Below are positions 1 to 64,000 of a stretch of 64,000 nucleotides of DNA, piece after piece. Both the position numbers and the translations under genes were made by a program. Within the stretch, counting starts at the first letter, position 1. Each line of letters begins with the position of its first letter. The notes under the pieces are model-generated. The model had not been told where the DNA came from, did no database searches, and was given only the letters and a program-made list of their open reading frames with translations. Origin of the DNA: an uncultured SAR86 cluster bacterium (GTDB lineage: Bacteria; Pseudomonadota; Gammaproteobacteria; Magnimaribacterales; D2472); NCBI GenBank assembly GCA_902557645.1, contig CACEAP010000001.1, positions 186,001-250,000 on the forward strand. The letters run 5' to 3'.

Positions 1-1082
1 ATGCTCCAGGCGATTATTTCACCTTTGATATTTTTAATGAGCGTTTAATTGCAGTTCGAAATGAAGATAATAAAATAAATGTCTTTCATAATGTGTGTTC
101 TCATCGAGCAACAAAATTACTTGATGATACAAATGGTAATTGCGGTAAGAGGATAAATTGTCCATACCACGCTTGGAGCTACGATTTATCTGGTAATTTA
201 AAAAATGTTCCTCACCAAGAGCAGTTTAAAAACTTTAATAAAGCAGATAATGGACTTAGGCCGGTGGAAATGGAAATATTTCAAGGGTTTATATTTGCAA
301 AAATATTAGCTAACAATATTCCATCGGTAGCTGATCAGTTTAAACCATACCTTAAAGAAATAGAGCCTTATAACTTTGAATCATTGCAACCTCTTGGAAG
401 GGTAACAATGCGTCATAGAGACGTGAATTGGAAACAAATTGCAGATAATTACGTTGATGCTATGCATATTCCTATTGCACATCCTGGCTTATCAGGTCTT
501 GTGGGAAATAGTTATGGAACCGAGGTTAGTAATAATGGCGGCTATATTCATAAGATGTGGGGAGATCTTAATAAAACTAGAAAAAATATTCTTTCCAACA
601 CTTTATATAAGAACTTTTTACCAAAAGTTAAAAACCTATCAGCAGATAAACAAATGTATTGGGCTTATTATAGACTTTGGCCTAACTTAGCTTTTGATGT
701 ATATCCAGATCAAATGGATTTTATGCAATTTATTCCTATCAGCGCATCCAAAACCATCATAAGAGAAATACCTTTTGCGTTAAAAGATGACAGGAGAGAA
801 ATGCAGGCTGCAAGGTATCTAAATTGGAGAATCAATAGACAGGTAAATAGTGAAGATACTCAATTAATAAATTGGGTTCAAGAAGGAATGGAGACATCTG
901 GATTTAATAAAGGCCCTTTAGCTGAAGGTGAGGTGTGTTTAATAGATAGTAATAACAAGATCAGAAAAGCTATCCCTGTAGCAAATAAAGATATTGAACC
1001 TTCCGCAAAAGAAATATTATCTATAAACACTGAACTTTTAGAAAGAAATATATCATTAGAAAAAATACAAAAGATCTACTAA
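1..1082 (+). CDS. Rieske non-heme iron oxygenase, large subunit (5' partial)
   Basis: Catalytic subunit of a Rieske oxygenase, which takes electrons from a separate reductase to hydroxylate a ring-type substrate in the cytoplasm. The frame is open from base 3, so the N-terminus lies outside the window; about 359 residues remain. The [2Fe-2S] ligands are visible as VCSHR (C-x-H) and, 18 residues later, CPYH (C-x2-H). The mononuclear-iron region follows with NYVDAMHIPIAHP, which carries the paired histidines typical of the family. The GTG at 93 sits inside the Rieske motif and cannot be the true start. No reductase, ferredoxin or beta subunit is adjacent, and the next gene belongs to another unit. 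Substrate cannot be told from sequence; KshA-like steroid and aromatic-acid oxygenases are both possible. Confidence 0.9.
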   Translation, partial: APGDYFTFDIFNERLIAVRNEDNKINVFHNVCSHRATKLLDDTNGNCGKRINCPYHAWSYDLSGNLKNVPHQEQFKNFNKADNGLRPVEMEIFQGFIFAKILANNIPSVADQFKPYLKEIEPYNFESLQPLGRVTMRHRDVNWKQIADNYVDAMHIPIAHPGLSGLVGNSYGTEVSNNGGYIHKMWGDLNKTRKNILSNTLYKNFLPKVKNLSADKQMYWAYYRLWPNLAFDVYPDQMDFMQFIPISASKTIIREIPFALKDDRREMQAARYLNWRINRQVNSEDTQLINWVQEGMETSGFNKGPLAEGEVCLIDSNNKIRKAIPVANKDIEPSAKEILSINTELLERNISLEKIQKIY

Positions 1083-1103
1083 GCCTTTAAAAACTTATAA
1101 CTT

Positions 1104-1112
1104 TGCTATAAT
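1104..1112 (+). promoter_or_regulatory. Extended -10 promoter element (TGCTATAAT) of the metal-uptake unit
   Basis: TGCTATAAT is a perfect extended -10 box lying between the end of the Rieske gene and the small His-rich gene. No good -35 is seen, which fits an extended -10 promoter. Transcription would start near 1119, downstream of the ATG at 1113 and three bases before the ATG at 1122. The stretch GCTATAATATGCG partly resembles the AT-rich core of gammaproteobacterial Zur boxes, but the flanking arms do not match, so Zur control is only a guess. Confidence 0.55.
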
Positions 1113-1121
1113 ATGCGCGCA

Positions 1122-1403
1122 ATGCATAGATTTAATTTTAAATATCTAGTTATTTTAGGGGGGGTACTATTTGTTACTGCCGTAGCAATAGACCCGCTTC
1201 ATCATGATATTGAAATTCATGATCATCATGCCTCAGCCGAAGTAGAGTGCCAACTATGTGAAAATGAGCAACTTGATACCGATCAATATAATACTCGTAT
1301 TCCTCAAGCCCTCTTTTCAAAATTATTAAAAATTGAGATAAATCACAAATTTATCTCACAAATCCTAAAATCCTTTCATTCAAGAGCTCCACCAATAAGT
1401 TAA
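1122..1403 (+). CDS. Small His/Cys-rich membrane-anchored protein upstream of TonB receptor
   Basis: A 93-residue protein with one hydrophobic N-terminal segment (YLVILGGVLFVTAVAI). A His-rich patch follows (LHHDIEIHDHHAS), then a CQLC motif, and the protein ends in a basic tail with SRAPP. The His and Cys clusters suggest metal binding in the periplasm; the general layout recalls DUF2946/CopL-like small proteins found beside metal-responsive TonB receptors. Function is unknown. The ATG at 1122 is preferred over the one at 1113, because the likely -10 box (ending at 1112) would put the transcription start after 1113. The receptor gene follows 42 bases downstream, so the two are probably co-transcribed. 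Confidence 0.7.
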   Translation: MHRFNFKYLVILGGVLFVTAVAIDPLHHDIEIHDHHASAEVECQLCENEQLDTDQYNTRIPQALFSKLLKIEINHKFISQILKSFHSRAPPIS

Positions 1404-1445
1404 AAATAGAATTTTTTAATTTTTTAATTTTTTAGGAGTTTTTTT

Positions 1446-3665
1446 ATGAAACATATATTTTTAACATTACTAACAGCTAGTGTATTTACAAATTTTCTTC
1501 TAGCTCAAGAGATTGATGAAGTTGCAGTAACTTCTTCATTACTAGAATCAAGTGAAATCAATAATCCTTTATATGTAATAGAAGGTGAAGATATTACTGA
1601 TGGCGCGACTACAAGTTTAGGTGAAGCAGTCGACAGTTATTTAGGAGTTTCCATAGCAGATTATGGTTCTGCTGTAGGACAACCTATTATTCGAGGTATG
1701 TCAGGTCCAAGGGTTAAAATCCTTAAAAACGGCATGGTAAATCGTGATGTATCTGGTCTTGGAGTTGATCACCTTAATGATCTTGATCTAAATGATGTCC
1801 AGCAAGTTGAGATTGTAAAAGGTCCTTCTTCTTTACTATATGCTAATGGAACCATAGGTGGAATTATTAATGTGGTTGACAATGCAATTGCAGAAGTAGA
1901 TTTTGCAGGGTCTGAATTTAGTGCTGGTTATGAAACCCAATCAGTTAATGATGGCACTTCTCAGAATTTTAATTATAAAGATAACCTTAATGGCTTTAAT
2001 GTAACTTTTGGATATCAAAATACTGAACTTGGTAATTATGATATTCCTGAAGGCGCCATAATGCATGAAGAGCATGAAGGCGAAGAGGAAGAGGAGCATG
2101 AAGAAGAAAACCTTGGTTATATTAATAACTCTGATTATATGACTGAAGCAACAAAATTTGGCGTGTCAAAAGTTGGAGACTGGGGCTATTTAGGATTTTC
2201 AGTTGATAATCTTGAAAGCGTTTATGGTATTCCATTTCACGGTGAAGAGCATGAAGAGCATGAAGGCGAAGAAGAGCATGAAGAAGAAAGAATTTTCTCA
2301 ACGACAGACTCTGAAAGCTTTACTGTTAAAGGCTCGTTAAATATGAGTGGTGATTTAGTAAATTCAGTTGATTTTACTTTTCGTGATTCAGATTATGTTT
2401 TAACTGAAGCTCACGCTGAAGAAGAGCATGATGATCATGGAGATGATGACCATGGAGATGATGATCATGGCGATGATCATGGTGATGATCATGAAGAGCA
2501 TGCACCGACAAATTTCATGAGCTCGTCAACAGAATATGGAGCAATATTTGATTTATCAAATGATAATATGACTCAAAAAATAGTATTTAATGTTCTTGAT
2601 GAAGATTCTTCAATTGTAGGCGAGGAAGCTTTTATGAATCCTGCTACTAGTGAAGAATTTACGCTTGGATATTTTATGAGTAAAGATCTTGGTATGTATA
2701 ACATGGATTTTGGTATGAGAATGGATCAAATTGAAAGATCTGGAAGCGTAACTGATGAAGATCATGGTGATATTGATTATTACAATATAGATGATACTAC
2801 TAATAGCTTTGCATTAACTCTTGGTAGAAGCTTAAGCGATAATCTAGATATTAATCTTGGTTTTGCCAGTGTAGAAAGACTTCCTTCAGTTATAGAGCTT
2901 TTTATGAATGGACCTCATATGGCTACTGGAAGACTCGAAGTTGGCGATCCTAATCTAAGTAGTGAAACATCAAATAATTTTGATATTACTTTTAACTATG
3001 AGAATGGAGATTTTTATGCATACGCAAGTTTCTATATTAATGAAGTTGATAATTACATCACATTAATGGATGAACTTGATGGTCATGACGATCATGGAGA
3101 TGATGATCATGGAGATGACGACCATGGAGATGATGATCATGGAGATGATGATCATGGAGATGACGATCATGGAGATGATCATGACGATCATGGACATGGA
3201 AATTTAATTCATGCGAATTATGTTCAAGAAAATGCTGAGTTTGATGGTTATGAAATTGAATTTGGAAGAACTATGAGTCTTGCATCTGGTGAATTAACAT
3301 ATTCATTTGGAAGAGATGAAGTTAATGCTAGATTTTCTGATGGTCATTATGTTCCAAGAATTAATCCAGCAAGAAATGTGTATTCATTATCATATGAACA
3401 AAATGATACTGTTTTTAAACTTAATTTAAAAAGTGTTGAAAAGCAGAATGATGTTGGTGAAGGTGAGACAACGACTGATTCTTATAGAATGCTTGATACT
3501 AGAGTAACAAAGACATTTAGTGTGAATGATAGAAGTGAGATGAAAGTTACGCTATTTGCAAATAACTTACTTGATGAAATAGCTAGAAATCATTCATCTT
3601 TTGTTAAAGATCCAGTTCCATTACCTGGAAGAAACTTTGGTGTTAAATTTAATCTAAGTTTTTAG
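1446..3665 (+). CDS. TonB-dependent outer-membrane receptor, ZnuD-like, with His/Asp-rich loops
   Basis: Outer-membrane TonB-gated transporter of 739 residues, preceded by a good ribosome site (AGGAG, 7 bases before ATG). A signal peptide ends near LLAQ, followed by a TonB-box-like EIDEVAVTSS, a plug domain (to about residue 150, with IIRGMSGPRVKIL and VEIVKGPSSLLYANGTIGG) and a beta-barrel ending in FNLSF with the terminal Phe typical of barrel proteins. Four inserts are packed with His, Asp and Glu: about residues 206-220, 265-285, 328-352 and 547-585. They fall in predicted loops, where they could capture Zn2+ or another divalent metal, as in Neisseria ZnuD. Flanking His-rich and MerC-type genes support metal uptake; zinc is the likeliest substrate, with copper or nickel possible. 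Confidence 0.88.
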   Translation: MKHIFLTLLTASVFTNFLLAQEIDEVAVTSSLLESSEINNPLYVIEGEDITDGATTSLGEAVDSYLGVSIADYGSAVGQPIIRGMSGPRVKILKNGMVNRDVSGLGVDHLNDLDLNDVQQVEIVKGPSSLLYANGTIGGIINVVDNAIAEVDFAGSEFSAGYETQSVNDGTSQNFNYKDNLNGFNVTFGYQNTELGNYDIPEGAIMHEEHEGEEEEEHEEENLGYINNSDYMTEATKFGVSKVGDWGYLGFSVDNLESVYGIPFHGEEHEEHEGEEEHEEERIFSTTDSESFTVKGSLNMSGDLVNSVDFTFRDSDYVLTEAHAEEEHDDHGDDDHGDDDHGDDHGDDHEEHAPTNFMSSSTEYGAIFDLSNDNMTQKIVFNVLDEDSSIVGEEAFMNPATSEEFTLGYFMSKDLGMYNMDFGMRMDQIERSGSVTDEDHGDIDYYNIDDTTNSFALTLGRSLSDNLDINLGFASVERLPSVIELFMNGPHMATGRLEVGDPNLSSETSNNFDITFNYENGDFYAYASFYINEVDNYITLMDELDGHDDHGDDDHGDDDHGDDDHGDDDHGDDDHGDDHDDHGHGNLIHANYVQENAEFDGYEIEFGRTMSLASGELTYSFGRDEVNARFSDGHYVPRINPARNVYSLSYEQNDTVFKLNLKSVEKQNDVGEGETTTDSYRMLDTRVTKTFSVNDRSEMKVTLFANNLLDEIARNHSSFVKDPVPLPGRNFGVKFNLSF
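2427..2501 (+). repeat. In-frame His/Asp-coding tandem repeat (array 1)
   Basis: Short degenerate units of 12-15 bases built on cat-gga-gat-gat(-gat) encode repeated HGDD/HGDDD within the third acidic-His insert of the TonB receptor (about residues 328-352). Units vary only at third positions, and all keep the frame. Confidence 0.85.
3084..3200 (+). repeat. In-frame 15-bp tandem repeat encoding HGDDD (array 2)
   Basis: Five contiguous 15-base units (cat gga gat gat/gac gat/gac, from 3093 to 3167) are flanked by shorter variants, encoding repeated HGDDD at about residues 547-585 of the TonB receptor. Near-identical units without spacers could change in number by slippage or recombination while keeping the frame, altering metal-binding capacity of the loop. 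Confidence 0.9.
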
Positions 3666-3689
3666 ATTTAACCTTAATAAGTAAATAAC

Positions 3690-3726
3690 AATAGGGAGTG
3701 CTAATAGTACTCCCTATTATTTTATA
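3690..3726 (+). terminator. Rho-independent terminator after the TonB receptor gene
   Basis: A perfect 10-bp stem, AATAGGGAGT paired with ACTCCCTATT across a 9-base loop, is followed by ATTATTTTAT. It lies 24 bases after the receptor stop and 18 bases before the MerC-domain gene, so it may end the unit or only reduce expression of the last gene. It is the one clear hairpin terminator seen in the window. Confidence 0.75.
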
Positions 3727-3743
3727 GATCGGTAAAAATATTT

Positions 3744-4166
3744 ATGTCACAATTAAATAATATGTCAGTAAAAACACAATTGAGAACAGATAAATGGGCT
3801 ATGACTTTGTCCTTTGTTTGTGCACTTCATTGCTTACTAGTACCTTCATTTTTTATTTTAACTTCTGGCTTTTTTGCAATCTCAATAGATAACGAAATTA
3901 TTCATTATTCTATTTTATTATTTGCTGTTCCAATTAGTTGCTATGCCTTAATTTCTGGTTACAAAAATCACAACACTCTTAAATTTCTAATATCTGGTTT
4001 TGGTGGGCTCTTTATGCTTGTTTTTGCAGTAATGTTTAGCGGTATTCTATATGGAGAGTTTGGTGAAAAATCTATTACTTTATTAGGCTCAATTCTAGTT
4101 ATTTATTCTCACTATAAGAACTATCAAACATGTAAGAGTATAGACTGCTCTTGTCATGAAGAATAA
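3744..4166 (+). CDS. MerC-domain inner-membrane protein
   Basis: A 140-residue membrane protein of the MerC domain family. About four hydrophobic segments are seen, and DKWAMTLSFVCALHCLLVPSF near the N-terminus (residues ~17-37) matches the family's conserved C-x2-H-C region. Cysteines also occur in a C-terminal CKSIDCSCHEE tail that could bind metal. MerC itself carries Hg2+ across the inner membrane, but chromosomal MerC-domain proteins are often found beside zinc-regulated TonB receptors, and no mercury reductase or MerR is nearby. A role in moving or sensing the metal brought in by the receptor is inferred. The start could also be the ATG 18 bases downstream; neither has a clear ribosome site. 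Confidence 0.8.
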   Translation: MSQLNNMSVKTQLRTDKWAMTLSFVCALHCLLVPSFFILTSGFFAISIDNEIIHYSILLFAVPISCYALISGYKNHNTLKFLISGFGGLFMLVFAVMFSGILYGEFGEKSITLLGSILVIYSHYKNYQTCKSIDCSCHEE

Positions 4167-4205
4167 AGACTATTATTCACAAAATTAATCTGTCACCATA
4201 GAAGT

Positions 4206-4649
4206 ATGGATATTGATACTTCTTGCTATTCAGATAGTTTTATAGAAAAAATTCTAGCTGAAACACAAACTATTGCAGTTGTAGGGGCTAGCTCTAAGCC
4301 GGCACGCGATAGTTATAAGGTTATAGAATCATTGTTAGAGCATGGATATAGAGTATTTCCTGTTAATCCTAATGAAGAAGGAAGTTCAGTTTTAGGATTA
4401 AATTTTTATCCTAACTTAAGTTCAATTCAGCAACCAATTGATATGGTTGATGTATTTCGTACATCAGATGCAGTTTTCGAGATTGCTGAAGAAGCAATCA
4501 AAATCAAGGCCAAAGTCTTATGGATGCAGCTAGAGATAATTAATAACGATGCGGCAAATCTTGCAGAAGCTGCAGGCATGAAGGTTGTTATGAATAGATG
4601 CCCAAAAAAAGAATTCAAAAAATTAAATTGGACTAGTAACAATAATTAG
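4206..4649 (+). CDS. CoA-binding domain protein (YccU family)
   Basis: A 147-residue Rossmann-fold protein of the CoA_binding_2/YccU type. The nucleotide-binding loop VVGASSKPARDSYKV occupies residues ~25-39, followed by the family's V-x-P-V-N-P segment (RVFPVNPNE) and VLWMQLEI; the C-terminal NRCPKKE is also typical. Members are single-domain relatives of the CoA-binding half of succinyl-CoA synthetase. Their cellular role is not established, though CoA binding has been shown for relatives. It is 17 bases upstream of an enoyl-CoA hydratase family gene on the same strand, consistent with a CoA-ester context. Confidence 0.85.
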   Translation: MDIDTSCYSDSFIEKILAETQTIAVVGASSKPARDSYKVIESLLEHGYRVFPVNPNEEGSSVLGLNFYPNLSSIQQPIDMVDVFRTSDAVFEIAEEAIKIKAKVLWMQLEIINNDAANLAEAAGMKVVMNRCPKKEFKKLNWTSNNN

Positions 4650-4666
4650 CTTTAAATATTAGATAT

Positions 4667-5467
4667 ATGGAAACTAAAAAAATATTACTTAAAGATAAAA
4701 TTGATAATGGAATTTTACGCCTCACCCTAAATAATCCTAAAAATCAAAATACTTTATCAGAGTTAATGATAGATTTATTAAAGAAAGCATTTTCTGATGC
4801 TGCAACAGATCAATCTATTAAAGTAATAATTTTAGCTGCCAATGGTCCTATTTTTTGTGCTGGACATGATTTGAAGGAGATAACTGAAGCAAGAAAATCT
4901 CAAGATTCTGGAACAGATTATTTTAAACAATTATTTGATTCTTGCTCTGAGTTAATGCAAATGATTGTTTCTAATCCAAAGCCAGTTATTGCTGAGGTCG
5001 ATGGTATTGCAACTGCAGCAGGTTGCCAGTTAGTTGCAAGTTGCGATCTTGCTATAGCAACAAATGATAGTAAATTTGCCACGCCTGGAGTAAATATAGG
5101 ACTATTTTGCTCAACACCCATGGTTGCTTTATCTAGAAATGTTGCTAAAAAGCATGCAATGGAAATGCTTTTAACAGGAGATATGATTGATTCAAAAAAT
5201 GCTAAGGCAATTGGATTAATTAATAATCACGTTTCAAAGGATCTTTTGATGGAAAAGACTCTGAGTATTGCTAATAAGATTGCAAATAAATCAGCTATGA
5301 CTGTAAAAATGGGCAAACAAGCATTTTATATTCAATCTGAATTAGAGCTATCAGAAGCTTATAAATATACCTCTAAAATTATGGTTGAAAACATGCTAAA
5401 AGAAGATGCAAAAGAAGGTATAGATGCTTTTATAAATAAACGAAATCCTCAATGGACAGATAAATAA
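4667..5467 (+). CDS. Enoyl-CoA hydratase/isomerase family protein, ECHDC3-like
   Basis: A 266-residue crotonase-fold protein. The CoA/oxyanion signature GPIFCAGHDLKEI (about residues 62-74) and DGIATAAGCQLVASCDLAIA are clear, and CAGHDLKE is characteristic of the ECHDC3 subgroup. The two glutamates used by classical enoyl-CoA hydratases appear absent: the usual QPE is TPG (FATPGVNIG), and the usual glycine-rich segment with the second Glu is replaced by FCSTPMVAL. It therefore probably does not act as a standard hydratase; isomerase, thioesterase-like or purely CoA-binding roles are possible. The next gene is 17 bases downstream. Confidence 0.85.
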   Translation: METKKILLKDKIDNGILRLTLNNPKNQNTLSELMIDLLKKAFSDAATDQSIKVIILAANGPIFCAGHDLKEITEARKSQDSGTDYFKQLFDSCSELMQMIVSNPKPVIAEVDGIATAAGCQLVASCDLAIATNDSKFATPGVNIGLFCSTPMVALSRNVAKKHAMEMLLTGDMIDSKNAKAIGLINNHVSKDLLMEKTLSIANKIANKSAMTVKMGKQAFYIQSELELSEAYKYTSKIMVENMLKEDAKEGIDAFINKRNPQWTDK

Positions 5468-5484
5468 TTTAATAGGGTGATGAA

Positions 5485-6414
5485 ATGAAGCTTAAATCTG
5501 GTGACGATGGTAATATTTTTTATAAATCTTCTAGTCCGTTTGAATTTTATGACATTTTTAATGGATCCTCTAAAAAAGAACAAGAAGTCTTTGGAACTTT
5601 AGTTTTTCCTGAGGCTAAGAAAAAAACTTATCCATTGGTTATATGCATGCATGGAAGCATGGGCTGGGCCATGTCATCACATGACCATTCAGTAAATTTT
5701 TTAGAGAATGGTTTTGCAATTTTTAAAGTTCAAAGCTTTGAATCAAGAAATGTAACTTCTATTGTTGAGGATCAAGTACAGGTAACAGTTGCAACAGCGC
5801 AAACAGATTGTTTTGAGGCATTAAAAATATTATCAAATCATCCTGATATAGAGACTAATAATATTTTTATTGCTGGGTGGAGTTTTGGTGGATCAACAGC
5901 AATATATTCTGCATGGGAGCCTATTGCAGAAAAGCTTGCGCCTAATGGAGAAAGATTTAAAGCCTTCTTAGCGTTTTATCCAGGCGCATATATGTGGCCT
6001 GAAGAAATGAGATGGAGCAAACAACCAATTCTCAGCCTTATTGGTAAAGATGATGACTATACTCCATCATCTTTAATAGAAGAATTATCACCTGCTATTA
6101 ATGAAGCAGGAGGAAACAGCTCAATAATTTTGTATGAAGATAGTCATCATAGTTTTGATAGAGTTGACCCCGTTGCTTATTTACCTAATGCGGTAGCACT
6201 TAGCAAAAAGCACAGTATTATCAAGAAAGATGGTTCTCAGTATTATGATGGCAAAGATGGAGTAAGGTATGAAATGAATACTGTTGAAGGAAGAATTAAA
6301 TTGATTCAATCAGGTTTAGCTCCTATAGGAGCCCATCTTGGATGCAATTGGAAAGCAAGAAGAGCATCAATGAAGGATAGCCTAAATTTTTTAAAAGAAA
6401 ATCTCGACAATTAG
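5485..6414 (+). CDS. Alpha/beta hydrolase, dienelactone hydrolase-like
   Basis: A 309-residue cytoplasmic alpha/beta-fold hydrolase. Strand-turn LVICMHGSMGW gives the oxyanion loop, the nucleophile elbow is GWSFGGS (Ser, not the Cys of true dienelactone hydrolases), GKDDDYTP holds the likely acid and DSHHSFD the catalytic His. The C-terminal part is longer than in minimal DLH enzymes. A ribosome site AGGGTGAT precedes the ATG. It ends in a 4-base tail-to-tail overlap with the DoxX gene. An ester or lactone substrate from the surrounding acyl-CoA metabolism is plausible, but not shown. Confidence 0.8.
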   Translation: MKLKSGDDGNIFYKSSSPFEFYDIFNGSSKKEQEVFGTLVFPEAKKKTYPLVICMHGSMGWAMSSHDHSVNFLENGFAIFKVQSFESRNVTSIVEDQVQVTVATAQTDCFEALKILSNHPDIETNNIFIAGWSFGGSTAIYSAWEPIAEKLAPNGERFKAFLAFYPGAYMWPEEMRWSKQPILSLIGKDDDYTPSSLIEELSPAINEAGGNSSIILYEDSHHSFDRVDPVAYLPNAVALSKKHSIIKKDGSQYYDGKDGVRYEMNTVEGRIKLIQSGLAPIGAHLGCNWKARRASMKDSLNFLKENLDN

Positions 6415-6797
6415 TTCTTTGCAGTTGAAGCTAATATAAGCAATCCTGCTGCTACACCTATATTTTTATAAAAATTCTGAGCTTCATGTGACTGCATTAC
6501 TCCAGATAAATTCCAAAAATCATGAATAAATATATTAATTAACAAAGTAAGAGCAAATAATATCATTGAACTCATTTTTATATACCTATCAAAAATTAAC
6601 ATAGCACCTAAGATTACTTCTATTAATATAGTTAATGGAAGTGCAATTGGGGTTAGCGGAACTCCTTTGGAAGTCAACAGGATAATATTATCTGAGTAAG
6701 TAAGTATTTTTCCAAGACCGGGCAAAAGAAAATATATTCCAAGAAGCACTCTGCCAACCACCATCATTAAACTATCAATTTTTTGATTAAGGATCAT
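6411..6797 (-). CDS. DoxX family membrane protein
   Basis: A 128-residue protein with four hydrophobic segments. The start region (MVVGRVLLGIYFLLPGLGKIL) matches the DoxX family's conserved R-x-L-x-G-x-x-F-x-x-x-G-x-x-K pattern. DoxX-family proteins are small integral membrane proteins of mostly unknown function; some are linked to quinone or thiosulfate oxidation, others to redox stress. Its stop shares bases with the stop of the converging hydrolase gene. A TATTAT box lies six bases before the ATG on the minus strand, compatible with a leaderless mRNA, though AT-richness makes this weak. Confidence 0.85.
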   Translation of the reverse strand: MILNQKIDSLMMVVGRVLLGIYFLLPGLGKILTYSDNIILLTSKGVPLTPIALPLTILIEVILGAMLIFDRYIKMSSMILFALTLLINIFIHDFWNLSGVMQSHEAQNFYKNIGVAAGLLILASTAKN

Positions 6798-6859
6798 ATT
6801 TTTATAATATATTAAAATAACTAAATCTATTAGAATAAAATGAGAAAAGGAAATTTTTT

Positions 6860-7651
6860 ATGAAAATATCAGGAAAAAGAGTTGTTGTCACAGGCGCAGC
6901 CAGTGGAATTGGAAAAGCATTAAGTTGTGCTTTTAATGAGGCTGGTGCAAAGTCTGTTGTTTGTGTCGATATAAACCTTGAGGGAGCTCAAGCTACTGCT
7001 GATTTAATAAATGGACTAGCTGTTCGAGCAAATGTTGCTAAAGAAAGCGATATTATTAATGTTATTCAAAAAGCTAATGAATTTTCTGGTGGAATAGATA
7101 TTTTCTGCTCAAATGCTGGTATTGGCGGAGTGCCAGGATTCTTCGAAGCTAAAACAGAGGATTGGCAACAGATATGGGAAATTAATGTTCAATCTCATAT
7201 CCATGCTGCTAAACACGTCCTGCCGCAAATGCTAGAAAGAGAAGAGGGTTATTTAGTTAACACCTCATCAGCTGCAGGACTTTTAACGCAATTAGGTGCT
7301 GCTGGATATGCAGTAACTAAATCTGCAGCTGTAAGTTTTGCTGAATGGATCAAAATAACATACGGAAATAAGGGTATTGGTGTTTCATGCTTATGTCCTC
7401 AGGCTGTAAGAACAGCCATGACTGCAGGAGGAGCTGGAGTAGCAGGAGTTGACGGTATGTTAGAACCTGAAGTTGTTGCTGACGATGTTCTTAAGGCAAT
7501 AGAGGCTGAAACCTTCCTTGTACTTCCTCATAAAGAGGTCGCTGAATATATTATGAGGAAAGGAAATGATAGGGATAGATGGATTGCTGGCATGCAAAGA
7601 CTTCAAACTCAATTTGAAGATTTTTTAATGCCAGGATCTGAAAAAGAATAA
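6860..7651 (+). CDS. Short-chain dehydrogenase/reductase (SDR)
   Basis: A 263-residue classical SDR that should use NAD(P)(H) for alcohol/ketone interconversion. Visible are the cofactor loop TGAASGIG (residues ~11-18), an acidic residue after the second strand (VCVDIN) favouring NAD, SNAGIGG, the catalytic Ser (NTSSAAG) and YAVTK (Tyr and Lys). A ribosome site AAGGAAA lies upstream. nagZ starts 5 bases after the stop. SDRs of this type often sit with acyl-CoA genes, where they act on hydroxyacyl or terpenoid alcohols, but the substrate is unknown. Confidence 0.88.
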   Translation: MKISGKRVVVTGAASGIGKALSCAFNEAGAKSVVCVDINLEGAQATADLINGLAVRANVAKESDIINVIQKANEFSGGIDIFCSNAGIGGVPGFFEAKTEDWQQIWEINVQSHIHAAKHVLPQMLEREEGYLVNTSSAAGLLTQLGAAGYAVTKSAAVSFAEWIKITYGNKGIGVSCLCPQAVRTAMTAGGAGVAGVDGMLEPEVVADDVLKAIEAETFLVLPHKEVAEYIMRKGNDRDRWIAGMQRLQTQFEDFLMPGSEKE

Positions 7652-7656
7652 GAAGA

Positions 7657-8682
7657 ATGTCATCCAACAAACATGGCCGCCTAATGATAGACATCGAAAG
7701 TGTACTATTATCCGATGAAGATATTAATGTAATTAAAAATCCTCATGTTGGCGGTATTATTCTATTTGAAAGAAATTTTAAATCTCGCGATCAAATTAAA
7801 GATTTATGTTCCTCTATTAGAGAAGTAAAAAAAGAGATATTAATTGCTGTTGATCATGAAGGTGGAAGAGTGCAACGCTTTAAAAATGACTTTACGCACA
7901 TACCTCCAATGCAATCAATTGGCAATATTGCAAAAATTAATCATGATAAAGCAATAAAACTTGCTAATGATATTGGGTGGCTAATTGCATCTGAATTAAT
8001 TTCGTGCGGTGTAGATATTAGTTTTACACCAGTTCTTGATCTAGATATTGATATGAGTACTATTATAGGAAATAGAGCTTTTAGTGATGACCCTCAAATT
8101 GTTATTGATCTTGCTGAATCCTTAATTCTAGGAATGCAAGATGCAGGAATGGCAGCTACAGGCAAACACTTTCCCGGACATGGTGGAGTTAAAGAAGATA
8201 GCCATACTCAAACGCCAATAGATTCTAGAGAACTAGAAGAATTATTTAAAGAAGATTTAAAGCCCTATGTAATCCTACAAAATTTACTTGGTGGAGTTAT
8301 GTCAGCACATTTAACATTCCCAAAAGTAGATAATAATGCTGTTAGTTTTTCATATTTTTGGCTTACGACTATTTTACGTCAACAGTTAGGCTTTGAAGGA
8401 GTGGTTTTTAGCGATGATCTTTCGATGAAAGGGGCTGACGTAGCAGGCAATTATTCTGATAAAGCTCAAAAAGCATTAGATGCAGGCTGCGATATGTTAT
8501 TGGTTTGCAATAACAGAAAAGGCGCTATAGAAGTGTTAGAATATCTAGAAGAAAATCAAATTTCTAAATCCTCTAAAATAATTAATATGCTTAAGACAAA
8601 AGAAATAGACTGGAATGATTTAGTAAAAAATAAGAGAAGAGATTCAATTATTTCCAGCCTTGCTGATATGGACCTCGCCTAA
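7657..8682 (+). CDS. nagZ: Beta-N-acetylhexosaminidase NagZ (GH3)
   Basis: Cytoplasmic glycosidase of peptidoglycan recycling that removes GlcNAc from GlcNAc-anhydroMurNAc peptides. Length (341 residues) is typical. Motifs of family GH3 NagZ are present: GGIILFERN, VDHEGGRVQR, TGKHFPGHG with the His loop (about residues 168-176) and FSDDLSMKGA with the nucleophile Asp near 253. The stop and the next gene's start share one base (TAATG), so the hydroxylase gene is translationally coupled. Other recycling genes are not in the window. Confidence 0.95.
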   Translation: MSSNKHGRLMIDIESVLLSDEDINVIKNPHVGGIILFERNFKSRDQIKDLCSSIREVKKEILIAVDHEGGRVQRFKNDFTHIPPMQSIGNIAKINHDKAIKLANDIGWLIASELISCGVDISFTPVLDLDIDMSTIIGNRAFSDDPQIVIDLAESLILGMQDAGMAATGKHFPGHGGVKEDSHTQTPIDSRELEELFKEDLKPYVILQNLLGGVMSAHLTFPKVDNNAVSFSYFWLTTILRQQLGFEGVVFSDDLSMKGADVAGNYSDKAQKALDAGCDMLLVCNNRKGAIEVLEYLEENQISKSSKIINMLKTKEIDWNDLVKNKRRDSIISSLADMDLA

Positions 8683-9908
8683 TGGATTATATACCTTTAG
8701 CAGTTCCATTTTTTCTCTTAGCTATTGGAATAGAGTTTTTATATGGCTGGATCAAAAACAAAAATACCTATCGAATAAATGATACCGTCATCAGTATTTT
8801 TATGGGCTCTCTTAGTACCGCATCCAAACTAGTTCTTATAGGTGTAGGCGGCGCCATTTTTTATTCTATAGAAACATATTACGCACTGTGGCGAATGAAT
8901 GATTCTTTAATAATTACATGGATATTTGCTTTTGTTGCTTATGATCTTTGTTATTACTGGTTTCATAGAATTGGCCATGAGCGGCAAATATTTTGGGCTT
9001 CTCATGTAGCTCATCATCAAAGTGAAGAATATAATTTATCAACCGCATTAAGACAAACTAGTACCAGTTTTTTATTAAATTGGATTTTTTATGTCCCATT
9101 ATTTTTAATAGGCGTACCTGCAAAAGTTTTTGTAAGTGTTGCATCAATAAATCTCATCTATCAATTTTGGGTTCATAGTCAACATATTCCAAAATTAGGA
9201 TGGTATGAACATTTCTTTGTAACTCCTTCAAATCATAGAGTTCATCATGCTACGAATGAGATCTACGTAGACAAAAATTATGGAGGTGTTTTTATTATTT
9301 GGGACAGGATTTTTGGAACTTTTAAGGAAGAACAGGAAGAAGAACCTTGTGTTTATGGTATCAGGACCCCTATACGATCATTTAATCCTTTGTGGGCTAA
9401 TTTACATATTTATACTGGAATCATAAAAGATTTCTTTTATGCAAAAAGAATAAAAGATAAGTTTTATGTTTTTTTTGCTAGAACCGGCTGGCGCCCTGAG
9501 GATGTAAAGAAAAAATTTCCACATTCAGAATATAATGCAAAAACCTATAAAAAATACAATCCTAGTGTTAGTAGAGCAATAAGCTCTTATGGATTTTTCC
9601 AATTAATAATATTGACAGTTGCTGGTGTTTACATAGTTGAGAATGTAACTCCCAACTATGTATTTAATTTAGTTTATGTTGCAATGCTAGTCTTCACAAT
9701 GGTTGCAACTTCAAGATGGTTAGAAGGAAGATCTGCACTATTGATGGAAGTTTCTAGATTAATAACCTTAGGAGTTATAGGTATTCTAGGATTTGTGTAT
9801 ATTCAAAATATAGATATTCTTTATCTCTTATCAATCTATATGCTTATAAATATAATTTTCCTACCATTTCTTTCACGATCTTTGGATGAGAAATATAGCC
9901 ATGGTTAA
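8682..9908 (+). CDS. Sterol desaturase/fatty acid hydroxylase family membrane protein
   Basis: A 408-residue integral membrane di-iron oxygenase. Three His boxes of the fatty acid hydroxylase superfamily are visible: HRIGH (~residue 95), HVAHH (~108) and NHRVHH (~187). Hydrophobic segments flank them, and four or more further ones fill the C-terminal 100 residues. The family includes sterol C-5 desaturase and alkylglycerol monooxygenase; the N-terminal layout with LYGWIKNKNTYRINDT is common in bacterial members of unknown substrate. It is coupled to nagZ by a one-base overlap. Lipid or sterol hydroxylation is inferred from family only. Confidence 0.85.
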   Translation: MDYIPLAVPFFLLAIGIEFLYGWIKNKNTYRINDTVISIFMGSLSTASKLVLIGVGGAIFYSIETYYALWRMNDSLIITWIFAFVAYDLCYYWFHRIGHERQIFWASHVAHHQSEEYNLSTALRQTSTSFLLNWIFYVPLFLIGVPAKVFVSVASINLIYQFWVHSQHIPKLGWYEHFFVTPSNHRVHHATNEIYVDKNYGGVFIIWDRIFGTFKEEQEEEPCVYGIRTPIRSFNPLWANLHIYTGIIKDFFYAKRIKDKFYVFFARTGWRPEDVKKKFPHSEYNAKTYKKYNPSVSRAISSYGFFQLIILTVAGVYIVENVTPNYVFNLVYVAMLVFTMVATSRWLEGRSALLMEVSRLITLGVIGILGFVYIQNIDILYLLSIYMLINIIFLPFLSRSLDEKYSHG

Positions 9909-9995
9909 TAATTAAGATGGTGGATTGGTTTCAAGATATAATTATTATGACAAGGTAAAAAATATTATAAAGATTGCTCAATATTAGGGGAAAAT

Positions 9996-11792
9996 ATGAA
10001 AGAATTTATTAGAATGCTTGGTGAACTCAAGTACATGATTCCTGTTCTTCGCTATCAGTGGCCGCAAGCAGATGAGAATGCTTCTTTAGCTCATTCTTTT
10101 CAAGAATCCACAAACAAATTTGGAGAACGCCCATTCGTATATTTCGAAGAAGAAACGTGGACATATTCTGAAGCTAACAAGGCTGCTAATAGTTTTGCTA
10201 GATATTTGTCTAGTAATGGAGTTAAGCATGGAGATAAAGTTGTTTTATTTATGGAAAATCGTCCATACTATGCAATCTCATTATTGGCTTTAAACAAGAT
10301 AGGCGCTATTGGAGTACTTATTAATACTAGCCTTACAGGAGACCCTTTAATTCATTGTATAAATTCATCTAATTCTGTTAAGTGCATAGTTGGTGCTGAG
10401 AGAGCTCAACCACTTCAAGAGGTCCTAGAGGACATTAATATTTCTAACAAAGATGACTTTTTGTGGGTTGAAGATACAAATGAATATACATTACCAGAAT
10501 GGGCAATAAACTTAAAAGCAAATTTAAATTTTGATGATAATGAGAACTTAGATCAAACAAATCAAGTTACTGCTAAAGATGTTGCTTGTTATATATTTAC
10601 ATCAGGAACCACCGGCGTTCCTAAAGCAGCAATTTTGCCTAATGCTAAATTAGTAGCGGCTGCTACAAATATAACAATGGCAGGCTATAGAATTAATCAT
10701 GAAGATTGTATGTATAACTGTTTACCTTTATACCATTCCACAGGCTTAATGCTTGGCCTATGTGCAGCAATAAATGTTGGCGCGGCTTCATTTATCAAGA
10801 GAAAATTTTCAGCATCATCATTTTGGCAAGAGGCAAATAAGTTTAATACAACAGCATTTGTATATATTGGTGAATTATGTAGATATCTTATTAATAAAGA
10901 GCCTTCAGAAACAGAACTTAATAATCCAATAGTTAGCATGGTTGGAAATGGTTTAAGGCCTGATGTATGGGATACATTTAAAGAAAGATTCGATATAGAT
11001 AGAATTATTGAAATCTATGGCGCTAGTGAAGGCAATGCTTTGTTTATGAACCTTTTTAATAAAAATAAAACAATCGGAATGACTAGTGCAGAGGTTGCTT
11101 TATTAGAATATGACGTTGCTGAAGATGAAATACTAAAAAATGATGAGGGGTTTTGTAAAAAAATTACCAATCATGATCCCGGCTTGTTAATTGTTGAAAT
11201 TGGACCAAATGCTGTTTTCAATGGCTATACAGATAAAGAAGCAAGTGAAAAGAAGATTTTAAGGGATGTTTTTAAAGTTGGAGACGCTTGGTTTAATACT
11301 GGTGATTTAATTAAAACAGTGGATGTTGGTTTTGCTTTTGGTAAGGAACATTATCAATTTGTTGATAGGGTAGGTGATACATTCAGATGGAGATCTGAGA
11401 ATGTATCAACTAATGAAGTTGGTGAAATTTTAAATGGCTATAAAGACGTAAATATGGCAAATGTATATGGTGTTAAAGTTCCTGGTTGTGAAGGTAGAGC
11501 AGGTATGGCTGCATTTAGTCTAGAAGATTTTGAAGGTTTTAATTGGCTTGAATTTTCTGAATATGTTGAGAATAATCTGCCTAAGTATGCTCGCCCAATA
11601 TTTATTAGAATTATTCAAGAAATGGACACCACCGGCACATTTAAATTAAAGAAAAATGAACTTCGTGATGATGCTTTTAATATAAATAAAGTTGAGGATA
11701 AAGTGTTTTGTTTAAAGCCAAGCTCAAATATATATGAGCGCCTAGATGGTAATTGGTTAGATAAAATAAATTCTGAAGAAGCTGGATACTAA
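9996..11792 (+). CDS. Long/very-long-chain acyl-CoA synthetase (FATP-like)
   Basis: ATP-dependent ligase of the ANL superfamily that adenylates a carboxylic acid and forms its CoA ester; 598 residues. The AMP-binding P-loop YIFTSGTTGVPK (about residues 198-209) and the FATP/VLACS-type IEIYGASEGN are clear, followed by TGDL and DRVGDTFRWRSENV, the FATP signature. The C-terminal GTFKLKK carries the catalytic Lys region. GGGGAAAATATG gives a ribosome site. The chain type cannot be told, but the FATP branch usually takes bulky or long-chain acids, including bile-acid-like ones. The next gene is 27 bases downstream. Confidence 0.9.
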   Translation: MKEFIRMLGELKYMIPVLRYQWPQADENASLAHSFQESTNKFGERPFVYFEEETWTYSEANKAANSFARYLSSNGVKHGDKVVLFMENRPYYAISLLALNKIGAIGVLINTSLTGDPLIHCINSSNSVKCIVGAERAQPLQEVLEDINISNKDDFLWVEDTNEYTLPEWAINLKANLNFDDNENLDQTNQVTAKDVACYIFTSGTTGVPKAAILPNAKLVAAATNITMAGYRINHEDCMYNCLPLYHSTGLMLGLCAAINVGAASFIKRKFSASSFWQEANKFNTTAFVYIGELCRYLINKEPSETELNNPIVSMVGNGLRPDVWDTFKERFDIDRIIEIYGASEGNALFMNLFNKNKTIGMTSAEVALLEYDVAEDEILKNDEGFCKKITNHDPGLLIVEIGPNAVFNGYTDKEASEKKILRDVFKVGDAWFNTGDLIKTVDVGFAFGKEHYQFVDRVGDTFRWRSENVSTNEVGEILNGYKDVNMANVYGVKVPGCEGRAGMAAFSLEDFEGFNWLEFSEYVENNLPKYARPIFIRIIQEMDTTGTFKLKKNELRDDAFNINKVEDKVFCLKPSSNIYERLDGNWLDKINSEEAGY

Positions 11793-11819
11793 TTAAAAAA
11801 TATTTTTAAGGAGAGTTTT

Positions 11820-12992
11820 ATGAACGATAAAATATTTGATGTTGTTATATATGGCGCTACTGGATTTACTGGCAAGTTAGTAGTTGAATATATGCAGAAT
11901 AATTATGGGAATGATAATAATATTGCATGGGCTATGGCAGGAAGGAATCATAATAAACTCTGTGAAGTAAGAGATGAGTTAGGGGTTTCAAAAGATGTAT
12001 CTCTTCTTGTTGCAGATAGCAGCGATATCCAAAGCATTTCAGCAATGGTTAAGCAAACTAAATGTATTTTAACAACTGTAGGACCATATCAATTATATGG
12101 ATCAGATGTTGTAAGTGAATGTGCTAATAATGGAACTGATTATGTTGATTTATGTGGTGAGCCTGGCTGGATGCATGAACAAATTAATAAGCATTCTGAA
12201 GCAGCTAAAAATTCTGGAGCAAGAATAGTCTTCTCATGTGGCTTTGATAGTATCCCATTTGATTTAGGTGTTCTATTTCTTCAAAACGAAGTTATTTCGA
12301 GATTGGGAAAAGCAGTTCCAAATATTAGAGGAAGAGTAAGAGCAATGAACGGAGAGTTTTCTGGTGGTACAGCAGCTTCAATGATGGCTACAATGGGAGC
12401 CTTAAAAGAAAAACCTGAACTTATTGAAGTTTTAGTTAACCCTTTTTCATTATCTAATGGATTTTCAGGACCCGAACAACCTGTAGACAATAAGCCTATG
12501 ATTGATGAGAAATTAGGAGTATGGGTTGCACCATTTTTTATGGCACCAATTAACACAAAAAATATTCATCGATCAAATGCGCTAATGGGCCATTTATATG
12601 GCGAAGATTTTTGTTATAACGAAATGTGGGTTCAAGGTGCTGGAGAAGAAGGTAAGGCAGCAGCAGAATTAATTTCAAAAATAAATCCATTAGGCGATGC
12701 ACCCAAGCCTGGAGAGGGTCCTTCAAAAGAATCTAGAGAAAATGGTAATTATGATGTCTTATTTTGTGCAGACATGCCTGATGGGTCTACTCTGAGTGCA
12801 TCAGTTCAAGGAGATATGGATCCTGGATATGGCTCTACTTCTAAGATGATACTTGAAAGCGCACTTTGCTTAATTCAAGATTGTGAAGATCTCAGTGGAG
12901 GCATATATACGCCTGCACCAGCTATGGGTGTTAAATTAATAACAAGACTTGAAGACAGCGCAGGTCTTACTTTTTCTATAGAAGAAGAATAA
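11820..12992 (+). CDS. Saccharopine dehydrogenase-like oxidoreductase (SCCPDH / trans-acting enoyl reductase type)
   Basis: A 390-residue Rossmann-fold protein. VVIYGATGFTGKLVVEY (residues ~8-24) and WAMAGRN match the SCCPDH family, and TVGPYQLYG plus DYVDLCGE are also typical. Mycobacterial relatives act as trans-acting enoyl reductases in lipid synthesis; most bacterial members have no known substrate. AAGGAGAG precedes the ATG. It lies between an acyl-CoA synthetase and an NTF2-like gene that starts on its last base (TAATG), so the three probably form one unit. Confidence 0.85.
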   Translation: MNDKIFDVVIYGATGFTGKLVVEYMQNNYGNDNNIAWAMAGRNHNKLCEVRDELGVSKDVSLLVADSSDIQSISAMVKQTKCILTTVGPYQLYGSDVVSECANNGTDYVDLCGEPGWMHEQINKHSEAAKNSGARIVFSCGFDSIPFDLGVLFLQNEVISRLGKAVPNIRGRVRAMNGEFSGGTAASMMATMGALKEKPELIEVLVNPFSLSNGFSGPEQPVDNKPMIDEKLGVWVAPFFMAPINTKNIHRSNALMGHLYGEDFCYNEMWVQGAGEEGKAAAELISKINPLGDAPKPGEGPSKESRENGNYDVLFCADMPDGSTLSASVQGDMDPGYGSTSKMILESALCLIQDCEDLSGGIYTPAPAMGVKLITRLEDSAGLTFSIEEE

Positions 12993-13420
12993 TGATCGAA
13001 GAGCATATTAAGCAATGGCATGACTTTACACATGGAAATTTTCCTGGAGGCTTAGACACGCTTCTAGCTGACGACATTATTTTTTATTCACCTGTAGTTT
13101 TCACACCTCAAGAAGGTAAAGAGCTTGCTAAATTATATTTAATGGCTGCTGGAAATACTTTTGGTGGAGATGATGCTAAAAAAAATGGTGATATTGAGGA
13201 TTCAAGTTTTCGTTATACAAAGGAAGTATTAAGTGGAAATCAAGCTATATTAGAGTTTGAAACAAAAATAGAGGGTAAATATGTAAATGGAGTGGATATT
13301 ATTTCTTTTAATGAAGATGGAAAAATTTCTGAATTTAAAGTGATGATAAGACCATTACAAGCAGTAAATATAATTCACATGCAAATGCAGAAGATGCTTG
13401 CAGAATTATCTAATGGATAA
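12992..13420 (+). CDS. NTF2-like (SnoaL-type) protein
   Basis: A 142-residue protein with the cone-shaped NTF2-fold pattern: an N-terminal helix pair (EEHIKQWHDFTHGN), LLADDIIFYSPV, FETKIEGKYVNGVDIISFNEDGKI and FKVMIRP. Such proteins include SnoaL cyclases, ketosteroid isomerases and many non-enzymatic small-molecule binders. No sure catalytic set is recognised, so the function is open. The start overlaps the upstream stop by one base, and the 3' end overlaps the arsC start by eight bases, which argues for tight co-translation. Confidence 0.75.
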   Translation: MIEEHIKQWHDFTHGNFPGGLDTLLADDIIFYSPVVFTPQEGKELAKLYLMAAGNTFGGDDAKKNGDIEDSSFRYTKEVLSGNQAILEFETKIEGKYVNGVDIISFNEDGKISEFKVMIRPLQAVNIIHMQMQKMLAELSNG

Positions 13421-13766
13421 AATAAAAATTTACCATAATCCAAGATGCAGTAAGTCTAGAAAAACTCTTCAAATTATTAAGGATAATAATTATTGTCCTG
13501 AAATTAAATTATATTTAGAAGAAGCAATCACTGTCGAAGAATTAAAGGGAATTTTAGAAAAGCTAAATCTTGAACCAAGAGACATCATTAGAACAGGCGA
13601 AGAAGCTTATAGAATAAATAGCTTAGACGATTTGAAATATTCGAATAATGATTTATTAAATTTTATGGTTGATTTTCCAAAATTGATTGAAAGACCAATT
13701 ATAATTATGAATAACAAAGCAGTTTTAGGAAGGCCTCCTGAAAATGTATATAAATTATTTAATTAA
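13413..13766 (+). CDS. arsC: ArsC-family arsenate reductase (glutaredoxin-type)
   Basis: A 117-residue thioredoxin-fold protein. YHNPRCSKSRKTL (residues ~6-18) contains the active-site Cys of ArsC with its surrounding arginines, and RTGEEAYR and RPIIIMNNKAVLGRPPE supply the other conserved Arg residues. It reduces arsenate to arsenite with glutathione/glutaredoxin in characterised members; many chromosomal copies, including this one, lack arsB/arsR neighbours and may have broader roles. The ATG at 13413 is preferred over an in-frame TTG 15 bases upstream, because the protein then begins exactly at the family's first strand. Confidence 0.88.
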   Translation: MDKIKIYHNPRCSKSRKTLQIIKDNNYCPEIKLYLEEAITVEELKGILEKLNLEPRDIIRTGEEAYRINSLDDLKYSNNDLLNFMVDFPKLIERPIIIMNNKAVLGRPPENVYKLFN

Positions 13767-13776
13767 GTACTAATTT

Positions 13777-15066
13777 ATGACAATAGGATCTAATTTTGAA
13801 TTGCCATGTGGAGTAACTCTTAAGAATAGATTATGCAAAGCTGCAATGACAGAAGGTATTGCAGATTCTAATAATTTTACAACTCAAAGACATATAAATT
13901 TGTATAAGAAATGGTCTGCTGGAGGCGCAGGGATTTTATTAACTGGTAATGTTCAGGTTGATAGAAGATATCTAGAAGGGCCAGGCAATGTTGCTATAGA
14001 AAAAAATTCTTATCATGAGCAATATAATTTTTTAAAAAGATGGGCTGAAGCAGGCACAAGCAATAACACCCATCTTTGGATGCAGATTAGTCATGCTGGC
14101 AGACAAACACCTGGCGATATAAATGATAGCCCTTTATCACCATCTTCTGTTCAACTTAAGATTCCAGGAGCTTCTTATGGAGTTCCAACTCCAATGTCAG
14201 TTGAAGATATTGAAGATGTCATTGAAAGATTTATCTTTGTAGCAAAAATTGCGAAAGAAACCGGATTCACAGGCATTCAATTGCATTCAGCACATGGTTA
14301 CTTACTTTCCCAATTCTTATCACCAGATATTAATCTGAGAACTGATGAGTGGGGTGGATCAATTGAGAATAGATCGAGACTAATGCTAAGGATTGTAAAA
14401 GGTTGTAGAGACGAGTTAGGTAATGATTTTCCAATAGCAGTGAAATTAAATTCTGCAGATTTCCAAAAGGGTGGTTTTAGTAATTCAGATTGTATAAAAG
14501 TTGCTAAATTATTAGATGAAGCTGGTGTTGATGTTCTAGAAATTTCGGGGGGAACCTATGAGCAGCCTCGGTTATTAGGATTAGATGATATCAGTGTTAA
14601 TAAGGAAAGAAGTGAAGTTAGAAGGGATAGCACTATTGCTAGAGAAGCGTATTTTTTAAATTATGCTGAAAAGATTCAAGCAGCAATTAATATGCCACTC
14701 ATGGTAACTGGAGGCTTTAGAACATCAACGGGTATGAATGCTGCGTTAAACTCCAAAACCTGTGATTTAATTGGAATAGGAAGACCATTATGCGCCCAAC
14801 CTCTTGTCTTAAATGACTTGCTTTCTGGAAATATTCAAGAGCTACCATCTTTTGAAAAAACGTTGCAAATTGGTAGATGGTGGTTGTCACCAAATAGTCC
14901 ATTTCTTATTATTCAAGCTCTTAATGCATTCTCTCAACAAGCCTGGTTTTATATTCAAATTAAAAGAATGGCAGATAATCTCGCCCCTAATATCAAGCTT
15001 CCAATTTTTAAAGCATATAAAGAAAATAAAAAGCTTGAAAAAGCAATGATAAAGGGATTAAGCTAA
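13777..15066 (+). CDS. NADH:flavin oxidoreductase, Old Yellow Enzyme family
   Basis: A 429-residue FMN-dependent TIM-barrel enzyme that reduces activated C=C bonds of enones or related compounds. Conserved segments are LKNRLCKAAMTEG, WMQISHAGRQ, LHSAHGYLLSQFLSP with the substrate-binding HxxY-like positions, NLRTDEWGGSIENRSR and the FMN phosphate-binding MVTGGFR...GIGRPL. A C-terminal extension of about 60 residues beyond the barrel carries the family member's LAPNIKLPIF. There is no Cys-rich Fe-S segment, so it is a single-domain OYE rather than a 2,4-dienoyl-CoA reductase. Confidence 0.88.
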   Translation: MTIGSNFELPCGVTLKNRLCKAAMTEGIADSNNFTTQRHINLYKKWSAGGAGILLTGNVQVDRRYLEGPGNVAIEKNSYHEQYNFLKRWAEAGTSNNTHLWMQISHAGRQTPGDINDSPLSPSSVQLKIPGASYGVPTPMSVEDIEDVIERFIFVAKIAKETGFTGIQLHSAHGYLLSQFLSPDINLRTDEWGGSIENRSRLMLRIVKGCRDELGNDFPIAVKLNSADFQKGGFSNSDCIKVAKLLDEAGVDVLEISGGTYEQPRLLGLDDISVNKERSEVRRDSTIAREAYFLNYAEKIQAAINMPLMVTGGFRTSTGMNAALNSKTCDLIGIGRPLCAQPLVLNDLLSGNIQELPSFEKTLQIGRWWLSPNSPFLIIQALNAFSQQAWFYIQIKRMADNLAPNIKLPIFKAYKENKKLEKAMIKGLS

Positions 15067-15092
15067 GCATTATTTTTTAATAGGAGCTTATA

Positions 15093-16247
15093 ATGACTTC
15101 AAATCTTCCTCCGGCTAATATTTCTTTTGGTTCAAGAATTAGAAAATCTCCTTATTATGATTCAACAAGAAAATACGGTGCTAAAAGTTTCACAATTTAT
15201 AACTATATGTATATGCCAACAAGCTATACAAGCTCAGAAGAAGAGTACGTTAGTCTTACCAATGACGTCACTATGTGGGATGTTGCAGGAGAGCGACAAA
15301 TAGAGATAAATGGCCCAGATGCATATAATTTTGTAAGAACCCTAACACCAAGAAATCTTGAAAAGTGTGAAATAGGACATTGTTTATATATTCTGCTTAC
15401 TGGAGAAGATGGCTGCATTATAAATGATGCTGTTTTATTGAGAGTTAAACCAGATCAATTCTGGATTTCTCCTGGAGATAGTGAAGTGCTTTTATGGATT
15501 CAAGGAGTTGCTGTTAACTCTGGTATGGAAGTTAATGTTTTTGAACCAGATGTTTCACCTTTACAGATTGGTGGACCAAAAGCTCCTCAATTGATAGAAA
15601 AATTATTTGATGAAGATCATAGAGATGTTGGCTTTTATAGAGCTATAGAAACTTCTTTGTTAGGAATTCCTCTAGTTTTAGCAAGAACAGGATGGAGTGG
15701 TGAAATTAGTTATGAACTGTATTTACGTAACCACAAGCTTGGCGATCAGCTTTGGGAAATAGTTAGGGAGGCAGGGCAGGAATATAATATTTCTCCTATT
15801 GCACCAAATACTATTAGAAGCATAGAAGGTGGATTATTATCATTTAGGTCAGATGTTCTCAAAGAAGATAACCCTTACACTATCGGTCTTGGAAGATTAG
15901 TAGATACTAATCAATCTATTGATTTTATTGGTAAATCTGCATTAAAAAAAATAAAAGAAGAAGGCACTAAACGCATGTTAGTTGGAGTAATACTAGATGG
16001 CGATCCCATAAAGAATCCTCCAGAACAATTTTGGCCAGTTATAGACCATGATCTCAAGATAGGCCATGTTTCAAGATGTATTTACTCACCAAGACTAAAA
16101 AAGAATATTGGATTTGCCAATGTTCCAACTGAGTTTTCTAAAATAGATACAAATTTATCAGTAATATCACCTGAGGGTAAAAGGTCTGCAACTGTTTGTA
16201 AGTGGCCTTGGTTTCCAGCTGAAAGAATCAATAAAAAAACTAAATGA
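15093..16247 (+). CDS. GcvT-fold aminomethyltransferase-like protein, related to DMSP demethylase DmdA
   Basis: A 384-residue tetrahydrofolate-dependent enzyme of the GcvT/DmdA superfamily. The N-terminal SFGSRIRKSPYYDSTRKYG, YNYMYMPTSY and MWDVAGERQIEINGPDA resemble Pelagibacter DmdA closely from memory, as do TPRNLEKCEIGHCLY, ARTGWSGEISYELYL and SIEGGLLSF. GcvT proper has a different opening and sits with gcvH/gcvP, which are absent. DmdA would move a methyl group from dimethylsulfoniopropionate to tetrahydrofolate in the cytoplasm. The branch is not certain, since non-DMSP paralogues share these motifs. AGGAG precedes the ATG, and the CIA30 gene overlaps the end by four bases. Confidence 0.7.
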   Translation: MTSNLPPANISFGSRIRKSPYYDSTRKYGAKSFTIYNYMYMPTSYTSSEEEYVSLTNDVTMWDVAGERQIEINGPDAYNFVRTLTPRNLEKCEIGHCLYILLTGEDGCIINDAVLLRVKPDQFWISPGDSEVLLWIQGVAVNSGMEVNVFEPDVSPLQIGGPKAPQLIEKLFDEDHRDVGFYRAIETSLLGIPLVLARTGWSGEISYELYLRNHKLGDQLWEIVREAGQEYNISPIAPNTIRSIEGGLLSFRSDVLKEDNPYTIGLGRLVDTNQSIDFIGKSALKKIKEEGTKRMLVGVILDGDPIKNPPEQFWPVIDHDLKIGHVSRCIYSPRLKKNIGFANVPTEFSKIDTNLSVISPEGKRSATVCKWPWFPAERINKKTK

Positions 16248-16783
16248 ATATTAAATCAGGACTTTTTATAATTTTAACTACAACTTTTATTTCTGCAGAT
16301 AATTTAGTAATAGAAGATTTTGAAAACAACCGTGCTAATTGGGACCCGGTATCAGATCAAGTAATGGGTGGTCTTTCAGAGTTAAAATTTTCTGAATTAA
16401 CTGATAAATCTATTAGCTTTTATAGGCTTGAAGGAGAGGTTAGTACAAAGAATAATGGTGGTTTTATTCAGTTTCGATCCAGAGTTGAGGCAAAAGATTC
16501 TAATTACTCAGGAGTGCGAATTAAAACTAGAGGTAATGGAGAGACATATGAAATTCATCTGCGAACCCCAGCAACTTTTTTACCTTGGCAATACTATAAG
16601 GCAACATTTATAGCTGATGAAAATTGGGAAATTATAGACATCCCCTTTAGTGCATTTCAAAGGGTCGGTCCTGCATATGTGCCTCGCAACGTAAAATCAT
16701 CAAAGATCAACTGGATTGCTATAGTCGCATATGGAAAAGATTTTTATGCTGAAGTAGATTTGGCAAGAATCGAACTTTACTAA
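16244..16783 (+). CDS. CIA30-domain protein, probably exported
   Basis: A 179-residue protein with an N-terminal hydrophobic segment ending near SADN (probable signal peptide) and a CIA30 (NDUFAF1-like) beta-sandwich domain. The family signature PVSDQVMGGLSE is present (residues ~37-48), followed by GGFIQFRSR, YSGVRIKTRGNG and WEIIDIPFSAFQ. Eukaryotic CIA30 helps assemble respiratory complex I; bacterial members are uncharacterised and usually exported. The start overlaps the upstream stop as ATGA. Confidence 0.82.
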   Translation: MNIKSGLFIILTTTFISADNLVIEDFENNRANWDPVSDQVMGGLSELKFSELTDKSISFYRLEGEVSTKNNGGFIQFRSRVEAKDSNYSGVRIKTRGNGETYEIHLRTPATFLPWQYYKATFIADENWEIIDIPFSAFQRVGPAYVPRNVKSSKINWIAIVAYGKDFYAEVDLARIELY

Positions 16784-16791
16784 AATATTTA

Positions 16792-17247
16792 ATGTTTTCA
16801 GAATCTGATTTTGTTTTCATGAGAGAAGCTATTGAGCTGGCAAAAAAAGCAGCATTAAGTGATGAAGTTCCAGTTGGAGCAGTTATTACTTTAGATAACA
16901 AAATCATTGGTAGAGGTTTCAATCAAGTTATTTCTAAAAATGACGTAACCGCCCATGCTGAAATTTTAGCTATAAGGGACGCTAGCAAAAATCTTAAAAA
17001 TTACAGACTAAATAATACATGCATGTACGTTACTCTTGAGCCTTGTCATATGTGTGCTAAAGCCCTCATTGATGCAAGATTATCTAGGCTTGTATATTCA
17101 TCATTCGAGCCAAAAACTGGCGCCATTCATTCAATAGATCATATCTTTGATAAACCCTTTAATCATAAGATCGACTATCAGCATGGCTTACTAAAGGAAG
17201 AGAGCAGTATTATTTTAAAAAATTTCTTTAAATCAAAAAGGCACTAA
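16792..17247 (+). CDS. tadA: tRNA-specific adenosine deaminase TadA
   Basis: Converts adenosine to inosine at the wobble base of tRNA-Arg(ACG). The zinc site is complete: HAE (His55, Glu57, the proton shuttle) and PCHMC (Cys85, Cys88). DEVPVGAVI at the N-terminus and FEPKTGAIHSIDH near the end are TadA hallmarks that separate it from cytidine deaminases. Length, 151 residues, is normal. It starts 8 bases after the CIA30 gene and ends two bases before the converging xthA stop. Confidence 0.95.
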   Translation: MFSESDFVFMREAIELAKKAALSDEVPVGAVITLDNKIIGRGFNQVISKNDVTAHAEILAIRDASKNLKNYRLNNTCMYVTLEPCHMCAKALIDARLSRLVYSSFEPKTGAIHSIDHIFDKPFNHKIDYQHGLLKEESSIILKNFFKSKRH

Positions 17248-17249
17248 CT

Positions 17250-18056
17250 TTATATTTCAACCCACACAGGGCAATGATCAGATGGTTTCTCCATAGCTCT
17301 TGCAACATGATCAATTCCCACATTCTTTATTGATGAGACTAATTGATTTGAAAGCATTATATGATCAATTCTCAAACCTCTTTGCGGATTATCATCAAAC
17401 ATCCTTGATCTATAATCAAACCAAGAATAAATTGTTGATTCATTTGGATTGATACACCTCCAAGAATCATGAAATCCTAAATTCTTAATACTATTCCACA
17501 TCTCTCTTTCTTGAGGTTGAAATGAAGTTTTGCCATCCCTTAACCATCGTTTAACATTCTGTTCTCCAATTCCAATATCAATATCTTCAGGAGCTACATT
17601 AAAATCACCCATAACAACAATATTAGTTTCTTTTTTTTGAGTTTCGGTTATATGCTTATGCAAATCATCATAATATTTTATTTTCTTGGGAAATTTAGAT
17701 TCATGATGAATATTCTCCCCTTGGGGGAAATACCCATTCATTATTATAATTTTTGAATCATTAAATTGATAAGTTCCTTGAATAAAACGTTTTTGCTCAT
17801 CATCATCATCATCAATAAAACCTTTTTGAATAGCTAGGGGCTTATCTTTACTCAATAAAGCTACTCCATAATGACCCTTTTGCCCCCAATATTCTGCATG
17901 ATATCCAATTTCTTCAATTACCTCCAAAGGGAAATCTGGATCATTCACTTTTGTTTCCTGTAATCCAATTACATCTGGCTTCAATACATCTCTTATGTGT
18001 TCTAATTGATGTGGCCTAGCCCTGATGCTATTTATATTAAAGGATACAATTCGCAT
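17250..18056 (-). CDS. xthA: Exodeoxyribonuclease III
   Basis: A 268-residue AP endonuclease/3'-5' exonuclease for base-excision repair. EEP-family motifs are all present: SFNINSIRARP with the metal-binding Asn, GLQETKV (Glu), YHAEYWGQKGHYGVALLSK, MGDFNVAPEDIDI (Asp, Asn) and the C-terminal SDHCPVWVEI (Asp-His). The gene lies three bases downstream of prc on the minus strand, so the two are likely co-transcribed, and it meets tadA tail to tail. Confidence 0.95.
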   Translation of the reverse strand: MRIVSFNINSIRARPHQLEHIRDVLKPDVIGLQETKVNDPDFPLEVIEEIGYHAEYWGQKGHYGVALLSKDKPLAIQKGFIDDDDDEQKRFIQGTYQFNDSKIIIMNGYFPQGENIHHESKFPKKIKYYDDLHKHITETQKKETNIVVMGDFNVAPEDIDIGIGEQNVKRWLRDGKTSFQPQEREMWNSIKNLGFHDSWRCINPNESTIYSWFDYRSRMFDDNPQRGLRIDHIMLSNQLVSSIKNVGIDHVARAMEKPSDHCPVWVEI

Positions 18057-18059
18057 TTA

Positions 18060-20132
18060 TTAATTAAGTTTTGATATTAGTAATTTATTATTTAAGTATA
18101 TATAGTCTGCGATTATATTTGCAGTCTCTTGTAATAAATAATCATTTTCTACGTCAATATCTATGTCACTATCATCCTTATTCTTATTAAACTCTTCTAA
18201 GTCAGCATAAGCATCAAATGTATCCAAACCATTATTTTCTCTCCGCTCATTTTCAACACTTAGTAACCAATCTTTTCTTTCTTGCTTTTCTTCTTTTCGG
18301 TTAACCAAATTCAAACTTAATTCTTTTTTATTTGAAACAACATCATACCTTTGTCTAAGATTTTGCAAATAAGTAAGGTTTGGATCTTCATTTAAACGAT
18401 TTTTATGAGCCTTTTTAACAGCTAGAAGAATGTCTTCATCTATATTAAATTTTCTATATCTAACTGGTGGAATAGTATCCCATGGTAGCGATAAATGAAG
18501 AGAGCTTTCTCCAGTAGTTTCAATATCCCAAGTAGCTGGAAGCTCTATGTCTGGAATTATTCCCTTATTTTGAGTACTTTCTCCAGTAACCCTATAAAAC
18601 ATAGATTCAGTTATTTTAATTTGACCAGAAGATAATTGATCAACCGCCTGAACGGTACCTTTGCCAAAAGTTCTGTGTCCGATAACTAGGCCTCGTTGGT
18701 AATCTTGAATTGCTCCAGCAAAGATTTCAGATGCAGAAGCAGAATATCTATCTACAAGAACTGCAACAGGTTTCTTCCAAGCCTGTCTTGCATAATAATC
18801 TCCCCAAGAACCAATTTTTCCTGAATTCTGCTTAACTTGCACTGTGGCACCTGAAGATACAAATAAACCGGTAAGTCTATTAGCCTCAAGCAAAGCACCA
18901 CCTGAGTTACCTCTTAAATCTATAATCACTGCGTCCACAGATTTTTTATTAAACTCCTTTAATATTTTTTTTACATCATTACTGCTGCTTTTATAATCTG
19001 GATCCCTATCTCGGTAAGCATCAAAGTCAATATAGAAATTTGGTAGGTCAATAATTCCAATCTTATATTCTTCATTTAATATATTAATAGAGTGTATGGT
19101 TGATTTTGCCGCTCGATCTTCCAATTTAATTTCTTCTCTAATGAGGTTAACAATTTTTCTGTTGCTATTATCTTCAGAATCATAAGGTATGAATTCAATA
19201 TCTAAGCTAGATCCTGATTTTCCTCTAATAAGGTCAACAACTTCATCAACTCTCCAGCCGATTACATCAATAAATTCATCTGAATCTTCTTGTTTAATTC
19301 TAGTTATTTTATCTTCTGGATTGATTCTGCCTGATTTTTCAGCTGGCCCACCGGGAACTAAGCTGACAATCTTTGCATAATCATCCTCGGTTGTAAGCAG
19401 TGCACCTATACCTTCAAGCTTTAGACTCATATTGAGTTCAAAGTCTTCAGCAGACCTAGGTGAAAAATAAGTTGAATGAGGATCAAACTGACTAGTTAAA
19501 GATCTCATAGCAATTGAAAAAATATCTTCATCTTTACGTTGATTAACTCTTCTTATTCTATTGGAATATCTCTTTTTAATATTATCTATAAAATCCTCTT
19601 CTACCTCTTCAGCCAATTGAGCTGTCAGCATGTCATTTTTAGTGACTTGCATCCAGACATCTTTAAGGGCTAATTTAGACGGTTTCCATTCATTGTCATC
19701 TGGAAATATATCTAAATAATCTTCTTTATTAAAAGTAAATTCTTTTTGTTCTAATAGAGTTAATTGGTATTCTGAAAAATCTATTAATCTATTAAAATAA
19801 AGATTAATTATTTTATATGCAGCCTTAATATCAAAGGCATTTTTTGATGAATTAAATATTTTTGCAGAGCTTAAAAAACGGTTTACTTCATATTTTGTAA
19901 AATATCTTTTATTTCCATCAAGTTCATCAATTAAATGTTCAATATACTTATAATTAAAATCATTGCTTAGCTCTTGAACATAATGTTCTTTTGTTAATTT
20001 ATTAAATATTTCCTCACTAAGAGCAATCTTTTTATCATCAGGTACAAAAGCTATATTGCTAGCGTGCAAGCTTTGTGAAATAAGAAGAAGGATCAAAGCC
20101 TTAGTCGTCAAATTTATTTTTTTGATGTTCAA
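18060..20132 (-). CDS. prc: Tail-specific periplasmic protease Prc (Tsp)
   Basis: A 690-residue S41 C-terminal processing peptidase. A signal peptide ends near SLHAS, a PDZ domain spans about residues 235-320 (LEGIGALL, LVPGGPAEKSG), and the catalytic core contains DLRGNSGG, YSASASEIFAGAIQDYQ with the nucleophile Ser466 and RTFGKGTVQ with the base Lys491. The 25-residue Ser-Lys distance equals that of E. coli Prc, and the C-terminal DUF3340-type region is present. The only usable start is a TTG, since an in-frame stop lies just upstream. Only 12 bases separate it from the divergent gene, which is very tight for two promoters. Confidence 0.95.
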   Translation of the reverse strand: MNIKKINLTTKALILLLISQSLHASNIAFVPDDKKIALSEEIFNKLTKEHYVQELSNDFNYKYIEHLIDELDGNKRYFTKYEVNRFLSSAKIFNSSKNAFDIKAAYKIINLYFNRLIDFSEYQLTLLEQKEFTFNKEDYLDIFPDDNEWKPSKLALKDVWMQVTKNDMLTAQLAEEVEEDFIDNIKKRYSNRIRRVNQRKDEDIFSIAMRSLTSQFDPHSTYFSPRSAEDFELNMSLKLEGIGALLTTEDDYAKIVSLVPGGPAEKSGRINPEDKITRIKQEDSDEFIDVIGWRVDEVVDLIRGKSGSSLDIEFIPYDSEDNSNRKIVNLIREEIKLEDRAAKSTIHSINILNEEYKIGIIDLPNFYIDFDAYRDRDPDYKSSSNDVKKILKEFNKKSVDAVIIDLRGNSGGALLEANRLTGLFVSSGATVQVKQNSGKIGSWGDYYARQAWKKPVAVLVDRYSASASEIFAGAIQDYQRGLVIGHRTFGKGTVQAVDQLSSGQIKITESMFYRVTGESTQNKGIIPDIELPATWDIETTGESSLHLSLPWDTIPPVRYRKFNIDEDILLAVKKAHKNRLNEDPNLTYLQNLRQRYDVVSNKKELSLNLVNRKEEKQERKDWLLSVENERRENNGLDTFDAYADLEEFNKNKDDSDIDIDVENDYLLQETANIIADYIYLNNKLLISKLN

Positions 20133-20144
20133 ATTATTAATTCA

Positions 20145-20771
20145 ATGTATAGTTTTATGATGAATGCACACTATATCGAATTTTTCTTTGATTGTTCAAG
20201 TCCTTGGACATATTTATCTTTTAAAGCAATTAATCAGCTAGCAAATGAAAATAATATTGAAGTTGTATATAAGCCGATTTTAGTTGGTGGAATATTCAAT
20301 ACTATAAATCCATCAGTTTATGAGAGTAGGGCAAACCCAGTCCCTGCCAAAGAAAAATATTATTTAGATGATATTCAAAACTGGGCTAATACAAGAAATA
20401 TTATTATTAATTGGCCAAGCATTTTTCCAGTTAATTCTGTGAAAGCGATGCGAGGTTGTTTATATGCCCAATCTAAAAATATTATTTATGAATATGCGCT
20501 AAGTATTTTTGAGGCCTATTGGACACATAACAAAGATATAAGTTCGGATGATGTTTTAGAAGAACTATGCACCGATAATGGTTTGGACTTTTTAGAATTT
20601 TCTAAATTTATTAATATGCAATCTACAAAAGATATTTTAATTAAAAATTCAGAAGATCTCATTAACCAAGGCGGATTTGGTTCACCTACTTTTTATTACA
20701 AGAATAAGATGTTTTTTGGCAATGATAGAGTGGAATTACTATCAAACTTAATTAAAAAAGAATTAATTTAG
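20145..20771 (+). CDS. DsbA/GST-kappa-fold protein, 2-hydroxychromene-2-carboxylate isomerase family
   Basis: A 208-residue thioredoxin-like protein. IEFFFDCSSPWTYLSF opens with the S-S-P-W-x-Y motif typical of HCCA isomerases/GST kappa, and KAMRGCLYAQ, GSPTFYYKNKMFFGNDR close the fold. Family members isomerise glutathione adducts in aromatic degradation, but many act in unrelated settings. The start is ambiguous: ATG codons occur at 20145, 20157 and 20160, and the two later ones leave more room from the divergent prc start. It ends in a 4-base tail-to-tail overlap (TTAG) with the dehydrogenase gene. Confidence 0.85.
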   Translation: MYSFMMNAHYIEFFFDCSSPWTYLSFKAINQLANENNIEVVYKPILVGGIFNTINPSVYESRANPVPAKEKYYLDDIQNWANTRNIIINWPSIFPVNSVKAMRGCLYAQSKNIIYEYALSIFEAYWTHNKDISSDDVLEELCTDNGLDFLEFSKFINMQSTKDILIKNSEDLINQGGFGSPTFYYKNKMFFGNDRVELLSNLIKKELI

Positions 20772-21856
20772 AACCCTTGAATTTTGCCAGCCTCATCTCT
20801 CACTAATTCTGGAGAGCCTAATAATTGTCTATTCATACCAATTCTCTTAAACCAATAATGCAATCCTAGTAAATCAGTAAAACCCATGCCTCCATGAACT
20901 TCGGTTGCTTTTTTGGCAACCATTTTTGTAACCTCTGAGATATGAGACTTTGATTGACATGCAAGAAGTCTTGCCTCTTCAGGTATGTAATCAAAGCAGT
21001 GTGCAGCATGCCAAACAATTGCATAACACGGTTCTAGTTCCGCAGTCATTTCTGCACACATATGTTTTACAGCTTGAAACGAGCCTATAACTCTGCCAAA
21101 TTGTTTTCTTTCTTTTGCATACTCAACTGACTTGTCTATCATAACTTGTGCAGCACCCACACTATCTGCAGCTAACATTATTCTGCCTGCATCAATTGTT
21201 TTTTCAATCGCATTATTATTCTTTACAGTATTGTCTAAAATTTCAGCAGTTACATTATTCAACAAAATTTCAACATAACTTCTAGTCTTATCAACTGACG
21301 TAAGTTCTATAATTTCAAGACCAGAATCATCTGCATCTACTATAAATATAGTACCTTGATCATCTGAGAGGATAAAATGGGATGCATCGTCTGCATCTAT
21401 TACAAATAATGCTTTTCCATTAACTTTGTTTCCATTAATTATAAGTTCTGCATCTTCTCGAGCACCTATATATTCAGATAGGCCAACACCAAATTTAACT
21501 GTATTTGAGGATATCTTTGTTAAGTAATTTTCTTTTTGTACATCGCTCCCGCCATGCATTATTGCAAGAGGAGCCATCACGTAAGAACCAGTAAATGCTA
21601 TTGGAGCTACACCTGATCCAAGTCCTTCAGAAACTGCGGCAGCAAATAATAAATCTAATCCTAAGCCGCCATAGTCTTCAGGAATTAATAATGCATTTAA
21701 TCCAAGATTAGTTAAACCTTGACGTATTTCTTCTTGAATACTGGTATTTTTTTCGGCTGTAATTTGTCTAATTACATCTAATGGTGCCTGATCAACTAAA
21801 AACTTTTTAACATTATCTTGAAAAAAAGTTTGCTCTTCTGATAATCCAAAATACAT
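20768..21856 (-). CDS. Acyl-CoA dehydrogenase, small subunit type
   Basis: A 362-residue acyl-CoA dehydrogenase-fold protein, last gene of the Atu-like operon. LLIPEDYGGLGLDLLFAA, the FAD-site region and AKERKQFGRVIGSFQAVKH are clear, and HGGMGFTD marks the last helix bundle. The C-terminus lacks the E-G-T-S stretch of medium-chain enzymes. It starts one base after the upstream dehydrogenase, so the two probably form a heteromeric (alpha2beta2) enzyme, as in actinobacterial steroid side-chain dehydrogenases. AAGGAG precedes the ATG. The substrate is unknown. Confidence 0.88.
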   Translation of the reverse strand: MYFGLSEEQTFFQDNVKKFLVDQAPLDVIRQITAEKNTSIQEEIRQGLTNLGLNALLIPEDYGGLGLDLLFAAAVSEGLGSGVAPIAFTGSYVMAPLAIMHGGSDVQKENYLTKISSNTVKFGVGLSEYIGAREDAELIINGNKVNGKALFVIDADDASHFILSDDQGTIFIVDADDSGLEIIELTSVDKTRSYVEILLNNVTAEILDNTVKNNNAIEKTIDAGRIMLAADSVGAAQVMIDKSVEYAKERKQFGRVIGSFQAVKHMCAEMTAELEPCYAIVWHAAHCFDYIPEEARLLACQSKSHISEVTKMVAKKATEVHGGMGFTDLLGLHYWFKRIGMNRQLLGSPELVRDEAGKIQGF

Positions 21857-21857
21857 T

Positions 21858-23081
21858 TTAAACTCCTTGAACTTTAGGTTCTCTTGGGAGACCTAAGCCT
21901 CTTTCAGAGATAATATTTTTTTGTATTTGATTGGTTCCGCCACCAATAATAAGCCCTAGGTAGTACATATAAGTAAATTGCCATGAACCACCATCTCTTA
22001 AATACGGACTATCCTCGTACAAGGTTCCTAGTTCTCCCATAATATCTATACCCAGACCTTCTAACTCATGCCTTAACTCTGTACCTACTAATTTTTGAAT
22101 CATTTTTCCAATTTTTACATCCTGTCCTGGATTAAGTTTAGATGAAAGGATTCGAAGTGCATGAGATTGGAATGCCATTATCTTCCCTTGAATTTTTAGT
22201 AATCTATCTCTATACACAGGAATTTCTATTAGTTTTTTTCCATCAATAGTTTCTTTTTTCATTCTATTAATTAACATATTTAGTCTATTCATAGTTGCAT
22301 TTGGATTAGCTAGAGAGCCTCTTTCATGGCCTAAAGTTGCATTTGCAACAGCCCAACCTTCACCTCTTTTACCCACAATATTTTCACCAGGAATTGTTAC
22401 ATCTGTAAAAAATACTTCGTTAAAACCTGCCTGCAGAGTCATGTCAACCAAGGGTCTTATTTCTAGACCAGGAGTATCCATTGGAACAAGTAAATAGCTA
22501 ATACCTGCATGTTTAGATGCCTCAGGCTCTGTTCTAACTAAACAAAACATCATTTGTGCGTATTGAGCAGTGCTAGTCCATATTTTTTGGCCATTAATTA
22601 TCCATTTACCATCAATGAGCTCACCTTTGGTTTGCAGGCTTGCAAGGTCACTTCCAGCATTAGGTTCTGAGTAACCTTGACACCAAATCATTTCACCATG
22701 AAGTGTAGGTTTTATAAATTTATTTTTTTGTTCTTCGGTACCAAGCTCAAGCAGGGTAGGAACCAACATATCTATTCCTTGTCCACCCATTGGTCCAGGA
22801 ATACGTTGATTAGAAAATTCAGTAGCCGTTATTCTGCTTTTTATAATATCTGAATCACCACCATATCCCCCATATTCTTTTGGTATCGATCTAGCAAAAT
22901 AGCCATTTTCTATAAGAATTTTTTGCCAATCTGATCTAGCCATAACAGGACCGCCAGATTTGTTATTTGAAGCTAAAGGAATCTTTGCTGTATCATTAAA
23001 TTGCACACCTTTATATTTCTTACAAAACTCTTGAACTTCTAATCTGTAATCTTCGTATTGCTTACCGTATTCTAAATCCAT
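21858..23081 (-). CDS. Acyl-CoA dehydrogenase, large subunit type
   Basis: A 407-residue FAD enzyme introducing an alpha-beta double bond into an acyl-CoA. WCQGYSEPNAGSDLASLQT, the FAD-binding loop WIINGQKIWTS, and LGHERG are textbook positions. At the C-terminus IIGGGTNQIQ puts Gly where medium-chain dehydrogenases carry the catalytic Glu before GTS, so the base must come from elsewhere, as in isovaleryl-CoA-type enzymes. Together with the 362-residue partner it probably plays the AtuD (citronellyl-CoA dehydrogenase-like) step in this operon. AAGGAG precedes the ATG; upstream gap is 3 bases. Confidence 0.9.
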   Translation of the reverse strand: MDLEYGKQYEDYRLEVQEFCKKYKGVQFNDTAKIPLASNNKSGGPVMARSDWQKILIENGYFARSIPKEYGGYGGDSDIIKSRITATEFSNQRIPGPMGGQGIDMLVPTLLELGTEEQKNKFIKPTLHGEMIWCQGYSEPNAGSDLASLQTKGELIDGKWIINGQKIWTSTAQYAQMMFCLVRTEPEASKHAGISYLLVPMDTPGLEIRPLVDMTLQAGFNEVFFTDVTIPGENIVGKRGEGWAVANATLGHERGSLANPNATMNRLNMLINRMKKETIDGKKLIEIPVYRDRLLKIQGKIMAFQSHALRILSSKLNPGQDVKIGKMIQKLVGTELRHELEGLGIDIMGELGTLYEDSPYLRDGGSWQFTYMYYLGLIIGGGTNQIQKNIISERGLGLPREPKVQGV

Positions 23082-23084
23082 AGT

Positions 23085-23888
23085 TTACTCCTTTGTTCTC
23101 TTATCCCAATTAGGCTCTCTTTTTTCTAAAAATGCAGCAATGCCTTCTTTAGCATCGTCCCCCTCAAAACATTTCGCAATTTGCTCTTGTAGATATGGTA
23201 AAGCATTGTCAAAACTTATTGAGTCTTGTTTCTCATATGCCTCAAGACCAAATTGCATTGTTTGTGGTGCCAGACTAGCCAACTCTTCAGCAAGATCATT
23301 AACTGAATCATCCAACTTACTAACTTCAACTGATTTATTGATTAATCCCCATTTCTCAGCTTTATTTGCATCTATAGGTTGACCACGCATTATAAAATCT
23401 AATCCAGCTCTCTTAGGCATCACTCTAAATAATCCAGCCATAACCATAAAGGGCCATAAACCACGTTTAATTTCTGGTGCTGAAAATTGTGCATCTTTTA
23501 CTGCAACAGCATGAGTAGAATTAGTTACCATCAATAAAGCGCCAGCCAATACAGAACCTTGAATTTTACATATTACTGGCTTATATAAGTGTCTCAGAGC
23601 TAGACTAATATCATCAGCGTCTTTAAGCCAGGGGACATTAGATTCTGATTTCTCTCTTCTTAAGTCAGCACCAGCACAAAATATATCACCTGCAGCTGCA
23701 ATAATAACAACCCTTATCGATCTTTCTTGTTTAGCATAAGCTAAAGCATAATTAATCTCATTCATCATGACATTATTTAGTGCATTCTTTTTTTCTGGCC
23801 TGTTTAAAGTAAGAGTAAGTATATTCTTATTAATATCTACTTTTGTTGCTTCAAAATTCAAACCCTCAAGCGACAATTTCTCAGACAT
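23085..23888 (-). CDS. Enoyl-CoA hydratase family protein, AtuE-like
   Basis: A 267-residue crotonase. LTLNRPEKKNALN, the oxyanion loop GDIFCAGADLRRE (~residues 67-79) and VQ/QGSVLAGALLMVTNS are present; the first catalytic Glu is kept in FSAPEIKRGLWPF, while the second position is changed (FMVMAGLFRV). By operon context it may hydrate a glutaconyl-CoA-type product made by the carboxylase, the step of AtuE (isohexenylglutaconyl-CoA hydratase) or LiuC. AAGGAG precedes the ATG, and it lies between atuA (2-base gap) and the dehydrogenase (3-base gap). Confidence 0.85.
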   Translation of the reverse strand: MSEKLSLEGLNFEATKVDINKNILTLTLNRPEKKNALNNVMMNEINYALAYAKQERSIRVVIIAAAGDIFCAGADLRREKSESNVPWLKDADDISLALRHLYKPVICKIQGSVLAGALLMVTNSTHAVAVKDAQFSAPEIKRGLWPFMVMAGLFRVMPKRAGLDFIMRGQPIDANKAEKWGLINKSVEVSKLDDSVNDLAEELASLAPQTMQFGLEAYEKQDSISFDNALPYLQEQIAKCFEGDDAKEGIAAFLEKREPNWDKRTKE

Positions 23889-23890
23889 AA

Positions 23891-25663
23891 TTATTCTCCT
23901 TCAATTATTTCAATAGGTATCTCAACAAATTTAGCTCTGAGATATTCACCTAATGATTTAGCTTGTCCATCTTTTCTATTATTTGAAGATACTCCATCTT
24001 CAAGTATTCCATGGATATAAAAATTTAAAGATTTTATATTTGGAAGATCATATCTATCAATATCAAATTTATTAAGATCAGGTAGCAACTCTTTTAATTT
24101 TTCTACGGTTAAAAATTCATATAAAAAAGAAAATGCCTTATCTGTTTTTGCCCATACTCCCATATTTGCACATCCTCCTTTATCTCCAGATCTAGCTCCA
24201 TAAAGTTGACCAAAAGGTATTTCTTTTGTATTTCCCTTTAGCGCTGGTGCTATTTCAATAGGATTCTTTTGGTAAAAGTTTTCTTCAAAGTTAAGCTGAC
24301 TTGTAGGAATTATCTCAGTAGTATCACCCTTTAGATGAACATATTCTTTTATATGTTTGCTATCCACCAATGCAGGCCAATATACAATAACTGGTCCTGG
24401 TTTTTTGCCTCCACCCCCAGAAAAAAAGCCTGGATAATTTGCTAATGATAATTCAATTATTTTTGCACTAAATAATCTTCCAACTAGATCAGGGTTGTTA
24501 GATTTGACTGATAAAGATAAAGTTGCCATTGCTTCTTCATTTGAATTTGGGTTCTTTTTATCAGTTCTATGAAGATTTATTGATACTTCATCAAATTGAT
24601 CTTTTCCACCCACCGAATTAAAGAGGGCATTTGTAAAAGCTTCAGCTTTTTCTTCAATATCTAAACCTGTGAGTACCAGATCCATACCATTTCTATAACC
24701 ACCAGCTAAATTAATACATGCTTTGTGCGTTGAGGGTGGGGTGCTGCCCCTACATCCAGAAACATAAACCCGATCAGCATCTTCTTGCTCAATTGAAAGA
24801 GTATCAAAATGACCAATAACATCAGGATTGATATATGCTGGCGAGCCTATTTCATAAAGCAATTGCGCAGTTACAGTTCCTACAGAAACTAAACCACCTG
24901 TGCCCGGGTGTTTTGTAATGGTAAAACTCCCATCATTTTCTATCTCTGCTATAGGATAACCAACATTATCAAAACTAGGAACCTCTTTAAAAAAAGAATA
25001 GTTTCCTCCTGTAGCTTGGCAACCGCATTCTATAATATGACCTGCAGCCAAAGCTCCAGCTAGCGCATCATAATCAGTTCTTTGCCAATTAAACTTCCAT
25101 GCAGCTGGACCTATAACTACAGCTGCATCAGTAACTCTAGGACAAACCACAATATCAGCACCCTTATCAAGGGCTTCCTTAATTCCCCAAGCTCCTAAAT
25201 AAGCATTTGCTGTTAGGGTTTGATAACCAGATTCTGCTAAAGGGATATTTTTATCAATGTTCTTAAAAACTTCCCCTTGATCGTTTAGGTCAGCAAGTCT
25301 TGGCATTAAGTCATCACCATCTATATAGGCAACCTGAAGATCAATTTTTAATTCTCTTAATATTGTTTCGATTTCTGATGCCATTGATGAAGGATTGAGA
25401 CCACCAGCATTAGTTACTATTTTTATATTCTTATTTTTACAAGATTCAGCCACATCTTTTACTTGTTTGAGGAAAGTTCCCACATATCCTTTATCCTCAC
25501 CCCTTTGCATTTTTTGGTTAAATAGGATTGTCATAGTCAATTCAGCTAAATAATCACCTGTAAGAACATCTATAGGACCTCCTTCTACCATTTCTTTTGC
25601 AGCGGAAAGTTTGTCGCCATAATATCCGCTGCAGTTTGCTATTTTTATTACTTCTTTAGTCAT
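23891..25663 (-). CDS. atuA: AtuA family protein (DUF1446 plus ferredoxin-fold domain)
   Basis: A 590-residue protein matching full-length AtuA of the acyclic terpene utilisation pathway. The N-terminal DUF1446 domain (about residues 5-450) shows ANCSGYYGDK, DVLTGDYLAELTM, NAGGLNP and CGCQATGGNYSFF; the C-terminal ferredoxin-fold domain (about 485-585) opens with LYGARSGDKGGCANMGVWA. AtuA is needed for citronellol/geraniol growth in Pseudomonas, but its exact reaction is unproven. The gene overlaps the TetR gene by eight bases, which couples regulator and enzyme synthesis. Confidence 0.9.
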   Translation of the reverse strand: MTKEVIKIANCSGYYGDKLSAAKEMVEGGPIDVLTGDYLAELTMTILFNQKMQRGEDKGYVGTFLKQVKDVAESCKNKNIKIVTNAGGLNPSSMASEIETILRELKIDLQVAYIDGDDLMPRLADLNDQGEVFKNIDKNIPLAESGYQTLTANAYLGAWGIKEALDKGADIVVCPRVTDAAVVIGPAAWKFNWQRTDYDALAGALAAGHIIECGCQATGGNYSFFKEVPSFDNVGYPIAEIENDGSFTITKHPGTGGLVSVGTVTAQLLYEIGSPAYINPDVIGHFDTLSIEQEDADRVYVSGCRGSTPPSTHKACINLAGGYRNGMDLVLTGLDIEEKAEAFTNALFNSVGGKDQFDEVSINLHRTDKKNPNSNEEAMATLSLSVKSNNPDLVGRLFSAKIIELSLANYPGFFSGGGGKKPGPVIVYWPALVDSKHIKEYVHLKGDTTEIIPTSQLNFEENFYQKNPIEIAPALKGNTKEIPFGQLYGARSGDKGGCANMGVWAKTDKAFSFLYEFLTVEKLKELLPDLNKFDIDRYDLPNIKSLNFYIHGILEDGVSSNNRKDGQAKSLGEYLRAKFVEIPIEIIEGE

Positions 25664-26276
25664 AATCTTTATCTAACTTTATACCATTTAAAATTATTTC
25701 AGTAATTGAATTTGCAGATTGTTCAGGCGAGCTAATTAATTTTTTAATATTAGAGTCTTTAGCAAAATCTCTTCCAATACCACCGAGTAGAAGTGCAAAT
25801 GCTTGAGTATCAATATCTTTAATTTCTTTTTGAATAATAGCAGTATCTAATAATTCTTTTGTATAGGCAGTAATGTAATCTTCATGATAATCAATCATTT
25901 CTTTAGACTTATTATTGTTGCCTAAATTTTGAAGATAAACTTTAAATTTTGGACCGACAGCTTGATTTACATGCTGTAAGTATTTTTTTAACTTTTCAAT
26001 TGGAGACTTTATATCTGCAACTATTTCTAGCGCTTCTTTACCAAGCCGCATCAAAATTCTGTTAACAGTCATTCTGATTAAATGATCTTTACTTGGAGCA
26101 ATTTCATATAAAGTCCTCAGTGAAACTCTAAGTTTTGCAGCAAGTTGTGACATTGTATGATTAGGAATACCTTTCTCTAACATGAGCTCTAATTTGTCTA
26201 TAAGCTCTTTATGTTTCTTGGTAAGAGGTTGAACAGATTTTTTAGAAATTAATTGTATTTTGCTAGATGCTTGCAT
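25656..26276 (-). CDS. TetR-family transcriptional regulator of the carboxylase operon
   Basis: A 206-residue repressor-type protein. The DNA-binding domain lies at about residues 20-66, with the HTH pattern HTMSQLAAKLRVSLRTLYEIAPSKDHLI; the rest is helical and would bind the ligand, likely an acyl-CoA or terpenoid acid. It is the third gene of the operon (2 bases after the biotin carboxylase, overlapping atuA by eight), an arrangement expected for autoregulation. The 28-bp inverted repeat ahead of the operon's first gene is the natural operator candidate. AtuR of Pseudomonas is also TetR-type, but orthology was not tested. Confidence 0.85.
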   Translation of the reverse strand: MQASSKIQLISKKSVQPLTKKHKELIDKLELMLEKGIPNHTMSQLAAKLRVSLRTLYEIAPSKDHLIRMTVNRILMRLGKEALEIVADIKSPIEKLKKYLQHVNQAVGPKFKVYLQNLGNNNKSKEMIDYHEDYITAYTKELLDTAIIQKEIKDIDTQAFALLLGGIGRDFAKDSNIKKLISSPEQSANSITEIILNGIKLDKDYD

Positions 26277-26278
26277 TT

Positions 26279-28207
26279 CTAATTAGAGTCAATAACCATT
26301 AACAAAGCTCCATTTTCAACCTGATCATTATTATTTACATATAATTCACTAATAATTCCATCTTCAGCAGCCTTGATTGAGTGCTCCATCTTCATTGCTT
26401 CTAAGATAACCAATGTATCTCCTGTTTTTACTTTAGAGCCTTTTTTAACATTAAGATTGATCACTTTTCCTGGCATAGGTGCAACTAATCCTCCTGCTTG
26501 AACCTCTAAACCAGGGACCACAAATCTAGGCATTATCTCTAATAAGACATCGCCAAAAGACATATGAACCAGAACTTTATTTTTGTGAATAGTAACTTTA
26601 GAGAATTGACGCCTTCCGTTATATTCCATATCAATTCCATTTTCATAACATTCATGAATGAGCGCAGGTTTAGAATTATTAACAATAAAAGATTTGTCTC
26701 TTTGAGCTTTATAAGTAATATTTATTTCATTTTCTTTAAATTGAAATCTTATATTTTGTTTAGGTATTCTGCCATTAGTCCACCCAGATGGAAGATGCCC
26801 TAAGACATCATCATTGAATCTATTAAGTTCCTGCATCCAAAGGGCAGCAATGGTAGCTGCATACTCTAGTTCATTTTCATCTAAGGTTAACTCTTTAGGA
26901 GGCTTTACTCTATCGATAAAATCGGTAGTAGTGTCTCCATTTAAAAATTCTTGAGTTTTTAATGTAGCAACTAGGAAATCTCTATTTGTAGTTAATCCTC
27001 CAATATGAGCTGCTTCTAAAGCTCTAGCTAGTTTTGATGCTGCATCAGTCCTTGTTGCACCATATGAAATAACTTTTGCCAGCATTGGATCAAAGGATGT
27101 CCCAACAACTGAACCAGATTCTACTCCAGAATCCCATCTAGCCTCAGCATTTAAGTCTTCTTCAAAAGCTATTAAGGTACCTGTTTCAGGCAGAAAATTA
27201 TTATTAGGATCTTCTGCATAAAGTCGTGCTTCTATTGAGTGTCCTATCCAATTTATATCTTCTTGTTCATAACCAAGCTCTTCACCTCTTGCTATTCTTA
27301 GCTGCTCATAAACTAAATCAATATTTGTAACTTCTTCTGTAACAGGATGCTCAACTTGAAGTCTTGTGTTAACTTCAAGAAACCAAAATTCACCAGTTTT
27401 ATCATCAAATAAGAATTCAACAGTGCCAGCTGATTGATATTTTATTTTTTTTGCTAATTTAACAGCAGCAAAACCCATTGCTTCTCTAATTTCTGGTGAA
27501 ACTCTAGGTGAAGGCGACTCCTCTATAATTTTTTGATGTCTTCTTTGAATAGAACATTCTCTTTCACCTAAGTGAACAACGTTACCATGAGCATCTCCTA
27601 AAATTTGTATTTCAATATGCCTAGATTTTTCTACATATCTTTCAATAAAAACTCTTTCATCGCCAAATCCTGACTTTGCTTCTCTTTGCGCACTTGCAAT
27701 AGATTCTTTTAAATCTTCTTTTGCATTAACTATTCGCATGCCTTTTCCACCACCACCAGCAGCTGCTTTTATTAGTAAAGGGTAACCAATTTTTTTTGCT
27801 TCTGAAGGTTTTGATGTCATTGGTAGAGTAGGGACATCTGCTTTAGTTGCTAATTCTTTAGCTTTTAATTTATCCCCCATAACTGAAATTACATGAGGAC
27901 TAGGACCAACCCATATAATTTTCTCTTTAGAAACCTTGCGAGCAAATGAAGCATTTTCTGATAAAAAACCATAACCAGGATGAATTGCTTCAGCACCAGT
28001 TTTTTTAGCAGCATTAATAATAATATTGCCATCTAAATAACCACCGTCAGGTAAACGAACTGCCTCATCAGCTGCCATGACAAATGGAGCATTTGCATCA
28101 GCATCAACATAAACAGCAACGCACCTTATACCCATTTCATGTGCGGTTTTTATAATCCTTACTGCAATTTCACCTCTATTAGCAATTAATAATGAGTTAT
28201 AGATCAT
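26279..28207 (-). CDS. Acyl-CoA carboxylase biotin carboxylase/BCCP subunit
   Basis: A 642-residue alpha subunit of a biotin-dependent acyl-CoA carboxylase. The biotin carboxylase domain (about 1-450) has LLIANRGEIAVRI, AAAGGGGKGMRIV (ATP-grasp), ERECSIQRRHQKIIEE and EVNTRLQVEHPVTE; the C-terminal carrier domain contains EAMKMEHS with the biotinylated Lys606. Length and domain order fit the methylcrotonyl/geranyl/propionyl-CoA carboxylase group rather than two-protein acetyl-CoA carboxylase. It overlaps the carboxyltransferase gene by four bases (ATGA type). With AtuA in the operon a geranyl-CoA-like branched substrate is favoured. Confidence 0.93.
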   Translation of the reverse strand: MIYNSLLIANRGEIAVRIIKTAHEMGIRCVAVYVDADANAPFVMAADEAVRLPDGGYLDGNIIINAAKKTGAEAIHPGYGFLSENASFARKVSKEKIIWVGPSPHVISVMGDKLKAKELATKADVPTLPMTSKPSEAKKIGYPLLIKAAAGGGGKGMRIVNAKEDLKESIASAQREAKSGFGDERVFIERYVEKSRHIEIQILGDAHGNVVHLGERECSIQRRHQKIIEESPSPRVSPEIREAMGFAAVKLAKKIKYQSAGTVEFLFDDKTGEFWFLEVNTRLQVEHPVTEEVTNIDLVYEQLRIARGEELGYEQEDINWIGHSIEARLYAEDPNNNFLPETGTLIAFEEDLNAEARWDSGVESGSVVGTSFDPMLAKVISYGATRTDAASKLARALEAAHIGGLTTNRDFLVATLKTQEFLNGDTTTDFIDRVKPPKELTLDENELEYAATIAALWMQELNRFNDDVLGHLPSGWTNGRIPKQNIRFQFKENEINITYKAQRDKSFIVNNSKPALIHECYENGIDMEYNGRRQFSKVTIHKNKVLVHMSFGDVLLEIMPRFVVPGLEVQAGGLVAPMPGKVINLNVKKGSKVKTGDTLVILEAMKMEHSIKAAEDGIISELYVNNNDQVENGALLMVIDSN

Positions 28208-29862
28208 AATCTGTATACTCCATATTCAGATGCGCCTTCAATAGGTATGTTACTTACCACTGATAAACAAAAACCTAATATAGTCCTTGTATCCCTAGGA
28301 TCAATGATTCCATCATCAGTTAACATACTGCTGGCAACCAGCGCATGAGACATTTGTTCTGCAGCTGACTCAACCATCTCTCTGATCTGTGCATCAGCTT
28401 TCTCATCAAATTTTTCACCAGTCCTTTTGGCTTTTGCCTTTCTTACAATAGACATAACCCTTGCAATTTGCTCTGGCCCCATTACTGCAATTTTTGCTGT
28501 TGGCCACAGGAAGGTAAATCTATTGTTATAAGCTCTACCAGACATAGCATAAGTGCCAGCACCATAAGAGGCGCCAACAATAATAGTAATATGAGGAACC
28601 ATGGAATTTGATACGGAGTTAATTAATTGAGAACCTTTTTTAATTATCGCCTGCCTTTCAAAGTCCTTACCAACTAAAAAACCTGTTACGTTCTGGAGGA
28701 AAATAAGGGGAATATTTCTTTTATTACAAAGCTGTATAAAGGTAGCTGCCTTTTCAGCACATTCAGGATATATAGGTCCATTATTACCTACAATCCCAAC
28801 TTGATAACCATGAACACTTGCCCATCCACATATCATAGTGGGCCCATAAAGCGGTTTAAATTCTTCAAATTGAGAGCCATCTACAAATCTAGCTATTACT
28901 TCTCTTATATCAACTGGAGATTTTAGATCTTCACTTATTAAGCCAAGCAGCTCTTCTTGACTATAAACTGGTTCAAGAGACTCTTTTTTTGGAGCATCTC
29001 CAGTTTTCTTCCAATTTAGATGAGACACTACCTCTCTACAAATTCTCAAAGCATCCATTTCATCTTCAGCAAGGTAATCAGAAAGGCCAGAAATTTCTGA
29101 ATGCATTTGTGCTCCACCTAAAGTTTCTGCATCTGATTCTTCACCAGTTGCAGCTTTAACTAAAGGAGGACCAGCTAAAAAAACCTGTGATTGATCTTTT
29201 ATAAAGATATTATAGTCAGACATTCCTGGTTGATATGCTCCACCTGCTGTAGAGGAACCAAAAACAACAGAGATAACTGGAATTTTTAATTTAGATAATT
29301 CAGTCATTTCATAAAAAAATCTACCAGTTGCAGCAAAGTGGGTTTGTTGAATTGTTGGTGCAATTGGAGCTTGACCACTTTTGCCGCCAGTACCCATACT
29401 TAAATCACCACCTGCAGACTCCACAAAACTGATAAATGGAATTTTATTTTCTCTCGAAATCTCAATAGCTCTGCGCCATTTTTCTCCAACATAAACAGTC
29501 ATAGCACCAGCTTTTACAGAAGGATCATTTCCAAAAATAACACACTCAACACCTGAAACCATGCCTATACCAGAAACACAGCCACCACCTACAGTGTAAT
29601 CAGTTCCATAACCAGCAAAAGGACTTATTTCTAGAAAAGGACTATCATCATCAATCACATTCATTATTCTTTCTCTGATTGGCATTTTGCCTCTTTTAGC
29701 CAATCTTTCGTGATGATATGCTCCACCGCCTAACTCAGCTTGATCTAAAAGATCGTCTATAAAATCTAACTTTTCAAGCATCATCGCTTTATTTTTTTGA
29801 TAGTCTTCAGATCTAGTATCTAAGTTAGTTCGAAGTTGCGGAGCTATATTCTTTGAATGCAT
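28204..29862 (-). CDS. Acyl-CoA carboxylase carboxyltransferase (beta) subunit
   Basis: A 552-residue carboxyltransferase that moves CO2 from biotin to an acyl-CoA. Crotonase-fold N- and C-domains are visible with RGKMPIRERI, SFVESAGGDLSMG, FGSSTAGGAYQPGMSDY, LAGPPLVKAATGE, FLVGKDFE and GASYGAGTYAMSGRAY. The start was placed at MHSKNIAPQL because the 18 codons upstream encode an unlikely hydrophobic stretch lacking in relatives. It is the first gene of the seven-gene operon. Homologues prefer 3-methylcrotonyl- or geranyl-CoA; the residues lining the acyl pocket would decide, but were not aligned here. Confidence 0.92.
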   Translation of the reverse strand: MHSKNIAPQLRTNLDTRSEDYQKNKAMMLEKLDFIDDLLDQAELGGGAYHHERLAKRGKMPIRERIMNVIDDDSPFLEISPFAGYGTDYTVGGGCVSGIGMVSGVECVIFGNDPSVKAGAMTVYVGEKWRRAIEISRENKIPFISFVESAGGDLSMGTGGKSGQAPIAPTIQQTHFAATGRFFYEMTELSKLKIPVISVVFGSSTAGGAYQPGMSDYNIFIKDQSQVFLAGPPLVKAATGEESDAETLGGAQMHSEISGLSDYLAEDEMDALRICREVVSHLNWKKTGDAPKKESLEPVYSQEELLGLISEDLKSPVDIREVIARFVDGSQFEEFKPLYGPTMICGWASVHGYQVGIVGNNGPIYPECAEKAATFIQLCNKRNIPLIFLQNVTGFLVGKDFERQAIIKKGSQLINSVSNSMVPHITIIVGASYGAGTYAMSGRAYNNRFTFLWPTAKIAVMGPEQIARVMSIVRKAKAKRTGEKFDEKADAQIREMVESAAEQMSHALVASSMLTDDGIIDPRDTRTILGFCLSVVSNIPIEGASEYGVYRL

Positions 29863-29887
29863 ACGAAATAATAAATTTTTTATAATA

Positions 29888-29915
29888 TGGTAATATAATA
29901 TGATTAATATTACCA
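29888..29915. promoter_or_regulatory. 28-bp inverted repeat, candidate TetR operator
   Basis: TGGTAATAT and its exact reverse complement ATATTACCA are separated by 10 bases. The repeat sits between the divergent carboxyltransferase and GST genes, 26 bases ahead of the former. Its size suits a TetR dimer pair, and the operon encodes a TetR regulator. It overlaps AT-rich sequence where -10 boxes for either direction could lie, so binding could silence both. Confidence 0.6.
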
Positions 29916-29946
29916 ATTAAAAATAGTATTATTAGTTTTTAAATAA

Positions 29947-29959
29947 TTTGAAATTCAAA
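29947..29959. promoter_or_regulatory. 13-bp palindrome just before the GST start codon
   Basis: TTTGAAATTCAAA is a perfect odd palindrome ending two bases before the ATG of the GST gene. It could be an operator or chance in AT-rich DNA; there is no ribosome site between it and the start. Confidence 0.3.
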
Positions 29960-29960
29960 A

Positions 29961-30584
29961 ATGACTATAAAGATATACAGCTGTGATGGTTCAAGAGGTA
30001 TGCGACCTATATGGACTGCAGAAGAAATGGGGCTAAACTATGAAGTAGAAATGATGCCTTTTCCTCCTCGTTTTTTACATAAAGAGTTTATGGATATAAA
30101 TATTTTAGGAACTATTCCTTATATGATTGATGGCGATGTCCGTATGACAGAGTCAGTTGGAATGAGTCAGTATTTTGTTGAAAAATATGGCCCAACAGAT
30201 CTTAAGGTAAATATCGATGAGCCTGATTATGGTAATTATTTAAATTGGCTTGCTCATTCGGATGCTACGTTAACTTTCCCTCAAACAGTTGTGCTTAGAT
30301 ATACATTACAAGAGGTAGGAGTTGCTGATAAGGCTGCAGAAGGTTATAGACGTTGGTTTGTTGCTAGATTAAAATTACTTGAACAAACTCTAAATGACAG
30401 AGAGTATCTTTGCTCTGATAGATTCACAATAGCTGATATTTGTGTTAGTTATGCTTTGTTTCTTGCAAAATCTCTAGGAATTGATGAAGCTTTTAAGCCT
30501 AATATAACCCGTTGGACCAGCATGCTTTTTGAAAGAGATGCATTTAAAAAAGCTAAAAGTTACAAGTGGGAAGGGAATGTATAG
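29961..30584 (+). CDS. Glutathione S-transferase family protein
   Basis: A 207-residue cytosolic GST. The thioredoxin-like N-domain (about 1-80) has SCDGSRGMRPIWTAEEMGLNYEV, the cis-Pro segment LGTIPYMIDGD and the glutathione-contacting TESVGMSQYF; the helical C-domain contains ADICVSYALFLA, the N-capping box motif. Glutathione conjugation or reduction is inferred; the substrate is unknown. It is divergent from the carboxylase operon and shares its regulatory region. The last eight bases overlap the start of the Msr fusion gene. Confidence 0.88.
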   Translation: MTIKIYSCDGSRGMRPIWTAEEMGLNYEVEMMPFPPRFLHKEFMDINILGTIPYMIDGDVRMTESVGMSQYFVEKYGPTDLKVNIDEPDYGNYLNWLAHSDATLTFPQTVVLRYTLQEVGVADKAAEGYRRWFVARLKLLEQTLNDREYLCSDRFTIADICVSYALFLAKSLGIDEAFKPNITRWTSMLFERDAFKKAKSYKWEGNV

Positions 30585-31857
30585 TTTGAATATAATTTTT
30601 AAATATACTTTTTTAATTTCTTGTTTATTCTTAGGGACTTCATATACTTACGCCTCTGATCAACTTAATAGCACAAATCATATTCAATCTATTGTTCTTG
30701 GATCTGGATGTTTTTGGGGAGCTGAAAAAGGTTATGAAGCAATACCAGGAGTTATTGATGCTGTATCAGGGTATGCAGACGGTAGAGGTATTAAACCCAC
30801 TTATAGAGATATAACACAATTAAGAAATAGACTTAATCCAAATAACTATGCTGAGGTTGTTAAAGTTACTTTTAACTCTCAAGTGTTAAGTTTAGAAAGT
30901 TTATTAAAACATTATTTTGAAAGTCATGACCCAACTCAACTTAATAGGCAAGGAAATGACATTGGCACACAATATAGATCAACGATTCTTTATTCAGACA
31001 AGAATCAAAAGGAAACAATCCAAGCTACAAAATTAAAATTTCAAGAATTACTTACTAGTGCTGATTATGGTCAAATTGTAACCATAGTTAAAATGCTTGA
31101 GAAATTTTATGTCGCAGAGGATTATCATCAAGATTATATTGCTAAAAATCCTAATGGTTACTGTCCGGATCACTCCACAGGCATCAAATTTAGTCCAAAT
31201 AATCAAATTGCAAAATTAGATAATGCTTTGATTCAACAAGGAAAACAAATTGTTGTAATAGAACCGCAAGGCTTTTGTCCATATTGTGAAAAATTTAAGG
31301 AAGATGTTTCAAATAACTATAAAGGCACTATACCCATGTCTTTTCGATTAGCTTCTAATCTTGAGGGTTTAAATATAAAAACACCTACATGGGCTACTCC
31401 AACAATACTTTTTTTTGAAGATGGCGAAGAGGTTTTTGGATACCAAGGTTATCTAGAACCAAAAGAATTTTACAAAGTTTTAGGAGCATTTAAATTAGGA
31501 AGAAGTGAAGCTTACAATGTCGCTTTCAATGAAGGAACAGATGCAAGATTTTGTAAAGAGTATGAAATTTTTAAAAATACTCCAGATGGAGTTTTTGTAG
31601 ATAAATTAAGCGGAGCTCATTTGTTTGATACAAGAGATAGATTTAATTCAACATCAGGATGGCTATCATTCACTAGCCCAGTTGCAGGCTCTGTATATGA
31701 GCTTGAAGATAATAGCTATGGCATGAGAAGAACAGAGATTCGCTCTTCAAGCTCTGGGATACACCTCGGTCATGTTTTTGATGATGGACCAAATGGTATG
31801 CCAAGATATTGCATCAATGCCACTGTATTAGAATTTGTTCTCAGGAAAGATATTTAA
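30577..31857 (+). CDS. msrAB: Exported MsrA - thioredoxin-like - MsrB three-domain methionine sulfoxide reductase
   Basis: A 426-residue fusion with an N-terminal signal peptide (FLISCLFLGTSYTYA), so probably periplasmic. MsrA (about 36-200) has the catalytic GSGCFWGAE (Cys45) and YHQDY; a thioredoxin-like domain (about 210-305) carries CPYC at 234-237 and the cis-Pro WATPT; MsrB (about 315-424) has HLGHVFDDGP and RYCIN with Cys412. The usual MsrB zinc CxxC pairs are absent (DKLSGAHLF). It would repair both sulfoxide epimers, with its own disulfide exchange domain in place of a separate reductant. The ATG at 30577 is chosen over an upstream in-frame ATG within the GST gene, because it gives the signal peptide directly and follows GGGAAGGG. 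Confidence 0.88.
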   Translation: MYSLNIIFKYTFLISCLFLGTSYTYASDQLNSTNHIQSIVLGSGCFWGAEKGYEAIPGVIDAVSGYADGRGIKPTYRDITQLRNRLNPNNYAEVVKVTFNSQVLSLESLLKHYFESHDPTQLNRQGNDIGTQYRSTILYSDKNQKETIQATKLKFQELLTSADYGQIVTIVKMLEKFYVAEDYHQDYIAKNPNGYCPDHSTGIKFSPNNQIAKLDNALIQQGKQIVVIEPQGFCPYCEKFKEDVSNNYKGTIPMSFRLASNLEGLNIKTPTWATPTILFFEDGEEVFGYQGYLEPKEFYKVLGAFKLGRSEAYNVAFNEGTDARFCKEYEIFKNTPDGVFVDKLSGAHLFDTRDRFNSTSGWLSFTSPVAGSVYELEDNSYGMRRTEIRSSSSGIHLGHVFDDGPNGMPRYCINATVLEFVLRKDI

Positions 31858-31871
31858 CTTTTAAAACTCTA

Positions 31872-31877
31872 TATAAT
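31872..31877 (+). promoter_or_regulatory. TATAAT -10 box directly before the flavin reductase gene
   Basis: A perfect -10 hexamer ends seven bases before the ATG, so the predicted transcription start is the A of the ATG itself. No Shine-Dalgarno or convincing -35 is seen. It suggests a leaderless mRNA. Confidence 0.45.
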
Positions 31878-31883
31878 GCGCTT

Positions 31884-32360
31884 ATGGATAAGCAGGATAA
31901 ATTTATAAAAGCTTTACGTAATTTAGCTTACCCTGTATGCATTGTTTCAAATGCAGAAGAGGGTGAAAGTAATGCTATTACTGTTTCCTCTATGACTTCT
32001 TTATCTATTGATCCAGCTTCTCTATTAGTTTGTATCAATAAATCTGCAAATATTCACAAAACATTAAAAGTAGATAATTTTGTATATGTAAACTTATTAA
32101 GCTCTTCGCAAGAAGAAATTTCTACAATTTGTAGCTCAAGTGATCTTGATGTTAGTAGATTTGATAATGATTTTTGGTCGTATGATGAAAATTTAATTCC
32201 TTTCTTAGAAGATTCTCAAGCAATAATTAAATGTAAGATAGAAAAAATTGTTGACTATGCAACCCATTCAATCTTAATACTTTCTATCTTTGATGTTAGA
32301 TTAAATAGTGAGAATCCTGACCCTTTACTATATTGCAATGGAAGTTATTCAAAACTTTAA
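31884..32360 (+). CDS. Flavin reductase-like (HpaC/NtaB type) protein
   Basis: A 158-residue FMN-binding split-barrel protein. FIKALRNLAYPVCIVSN, NAITVSSMTSLSIDPASLLVCINKSANIH (read as two adjacent segments) and FVYVNLLSSSQ are the standard conserved blocks; the C-terminal YCNGSYSKL matches the family's end. Such enzymes supply reduced flavin to a monooxygenase or act alone as flavin reductases. The nearby minus-strand nitronate monooxygenase-like gene is not a known partner. The start at the ATG following TATAAT was chosen; upstream in-frame codons lie inside the Msr gene and give no domain. Confidence 0.82.
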   Translation: MDKQDKFIKALRNLAYPVCIVSNAEEGESNAITVSSMTSLSIDPASLLVCINKSANIHKTLKVDNFVYVNLLSSSQEEISTICSSSDLDVSRFDNDFWSYDENLIPFLEDSQAIIKCKIEKIVDYATHSILILSIFDVRLNSENPDPLLYCNGSYSKL

Positions 32361-32382
32361 GACTAGACAACCTGGTTAGTTT

Positions 32383-33543
32383 TTATTCATCAAATAATGA
32401 TGTAATTCTTTCATAGGCAACTATAAATTCTTCCTTAAATTTTTGTACCGTTTGACCTGCAGTTATTGTTTCATTAACTAAACCAATACCCTGACCAACC
32501 CAATAAGTTGATAGGTCTTTGGCACCTTCATGACCAATTTCAGCTTGTTTATTCACTATAGCCAAAGCAGGTTCACTTACCATGGTTTGAAGAGGCATTG
32601 GAAGGGGCTCTGGTGCTCCTTTAGCTTCCCATGCATCTGTCCATGCTGATTGAAGTTGTCTTGAATGTTTGCCAGTTCTACTTCTTGATCTAACAGTTTG
32701 ACTAGATGATGCATTAACCATTTTTTCTTTTATAATTTCTGATGTTTCTGCTTCAGTTGTTGGTAGAAATACAGAAGCACACCAGACTCCATCTGCTCCC
32801 ATAGCCATAACTCCAGCCATTTGCTCGCCAGTTGCTATACCGCCTGCTGCAAGTATAGGAATATCACCATGTTCTTGAATTGCACGTTTTACCTCTGGAA
32901 CTAGAACCATTGTAGATACGCTTCCACAGTGTCCTCCTCCCTCTGTTCCAGAAACAACAAGTATGTCTACACCAGCTTGCACTTGTTTTATAGCGTGCTC
33001 TTTAGCGCCAAGCAAAGCAGCTACTTTTACATCATTTTCTTTTCCCATATCCAACATCCACTTAGGAGGAACTCCTAACGCATTCGCTATCAATTTAATA
33101 GGATGTGAGAAAGCTACTTCTAATAGTTTTTGTGCACCATCCTCTTTTAAATTTTTACCAAACCTTGAATCAGAAGCTAATTCAATATTTTTTGCTTCAC
33201 CACCACCTCTTAAAATTTCACCATCAACATCGTGATCTTTTAAAACGTCAGCTCTAAAATCTCTGTACTCCTGCGGAATCATATTTCGTAAATCCTCTGA
33301 TGTCATATTTGAGCCTTTGCCTTCAAATTTATTTGGTACTAAAAGATCAACGCCATAAGGTTTTCCATCTATATGCTCATCAATCCATTTAAGATCTTGT
33401 TCAAGCATTTCAGGAGTATGTCCAACAGCACCAAGTACTCCCATGCCACCAGCTTTTGAGACTGCAACCACAACATCTCTACAATGACTAAAAGCAACCA
33501 TTGGGAACTCAATGTTAAACATTTCACATATTGGTGATTTCAT
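32383..33543 (-). CDS. Nitronate monooxygenase-family flavoprotein
   Basis: A 386-residue FMN-dependent TIM-barrel protein of the 2-nitropropane dioxygenase/NMO family. SHCRDVVVAVSKAGGMGVLGAVG, GAKEHAIKQVQAGVDILVVSGTEGGGHCG and the phosphate-binding ILAAGGIATGEQMAGVMAMGADGVW (each read in parts) are visible. Many such proteins in acyl-CoA or sterol gene neighbourhoods do not act on nitroalkanes, and the real substrate is unknown. It converges with the flavin reductase gene across 22 bases that show no clear terminator. Confidence 0.85.
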   Translation of the reverse strand: MKSPICEMFNIEFPMVAFSHCRDVVVAVSKAGGMGVLGAVGHTPEMLEQDLKWIDEHIDGKPYGVDLLVPNKFEGKGSNMTSEDLRNMIPQEYRDFRADVLKDHDVDGEILRGGGEAKNIELASDSRFGKNLKEDGAQKLLEVAFSHPIKLIANALGVPPKWMLDMGKENDVKVAALLGAKEHAIKQVQAGVDILVVSGTEGGGHCGSVSTMVLVPEVKRAIQEHGDIPILAAGGIATGEQMAGVMAMGADGVWCASVFLPTTEAETSEIIKEKMVNASSSQTVRSRSRTGKHSRQLQSAWTDAWEAKGAPEPLPMPLQTMVSEPALAIVNKQAEIGHEGAKDLSTYWVGQGIGLVNETITAGQTVQKFKEEFIVAYERITSLFDE

Positions 33544-33670
33544 AATTTTTTTACCCCTAAATTAAATCTTATTTTTTATATATTTTATTCTATATTAGAT
33601 TATATAAGTTCTGAAGTTCAAACCTATTTACATTTAAGCATATTATTTATAGTTGTATTAAAATTAGTAT
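33544..33670. promoter_or_regulatory. Divergent intergenic region between the NMO-like and RraA-family genes
   Basis: This 127-base, very AT-rich stretch must hold promoters for both genes. On the plus strand TAAAAT at 33659-33664 ends six bases before the ATG, placing transcription start at or next to the start codon. No strong -35, ribosome site or inverted repeat stands out. Confidence 0.4.
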
Positions 33671-34165
33671 ATGAAAAATAATGTAACCATCTCAGTTCCA
33701 GATATTTGTGATGAGCATCCTAATGCTGTTCAAGTAGGCAATCTGAACTTAACTTCATTCGGAGGTGAAGAGTCTTTTTATGGAAAGATTGAAACCATTT
33801 CATGCCCTGACGATAATTCAATCGTTAAAGAATTATTGAATTCACCAGGTAAGAATAGAGTTTTAATCATAGATGCTAAAGGGGTCTCACATGCTTCTAT
33901 GGTAGGAGATCAGATAGCAACCAAAGCTCTAGAAAATAATTGGAATGGAATTATAGTTGATGGATATGTAAGGGATATAGAAGTCTTAAAAACTATTCCA
34001 ATTGGTATTTATGCTACAGGGGCTATTCCAAAAAAGACTGATAAAAAGGATTTAGGTAGCTTTGGAGTTGATATTTTTGTTGGAGGAATTTTTATTCAAC
34101 CGGATAATTGGGTTTATATTGATTCAAATGGTTGGGTAATTTCAAAAAGTGAATTAGTACTTTAG
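33671..34165 (+). CDS. rraA: RraA family protein (RNase E inhibitor-like)
   Basis: A 164-residue trimeric-fold protein. Compared from memory with E. coli RraA, the opening PDICDEHPNAVQVGNLNLTSFGG, GKIETISC, VLIIDAKG and WNGIIVDGYVRDIEVL align well, as does IPIGIYATGAIPKK. RraA binds RNase E and dampens mRNA decay; the related HMG aldolases share the fold but carry extra metal-binding residues. Of those, the usual R-D pair lies in YVRDIE, so enzyme activity cannot be fully excluded. The 3' end overlaps the converging acyltransferase gene by 12 bases. Confidence 0.85.
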   Translation: MKNNVTISVPDICDEHPNAVQVGNLNLTSFGGEESFYGKIETISCPDDNSIVKELLNSPGKNRVLIIDAKGVSHASMVGDQIATKALENNWNGIIVDGYVRDIEVLKTIPIGIYATGAIPKKTDKKDLGSFGVDIFVGGIFIQPDNWVYIDSNGWVISKSELVL

Positions 34166-35041
34166 CTCTTCAAATTTTCTATCTTTTATTAACCATAAAT
34201 CTTCTATCCATAGCTTAAATTCATTTCTATATGAACCATCCTCAAGATAGTTCTTATTCTTTAGACTTTCAGGGATTTGATACTGCTTTACATGAACCTT
34301 AACATGCCGCATTTCACCTTTTAAAAATGACCATGCACTTTTTTTATCAGATTTATAGACTATCGTAAAATCAAGTAAATTATCTATTTGGGGCACAGCA
34401 GAGAGGGCTGTTGCCATTCCGCCTATTTTAGGCCTTAATAAATTTTTATAGGGCGATGATTGATCACTATGTTTTGTTTTAGTAAATCTAGTTCCTTCAG
34501 CATAACTAAAAACTGTCGTTGGTGCTCTATGAAATCTTTTACAGGATTTAATGGTATTTTCATAATCTTTAAATCTCAAACTGGGATTTTTTTCTAATTG
34601 TTTTTTTGAATGACGATGTACAAAAGGCATATTTAGTGTTTTATTTGCAAGAAATACAAAAGGAATCCACCATAGCTCTTTTTTCATGAATAATTTTAAT
34701 AATGGAATTTTATAATTTGTAGCTACAAGAATTATAAATATATCGGCCCAAGAGCTATGATTAGACATAGCAAGATACCAATTATTAGATGATAAATCTT
34801 CATTATCTATTAACTGAATTGAATGTCTGCCATGAGTAAATTGCATAATATATTTAAGACCTAAGACAGTAAGCTCACCAATAGTATTTGAAATTTTAGA
34901 TAGAAAAATTTTAAAACGATTTGTTCTAATAACTATTCGAGGAATATTAACAACTGCTAAAGTGCCGAACCCAATTATCAGCTCAATAATTATTAATGTG
35001 AAGGTAAGAATACCAATTAGATTAGTTTTTATAACATTCAT
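34154..35041 (-). CDS. Lysophospholipid acyltransferase (PlsC/YihG-like)
   Basis: A 295-residue membrane-bound 1-acylglycerol-3-phosphate-type acyltransferase. A long hydrophobic N-terminus (about 5-33) anchors it; the catalytic NHSSWAD (H-x4-D) is near residue 93, FVHR follows near 138 and the glycerophosphate-binding EGTRFTK near 178. The length and the EGTRFT form place it closer to YihG/LCLAT than to PlsC. It would remodel or complete phospholipids at the inner membrane. An extended -10 box lies upstream on the minus strand. Confidence 0.87.
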   Translation of the reverse strand: MNVIKTNLIGILTFTLIIIELIIGFGTLAVVNIPRIVIRTNRFKIFLSKISNTIGELTVLGLKYIMQFTHGRHSIQLIDNEDLSSNNWYLAMSNHSSWADIFIILVATNYKIPLLKLFMKKELWWIPFVFLANKTLNMPFVHRHSKKQLEKNPSLRFKDYENTIKSCKRFHRAPTTVFSYAEGTRFTKTKHSDQSSPYKNLLRPKIGGMATALSAVPQIDNLLDFTIVYKSDKKSAWSFLKGEMRHVKVHVKQYQIPESLKNKNYLEDGSYRNEFKLWIEDLWLIKDRKFEELKY

Positions 35042-35070
35042 ATCATACAGCTCTCGATTTAGAGCATCTA

Positions 35071-35079
35071 ATTATAGCA
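35071..35079 (-). promoter_or_regulatory. Extended -10 (TGCTATAAT) upstream of the acyltransferase gene
   Basis: Read on the minus strand this is TGCTATAAT, identical to the box ahead of the metal-uptake unit. Transcription would start near 35064, leaving a leader of about 23 bases that contains a small GCTCT/AGAGC hairpin. Confidence 0.5.
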
Positions 35080-35101
35080 ATTTATAATAATTTTATTGTT
35101 C

Positions 35102-36241
35102 TTAAAAATTGCTTAAATTTGCATACCTTTCTTGATGAAAGTTAGCGCCACCAAAAATTACTTCAGCAACTCGAGCTCTTTTCATAAAAAAGCCAATATC
35201 GTATTCATCTGTAACGCCAATTCCGCCATGCATTTGAACAGATTCATTTGAAACTAAATATAAAGTTTCTCCAGCAATTGATTTTGCAAGACTAGCCATT
35301 CTTTGGAGATCATTATTATTTTCATCTGCTCCTTGCATTGCTGCCATAACTGCAGACTTTGTTAGCTCAATTTCACAGAACATTTCTGCTGCTCTGTGTT
35401 GTAGCGCTTGGAAGGTTCCAATATGAACACCAAATTGTTTTCTTTCTTTAAGATAATTAATAGTCATTTCAAAAGCAGCTTCTGAATTTCCAAGCATTTC
35501 TGAGGCAAGAGCAATTCTACCTTCATCTAGAATTTTATCGACAGCTTCTCCACCAGATTCTTGATCGCCTAAGATAGCAGTTTTATCTACTGCCACATTA
35601 TTAAGAACAATATTTGCGTAATTTCTACAATCAGCCATATCAGTTTTTATCACCTCTACACCTTTAGCATTAGCATCTAGAATAAATAATGTTAGTCCTG
35701 TATTTTCTCCTTTAGCTCCAGATGTTCTGGCTAAAATAATTAAGACGTCAGCACTAGCACCATCAACAACAAATTTCTTTTTACCATTTAATATCCATTT
35801 ATCATTAACTAGTTCTGCTTTAGTAATTGTATTAGCTGGAGCATGATGGCTTTCTTCATCAACAGCTATAGCTGTTGTAATTTCACCAGATGCAATTAAT
35901 GGTAAGTATTTAGATTTTTGATCTTGTGTTCCAAAACTAGTAATAGCAGAAGCTCCAAGAACAGCTGTAGCAAATAGGGGGGATGGAGTTAGTGTCTTGC
36001 CTACTTCTTGCATAATGACGCTAATCCCAGCTAAACCAAAGTCTGATCCACCAAATTCTTCAGGTATTAAAATTCCAGACCAGCCTAGATCTACCATCTC
36101 TTTCCATATTTCTTTATCCCAATTTAAAGGGTCCTTATTATCTCTTAACCCTCTAAAATGACTTACGGGTGTTTTTTGTTCTGCAAAATCTTTTGCAGAA
36201 TCTCTGAGCATTTGCTGCTCTTCATTAAGTATCAACTTCAT
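35102..36241 (-). CDS. Acyl-CoA dehydrogenase, small subunit type (second pair)
   Basis: A 379-residue acyl-CoA dehydrogenase-fold protein. LIPEEFGGSDFGLAG, LKERKQFGVHIGTFQALQHRAAEM and VQMHGGIGVTDEYDIG are conserved segments; the C-terminal VIFGGANFHQER lacks the E-G-T-S active-site block. It follows the 401-residue partner by 25 bases on the same strand, so the two likely make a heteromeric enzyme, paralleling the pair in the Atu-like operon. GGGGG precedes the ATG as a ribosome site. Substrate unknown. Confidence 0.88.
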   Translation of the reverse strand: MKLILNEEQQMLRDSAKDFAEQKTPVSHFRGLRDNKDPLNWDKEIWKEMVDLGWSGILIPEEFGGSDFGLAGISVIMQEVGKTLTPSPLFATAVLGASAITSFGTQDQKSKYLPLIASGEITTAIAVDEESHHAPANTITKAELVNDKWILNGKKKFVVDGASADVLIILARTSGAKGENTGLTLFILDANAKGVEVIKTDMADCRNYANIVLNNVAVDKTAILGDQESGGEAVDKILDEGRIALASEMLGNSEAAFEMTINYLKERKQFGVHIGTFQALQHRAAEMFCEIELTKSAVMAAMQGADENNNDLQRMASLAKSIAGETLYLVSNESVQMHGGIGVTDEYDIGFFMKRARVAEVIFGGANFHQERYANLSNF

Positions 36242-36266
36242 AATATCCCCCGAAATTCAATTATAT

Positions 36267-37472
36267 CTAGCTTGGCAAGCCTAAAACTCTTTTAGAAATT
36301 ACATTTAATTGCACTTCAGAAGTTCCGCCTTCAATAGAATTACCTTTAGTTCTAAGCCATGCTTTTGTAAGATTTTTTTCGTCTTCATCAAATTCATCGC
36401 CATCCCATGCAATACCATGTGAACCCATAGCAGCTATCATCATCTCATGCCTTTTTTTATTATGTTCAGTTCCATAATACTTAAACATTGAGGCTACAGC
36501 AGAGGCCTTACCGCCTTCATCACCAGCCCTTTTAAGCGTCAATCCAAAAGCATGTTCTTTCATTTTATGGGTCGTAACGTCCGATCTAAATATACTATTT
36601 GCAATTTTTCCATTCTCTTCACCAAAATGCTTTTTAGCAAGAGACACAACATCATTACCTCCACCACCAGCAGCACTAACACCAGCTAAACCAAAGTTAG
36701 AAATAAAGTTTCTTTCATGTTGAAGTAATGCTTTAGCAATAGTCCAACCTGCGTTTTCCTCACCAACTAAATTTTCTTTAGGCACTTTCACGTTATCAAA
36801 AAATGTTTCACAAAAAGGCGATTTACCACTAATAAGAGTAATTGGCTTTGTGCTAACGCCCTCAGTAGCCATATCAATTAGTAAAAAACTAATACCGCTA
36901 TGTTTTGGTTCTTGCGGTCCAGTTCTAACAAGAGCAAATATCCAATCTGCCTTATCAGCATAAGAAGTCCATACCTTCTGACCATTTACAAGGTAATGAT
37001 CTCCCATATCTTCTGCTTTAGTTGATAAACTTGCTAGATCTGACCCAGACCCTGGCTCTGAATAACCTTGACACCATCTAATTTCACCCTTAATAATTCT
37101 AGGAATATGTAATCTTTTTTGCTCTTCATTTGCATATTCTAATAGAGCAGGCGCTAGCATCCATATTCCAAAACTTAATAATGCTTGTTTGGCTCCAATG
37201 GCAAATAACTCTTCATTTAAAACTTTAGTTTCTTCTCTAGATAAACCACCACCACCATACTCTTTTGGCACAGTAGGCATAGTCCAACCTTTTGCACCCA
37301 TCTTATCAAGCCATATCTTAGAATCAGGGTTCTTGTAGACTGCATTTCTACCGCCCCACACCTCATCAGTGACTGAGTTTGCATCAGCCTCTGATCCTGA
37401 TCTCATTGAAGGTGGACAATTTTCTTCTAGCCACGTTTTTACTTCTTTTCTAAAAGATTCCAGTTGTTCCAT
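36267..37472 (-). CDS. Acyl-CoA dehydrogenase, large subunit type (second pair)
   Basis: A 401-residue FAD-dependent acyl-CoA dehydrogenase. VPKEYGGGGLSREE, WCQGYSEPGSGSDLASLST, YLVNGQKVWTSYADKAD and LLQHERN are family positions. At the C-terminus SIEGGTSEVQ places Gly immediately before GTS, where medium-chain enzymes have the catalytic Glu; the Glu present is one residue earlier, so the active base is uncertain. Divergent from the zinc alcohol dehydrogenase, with palindromic sequence between them. AGGA precedes the ATG. Confidence 0.9.
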   Translation of the reverse strand: MEQLESFRKEVKTWLEENCPPSMRSGSEADANSVTDEVWGGRNAVYKNPDSKIWLDKMGAKGWTMPTVPKEYGGGGLSREETKVLNEELFAIGAKQALLSFGIWMLAPALLEYANEEQKRLHIPRIIKGEIRWCQGYSEPGSGSDLASLSTKAEDMGDHYLVNGQKVWTSYADKADWIFALVRTGPQEPKHSGISFLLIDMATEGVSTKPITLISGKSPFCETFFDNVKVPKENLVGEENAGWTIAKALLQHERNFISNFGLAGVSAAGGGGNDVVSLAKKHFGEENGKIANSIFRSDVTTHKMKEHAFGLTLKRAGDEGGKASAVASMFKYYGTEHNKKRHEMMIAAMGSHGIAWDGDEFDEDEKNLTKAWLRTKGNSIEGGTSEVQLNVISKRVLGLPS

Positions 37473-37591
37473 TGTGTATTTTCCTGCTTAAAAATTAATC
37501 AGACTCATATTGTAGAGACAAAAAATTATTTTTCTAGTAAAACTAAGTCTAACTTTTATTAATAAATTTTTATTCTTCATCAAATTAATTA

Positions 37592-37617
37592 TGCTAAATT
37601 AGTTTATAAATTAAGCA
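37592..37617. promoter_or_regulatory. 26-bp imperfect palindrome in the dehydrogenase/ADH divergent region
   Basis: TGCTAAATT and AATTAAGCA are inverted repeats with one mismatch, separated by eight bases; a second perfect palindrome CAATTAATTG overlaps its right end. They lie 25-50 bases before the ADH start in a 169-base intergenic region, a usual operator position. No regulator gene is adjacent. Confidence 0.35.
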
Positions 37618-37641
37618 ATTAATTGTTTTAGGGGAGCAAAA

Positions 37642-38685
37642 ATGAAAGCATATCAAGTTATAGAATCTGGGGAGCCACTTCAATTAAATGAATTTGAAAC
37701 ACCTGAACCAAAAGGCACCGAAGTACTTATGAAAACTATTGCATGTGGTGTTTGTCATTCTGATGTTCATATTCATGAAGGAGCTTTTGATTTAGGAGGT
37801 GGAAATAAACTTCCTTTACCTCTAGATAAACCATATACATTAGGACATGAAATATTTGGCGAAGTTATTAAATTAGGACCAGATGCATCTGATATAAAAA
37901 TTGGCGATAAAAGAGTTATTTATCCGTGGATTGGTTGCGGTAAATGTGATGTTTGTAAAGTTGGTGATGAGCATTTATGTGCAGCAGGACCAGTTTTAGG
38001 AGTCCAAAAAGGAGGAGGGTTTGGTGATCATGTCTTGGTACCACATTCAAGATATCTTATGGATGCAGGAGATACTCCTGCTCATTTAGCAGGTAGTTAT
38101 GCTTGCTCAGGATTAACCGCATACACTGCTCTAAAGAAATCTGGCGTTAAAGATAAAGAGAATGCATTAATTATTGTTGGAGCTGGAGGTTTAGGCATGA
38201 TGGGAATACAAATAGCAAAAGCTGCTTTTAATACAAAACCCATAGTTGTAGATGTTGATGATGAAAAATTAAAATTAGCACTTCAAAATGGCGCATCTCA
38301 TGTAATAAATTCAAAGCACGAAGATGCTGCTCAACAAATTCAAATGATTACAGGCGGCGCTGAGGCTGTAATTGATTTTGTTGGTTCCGAGCTTTCTACT
38401 GAATTTGCAACTGGACTTCTTCGCAAGGGCGGAAAGTATGTTCTTGTTGGTTTGTATGGAGGAGAGCTAAAACAGCCTTTGCCTTTAGTAGTCCTTCTTG
38501 AGAGAAATATTCAAGGTTCATATGTTGGCAGTTTGGCTAATATGAAAGAATTAATGGCTCTTGTAAGAGATGGAAAAATTGACCCTATTCCAGTTGAAAA
38601 AAGAAAAGCTTCAGAAGCTTCTCAGACTTTACAAGATCTTAAGGATGGAAAAATTATGGGAAGAGCTGCATTAATGCATGACTAA
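37642..38685 (+). CDS. Zinc-dependent alcohol dehydrogenase
   Basis: A 347-residue MDR-family dehydrogenase. Catalytic zinc ligands are seen in IACGVCHSDVH and GHEIFGEV, structural zinc in CGKCDVCKVGDEHLC, and the NAD(P) loop in VGAGGLGMMG followed by the acidic VDVDDEK, which suggests NAD. A strong ribosome site AGGGGAG precedes the ATG. Substrate is unknown, but placement opposite an acyl-CoA dehydrogenase pair suggests oxidation of an alcohol feeding acyl-CoA degradation. Its stop overlaps the converging sirtuin gene by four bases. Confidence 0.9.
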   Translation: MKAYQVIESGEPLQLNEFETPEPKGTEVLMKTIACGVCHSDVHIHEGAFDLGGGNKLPLPLDKPYTLGHEIFGEVIKLGPDASDIKIGDKRVIYPWIGCGKCDVCKVGDEHLCAAGPVLGVQKGGGFGDHVLVPHSRYLMDAGDTPAHLAGSYACSGLTAYTALKKSGVKDKENALIIVGAGGLGMMGIQIAKAAFNTKPIVVDVDDEKLKLALQNGASHVINSKHEDAAQQIQMITGGAEAVIDFVGSELSTEFATGLLRKGGKYVLVGLYGGELKQPLPLVVLLERNIQGSYVGSLANMKELMALVRDGKIDPIPVEKRKASEASQTLQDLKDGKIMGRAALMHD

Positions 38686-39437
38686 ATTGTATCTGAAATT
38701 CTTGGAATAATATCTTTAAGTTCTCCATTTATAACTAAATCAGCTATATTATCTAAAGGTGTATTATCTCTATTAAGTATTATTAATTTTGCTCCATGCT
38801 CTTTTGCTAATCCTGGTAAATTTGCAACAGGCTGAACACTCAAAGAAGTACCAATTGCTATAAATAAATCACATGCTTGTGATAAAAACATAGATTCAGT
38901 GAAGTCAGTTTCATTCATAGGTTGCCCAAAAGATATGGTAGAAACTTTAACGAGTGACCCGCATAAGTCACAGTCAGGTATTTCAATATTATTTTTTATT
39001 GCATCGTGAAATATTGATAATTTATGATCTTTATAACAATTCAAGCATGACGCTTTTGTAGCATTTCCATGTATTTCTATAATTTTTTTAGTATCAAGTC
39101 CAGTTAATGCATGAAGACCATCTATATTCTGAGTAATTAAATAATTATTTACAGACTTATCAATGAGTTTTTTTACAAAATAATGAGCAACATTAGGCTC
39201 AATTAGTGAAAGCTTTTTTTTAAGCTCAATATTTCTTTCCCATGATAATCTTCTTGAATTTTTATCATTTAAAAACTCATTAAACATAATAGGTTTATTT
39301 TTGGTCCAAAACCCATCATCACTTCTAAAGTCAGGCAATCCAGATTCAGTGCTAATCCCGGCACCTGTTAGGATTAGTATTTTTTTTGATTTTTCAATTA
39401 ATTTAAAAAAACTACTAATTTGATTAGTTATATCCAT
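38682..39437 (-). CDS. cobB: NAD-dependent protein deacylase (Sir2 family)
   Basis: A 251-residue sirtuin. The NAD-binding GAGISTESGLPDFRS (about 25-39), TQNIDGLH, HGN with the catalytic His, a zinc ribbon of two CxxC pairs (CLNC and CDLC) and SFGQPM are present, followed by AIGTSLSVQPVANLP. It removes acetyl or other acyl groups from lysines, including on acyl-CoA synthetases. The sequence lacks the Tyr-Arg pair of class III desuccinylases (GFW instead), so deacetylation is more likely. It is divergent from nadK by 41 bases. Confidence 0.9.
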   Translation of the reverse strand: MDITNQISSFFKLIEKSKKILILTGAGISTESGLPDFRSDDGFWTKNKPIMFNEFLNDKNSRRLSWERNIELKKKLSLIEPNVAHYFVKKLIDKSVNNYLITQNIDGLHALTGLDTKKIIEIHGNATKASCLNCYKDHKLSIFHDAIKNNIEIPDCDLCGSLVKVSTISFGQPMNETDFTESMFLSQACDLFIAIGTSLSVQPVANLPGLAKEHGAKLIILNRDNTPLDNIADLVINGELKDIIPRISDTI

Positions 39438-39464
39438 ATATTTAAATTCCGATCTATGTGGGAG

Positions 39465-39470
39465 TATAAT
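39465..39470 (+). promoter_or_regulatory. TATAAT -10 box directly before nadK
   Basis: The hexamer ends eight bases before the ATG, giving a predicted leader of about two bases; TTTAAA at 39441-39446 is a weak -35 with 18-base spacing. No Shine-Dalgarno is present. It probably drives the nadK-rhomboid-galU-pyrD run. Confidence 0.5.
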
Positions 39471-39478
39471 GCTTCACT

Positions 39479-40351
39479 ATGTTTAAACATATAGGAATAG
39501 TAGTTAAAAAAGATCATAAAGATGGTGATACATCATTGCCAGATTCACTATTGCCTATTCTTGCAAAATATACCTCAGAAATTTTTATTGAAGAGGGTTC
39601 TGATATTAAAAACAGTCTTCTAACTGAATTGAAAACAGATGATTTTTTAAAACAAATTGATTTGCTTATAGTTTTTGGTGGCGATGGGACTTTATTAGGT
39701 TCTGCAAGAAATATTCTTGAATATGAGACTCCAATATTAGGTATTAATCTCGGTGCAGTTGGTTTTTTAACAGATGTGAACATAGATAATTTTGAATTGA
39801 TAATTCAAGACATTTTGCAGGGTAATTATGATATTGAAGAAAGATCGCTTGTTTCAGCAAAGTTCTTAGATCAAATCTTATTTGGTTTAAATGAAATAGT
39901 CATACACTCAGGATCATATGCTCAACTAATGAGATATCAATTAAGTGTTGATGGGAAGCCAGTATATGAGCAAAGATCAGATGGACTAATAATAGCTTCG
40001 CCAACTGGCTCTACTGCATATGCTTTATCTGCTGGAGGCCCAATCATACATCCAAGTTTGGATGTTTGGAGCATAATTCCTATGATGCCACAAAGCCTTT
40101 CATCAAGACCTTTCATAATATCTTCAGATCAAAAAATAGAAATAAAGCTTTTAAGCGGCCCATTAAATGATGCAAAGATTTGTGCGGATGGACAAGATGA
40201 TATATCTGCAAAATATGACACAGTTGTATACATTGAAAAAATGAGCAAAACATTAAAACTAGTTCATCCGAAGAATAATGATTTTTTTGAAGCTTGTAGA
40301 GAAAAGCTTGGTTGGAGTTTAGATATTACTAATAATAGTAAAAAGTCTTGA
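39479..40351 (+). CDS. nadK: NAD kinase
   Basis: A 290-residue ATP-NAD kinase that makes NADP. GGDGTLLGSAR (about residues 62-72) is the signature GGDGT, followed by GINLGAVGFLTDVN, the NE-containing LNEIVIH and the SPTGSTAYALSAGGPI substrate loop. Length is normal. First of four genes with overlapping starts and stops. Confidence 0.96.
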   Translation: MFKHIGIVVKKDHKDGDTSLPDSLLPILAKYTSEIFIEEGSDIKNSLLTELKTDDFLKQIDLLIVFGGDGTLLGSARNILEYETPILGINLGAVGFLTDVNIDNFELIIQDILQGNYDIEERSLVSAKFLDQILFGLNEIVIHSGSYAQLMRYQLSVDGKPVYEQRSDGLIIASPTGSTAYALSAGGPIIHPSLDVWSIIPMMPQSLSSRPFIISSDQKIEIKLLSGPLNDAKICADGQDDISAKYDTVVYIEKMSKTLKLVHPKNNDFFEACREKLGWSLDITNNSKKS

Positions 40352-40968
40352 AAGCATTAAATTTTCATATATCTATAATTTTTATAGCAGTATTAATTAG
40401 TGTTGTATCAGGTTTTGGCAGTAATTTTGAAATAATTAGCAAGTTATCCTTTCTGGACTTTTATAAATCTGGATCTTATCTTGAGTTTTTAACTTTTAAT
40501 CAAACATTTCTTGAAAATAATAATTGGTGGAGATTAATTACTCCTATTTTTATGCATTTCTCATTAAGTCATCTAGCTTTTAATGCCTTATGGATTTTTA
40601 TTTTAGGTTCTAAGATAGAGATACTTGATGGAAGATTTTTGTTTATTAGCCTTGTTATATTTTCTGGCATAACTAGTAATTACGTACAGTACTTGTGGAA
40701 CGGAGTATCATTATTTGGTGGTCTTTCAGGGGTTGTTTATGGATTATTTGGTTATTGTTATTTAATTGAACTTGACTTAAAACAAGAAAGGTATGGTTTG
40801 CCTCCAGCTATTTATATATTTATGCTCGTCTGGTTAATATTAGGATTTTTAGGTATCTTGGAGCTATTTGGTTTTGGATCAATAGCTAACCATGCACACC
40901 TAGGGGGGCTTATATCTGGTTTAATCTTTGGTATGCTTACTAAACTTTATAGTAAAAAAAATATATGA
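40348..40968 (+). CDS. Rhomboid-family intramembrane serine protease
   Basis: A 206-residue protein with about six hydrophobic segments. The rhomboid landmarks are present: WWRLITPIFMHFSLSHLAFNALW in TM2 (read in parts), the catalytic Ser in GGLSGVVYGL (~residue 130) and the catalytic His in ANHAHLGGLISG (~186). It would cut transmembrane helices in the inner membrane; targets are unknown. Start is a TTG overlapping the nadK stop as TTGA; no later Met could yield the full fold. Confidence 0.9.
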   Translation: MKALNFHISIIFIAVLISVVSGFGSNFEIISKLSFLDFYKSGSYLEFLTFNQTFLENNNWWRLITPIFMHFSLSHLAFNALWIFILGSKIEILDGRFLFISLVIFSGITSNYVQYLWNGVSLFGGLSGVVYGLFGYCYLIELDLKQERYGLPPAIYIFMLVWLILGFLGILELFGFGSIANHAHLGGLISGLIFGMLTKLYSKKNI

Positions 40969-41843
40969 AGCCAATTACAAAAGCTATTTTACCTGTTGCA
41001 GGGCTTGGAACAAGATTCTTGCCAGCCACCAAGGCAATACCAAAAGAGATGCTGCCTATTATTGATAAGCCATTACTTCAATATGCAGTTGAAGAGGCTA
41101 TTGATATTGGTATTAAAGAAATCATATTTATTACAAGTCACACTAAAAGAGCAATTGAAAAACACTTTTCAGCTAATTTAGATCTGGAAGCATCTTTAAA
41201 GAAAAATGGAAAAGAAAAATATTTAGAAAAAATAAATCCTAAAAAGTTACAAGACATAAAGTTTACTTTTATTGATCAACATGAGCAAAAGGGTTTAGGG
41301 CATGCAGTTTCATTAGCTGAAAACTGTTTAGATGAAGATGATGATGCTATAGCAATTCTCCTTCCAGATGATTTATTTATTTCAAATACAAAAAGTTGCC
41401 TTCAGGTCTTAGCAGATACATTTATCAAAAACTCATGCTCTGTTGTAGCAATTAATGAAGTTAAGGAGAAAGACCTTTCAAAATATGGAGTAATAAATCC
41501 TGAGGAGATTTCAGATGGATTATTTAAAGTAAAAGAAATTATTGAAAAGCCTAGTATTGCAGAAGCTCCCTCTAACTTAGCGGTATGCGGAAGATATATT
41601 TTAACAAAATCCATTTTTAATTCTTTAAAATCAATTAATCCTGGCGCCGGAGGAGAATATCAATTAACCGATGCTATAAAAGACCTTTTATATTCCGAAA
41701 CAATCTTAGCAACTTCTTATGAGGGCATGAAGTTTGATTGCGGAAGTAAGCAGGGCTTTGTAGAGGCTACGATGTATTTAGCTTTAGATGATAATGAGCT
41801 TAAGCATGACCTTAAAGAATCTATCAAAAAAATAATAACTTGA
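40965..41843 (+). CDS. galU: UTP-glucose-1-phosphate uridylyltransferase
   Basis: A 292-residue nucleotidyltransferase making UDP-glucose for envelope polysaccharides. LPVAGLGTRFLPATKAIPKEM (residues ~9-29, read in parts), DKPLLQYAVEEA, LGHAVSLAE, ILLPDDLF and VKEIIEKP are the GalU pattern. The start overlaps the rhomboid stop as ATGA, and the end overlaps pyrD as TTGA. Confidence 0.95.
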   Translation: MKPITKAILPVAGLGTRFLPATKAIPKEMLPIIDKPLLQYAVEEAIDIGIKEIIFITSHTKRAIEKHFSANLDLEASLKKNGKEKYLEKINPKKLQDIKFTFIDQHEQKGLGHAVSLAENCLDEDDDAIAILLPDDLFISNTKSCLQVLADTFIKNSCSVVAINEVKEKDLSKYGVINPEEISDGLFKVKEIIEKPSIAEAPSNLAVCGRYILTKSIFNSLKSINPGAGGEYQLTDAIKDLLYSETILATSYEGMKFDCGSKQGFVEATMYLALDDNELKHDLKESIKKIIT

Positions 41844-42832
41844 AATATTTATTTGCTATTTTAAAACTCTTACCACCTGAGCTATCTCACTTATTAGCTC
41901 TTAATGGCTTAAAGCTAATGCATAAATTTGGCTTAATAAATTTTTATAAAAAAGACTTTAACAATAAAGGGAGTTTTACTATAGCTAATATGAGCTTTAA
42001 TAATAAACTAGGTATTGCTGCAGGCTTAGATAAAAATGGAGACTTCATAGATTCATTAGGTGCATTGGGTTTCGGGTTTATTGAGGTTGGAACTACTACG
42101 CCATTGGCACAATTAGGCAATCCTAAACCGAGAATTTTTAGGGCATTTGATGAAAATGCAATTATTAACCGCCTAGGGTTTAACAATAAAGGTGTTGACC
42201 ATCTTGTTAAAAGGCTCAAATCTAGAAATTACAAAGGAGTTGTAGGCGTAAATATTGGAGCAAATAAAAACTCTAAAGGAGAAAAAAGAATTGAAGATTA
42301 CGTCGAATGTTATAAAAAAGTTTATGACCTATCTGATTATATTACTATTAATATCTCCTCACCTAACACCCCTGATTTAAGAGATTTACACAATGAAGCA
42401 AACATTAATCAACTATTAAGTTCTATTAAAAAAGAGAAAGAAGCTCTTAGGTCTCAAAAGCCAATTTTTTTAAAAATATCACCAGATGAAACAAAAGACA
42501 CCATAGAGATTATATTAAAGGCAGTTAAAAAATATGAAATAACAGGATTAGTATTAACTAATACCACAATTGATAAAACAAATTTAAGAAATGAGGCTCT
42601 CAAATCAGAGGCGGGTGGATTGTCAGGCAAGCCACTTTTTGCGAAGTCTACTGAGACAATAAAAGTTATTAAGAGTCTAGATAATACTATCCCAGTTATT
42701 GGAGTTGGCGGCGTTATTGATCATTCGGACTATATTGCTAAGTTTGAAGCAGGAGCTGATTTAGTTCAAATCTACACAGGATTTATTTTAAAAGGACCTA
42801 GCATTGTCTCCGAGTTATTAATTCAAGAGTAA
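41840..42832 (+). CDS. pyrD: Dihydroorotate dehydrogenase (quinone)
   Basis: A 330-residue class 2 DHODH that oxidises dihydroorotate at the membrane with quinone as acceptor. The N-terminal helix pair PPELSHLLALNGLKLMHKFG is the class 2 membrane module, with FNNKLGIAAGLDKNG, NRLGFNNKG, ISSPNTPDLRDL (Ser as base) and the phosphate loop GVGGVIDHSDYIAKFEAGA. Start is TTG, overlapping the galU stop. Confidence 0.95.
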   Translation: MKYLFAILKLLPPELSHLLALNGLKLMHKFGLINFYKKDFNNKGSFTIANMSFNNKLGIAAGLDKNGDFIDSLGALGFGFIEVGTTTPLAQLGNPKPRIFRAFDENAIINRLGFNNKGVDHLVKRLKSRNYKGVVGVNIGANKNSKGEKRIEDYVECYKKVYDLSDYITINISSPNTPDLRDLHNEANINQLLSSIKKEKEALRSQKPIFLKISPDETKDTIEIILKAVKKYEITGLVLTNTTIDKTNLRNEALKSEAGGLSGKPLFAKSTETIKVIKSLDNTIPVIGVGGVIDHSDYIAKFEAGADLVQIYTGFILKGPSIVSELLIQE

Positions 42833-42853
42833 TTAAATAGATTTGAATTTATT

Positions 42854-43288
42854 ATGGAATATTTTGTAATCATACTAGTTGTAGTTTTCTTTATAGGCTC
42901 TGCGAGTTTCATTATTCCTTCAAAAAAAACCCGACAACTTGCTCAACTTAGATTAGATGCAGCTAAGCTTGGATTTAAAATTTCTTCACTTACATATTCA
43001 AATATATCTTTTAAAAGCTCGGATTTAAACTTAGCAAGTTATCAAATAAAAAATACATCAATTATCAAAGAAGCTCACTTTTATAGAGACAAAGATCAAT
43101 TTATTCTGTATTCTCCTTCCAGACTTAAGTACTCAAGTGATTATAAAGTAACTCTTGAAAAGCTTAAAAAATTACCTGAATCTATTATTGAAATAATATT
43201 TTCAAATGCAGTAATAGTATTTCTTTGGGACGAAAATTTAGGCATCGAAGAATTAGAAAGAATAAATAGTAATTTAAAAATATTATAA
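42854..43288 (+). CDS. Conserved hypothetical single-pass membrane protein
   Basis: A 144-residue protein with one N-terminal transmembrane helix (residues ~3-22) followed by a basic segment, PSKKTRQLAQLRLDAAKLGFKI, and a soluble domain without recognised motifs. The TM-then-basic-helix layout is like small gammaproteobacterial proteins sometimes labelled YajC-like, but it is not YajC. The domain ends with FLWDENLGIEELERIN. It is 21 bases after pyrD and 61 before topA. Function unknown. Confidence 0.65.
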   Translation: MEYFVIILVVVFFIGSASFIIPSKKTRQLAQLRLDAAKLGFKISSLTYSNISFKSSDLNLASYQIKNTSIIKEAHFYRDKDQFILYSPSRLKYSSDYKVTLEKLKKLPESIIEIIFSNAVIVFLWDENLGIEELERINSNLKIL

Positions 43289-43349
43289 ATATAACTTGCC
43301 AAATGAAGTATTGAGATGTTATTTATAAAAAAAGGAAAAAAAATTTATT

Positions 43350-45977
43350 ATGGCTAAATCTCTTGTAATTGTTGAATCTCCAGCAAAAGCTAAGACTATA
43401 TCTAAATATTTAGGTTCTGAGTATATTGTTAAATCAAGCGTAGGCCATATTCGAGATTTACCAAAAGGTAAAACAAAAAGACCTCCAACAAGAAATGTTA
43501 TTCCAAAAGATATTTCTGCAGAAGAAAAAGCAATATTAAAAAAAATTAACAAAAGAAAGTCTGATGTAAAGCGTTGGGGTATAGATCCTGAAAATGGTTG
43601 GAAAGGTGTTTACGAAGTTATACCTGGTAAAGAAAAAGTAGTAAAAGAGCTCAGAGCTGCTGCCAAGAAAGTTGATCACGTCTATTTAGCTACTGACTTA
43701 GACAGAGAGGGTGAAGCTATAGCGTGGCATCTTAAAGAAGCCTTAGGACCAAACAAACATGAATTTTCTCGAGTACGTTTTAATCAAATTACAAAAAACT
43801 CAATTATAGAGTCCTTTGCTGATCCTAAAGAAATCGATATAGATTTAGTGAATGCGCAACAAGCAAGAAGATTTCTTGATCGGGTTGTTGGTTTTGAGTT
43901 ATCTCCACTTTTATGGGAAAAAATTGCTAGAAACTTATCAGCTGGTCGAGTCCAATCAGTTGCATTGAGACTGCTTGTTGAGAGAGAGCACCTTATCCAA
44001 GCTTTTATTCCTGAAGAATTCTGGGAAGTAAGCATGCTGCTTTTGAGCTCTTCTGATAAAAGTATTAGATTTGCTTTAAATAGAAAAAAATCTGATCCTC
44101 TTTTAAAGCAAGATGAGGCTAATAAGATCGAGGCTCTTATTAATAATTCATCTATGGAAATACATGAGGTTTTAAAAAAACCGGTAAAGGTAAAACCAAA
44201 AGCACCATTTATTACATCTACATTACAACAAGCAGCCAGTACAAAATTAAGTTTCAATGTCAAAAGAACAATGCGTGTTGCTCAAAAATTATATGAGGCA
44301 GGCTTAATCACCTATATGCGAACTGATGCACCAAGTTTGAGCAAAGAATCTATTCTTGATGCAAGAAATTTTATAAATGATAAATTAGGTGAGAAATATC
44401 TTACGAATGCACCAAGAATATATTCGAGTACTGAAAATGCTCAAGAAGCACATGAGGCCATTCGCCCAACCAATGCTTTTTTAACTGGTAATCAGCTACT
44501 CAATCATTCGGATGAAGAAACAAGATTATATGAACTTATATGGGATCAATATATCGCTTCACAAATGCCAGATGCAGAATACTTATCAACCTCAGTAAAA
44601 ATAAAGTTAGAAGATTACGTATTTACCGCACGAGGAAGGGAAATAGTCTTTGATGGGTACACTAAGATATCTGGAAATTCATCTAAAGACCCAGATGAGG
44701 CAATCTTACCCCCATTGTCTGAGGGTGATATTTTAAAGTTAGAGAATATTAATTTAGAACAAAAATACACTAAGCCTCCTGCAAGATTTTCTGAAGCAGC
44801 CTTAGTAAAAGAATTAGAAAAAAAAGGCATTGGAAGACCTTCAACTTATGCAGCAATTATTTCCACAATTCAAGATCGTGGTTATGTTGAAGTAGAAAAT
44901 AGAAGATTTTTTGTAAAAAAAATAGGACTTATTGTTGCAGATAGATTACTGGAAAGTTTCAGCGATATTATGGATTATGATTTCACTGCAAATTTTGAAA
45001 ATAAACTTGATAAGGTTGCTGAGGGCGAGCTTGAGTGGAAAGGTGTTTTAGATAGTTTTTATGAGGCTTTTAAGAAAGATCTAAATCAAGCTTTTGCTGA
45101 AGACGGTATGAGAAAAAATACTCCAACTCAAACTGAAATTGAATGCCCTAGTTGTGAATCTAACTATATGGTTATAAGAAATTCAGGTACGGGGGTTTTC
45201 CTTGGTTGTAATGGGTATAACAATCAAGGAGCTGAAAGGTGTAAAGGAACTTTAAATCTCATTTCAGGTGACGAGGCTATTAGTATTGATGATCAAGATG
45301 AAGCTTCTAATCTTATGATTAAAGAGCGTTGCCACTTATGCGGCACTAGCATGGATAATTATTTAATTGATGAAGGTCGTAAATTGCATATTTGTGGCCG
45401 TAATCCTGATTGTTCTGGATATAAAATTGAACAGGGAGCTTTTAAAATAAAAGGTTATGATGGCCCGGTCTTGGAATGTCATAAATGCGGTTCTGAAATG
45501 CAACTGAATACTGGAAAGTTTGGCAAATATTTTTTATGTTTAAACGATAATTGTGGTGCTACTAGAAACCTTCAAAGAAATGGAGAGCCGAAGCCAATCG
45601 TCATGGAACCAATACAAACTGAGATATCATGTGAAAAGTTTGAAGATCATTATTTATTACGCGATAGTATGAAAGGTTTATTTTTAGCTGCAAGTAAATA
45701 CCCTAAGAATAGAGAAACAAGAGCTCCAAAATTAGAAGAATTTATTTCAATTGTTACCGAAGATAATTTACTTGATGCATGTAGGTATCTTAAAGATCCT
45801 AAGAAGCACTTTTATTTATTATCTGGTCCGCTTAATGATGCTGATAAGAATCCATATGTTATAAGATATAACAAAGCTGAGGATATTCATTATCTTGCAT
45901 CTGAAAAAGATGGTAAAAAAACAAAGTGGACGGCTGTTTATGATGATAATGAATGGAGAGAGCAATTAAAGAAATAA
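43350..45977 (+). CDS. topA: DNA topoisomerase I
   Basis: An 875-residue type IA topoisomerase relaxing negative supercoils. The Toprim domain opens with LVIVESPAKAKTISKYLG and holds ATDLDREGEAIAWH; the active-site Tyr322 is in GLITYMRTD, and the ARFSEAALVKELEKKGIGRPSTYA block (read in parts) is typical. The C-terminus carries three zinc-ribbon repeats, opened by CPSC, CHLC and CHKC. Ribosome site AAAGGAAA; a possible promoter TTGCCA-N18-TATTTA lies upstream. The next gene starts inside its last 25 bases. Confidence 0.97.
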   Translation: MAKSLVIVESPAKAKTISKYLGSEYIVKSSVGHIRDLPKGKTKRPPTRNVIPKDISAEEKAILKKINKRKSDVKRWGIDPENGWKGVYEVIPGKEKVVKELRAAAKKVDHVYLATDLDREGEAIAWHLKEALGPNKHEFSRVRFNQITKNSIIESFADPKEIDIDLVNAQQARRFLDRVVGFELSPLLWEKIARNLSAGRVQSVALRLLVEREHLIQAFIPEEFWEVSMLLLSSSDKSIRFALNRKKSDPLLKQDEANKIEALINNSSMEIHEVLKKPVKVKPKAPFITSTLQQAASTKLSFNVKRTMRVAQKLYEAGLITYMRTDAPSLSKESILDARNFINDKLGEKYLTNAPRIYSSTENAQEAHEAIRPTNAFLTGNQLLNHSDEETRLYELIWDQYIASQMPDAEYLSTSVKIKLEDYVFTARGREIVFDGYTKISGNSSKDPDEAILPPLSEGDILKLENINLEQKYTKPPARFSEAALVKELEKKGIGRPSTYAAIISTIQDRGYVEVENRRFFVKKIGLIVADRLLESFSDIMDYDFTANFENKLDKVAEGELEWKGVLDSFYEAFKKDLNQAFAEDGMRKNTPTQTEIECPSCESNYMVIRNSGTGVFLGCNGYNNQGAERCKGTLNLISGDEAISIDDQDEASNLMIKERCHLCGTSMDNYLIDEGRKLHICGRNPDCSGYKIEQGAFKIKGYDGPVLECHKCGSEMQLNTGKFGKYFLCLNDNCGATRNLQRNGEPKPIVMEPIQTEISCEKFEDHYLLRDSMKGLFLAASKYPKNRETRAPKLEEFISIVTEDNLLDACRYLKDPKKHFYLLSGPLNDADKNPYVIRYNKAEDIHYLASEKDGKKTKWTAVYDDNEWREQLKK

Positions 45978-46399
45978 CTTCTTCAAAAGAACTTAGCAAT
46001 CTTTATCAAGATATTGCAAAACAATTACTTCAAGAAACCGCTCTTAAAAATCAAGAATATCTTTTTTTAGCAGCATTAGAAAAAAGCTTAATATTTCTTG
46101 CTGATGAAATTTATGAAAAATTTCCAGAACAGGATTCAATAGACATTACCAGTCTTTCACTAGCCGCTAAATGGAAACTATTAAGTAATAATAAAGTTAT
46201 TGAGAATCTAATTATTCAGGAAACTAATACAAATGGCGTTCTCGATCTAATTGATTTTTATCAATCTGCCTTATTACTGCCAAAGAACAACAATTTAATA
46301 TCATCAGATAACAATATAAGCTTGAAAAAATTAAATGAGTTACTAGATAAGTCTTATAGATGGTCAGACCTACTTCGCAAAACCTTAGATGAATGTTAA
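45953..46399 (+). CDS. Conserved helical protein downstream of topA (DUF6586-like)
   Basis: A 148-residue mainly helical, Leu-rich protein. Its position directly after topA and before the small gene preceding lexA equals that of the DUF6586 protein in Pseudomonas, and the LEKSLIFLADEI and DLIDFYQSALLLP segments suit that family, though the identity is weak by eye. No catalytic motif is visible. Its start lies within the topA 3' end, implying coupled translation. Function unknown. Confidence 0.6.
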   Translation: MERAIKEITSSKELSNLYQDIAKQLLQETALKNQEYLFLAALEKSLIFLADEIYEKFPEQDSIDITSLSLAAKWKLLSNNKVIENLIIQETNTNGVLDLIDFYQSALLLPKNNNLISSDNNISLKKLNELLDKSYRWSDLLRKTLDEC

Positions 46400-46421
46400 G
46401 CTGATCTAATTAGGAGAATAA

Positions 46422-46679
46422 ATGTCAAATTACTTAGAACTTGCTCAATTACCTGATGGAACTATCGTACTCAGAAGGTCGGACGATCATGATAATCCTA
46501 TTGTTAAAATAGAATTCTCAGGAGAGTCAAAAGATTTTCTACAAGGCCAAGAATTAAATGTTGCCAAAGAGATGATTAGAGCTGGAATTGAAAGTGTTAG
46601 TGGTAATGTAACTGACTTTGATGATTTTTTAGAATCTCAAAAAGGCAATTCAATAAAAAAGCCAGTAATTCTCCATTAA
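46422..46679 (+). CDS. Conserved small protein of the topA-lexA region (PA3009-like)
   Basis: An 85-residue acidic protein. The opening YLELAQLPDGTIVLRRSDD and VKIEFSGESKDFL, plus VAKEMIRAGIESV, resemble the Pseudomonas protein found at the same place between topA and sulA-lexA. AGGAG lies seven bases before the ATG. The two genes end in a 4-base overlap (TTAA) with lexA on the other strand. Function unknown. Confidence 0.75.
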   Translation: MSNYLELAQLPDGTIVLRRSDDHDNPIVKIEFSGESKDFLQGQELNVAKEMIRAGIESVSGNVTDFDDFLESQKGNSIKKPVILH

Positions 46680-47287
46680 TTTTCTCTTATAAGACCAATA
46701 CTTTTACCTTCAATAAAGATCTCAGTATTTCTTAGATCAACTTCAATATCATTAAAATCTTTGTTAGCTGGTTTTAGCTTAATAAGCTCTGGTGATTTAC
46801 GCTCAAAATATTTGACTGTTACCTCATCTTCAATTCTTGCAATAACTATATCTCCATTTTTAATATCTTGAGTTTTTTTCACAGCAATAAGGTCATCTTC
46901 CATAATTCCAGCATCTTTCATACTTAAACCCCTTACTCTTAAAAAGTAATCAAAATTACTGCCAAAAAAATTAGCTGGACAATTTACGGTTTTCTCAATA
47001 TTTTCACTAGCAAGAGTAGGCGAGCCTGCTGCCACTAAACCAATTATTGGAAATCCATTATCATGATCATTACCATGATTAACTAAAGATATACCCCTTG
47101 AGGCTCCACTTTCTATAGTTATATAACCTTTCTTTTCTAGAGCTCGCAGATGAGTTTCTGCTGAATTTGGCGATTTAAAGCCTAATTTCCTACAAATATC
47201 CGCTCTTGTTGGAGGAAATCCTGTTTTATTAATGTATTCTTGAATACAATCAAGTACTTTATTTTGTTGGATTGTTATTTCTTTCAT
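46676..47287 (-). CDS. lexA: LexA repressor
   Basis: A 203-residue SOS repressor. The winged HTH (about residues 1-65) has FPPTRADICRKLGFKSPNSAETHLRAL (read in parts), the self-cleavage bond is Ala87-Gly88 in LVAAGSP, and the Ser122 (GLSMKDAG) / Lys159 (TVKYFE) dyad is intact. An excellent SOS box lies 16 bases ahead of its start, so autoregulation is expected. sulA, often adjacent in Pseudomonas, is absent here. Confidence 0.97.
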   Translation of the reverse strand: MKEITIQQNKVLDCIQEYINKTGFPPTRADICRKLGFKSPNSAETHLRALEKKGYITIESGASRGISLVNHGNDHDNGFPIIGLVAAGSPTLASENIEKTVNCPANFFGSNFDYFLRVRGLSMKDAGIMEDDLIAVKKTQDIKNGDIVIARIEDEVTVKYFERKSPELIKLKPANKDFNDIEVDLRNTEIFIEGKSIGLIREN

Positions 47288-47302
47288 AATATTATTAAAT
47301 AG

Positions 47303-47322
47303 TACTGAATATTTATACAGTA
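47303..47322. promoter_or_regulatory. LexA-binding SOS box
   Basis: TACTGAATATTTATACAGTA matches the gammaproteobacterial consensus (TACTG...CAGTA, CTG-N10-CAG) at every outer position. It lies in the 72-base gap between lexA and the divergent 5'-nucleotidase gene. A possible plus-strand promoter (TATACT at 47335-47340) would have its -35 region within the box, so LexA may control both genes. Confidence 0.9.
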
Positions 47323-47359
47323 TATTATGTAAACTATACTTTTAGCAAATTTAATTTAA

Positions 47360-48262
47360 ATGAAAAAATCAAAGTTAATAATTGGAATATCCTCAAGAGC
47401 ATTATTTAATTTAGATGCTAGCCATGAAATTTATTTAAAAGATGGTCTAGATGCTTATCAAAAATATCAAATTGAAAATGAAGACAAGACTTTAGATCCA
47501 GGCGAAGCATTTCCTCTTGTTGAAAAAATATTAAATATTAATTCGCATTATCCTGATGGCGATAGGATTGAAGTAATACTTTTATCAAGAAATACATCTG
47601 ATACAGGTCTTAGAATTAGAAACTCAATTGAAGCACATAACCTTAATATTAGCAGAGCAGCTTTTTGCGGGGGAGAAAGTCCTCATAAGTATGTAAAAGA
47701 TTTTGGGGTCCACTTATTTTTATCAAGTAGTATTGAGGATGTAAAATTAGCCATTGATAGTCAAGTTGCTGCTGCAACAATAGTTTCTAAAAAATCTTCA
47801 CGAAAGAAAACTCAGGATGATTATCTCTTAAGAATCGCATTTGATGGTGATGCTGTAATTTTCTCAGATGAATCTGAGAGAATTTACCATGACAAGGGAC
47901 TTGAGGCTTTTATAGATAACGAGAAGAAGGCTACTAGCATTCTAAAAGCTGGTCCATTTAAAAACTTTATTGTTGAATTAAATAAAATACAAAGCGAGTT
48001 TAATATCAATGAATGTCCTATAAGAACTGCTTTGGTTACTGCAAGATCAGCTCCATCTGATAAGAGGGTGATTAAAACACTAAGAGAGTGGGGTGTAAGA
48101 ATAGATGAATCCCTATTTCTTGGCGGTATGTCTAAAAAGGAATTTTTAAAATCTTTTCAAGCTGATATATTCTTTGATGATCAAGAGAAGAATATAATTA
48201 ACTCAACTGAAGGAACAGCATCGGGGCATGTCCCTTACGGCATTAAGAATATAAAAGGTTAA
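47360..48262 (+). CDS. 5'-nucleotidase (PF06189 family)
   Basis: A 300-residue cytosolic nucleotidase. GISSRALFNLDASHEIY, LLSRNTSDTGLRI, CGGESPHKYVKDFGVHLFLSS and RIAFDGDAVIFSDESERIYHD are family hallmarks; the FDGDAVIFSDE segment holds the catalytic Asp pair of the HAD-like fold. It would dephosphorylate nucleoside monophosphates. It is divergent from lexA and two bases ahead of thrH, so the thrH-queH genes may share its possible LexA control. Confidence 0.87.
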   Translation: MKKSKLIIGISSRALFNLDASHEIYLKDGLDAYQKYQIENEDKTLDPGEAFPLVEKILNINSHYPDGDRIEVILLSRNTSDTGLRIRNSIEAHNLNISRAAFCGGESPHKYVKDFGVHLFLSSSIEDVKLAIDSQVAAATIVSKKSSRKKTQDDYLLRIAFDGDAVIFSDESERIYHDKGLEAFIDNEKKATSILKAGPFKNFIVELNKIQSEFNINECPIRTALVTARSAPSDKRVIKTLREWGVRIDESLFLGGMSKKEFLKSFQADIFFDDQEKNIINSTEGTASGHVPYGIKNIKG

Positions 48263-48263
48263 T

Positions 48264-48875
48264 ATGGAAATAGTTTGTTTAGATATGGAAGGAACTTTAA
48301 CACCAGAAATCTGGGAACAGGTTGCATCTAATACTGGAATAGAAAGCCTTAATAAAACCACAAGAGATATACCCAACTATAGTGAGCTCATGGATTATCG
48401 ATTAGATATTATGGATGAACATAAAATTACATTAGCTGATATACAAGAAGCTGTTGATCAATTAGAGTTGTTACCAGGCGCACTAGATTTTTTAAATAAC
48501 GTAAGGAAGAATTTTCAAATAGTTATTCTGTCAGATACTTTCCATGAATTTGCCAGCCCATTAATGAAAAAGTTAGGTTATCCCTTATTGCTTTGTCATA
48601 GTTTGACTGTAAGTAAGGATAATCGTGTTCTTGATTATCACTTAAGAAACAAGGAAGCTAAAAAACAGGCTATTAAAGGTTTTCAAGCTATGGGTTATAG
48701 GTGTTTTGCTGCTGGAGATTCTTATAATGATATACAAATGTTTGAAGTCGCAGAAAAAGGATTTTTTATTAATGCTCCAAGCAAAATATCTAATTCATAT
48801 CCAGAAATAACAGCATTCGATAATTACAATGATTTAGAAAATGCCTTTAAAGAGCATTCTATATTTACATCATGA
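48264..48875 (+). CDS. thrH: Phosphoserine/homoserine phosphotransferase ThrH
   Basis: A 203-residue HAD-family enzyme. It aligns along its length with Pseudomonas ThrH as remembered: [16 protein letters not shown] (the nucleophile Asp7), [37 protein letters not shown] and [11 protein letters not shown]. ThrH dephosphorylates phosphoserine and can pass the phosphate to homoserine, linking serine and threonine synthesis. Two-base gap upstream, 4-base overlap with queH. Confidence 0.93.
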
Positions 48876-49537
48876 GTGAACATTTAAAATTAAAGAATTA
48901 TAAGAGGCCTAAATTAGAGCTTCCAATTAAGAATAAATCTAAACTGCTTTTGCATAGTTGCTGCGCTCCATGTGCAGGTGAAGTTATGGAGGCAGTTGCT
49001 GCATCAGATATAGATACAACGGTATATTTTTATAATCCAAATATTCATCCAGTAGCTGAATATGAGCTTAGGAAAGATGAAAATAAAAGGTTTTGCGATA
49101 AGCTAGGTTTTGAGTTTATTGATGCTGATTATGATAAAGATAATTGGTTTGAAAGAGTTAAAGGTCTTGAAAATGAACCTGAGCGAGGAAAAAGATGCAC
49201 TGAATGTTTTGATATGCGATTTGAAAGATCTGCTTTGTATGCTCATGAAAATGATTTTGCTGTCTATGCAACCACCTTGGGAATATCTAGATGGAAGGAT
49301 ATGGACCAGATTAATGCTTCTGGAGATAAGGCTGCTAATAGATATGATGATATTACTTACTGGGATTTTAACTGGAGAAAGCAAGGAGGCGCTTCAAGAA
49401 TGATTGAAATTTCAAAAGAAGAAAATTTTTATCAACAAGAATATTGTGGATGTGTTTACAGTTTAAGAGATACCAATAAATGGCGTCAGCAAAATAATAA
49501 AGATAGAATTATTCGCGGCGTTAAATTTTATTCTTAA
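48872..49537 (+). CDS. queH: Epoxyqueuosine reductase QueH
   Basis: A 221-residue iron-sulfur protein that completes queuosine in tRNA, replacing QueG. The family's cysteines are visible: [11 protein letters not shown] (residues ~27-37), [11 protein letters not shown] (~109-119) and the late [10 protein letters not shown] (~190). [16 protein letters not shown] and [15 protein letters not shown] are also QueH motifs. Co-occurrence with tadA in the window concerns a different tRNA modification. Start overlaps thrH (ATGA). Confidence 0.93.
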
Positions 49538-49544
49538 GATATAT

Positions 49545-49574
49545 TTGGGAAAGCGTATAGGCATCTTGTACAAT
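49545..49574 (+). promoter_or_regulatory. Candidate promoter of the prp genes
   Basis: TTGGGA (49545-49550) and TACAAT (49569-49574) are spaced by 18 bases. Transcription would begin near 49581, leaving a leader of about seven bases before prpB. No operator-like repeat or prpR gene is adjacent. Confidence 0.5.
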
Positions 49575-49587
49575 AGCGCTACTTTTT

Positions 49588-50466
49588 ATGACCGCTGGAA
49601 AAAAATTTAGACAAGCTATTAAGGATAATAATCCTCTTATGATTGTGGGCACTATAAATGCCTATTCAGCTATTCTTGCTGAAAAACAAAATCATAAAGC
49701 AATTTATTTATCTGGTGGAGGAGTAGCAGCAGCATCTTATGGAGTTCCAGATCTTGGAATAACTACAATGGATGATGTGCTTATTGATGCAAAAAGAATC
49801 ACTGCTGCCAGCTCATTGCCACTACTTGTAGATATTGATACTGGTTGGGGCGGCGCTTTTAATATTGCACGTACTATTAAAGAAATGACAAAAGCAGGTG
49901 TTGCAGCTGTGCATATGGAAGACCAAGTTTCACAAAAAAGATGTGGTCATAGACCAAACAAGAGCTTAGTTTCAGCCAATGAAATGACTGATAGAATTAA
50001 AGCTGCAGTTGATGCAAGAGAGGATGATTCCTTCTTTATTATGGCTCGTACAGATGCTTTTGCTTCAGAGGGGATGCAAGCTGCTATCGATAGATCTTCT
50101 TCATATCTTGAAGCTGGTGCTGATGGTATTTTTCTTGAAGCAGTAACAAATATAGAGGACTATAAGGTTTTTAGTTCCCAACTAGATACACTTTTATTAG
50201 CAAATATCACCGAGTTTGGGAAAACTCCTTTATTTACAAATAAAGAACTTGCTGCAGCAGGAGTAGATATAAGTTTATATCCCTTATCTGCATTTAGAGC
50301 TATGAGTATGGCTGCTGAAAAAGTCTATGAAAGTCTTTTAAAAGAAGGGACTCAGAAGGATGTTTTAGATATAATGCAAACGCGCGAAGAATTATATGAG
50401 CGTCTCAATTACCACGAGTTCGAACAAAAATTAGATGAATTATTTTCTGAAGAAGGGGAAAAGTAA
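49588..50466 (+). CDS. prpB: 2-Methylisocitrate lyase
   Basis: A 292-residue TIM-barrel enzyme of the isocitrate lyase superfamily that splits 2-methylisocitrate into pyruvate and succinate, the last step of the propionyl-CoA methylcitrate cycle. The active site KRCGHRPNK (Cys119), VDIDTGWGG and VAAVHMEDQ are the PrpB signature; [11 protein letters not shown] follows. Length is normal. First gene of the prpBCD set. Confidence 0.95.
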
Positions 50467-51587
50467 TGGTTAAAAAATTAGAAGGTGCTGGTCTTAGAGG
50501 TCAGGTTGCAGGTGAGACTTCACTATCAACTGTTGGGCAAATAGAAGGCCTGGCATATAGAGGACATAAGATTGAAACCCTTGCTGAAAAAGCTACATTT
50601 GAAGAGGTAGCATACTTACTTTTATATAATAAATTACCAAATCAAGTAGAACTTGATGGCTATAAGGCTTTATTAAAAGGCCAAAGAGATTTACCGCAAG
50701 CATTAAAAGATGTCCTTCAAAAAATACCTGCTAGCGCACATCCAATGGATGTTATGCGAACAGGAACATCAATGCTAGGCAATCTTGAGCCAGAGGGTGA
50801 TTTTGAAAATCAACTTAATGCAATCAACAGAATGATAGCAACTATGCCTTCAATAGTTACCTATTGGTATAAGTTTTCTCATGATGGTGAGGATATAGAT
50901 TTAGTCAATGATGAGGATTCAATGGCTGGACATTTTTTACATGTTTTGCATGGCAAAACTCCTTCTGATCTTCACAGAAGAGTTATGGATGTGTCTTTAG
51001 TTTTATATGCTGAACATGAATTTAATGCTTCAACTTTTACTGGCAGAGTCTGTGCATCAACTATGTCAGATATTCATTCATGTGTTGTCGCTGCAATTGG
51101 ATCACTTCGTGGGCCTTTACATGGTGGCGCTAATGAAAAGGCTATGGAGCTTATTGAAAACTGGACTTCAAGAGAAGAAGCTAAAACTAATATTCTTTCA
51201 ATGTTAGCAAATAAAGAAAAAATTATGGGCTTTGGTCATGCTGTATATTCAATTCGTGATCCGCGTAATGCTGTTATTAAAGAATATGCAAAAGAGTTAT
51301 CTTTATTGCATGAAAATGATGATTTATATCAAGTTGCAGAGGAAGTAGAGCAAGTTATGGCTGATGAAAAGAAAATGTTTGCTAATGCAGACTTCTTCCA
51401 TGCTCCTGCATATTTTTATATGGGCATCCCAACTAAACTCTTTACTCCTATTTTTGTAATGTCACGTGTTTCTGGATGGACGGCACATTGTATGGAACAA
51501 AGAGCTAATAATAGAATTATTAGACCAAGTGCAGATTACATTGGGGTTGAAAGTTCTGAATGGGTTGATATTGCAGATAGGTCTTAA
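50466..51587 (+). CDS. prpC: 2-Methylcitrate synthase
   Basis: A 373-residue citrate synthase-fold enzyme condensing propionyl-CoA with oxaloacetate. GLRGQVAGETSLSTVG is the PrpC-type opening; the catalytic His residues are in GSLRGPLHGGANE and MGFGHAVYS, and the Asp lies in FFHAPAYFYMGIP-adjacent sequence (NADFF). Between prpB (one-base overlap) and prpD its identity as methylcitrate rather than citrate synthase is well supported. Confidence 0.95.
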   Translation: MVKKLEGAGLRGQVAGETSLSTVGQIEGLAYRGHKIETLAEKATFEEVAYLLLYNKLPNQVELDGYKALLKGQRDLPQALKDVLQKIPASAHPMDVMRTGTSMLGNLEPEGDFENQLNAINRMIATMPSIVTYWYKFSHDGEDIDLVNDEDSMAGHFLHVLHGKTPSDLHRRVMDVSLVLYAEHEFNASTFTGRVCASTMSDIHSCVVAAIGSLRGPLHGGANEKAMELIENWTSREEAKTNILSMLANKEKIMGFGHAVYSIRDPRNAVIKEYAKELSLLHENDDLYQVAEEVEQVMADEKKMFANADFFHAPAYFYMGIPTKLFTPIFVMSRVSGWTAHCMEQRANNRIIRPSADYIGVESSEWVDIADRS

Positions 51588-51590
51588 ACT

Positions 51591-53051
51591 ATGTCATCAA
51601 ATGTCGATTTAAATGTCAGGCCTGGCTATGATGCTGTTATCTCAGAAATAGCCAATTATGTTACTAATTTTGAAATAGAATCTGAGCTTGCGCTCGATAC
51701 CGCAAGAAATTGTCTTATAGATACAATTGGTTGCGGTCTTTTAGCTTTAAAATTTCCAGCTTGCACTAAAATGCTGGGTCCGGTAGTTGAGGATACATCT
51801 GTGCCTTATGGGGTAAGAGTTCCAGGAACTAACTTTAAGCTTGATCCAGTTAAAGGCGCATTTGATATTGGCTGTATCATAAGATGGCTTGATTATAATG
51901 ATACTTGGCTTGCTGCTGAGTGGGGACATCCTTCTGATAATCTTGGCGCTATCTTAGCTGTTACAGACTTTATTTCTCAACAAAACATAGCAGAAGGCAA
52001 AGCGCCTTTAACTATGAGACATGTTCTTGAGTCGATGATTATGGCTCATGAGATTCAAGGGATTCTTGCTTTAAAGAATAGTTTTAATAAGGTTGGGTTA
52101 GATCATGTAGTTTTAGTAAAAGTTGCCTCTACAGCAGTTGTTACCAAATTAATGGGTGGTACTAGAGATCAGATTATGGATGCTGTGAGTCAAGCATGGG
52201 TTGATGGCCAAAGTCTTAGAACCTACCGACATGCACCTAATGCTGGCTCAAGAAAAAGTTGGGCTGCAGGTGATGCGACTAGCAGAGCAGTGCGCTTGGC
52301 TATGATTACATTATCTGGTGAAATGGGTTATCCGGGAGTTTTATCAGCTCCAGTATGGGGTTTTGAAGATGTATCTTTTGATGGCGAACAATTATCTTTA
52401 CCACAAGAATTTGCAACTTATGTGATGGAAAATGTGCTGTTTAAAATAAGTTTTCCAGCAGAATTTCATGCACAAACTGCAGTAGAAGCTGCAGTAACTT
52501 TACATCCACAAATTAAAGATAAATTAGATGATATTAAAGCTATTGAGATAACTACTCATGAATCAGCAATTAGAATCATTTCTAAAGTTGGTGAATTAAA
52601 TAACCCTGCAGACAGAGATCACTGTTTGCAGTATATGGTTGCAATTGGACTATTAAAAGGAGATTTAGTTGCTGAAGATTATGAGGATGATGTTGCAGCT
52701 GATCCAAGGGTTGATGAACTTAGAGAGAAAATGATTATTAATGAAGATAAAAGATACTCAAGTGAATACCATGAAGCTGATAAACGCTCTATAGCTAATA
52801 AAATTCAGATCCATTTCAATGACGGTTCAGCAACTGAAGCTATTGAAGTTGAATATCCAATTGGTCATAAACGTAGAAGAGCAGAAGGCATCCCAGTGCT
52901 TGAACAAAAATTTATGAAGAATCTCCAAATTACTTATGATGATCAAAAATGTGATGAAATCTATAAACTTTGCACTGATCAGCAGAAGCTAGAAGAAACT
53001 AGTGTAACGAATTTTCAAGAACTTTTTACTTTAAAAACAAATAATTTTTAA
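51591..53051 (+). CDS. prpD: 2-Methylcitrate dehydratase PrpD
   Basis: A 486-residue MmgE/PrpD-family dehydratase that turns 2-methylcitrate into 2-methylaconitate. The segments DTARNCLIDTIGCGLLAL, IIRWLDYNDTWLAAEWGHPSDNLGA (read in parts), RTYRHAPNAGSRKSWAAGDA and SFPAEFHAQTAVEAA are PrpD features. It starts three bases after prpC. An aconitase to finish the cycle (AcnB, or AcnD with PrpF) is not in the window. Confidence 0.95.
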   Translation: MSSNVDLNVRPGYDAVISEIANYVTNFEIESELALDTARNCLIDTIGCGLLALKFPACTKMLGPVVEDTSVPYGVRVPGTNFKLDPVKGAFDIGCIIRWLDYNDTWLAAEWGHPSDNLGAILAVTDFISQQNIAEGKAPLTMRHVLESMIMAHEIQGILALKNSFNKVGLDHVVLVKVASTAVVTKLMGGTRDQIMDAVSQAWVDGQSLRTYRHAPNAGSRKSWAAGDATSRAVRLAMITLSGEMGYPGVLSAPVWGFEDVSFDGEQLSLPQEFATYVMENVLFKISFPAEFHAQTAVEAAVTLHPQIKDKLDDIKAIEITTHESAIRIISKVGELNNPADRDHCLQYMVAIGLLKGDLVAEDYEDDVAADPRVDELREKMIINEDKRYSSEYHEADKRSIANKIQIHFNDGSATEAIEVEYPIGHKRRRAEGIPVLEQKFMKNLQITYDDQKCDEIYKLCTDQQKLEETSVTNFQELFTLKTNNF

Positions 53052-53057
53052 TTACAT

Positions 53058-53750
53058 ATGACAAAAAATATACTTATTATTGGTGCTAGCTCAGATATTG
53101 GATTGGAAATATGCAAGCTTGCTAATGCAGATGGTCATAATATTTATGCAACCTCTAGAGATGATGTAAATGCAAATAATTTTGATAATTTTATTCAATT
53201 AGATCCTAACAAAAGTCTAGATGTGCTAGACGACATGCCTGAAAATATAGATGGATTGGTGTATTGCCCAGGTACTATCAACCTGAGATCTCTTCAAAGA
53301 CTTACCTTAGAGGACATAAAAAATGAAATGGAAGTAAATTTTTATGGTGCCTTTAATATTATTAAAAAAGTACTACCTAATTTAAAGAAAAATGATGGTG
53401 CATCAGTGGTGTTATTTTCAACAGTTGCAGTTAAGACCGGTATGCCAATGCATTCTTCTATAGCTGCAGCGAAAGGTGCATTAGAAGGTTTAGCAAAAAG
53501 CCTAGCAGCTGAATTAGCACCAAGAGTTGCTATAAATTGCGTAGCACCATCTATTGTTGATACTAAACTTGCAGCCAATATTTTATCAACTGATGAGCGT
53601 AAGCAGGCATCTGCTGATAGACATCCTTTAAAAACCATAGGATCTATAAATTCAATTGCAAATTCAGCATACTTTTTACTTCAAGCAAAAGAGAATTGGA
53701 TTTCAGGTCAAATTTTTAGACCTGATGGTGGATTATCTGCTTTAAAATAG
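53058..53750 (+). CDS. SDR-fold protein without the catalytic Tyr
   Basis: A 230-residue SDR. The cofactor loop IIGASSDIG (residues ~7-15), an NNAG-like CPGTINL and Ser121 (LFSTVAV) are present, but the Y-x3-K motif reads I135-AAA-K139: the Tyr is replaced by Ile. The rest (LAAELAPRVAINCVAPSIVDT, ISGQIFRPDGGLSAL) is well preserved, so the gene is under selection. It is unlikely to be a standard dehydrogenase and may be a binding or structural protein. It follows prpD by six bases and precedes aroC. Confidence 0.85.
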   Translation: MTKNILIIGASSDIGLEICKLANADGHNIYATSRDDVNANNFDNFIQLDPNKSLDVLDDMPENIDGLVYCPGTINLRSLQRLTLEDIKNEMEVNFYGAFNIIKKVLPNLKKNDGASVVLFSTVAVKTGMPMHSSIAAAKGALEGLAKSLAAELAPRVAINCVAPSIVDTKLAANILSTDERKQASADRHPLKTIGSINSIANSAYFLLQAKENWISGQIFRPDGGLSALK

Positions 53751-53770
53751 GGCTTTATTGCATTTTGGAC

Positions 53771-53776
53771 TATAAT
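53771..53776 (+). promoter_or_regulatory. TATAAT -10 box directly before aroC
   Basis: The perfect hexamer ends seven bases before the aroC ATG, predicting a leader of about one base. No Shine-Dalgarno and no clear -35 are seen. It would start the long aroC-to-accD run. Confidence 0.5.
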
Positions 53777-53783
53777 CATTGCC

Positions 53784-54869
53784 ATGTCAGGCAATACATT
53801 TGGAGAATTGTTTAAAGTTACGTCCTTTGGCGAAAGCCACGGGAAGGCTTTGGGCTGCATAATTGATGGTTGTCCTCCGCAAATTGAGCTTTGCGAAGCT
53901 GATATTCAAAGTGAGCTAAACCGCAGAAAACCAGGCCAATCTGACGTTACTACCCAAAGAAAAGAAGATGATGCTGTAGAGATACTCTCAGGAGTGTTTG
54001 AAGGAAAAACTACCGGAACGCCTATTAGTTTGATTATTTACAACCAAGATCAAAGATCCAAGGACTATTCAGCTATAAAAGATACTTTTAGACCCAATCA
54101 TGCTGATATTACTTATCAAGCTAAATATGGTCATAGAGACTATAGAGGTGGTGGCAGATCAAGTGCGCGAGAAACTGCAATGCGCGTTGCCGCAGGAGCT
54201 GTTGCTAAAAAATATCTTGAGAGCTTAGGGGTAAAAACTACTGGCTATGTAAGTCAGATTGGTCGTATTAAAGGTGAGACTATCAATCCTAGTGATGCGA
54301 ATACTAATAAGTACTTCTTTGCTGACACATCCAAATTAGGTGATTTAGATACTATGTTTGCTGAGCTTATAGCAGAAGGTAATTCAGTAGGAGCTAAATT
54401 AGGCGTCGCTATACAAAATTGTCCCGTAGGTCTTGGAGCCCCTGTTTTTGATAAGCTAGATGCAGATTTAGCTAAAGCTATGATGAGCATTAATGCTGTT
54501 AAATCTGTATCCATTGGCAATACTGATGATATTTTAAATCTAAAAGGCTCTGAAGTAAGAGATGAAATGCGAGCAGATGGTTTTACTTCAAATAATGCAG
54601 GTGGAATCCTTGGCGGCATTTCAAATGGCGATACTATTAATATAGATTTTATAATTAAACCAACCTCAAGCATCAAATCAAAAGGTAAAAGCGTTGATAC
54701 TGATGGTAAAGAAGTTGATATTGAAGTTACCGGTAGACATGATCCTTGTGTTGGTATTCGAGCAGTTCCAATTGCTGAAGCCATGGCTAATTTAGTGATC
54801 ATGGATCACTTATTACGCAACCGAGCTCAATGTGGAGACATTAAGCAAGAACTCCCATTTACTAAGTAA
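53784..54869 (+). CDS. aroC: Chorismate synthase
   Basis: A 361-residue FMN-dependent enzyme that closes the shikimate pathway by converting EPSP to chorismate. [19 protein letters not shown], the central [17 protein letters not shown] and [17 protein letters not shown] (each in the family's PROSITE-type positions) are intact. It stands at the head of a run including trpFBA, which draws on chorismate. leuC starts one base after its stop. Confidence 0.97.
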
Positions 54870-54870
54870 T

Positions 54871-56271
54871 ATGCCAAAGACTTTATACGACAAGCTTTGG
54901 AATGAGCATCACATTACTGCCTTAGATTCAGGTGAATCACTACTTTATATAGATAGGCATTATTTACATGAGGTCACTTCACCACAAGCCTTTGAAGGTT
55001 TAGCAAAAAAGCATTTAGCACCATGGAGACTCAACGCTAATATCGCCACACCAGATCACAATGTACCTACTGAAAGAGGTGGTGCTTTTAATATGGAGTC
55101 AATTGAAGATGAAATTTCAAAGATTCAGGTTATTGAGCTAGATAAGAACTGTAATAGATTTGGTATTAAACAATTTGATATCACCTCGGAAAATCAAGGT
55201 ATTGTTCATGTTATAGGACCAGAACTGGGTTATACACTACCAGGCATGACGATTGTTTGTGGCGATTCTCATACCTCTACTCATGGAGCCTTTGGTTGCT
55301 TGGCTATGGGTATAGGAACTTCTGAGGTTGAGCATGTTTTAGCAACCCAAAGTTTAAAAGTATCAAAGTTAAAAAATATGCATGTTCGTTTTGATGGCAA
55401 TCCTCAAGCTGGTGTTACTTCCAAAGATATTGTTTTATATTTAATTGGAAAAATTGGTACGGCTGGTGGTAATGGTCATGCAATAGAATTTTCAGGCTCT
55501 TATATAGATAGTATTTCCATGGAAGCAAGAATGACTATTTGTAATATGGCAATTGAAGCTGGAGCTAAAGTAGGCTTAATAGCACCAGATGCAACTACTC
55601 TCAATTATGTAAAAGAGCATAGTGATCTAGATCCTGACTTACTTAAACAAGCGGAGGCACATTGGGATACCTTAAAAACCGATGAAAAAGCAGTTTTTGA
55701 TAAAGAAATTATTATTGATATCTCTTCTATTAAATCTCAAGTTACTTGGGGGACCTCTCCTGAAATGGTAGTGGATTTTGATGGCTATATTCCAGATCCA
55801 GAACATGTACCAGAGGATAAAAAGAAGAATATTCAACTTGCAAAACAGTATATGGGTATTGCTAAAGATGAAAAGTTAACCGATCTTAAATTTGATAAAG
55901 TTTTTATTGGCTCATGCACAAATTCACGTATAGAAGACCTACGAGAGGCAGCAAGTATTGTTGAAGGTAAGCAAGTAGCAGATACTATTATCGAAGCTAT
56001 AGTTGTTCCAGGTTCCGGCATGGTAAAGCTTCAAGCTGAAGCCGAAGGCTTGGATAAAATCTTTAAAGCAGCTGGATTTATCTGGAGAGATCCAGGATGC
56101 TCTATGTGTTTAGGTATGAACCCAGATCAATTAAAGCCTTATGAAAGATGTGCATCTACTTCAAATAGAAATTTTGAAGGTCGTCAAGGTAATCTTGGTA
56201 GAACTCATTTAATGAGTCCTATGATGGCAGCTTTAACAGCTATCAATGGCACAGTGAGCAATCCATCATGA
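54871..56271 (+). CDS. leuC: 3-Isopropylmalate dehydratase, large subunit
   Basis: A 466-residue [4Fe-4S] enzyme that with LeuD interconverts 2- and 3-isopropylmalate. The cluster Cys residues lie in FIGSCTNSR and [26 protein letters not shown] and [11 protein letters not shown] are further landmarks. The start [10 protein letters not shown] matches known LeuC N-termini; a possible upstream ATG inside aroC would add 13 unrelated residues. It overlaps leuD as ATGA. Confidence 0.97.
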
Positions 56272-56915
56272 AGTTGCAAGGTAACGAGTTACAAATTCAA
56301 GGTCTAGTTGCATGTATCGACAGGGATAACATTGATACTGATCAAATCATTCCAACTGAGTATTTAAAGTCGATTAAGAAATTTGGTTTTGAGGATTATT
56401 TATTTGATGGATGGAGATATCTTGATGACGGCAGGCTAGGTATTACTAAAGAGGAAAGGCAAATAAATAAAGATTTCATTCTAAATATTTCACCATATGA
56501 TCAAGCAAGCATCCTTTTAACTAGAGATAACTTTGGCTGTGGCTCTTCGAGAGAACATGCAGTATGGGCACTAAGAGATTTTGGTATAAAAACGGTCATT
56601 GCATCATCATTTGGTGATATTTTTTATAATAATTGCTTTAAAAATGGAGTTTTACCAATAAAGTTAAGTAAAAAGCAGATAGAAGAATTATTTTTACATT
56701 CATCAGACACTGCCAATGAAATAATAGTCAGCCTTGATGCTAAAAAACTAACCTCAGGTAATATTGATTACTCATTTGAGGTTAAAGATAATTTATTAGA
56801 AAGGATCATTCACGGTTTGGATGATGTTGATATAACATTACAAGACAAAGCTATAATTAAAACATTTGAAGACAATAGAATGAAAACAAAACCTTGGATA
56901 TATGCAAATGACTAA
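56268..56915 (+). CDS. leuD: 3-Isopropylmalate dehydratase, small subunit
   Basis: A 215-residue swivel-domain subunit. [37 protein letters not shown] and [18 protein letters not shown] are the LeuD pattern. Stoichiometric coupling with leuC is suggested by the ATGA overlap; the end overlaps leuB by eight bases. Confidence 0.96.
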
Positions 56916-57984
56916 GAAGATTTTGATCCTACCAGGTGATGGAATAGGGCAAGAGGTAACTGCTGCAGCCAAAGAGGTTTTAGATTATTTGACTTCTGAG
57001 AATAATTTAGATTTTGCCATTACACATATGGATGTTGGCGGTACGGCATACCAAAATTCTGGTTCACCATTGCCTGATAAAGTTTTATCTGAAGCTAAAG
57101 CTTCTGATGCCATATTATTTGGAGCAGTTGGAGCACCGCAATGGGATGATTTGGACTGGGAGCATAGACCAGAACAAGCTTTACTAGGATTAAGAAAAGA
57201 ATTGGAATTATTTGCTAATTTAAGACCAGCTTTTTTGTTTAATGAATTAGCTTCAGCTTCTCCTATTAAAAATAATATTATTGAGAATCTAGATATTCTT
57301 ATTGTCAGAGAGCTCACTGGAGGTATTTACTTTGGAGAGCCTCGAGGTTTAATTACAACAGAATCACCCAATTATGCTTTTAATACTATGATCTATAATG
57401 AAGATGAAATTAGACGCATTGCTAAAGTAGCATTTGAATCAGCACAAAAGAGAAGTGGAAGACTGTGCTCAGTTGAGAAAGCTAATGTATTAGAGGTATC
57501 AAAATTTTGGCGTTCTGTGGTTTCTGATATGGCTAAAGATTATCCTGATGTCGAGCTTTCTCATCAGCTTGCTGATAACACTGCTATGCAGCTAGTTCTT
57601 AACCCAAATCAATACGATGTCATAGTTTCAAGTAATCTTTTTGGCGATATACTTTCCGATATAGCTGCAACTTTATCAGGTTCTATCGGCATGCTGCCAT
57701 CAGCATCCTTAAATAGCACTTCGCAGGGCATGTATGAGCCTTGCCACGGCAGCGCCCCTGATATTGCTGGCCAAAATATTGCAAATCCAATTGCTATGAT
57801 TGCCTCGCTTGCTATGGCGCTGAAATATTCATTAAATGAAGCAAAGCTAGCTGAGAGAATCGATAATGCTATTAAAACATTTATTAGCAACGGTCATAGA
57901 ACTAAAGATATAAGCACAGACGATAACTTTTTAAATACAGATCAAGTTGCTCCAATACTTATTGAGATATTAAAAAATGACTAA
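56908..57984 (+). CDS. leuB: 3-Isopropylmalate dehydrogenase
   Basis: A 358-residue NAD-dependent decarboxylating dehydrogenase of leucine synthesis. ILPGDGIGQEV opens the protein; RPAFLF, VRELTGGIYFGEPRG, the metal-binding SNLFGDILSDIAA and GSAPDIAGQNIANPIA are diagnostic. The ATG at 56908 (MTKKIL) is favoured; another lies two codons upstream. leuA is not in the window. Confidence 0.96.
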   Translation: MTKKILILPGDGIGQEVTAAAKEVLDYLTSENNLDFAITHMDVGGTAYQNSGSPLPDKVLSEAKASDAILFGAVGAPQWDDLDWEHRPEQALLGLRKELELFANLRPAFLFNELASASPIKNNIIENLDILIVRELTGGIYFGEPRGLITTESPNYAFNTMIYNEDEIRRIAKVAFESAQKRSGRLCSVEKANVLEVSKFWRSVVSDMAKDYPDVELSHQLADNTAMQLVLNPNQYDVIVSSNLFGDILSDIAATLSGSIGMLPSASLNSTSQGMYEPCHGSAPDIAGQNIANPIAMIASLAMALKYSLNEAKLAERIDNAIKTFISNGHRTKDISTDDNFLNTDQVAPILIEILKND

Positions 57985-58999
57985 ATCAATCAATCTCGCT
58001 TTAGTTGGCGCTTCAGGCGTTGTTGGGACAAAGATTATCCAATTGTTAGAAAAAAAAGGATTAGCAATAGATAACTTTTATCCCCTAGGTAATGCATCAG
58101 CAGGGCAAAAGCTAGAGTTTAATAGCTCTGAATATACAATTAATAATATCGATAGTTTTGATCCATCAAAAGCAGATTTAACTATCTTTTCTGCAGGTTC
58201 TGAGGTTGCTAAAAAGTATGGTGAAGCTTATGTTGAAGCTGGTAGTTATGTGATCGACTTATCATCTCATTTTAGATATGAAGAGGATGTGCCTTTAGTA
58301 ATACCTGAGATAAATGGTGCAGAGCTAGAAACTCTTAACGCCCCAAACTTAATAGCAAATCCTAATTGCTCTACTTCACAATTATTAGTTGCTTTAAAGC
58401 CTATTCATGATGAGTTAAATATTGAATTTATAAATATTGCCACCTATCAGGCAGTCTCTGGTACTGGTAAGGCTGCAGTAGAAGAATTAAATAATCAAAC
58501 CTACTTTTCAGAATCAAATCATGAACCTTCAGTTTATCCAAAACCTATTGCTTTTAATGCTATTCCGCAATGTGATATTTTTTTAGACAATAACTTTACC
58601 AAAGAAGAAATGAAGCTAGTTTGGGAAACTCATAAAATTTTAGATCCAAATATAGCTGTACAGGCTACATGTGTAAGAGTTCCAGTTTTTAATGGACACT
58701 CAGAGGCAGTTTTTTTTAAAACATCTCGTTCAACAAGACGCCAAGATTTATTAGAACTTTTAAAAAATGTCTCAGGTATAAAAGTTTTAGATAATCCAGA
58801 TTTATTGGAATATCCTACTCCAGTTGAACATGCAAATGATACAGAAGATGTCTATGTTGGCAGAGTGCGTGTACAAGAGCTTGCAAATGAGACATGGGTA
58901 TCTATGTGGGTAGTGGCAGATAATGTTTATGGAAAAGGTGCTGCGCTAAATGCTGTACAGATTGCGCAAACTTTAGTTAATCTCAGCAAATTCTCATGA
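57977..58999 (+). CDS. asd: Aspartate-semialdehyde dehydrogenase
   Basis: A 340-residue enzyme forming aspartate semialdehyde for lysine, threonine, methionine and cell-wall diaminopimelate. LVGASGVVGTKI is the NADP loop, Cys131 in NPNCSTSQ the nucleophile, and VRVPVFNGHSEAVF holds substrate-binding residues. The length and the QAVSGTGKAAVEEL segment place it in the Gram-negative Usg/Asd2-like branch. Overlaps leuB by eight and fimV by four bases. Confidence 0.95.
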   Translation: MTKSINLALVGASGVVGTKIIQLLEKKGLAIDNFYPLGNASAGQKLEFNSSEYTINNIDSFDPSKADLTIFSAGSEVAKKYGEAYVEAGSYVIDLSSHFRYEEDVPLVIPEINGAELETLNAPNLIANPNCSTSQLLVALKPIHDELNIEFINIATYQAVSGTGKAAVEELNNQTYFSESNHEPSVYPKPIAFNAIPQCDIFLDNNFTKEEMKLVWETHKILDPNIAVQATCVRVPVFNGHSEAVFFKTSRSTRRQDLLELLKNVSGIKVLDNPDLLEYPTPVEHANDTEDVYVGRVRVQELANETWVSMWVVADNVYGKGAALNAVQIAQTLVNLSKFS

Positions 59000-60366
59000 A
59001 AAGAATCTTAGCTTTATTACTTTCATTTAGCTTTGGCATCCAAGCTGACATAGCTTTATCTTCACCAAAAGTAAGTGTTAATGAACAAGGTCAATTTTTA
59101 ATTAGATTTAGTGTTAACTCTGATTCTGCTATTAGAAGCAAGGATTTTGTTTTAAACGAATACCAATCAGAGATACCCTTAGAGGATAACTTGATAGCTT
59201 TTACACTTTTTGAGGAAGAGGGTGATACTGATAAATTTACTATTGCTCTTGGTAATGATTATCCTGAAGATTATTTTAGCTTTCAACTTGTTATTAAAGA
59301 TGAGCTTAAAAAGAATGTATTTATATTCTTACCATCTAGATATAAAAGTTTTTCTCGCCAACCTGCTTATGAGGCTCCAAAAGTAACTTTAAATACAAAA
59401 ATAGCAAGCTCAAGTGCTGATCAATTGATAGAAGAAAGTTTATCTGAATCGATCCAGCTTATAGAAGACGACTTAGTTACTATAGATTCGAGTAGTCAAG
59501 ATGTTAATGAGCAGGAAGAAGAAGCTATCATAAAAAGTTCTGAAATCACCACTATATGGAGTTTAGCATCATCTATAACCGCAGAAGTTGATGCAGATAT
59601 TTACCAAGTTATGTGGGCAATTTTTCTTGCAAATGAAGCTGCTTTTATTGATGGAAATATTAATTTAGTTAGAGCTGATATTGATTTAGTAATTCCAGCT
59701 GATAGTGTTTTATCAAACATTTCTAGCAGTTTTGCAAAAGATAGTATTCAGGCTATGAATTCTAGCACTCAAAGAATTGGAGTTTCTAAAAATATAAAAT
59801 CTATCCTAACTTTAACAGCTCCAAAAGATGATATAGAAATAGTGCCGACGACAAGCGAGGTAATTGAAGAAATTATAGAACCCATTATTCAGGAGCCTAA
59901 AACTGTAGATTTAGCTAATTTAAATCCTGAGGATTTCATCGAAACCAATTCAAAAACTATTGAGCTAGGTGCAGAAAATGAACCTTTAGAAAAACTTCAG
60001 GAAGCTGCTAGTGTTGAATCTAATGCTATTGGAGCTTTAGATTTACTCTTGGTTGGTCTTGCAGCATTAGTTGTTGGATTTGTAATCGCAATTTTTTATA
60101 TTCAAAGAAATACTAAGACATCTGTAAGCGTTATTGAAGAAGATATTTATGATTTTGATAATCCGGCTGATGAGGGTGGTATTGAAGGTTTACCAAGTGG
60201 CTTAAGTGTCAAAAACGATCTAGATACACAGCAGCTAGATTTAGCAATGACTTATGTTGAGATGGGTAACCTAGATGATGCAAAAGCAATTTTAGAAGCA
60301 TTGGTTAACTCAACTGATGATGATAATTTGAAGGCTGAAGCTGAACTACTGCTTTTAAAAACATAA
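58996..60366 (+). CDS. fimV: FimV/HubP-type polar scaffold protein
   Basis: A 456-residue membrane protein between asd and truA, the standard fimV locus. A signal peptide (ALLLSFSFGIQA) leads a beta-rich exported N-domain; the FimV-specific segment TIWSLASSITAEVDADIYQVMWAIF...GNINLVRADIDLVIP lies at about 190-240; one transmembrane helix is at about 345-370, and the cytoplasmic end (about 410-456) has the TPR-like FimV C-terminal domain LDLAMTYVEMGNLDDAKAILEAL (read in parts). It is about half the length of Pseudomonas FimV, having lost most of the acidic cytoplasmic linker. FimV/HubP organise cell poles and type IV pili. Confidence 0.87.
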   Translation: MKRILALLLSFSFGIQADIALSSPKVSVNEQGQFLIRFSVNSDSAIRSKDFVLNEYQSEIPLEDNLIAFTLFEEEGDTDKFTIALGNDYPEDYFSFQLVIKDELKKNVFIFLPSRYKSFSRQPAYEAPKVTLNTKIASSSADQLIEESLSESIQLIEDDLVTIDSSSQDVNEQEEEAIIKSSEITTIWSLASSITAEVDADIYQVMWAIFLANEAAFIDGNINLVRADIDLVIPADSVLSNISSSFAKDSIQAMNSSTQRIGVSKNIKSILTLTAPKDDIEIVPTTSEVIEEIIEPIIQEPKTVDLANLNPEDFIETNSKTIELGAENEPLEKLQEAASVESNAIGALDLLLVGLAALVVGFVIAIFYIQRNTKTSVSVIEEDIYDFDNPADEGGIEGLPSGLSVKNDLDTQQLDLAMTYVEMGNLDDAKAILEALVNSTDDDNLKAEAELLLLKT

Positions 60367-60370
60367 TAAA

Positions 60371-61156
60371 GTGAGACTTGCTTGCACACTTGAGTACAAA
60401 GGTACTAATTATCACGGTTTCCAAGATCAAGCTGATTTACTTACTGTGCAAGGCCAGATCAATAGGGCTTTAAAAAAGATATCCATCGAACCTGAATCAT
60501 TTAACTATTCTGGGAGAACTGATGCTGGCGTTCATGCATTAGGACAAGTATTTGATTTTGAGACATCCGTAAAAAGAACTCCTGAGGATTGGTTAAATGG
60601 TTTAAATTCGAATTTACCAAAAACAATAGCAATTACTAGTATTCAAGAAGTAGAACCTGATTTTCATTCTAGATTTTCAGCTAAAGAAAGGTTTTATTCA
60701 TATGTTATTTATAATGCAAAAACCAAACCTCTTTTTTTTGATGATTATGTACATTGGGAGAACATACCTTTAGATCTGGAAGTTATGAATGACGCGGCAC
60801 AAGAATTAATAGGCAAACATGATTTTTCATCTTTTAGAAGCTCAAGTTGTGGTTCTAAAAATCCAATAAAAGACATTAAAACAATATCTTTAGAGCAAAA
60901 TGGCGCATTTATCATTATGAATATTTCAGCGACAGCTTTTTTGCATAATATGGTAAGAATTATTGCCGGAACCTTAATAAGTATTTCAAAAGGTGAGCTT
61001 ACAATGACTATGACTGAATTACTTGAAGCTAAAGATAGAAACCTTGCAGGCAAGACAGTATCTGCAAAAGGTTTATTTTTTCTAGGACCGCGTTATGATA
61101 AAAGTACTGGTATAAAAAGTCCTTATAGCAACCTTAAATCTAAGTTTAATTTATGA
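60371..61156 (+). CDS. truA: tRNA pseudouridine(38-40) synthase
   Basis: A 261-residue enzyme modifying tRNA anticodon arms. The catalytic Asp51 is in YSGRTDAGVHALGQ, with EYKGTNYHGFQ at the start and FLHNMVRIIAGTL near the end. Start is GTG four bases after the fimV stop. Overlaps trpF by four bases. Confidence 0.96.
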   Translation: MRLACTLEYKGTNYHGFQDQADLLTVQGQINRALKKISIEPESFNYSGRTDAGVHALGQVFDFETSVKRTPEDWLNGLNSNLPKTIAITSIQEVEPDFHSRFSAKERFYSYVIYNAKTKPLFFDDYVHWENIPLDLEVMNDAAQELIGKHDFSSFRSSSCGSKNPIKDIKTISLEQNGAFIIMNISATAFLHNMVRIIAGTLISISKGELTMTMTELLEAKDRNLAGKTVSAKGLFFLGPRYDKSTGIKSPYSNLKSKFNL

Positions 61157-61770
61157 AAGATATCGAAATAAAAATTTGTGGTATTTCAGACATCAATATA
61201 TTAGACGCGCTTTGTAATATAGAGATAGATTATGCTGGCTTTATTTTTTTTAATAATAGTCCTCGAAATGTGACTGCTAAATTTTTAAATAAAGTAACAT
61301 CAATTAACTTCAAAAAAATCAGACCAGTGTGTGTTTTTGTTAACCCAAGTGAAGCTGACGTTTATCAAGCTATTTCTTTCTTTGAAAATCCAATATTGCA
61401 ATTTCATGGTAATGAAACCAAAGACTTTTGTGAATCATTTGGATTTGATTATTGGAAAGCTATTCATATGGAATCTGCAGCATCTTTAGAGCAGATAGAT
61501 AATTATGACTCAGCTGATGCTTTGTTACTTGAAACTTATAAAGCAGATATTGTGGGTGGCACAGGTGAGGCATTTGATTGGAGCTATATAACAACAGATG
61601 TATTAGCTAATAATAATATTGTATTATCTGGTGGAATTAATCTTAAAAATGTTGATAATGCATTAAAGATTAAGCCTTGGTGTCTTGATATTAATTCAGG
61701 CGTGGAATCTGAACCAGGGATAAAAGACATAACTTTAATTAACACAATGGTAAATAAAATTACATCATGA
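61153..61770 (+). CDS. trpF: Phosphoribosylanthranilate isomerase
   Basis: A 205-residue TIM-barrel enzyme of tryptophan synthesis. [12 protein letters not shown] carries the catalytic Cys; [21 protein letters not shown] and [14 protein letters not shown] are the TrpF pattern, with [10 protein letters not shown] holding the acid Asp. Position after truA is classic for gammaproteobacteria related to Pseudomonas. Confidence 0.95.
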
Positions 61771-62969
61771 GTAATAAAGATAATTATCCAGATATAAATG
61801 GATTTTTTGGTGAATACGGCGGCAAGTTCGTTCCAGAAACGCTTATGTATGCTCTTGACGAGCTAGAAACAACTTATCAACAACTTAAAGATAATCCTGA
61901 GTTTTTAAAAGAGTTTTATAAAGATCTATCGCACTTTGTTGGAAGGCCTTCACCTCTATATTTTGCTAAGCGTCTGACAGAACATTATGGGTCAGCAAAT
62001 ATATGGCTAAAAAGAGAAGACTTAAATCATACTGGCGCACATAAGATAAATAATACTGTTGGCCAGATTCTACTTGCCAAACATATGGGCAAAAAAAGAA
62101 TTATTGCTGAGACTGGAGCAGGACAGCATGGAGTTGCTACAGCCACCGTTGCTGCAAGATTAGGACTTGAATGCCATATCTACATGGGATCTGAGGATGT
62201 AAGAAGACAGTCACTAAATGTGTATAGAATTAAATTGTTAGGCGCGCATGTGCATCCAGTTGATTCAGGCTCAGCAACTCTTAAAGATGCTCTTAATGAA
62301 GCGCTGCGCGATTGGGTAACTAATGTTGATGATACTTATTATATTATTGGAAGCGTTACAGGACCCCATCCATATCCTATGATTGTTAGAGACTTTAATG
62401 CAGTAGTAGGTCAAGAAATTATTAAGCAATCGCAAGAATTATTTCAACAGCTACCCGATGCGGTTGTTGCCTGTGTTGGAGGTGGTTCAAATGCTATGGG
62501 AGCTTTTTATCCATTTATCAATGAAAAAGACGTGAGATTAATAGGGGTTGAGGCTGGAGGTAAGGGCGTCGAGACAGGTGAACATGCTGCACCATTAAAT
62601 GACGGTACTCCAGGAGTTTTACATGGAGCAAGAAGTTATTTAATGCAAGATGAAGCAGGACAGGTTAAAGATACTAAGTCTGTTTCTGCTGGATTAGACT
62701 ACCCTGGTGTAGGTCCTGAACATTCATGGTTAAAAGATACTAACCGTGCTGAATATGTCGCTGTAAGTGATGATGAGGCTCTAGAAGCCTTCCATCAATT
62801 AACTGAATTTGAAGGCATCATGCCAGCATTAGAAACAGCGCATGCTTTTGCTTATTTACCTAAATTGTTATCAGAATTAGATAACAAATCTAATATTGTT
62901 GTAAATGTTTCTGGCAGAGGGGATAAGGACATCAATACAGTTGCTGAAATAGATGGAATTGAATTTTGA
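61767..62969 (+). CDS. trpB: Tryptophan synthase beta subunit
   Basis: A 400-residue PLP enzyme joining indole and serine. Lys93 in [10 protein letters not shown] binds [28 protein letters not shown], the phosphate-binding GGGSNAMG and the monovalent-cation region [14 protein letters not shown] are present. It is a TrpB1-type chain that pairs with the adjacent trpA; the overlap is ATGA upstream and TTGA downstream. Confidence 0.97.
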
Positions 62970-63751
62970 ATAAACTTCAAGCTAAATTAACTGAACTCAA
63001 AACTAATAATAAAAAAGCCCTAGTTGCCTATTTGGTTGCTGGAGATCCTGATCTTGATTCAACTCTTGAGTTAATGCATTTATTTGTAAAATCAGGTGTT
63101 GATATTATAGAAATAGGGGTGCCTTTTACAGATCCAATAGCCGAGGGACCTATTATTCAAAAAGCTCATGATAGAGCACTAAAACTCAATATCTCTTTAG
63201 ATTTAATTATTGATATGGTTGTAGAATTTAGAAAAACCGATTCTGAAACACCTATAGTATTAATGGGTTATTTAAATACTTTTATTTCTTATTCTAAACT
63301 TCTAAATTCATCAGATGAGCTTGGTGTTGATGCAATTTTAGTTGTAGATATTCCTGGTGAGCTAAAATTAACCAACTACGGTATTACTAATTCTAATATT
63401 GATACTATTTCTCTCATCTCTCCAACAACTAGCAACGAAAGGATTCAACAAATTACTCAAAATAGCTCAGGGTTTATTTATTACGTAAATCTAAGAGGTG
63501 TTACCGGATCATCTAATTTAGATGTAAATGAAATAGAGAAAAATATTAACAAAATTCGTCAATATACAGATATACCCACACTTGCTGGTTTTGGTATTAA
63601 GTCACCTGAAGATGCCAAGATTCTTGCAAAGTCTGCTGATGGTGTTATTGTTGGTTCATCTATCGTAGAGATGATTGATAGTGCTAAAACTACAAAAGAT
63701 TTTAGTGAAATAGAAAACTATTTAAAGGATTTACATAAGGCAATTAATTAA
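62966..63751 (+). CDS. trpA: Tryptophan synthase alpha subunit
   Basis: A 261-residue TIM barrel that releases indole from indole-3-glycerol phosphate. The catalytic Glu ([15 protein letters not shown]) and Asp (VDIPGE) segments, plus [11 protein letters not shown] and [12 protein letters not shown], are intact. DPIAEGP differs by one residue from the more usual DP-x-ADGP. TTG start overlapping the trpB stop. Confidence 0.96.
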
Positions 63752-64000
63752 ATGAACTGGTTAACAAGACTTATTCCAACAATTGGAATAAACACTGCAA
63801 CCAAAAAAAGCAAGGTACCAGATGGATTATGGATATCATGCCCTTCATGCGAATCTACTTTATATAAACCTGAATTAGAAAAATCACTCTATGTTTGTCC
63901 TAAATGCGATCATCATTTGCGTATTGGCGCTAGAACTAGGCTAGAGCAATTTTTAGATAATGCTGTATATAAAGAAATAGCGGCAGACTTAAAAAGCAAA
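63752..64000 (+). CDS. accD: Acetyl-CoA carboxylase carboxyltransferase beta subunit (3' partial)
   Basis: The first 83 codons of AccD, cut by the window end. MNWLTRLIP, VPDGLWISCPSCES and YVCPKCDHHLRIGARTRLEQFLD match the AccD N-terminus with its four-Cys zinc ribbon (CPSC...CPKC). It starts on the base after the trpA stop, the usual trp-accD order. It differs from the beta subunit in the Atu-like operon, which lacks this zinc ribbon and serves catabolism. Confidence 0.93.
   Translation, partial: MNWLTRLIPTIGINTATKKSKVPDGLWISCPSCESTLYKPELEKSLYVCPKCDHHLRIGARTRLEQFLDNAVYKEIAADLKSK

Follow-up and report, generated by a model that had tools for sequence, protein, structure and literature searches.

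The window analysed here is a 64,000-nucleotide stretch of DNA from an uncultured bacterium whose closest named relatives are SAR86 (source genome of 1.25 Mb in 17 contigs). It encodes an enzyme of 426 residues in which two methionine sulfoxide reductase domains flank a thioredoxin-like domain. The gene, its parts and its neighbours are as follows.

29961..30584, + strand: upstream glutathione-S-transferase-like gene, with an 8 bp overlap with the msr start (ATGTATAG)
30577..31857, + strand: MsrA-thioredoxin-MsrB fusion gene, 426 aa, ATG at 30577 and stop at 31855-31857
30577..30654, + strand: Sec-type signal peptide predicted from the sequence, residues ~1-26 (MYSLNIIFKYTFLISCLFLGTSYTYA)
30691..31164, + strand: MsrA domain, residues 39-196 (PF01625, PMSR, E 8.1e-51)
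30709-30711, + strand: MsrA catalytic Cys45, within GCFWG
31162-31164, + strand: MsrA resolving Cys196, within NGYC
31234..31482, + strand: thioredoxin-like domain, residues 220-302 (PF13098, Thioredoxin_2, E 2.4e-8, over the cut-off)
31276-31287, + strand: C234-P-Y-C237 of the thioredoxin-like domain, whose cis-Pro275 lies within WATPTILFF
31504..31839, + strand: MsrB domain without a zinc site, residues 310-421 (PF01641, SelR, E 1.1e-30)
31552-31554, + strand: probable MsrB resolving Cys326 (Cys in 80/98 fusions)
31810-31812, + strand: MsrB catalytic Cys412, within RYCIN
31884..32360, + strand: downstream flavin-reductase-like gene (PF01613, E 3e-32)

The order MsrA-thioredoxin-MsrB proposed in the first-pass annotation was borne out by Pfam, which placed PMSR, Thioredoxin_2 and SelR in that succession, with profile scores of 172.7 bits against a cut-off of 23.7 for MsrA (PF01625) and 106.4 bits against 24.9 for MsrB (PF01641). 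The cysteines it had named, Cys45, Cys234/237 and Cys412, occupy those positions; the complete set comprises Cys16 (within the signal peptide), 45, 196, 234, 237, 326 and 412, and Cys196 and Cys326 were missing from the earlier list. Its description of an MsrB that keeps RYCIN and has lost the CxxC zinc pairs is also accurate. The two zinc pairs of zinc-type MsrB were found neither in the window MsrB nor in any member of our reference set of 98 aligned full-length fusion sequences (0/98), and STSGW replaces GCGWP in the window MsrB, so that the GCGWP-type resolving cysteine is absent. Both thioredoxin-fold features, the CxxC and the cis-Pro, are present in the middle domain; together with the Thioredoxin_2 match, they suggest that the CPYC domain is probably reducible, as had been supposed. 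The best PDB profile matches of this domain are weak (E ~1e-7), and Paracoccus 3dml/3d4t (E 1.2e-7) are among the top ones. These entries carry the PDB label "uncharacterized protein", and we take them to be SoxS, a periplasmic thioredoxin with a single domain that functions in sulfur oxidation.

An AlphaFold model of the whole protein (pLDDT 87.9, pTM 0.80) is confident except over residues 1-32, where pLDDT falls below 50; the PDB entries that it matches best are MsrAB fusions, besides single domains of either MsrA or MsrB. In the model about 20 residues separate MsrA from the thioredoxin domain, and thioredoxin helix 295-307 adjoins helix 311-318 at the start of MsrB. No NCBIfam model was found to span the full 426 residues; scores of the PilB-like and MsrB/A models fall short of their cut-offs, with PRK14018, which has the length of a thioredoxin-MsrA-MsrB protein, reaching 258.6 against a cut-off of 522.

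The same domain order is found in all 98 aligned sequences and is therefore the product of neither chance nor misassembly. Full-length fusions are present in 72 of the 107 genomes of the window's own family (counted from search rows), one of which (G024) has two full-length copies on different contigs, and a rough count in another family, f55, gave ~40 of 63 genomes with a fusion-length frame holding both reductases. Named relatives with the fusion include Kangiella, Aliikangiella, Colwellia, Pseudoalteromonas, Rheinheimera and Psychrosphaera, and relatives at 41-45% identity occur in Lysobacter, Thiocapsa, Halochromatium, Nitrosomonas, Halothiobacillus and Thiomicrospira. Under even sampling, with the source genome included, matches to the middle domain came from 7 of 369 gammaproteobacterial genomes (~2%) and from 3 of 399 genomes of the phylum. 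The domain order had been thought unusual, a view that does not hold: it is widespread in Gammaproteobacteria and Betaproteobacteria, and an "MSRA-Trx-MSRB" order is in print for archaea (PMC6211008), the likeness to the window protein being one of published domain order. The first-pass annotation had also asked, by way of a domain-architecture search, whether the arrangement is already common, and the answer depends on scale: it is common in SAR86 and some other families, but occurs in only the ~2% of evenly sampled gammaproteobacterial genomes given above. The parts, their order and the zinc-less MsrB are already known. Viral spread was considered and set aside, since none of 13 viral-contig loci was shown to be a three-domain fusion; plasmid carriage was likewise rejected, as the plasmid proteins among the matches listed were MsrAB- or PilB-type at <47% identity, with no full fusion identified.

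Export of the protein, also proposed earlier, is supported by the resemblance of its first 26 residues to a Sec signal, from which we infer a periplasmic location. A hydrophobic N-terminal stretch is present in 93 of the 98 fusions and separate MsrA paralogues are without one; one clade I protein (L129) seemingly lacks a signal yet keeps its CxxC. The motif LISC at residues 13-16 (window 30613-30624) matches a lipobox in its loose form, which makes a lipoprotein possible; a type I signal peptidase site (TYA/SD) also fits, and clear lipoboxes (LSAC, LQSC) are seen in several f55 relatives. The source genome additionally encodes a stand-alone MsrA, apparently cytosolic, and a separate zinc-type MsrB with the GCGWP cysteine, neither with an obvious signal peptide. 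DsbD_TM was found in this genome, where the DsbD-family gene sits at a contig end, and in 19 of 20 relatives, most of which have an open frame of ~650 residues or more; relatives that have no fusion possess DsbD as well. The glutathione-S-transferase-like gene neighbours the fusion in 23 of 97 loci and the flavin-reductase-like gene in only 3 of 97.

Among comparable characterized systems, Neisseria PilB likewise combines the three activities in one periplasmic protein with a zinc-less MsrB. For this reason the zinc-less MsrB, which had been singled out as noteworthy, is ordinary. The contrast in domain order drawn earlier is confirmed (thioredoxin-MsrA-MsrB in PilB; PMC6210582): the PilB thioredoxin domain is N-terminal and TlpA-type, whereas that of the window protein lies between the reductases and matches Thioredoxin_2, and PilB MsrB retains the GCGWP resolving cysteine that the window MsrB lacks. 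The MsrAB fusions of Streptococcus, Helicobacter and Treponema (3e0m, 7e43, 5fa9), in which MsrA precedes a zinc-less MsrB, are the best structural matches, but they have no thioredoxin domain and no cysteine in the Cys326 column. In Xanthomonas campestris MsrB (3hci/3hcj) the resolving cysteine follows the first helices, within the N-terminal part of the protein (PMC7475093), and can be likened to Cys326 by its N-terminal location, the equivalence of the columns being unproven.

Cysteine usage divides the reference set into clade I (n=80, window included) and clade II (n=18). Cys45, 196, 234, 237 and 412 are present in 98/98 sequences, and C234, C237 and P275 are invariant in a 74-sequence alignment. 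Cys326 occurs in all of clade I (80/98), and the MsrB of clade II (18/98) has Cys412 only, so that it would need an outside thiol. The GCGWP position is Ser or Thr in every one of the 98 fusions; loss of this cysteine was rejected as a special trait, because most sampled non-fusion gammaproteobacterial MsrB proteins are without it too. In both the MsrA-domain and the MsrB-domain trees, each clade falls on one side of a branch and the two sit side by side, few other rows being interspersed, a pattern that fits a single fusion event. Two zinc-less non-fusion MsrB proteins (L151 and L140, from a Nitrosomonas genome and a viral contig) group beside the fusion MsrB domains. No cysteine was found in the Cys326 column of any non-fusion MsrB row sampled, and Cys326 is likely the resolving cysteine of the window MsrB.

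A sublineage of family f55 offers a natural variant of this arrangement. In three genomes of one genus (L224-L226) the protein is without a signal, CxxC or cis-Pro, and its MsrB has gained exactly one cysteine, in the Cys326 column (TERPFCGPY). Pfam found no thioredoxin domain in P0002, the sole member of this sublineage tested. An MsrA-X-MsrB protein without export signal, with a decayed middle domain (neither CxxC nor cis-Pro) and an MsrB cysteine in the Cys326 column is encoded at L223:652-1812, as at L224-L226. In the 22 listed f55 relatives that column holds Thr or Ser, and the CxxC is retained together with an apparent signal or a lipobox. A single new cysteine would land there by chance in about 1 in 110 cases (a rough figure for ~110 MsrB positions), and the swap counts as one evolutionary event, not three. 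This pattern suggests that the CxxC matters where the protein is exported and its MsrB lacks a resolving cysteine, and that a cysteine in the Cys326 column may replace it. Neither the cysteine distribution nor the swap was found in the open-access papers searched, which is weak evidence of absence.

We consider it reasonably likely that the window protein is a periplasmic methionine sulfoxide reductase with a built-in reductant, and its domains and invariant cysteines are those of what is probably a self-reducing enzyme. MsrA would reduce Met-S-O at Cys45 and then form a Cys45-Cys196 disulfide, and MsrB would reduce Met-R-O at Cys412 and then form a Cys412-Cys326 disulfide. Cys234/Cys237 of the middle domain would reduce both disulfides and would themselves receive electrons at the membrane, with DsbD, the donor for PilB, as the most likely source. 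As the window protein has both the CxxC and Cys326, the proposed MsrB path would run from Cys412 to Cys326, to the CxxC and on to DsbD; in clade II the CxxC would act directly on the Cys412 sulfenic acid or mixed disulfide.

The fused thioredoxin domain of PilB reduces MsrB intramolecularly and MsrA only between molecules (PMC6210582), so service to both reductases is not to be assumed here. The middle domain might reduce MsrB only, with MsrA reduced by other molecules or by a separate periplasmic thioredoxin; the precedent of PilB and the model, in which MsrB is nearer to the thioredoxin domain with almost no linker, are in keeping with such a division. We regard it as unlikely; three proteins (L101, L103, L126) that stop after the thioredoxin domain keep the CxxC and cis-Pro, which suggests use to MsrA. 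No MsrB was found downstream of these genes by tblastn; a 21-residue MsrB match (E 0.04) in L101 lies on the upstream side of the gene. The set consists of three genomes only, at least two of them MAGs, and leaves out L102, which is cut by a contig end. The thioredoxin domain would thus appear to be retained for MsrA too, and the reading in which it plausibly serves both reductases gains comparative support.

A further alternative, to which we also give a low probability, is that Cys326 is not redox-active and the window MsrB is a 1-Cys enzyme reduced directly by the CxxC; it is a variant of the self-reducing model, and the confidences in the two overlap. Clade II works without a second MsrB cysteine, but the invariance of Cys326 in clade I, its absence from the sampled non-fusion MsrB rows and the independent gain of a cysteine in the same column when the CxxC was lost argue for a redox role. 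It is highly improbable that the middle domain acts as a disulfide isomerase/oxidase or a substrate-docking module and not as the Msr reductant: CPYC is also a glutaredoxin/Dsb-type motif and the matches to solved thioredoxin-fold proteins are weak (best E ~1e-7), but the CxxC and export signal were lost exactly where MsrB gained its cysteine, and the invariance of CxxC and cis-Pro in 74 aligned sequences would be needless for a docking module.

Tentatively, and with rather less confidence than in the self-reducing enzyme itself, we suggest that the built-in thioredoxin is traded against an MsrB resolving cysteine and that the central domain is shared intramolecularly by both stereospecific sites, unlike in PilB. 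The built-in CxxC would permit an MsrB with only the catalytic cysteine, as in clade II; where export and the CxxC are lost, a new resolving cysteine would be selected for. Periplasmic electron supply to MsrA and MsrB, beyond cytosolic thioredoxin, has been worked out mainly for PilB. This fusion family provides natural variants (1-Cys MsrB, MsrB with Cys326, MsrA-thioredoxin alone, and a lost CxxC), with which the question of the domain served by the built-in thioredoxin can be addressed. Our search of the open-access literature found no paper naming SAR86 and methionine sulfoxide reductase together; the fusion family indicates that SAR86, a group of surface-ocean bacteria with small genomes, invests in methionine repair in the cell envelope.
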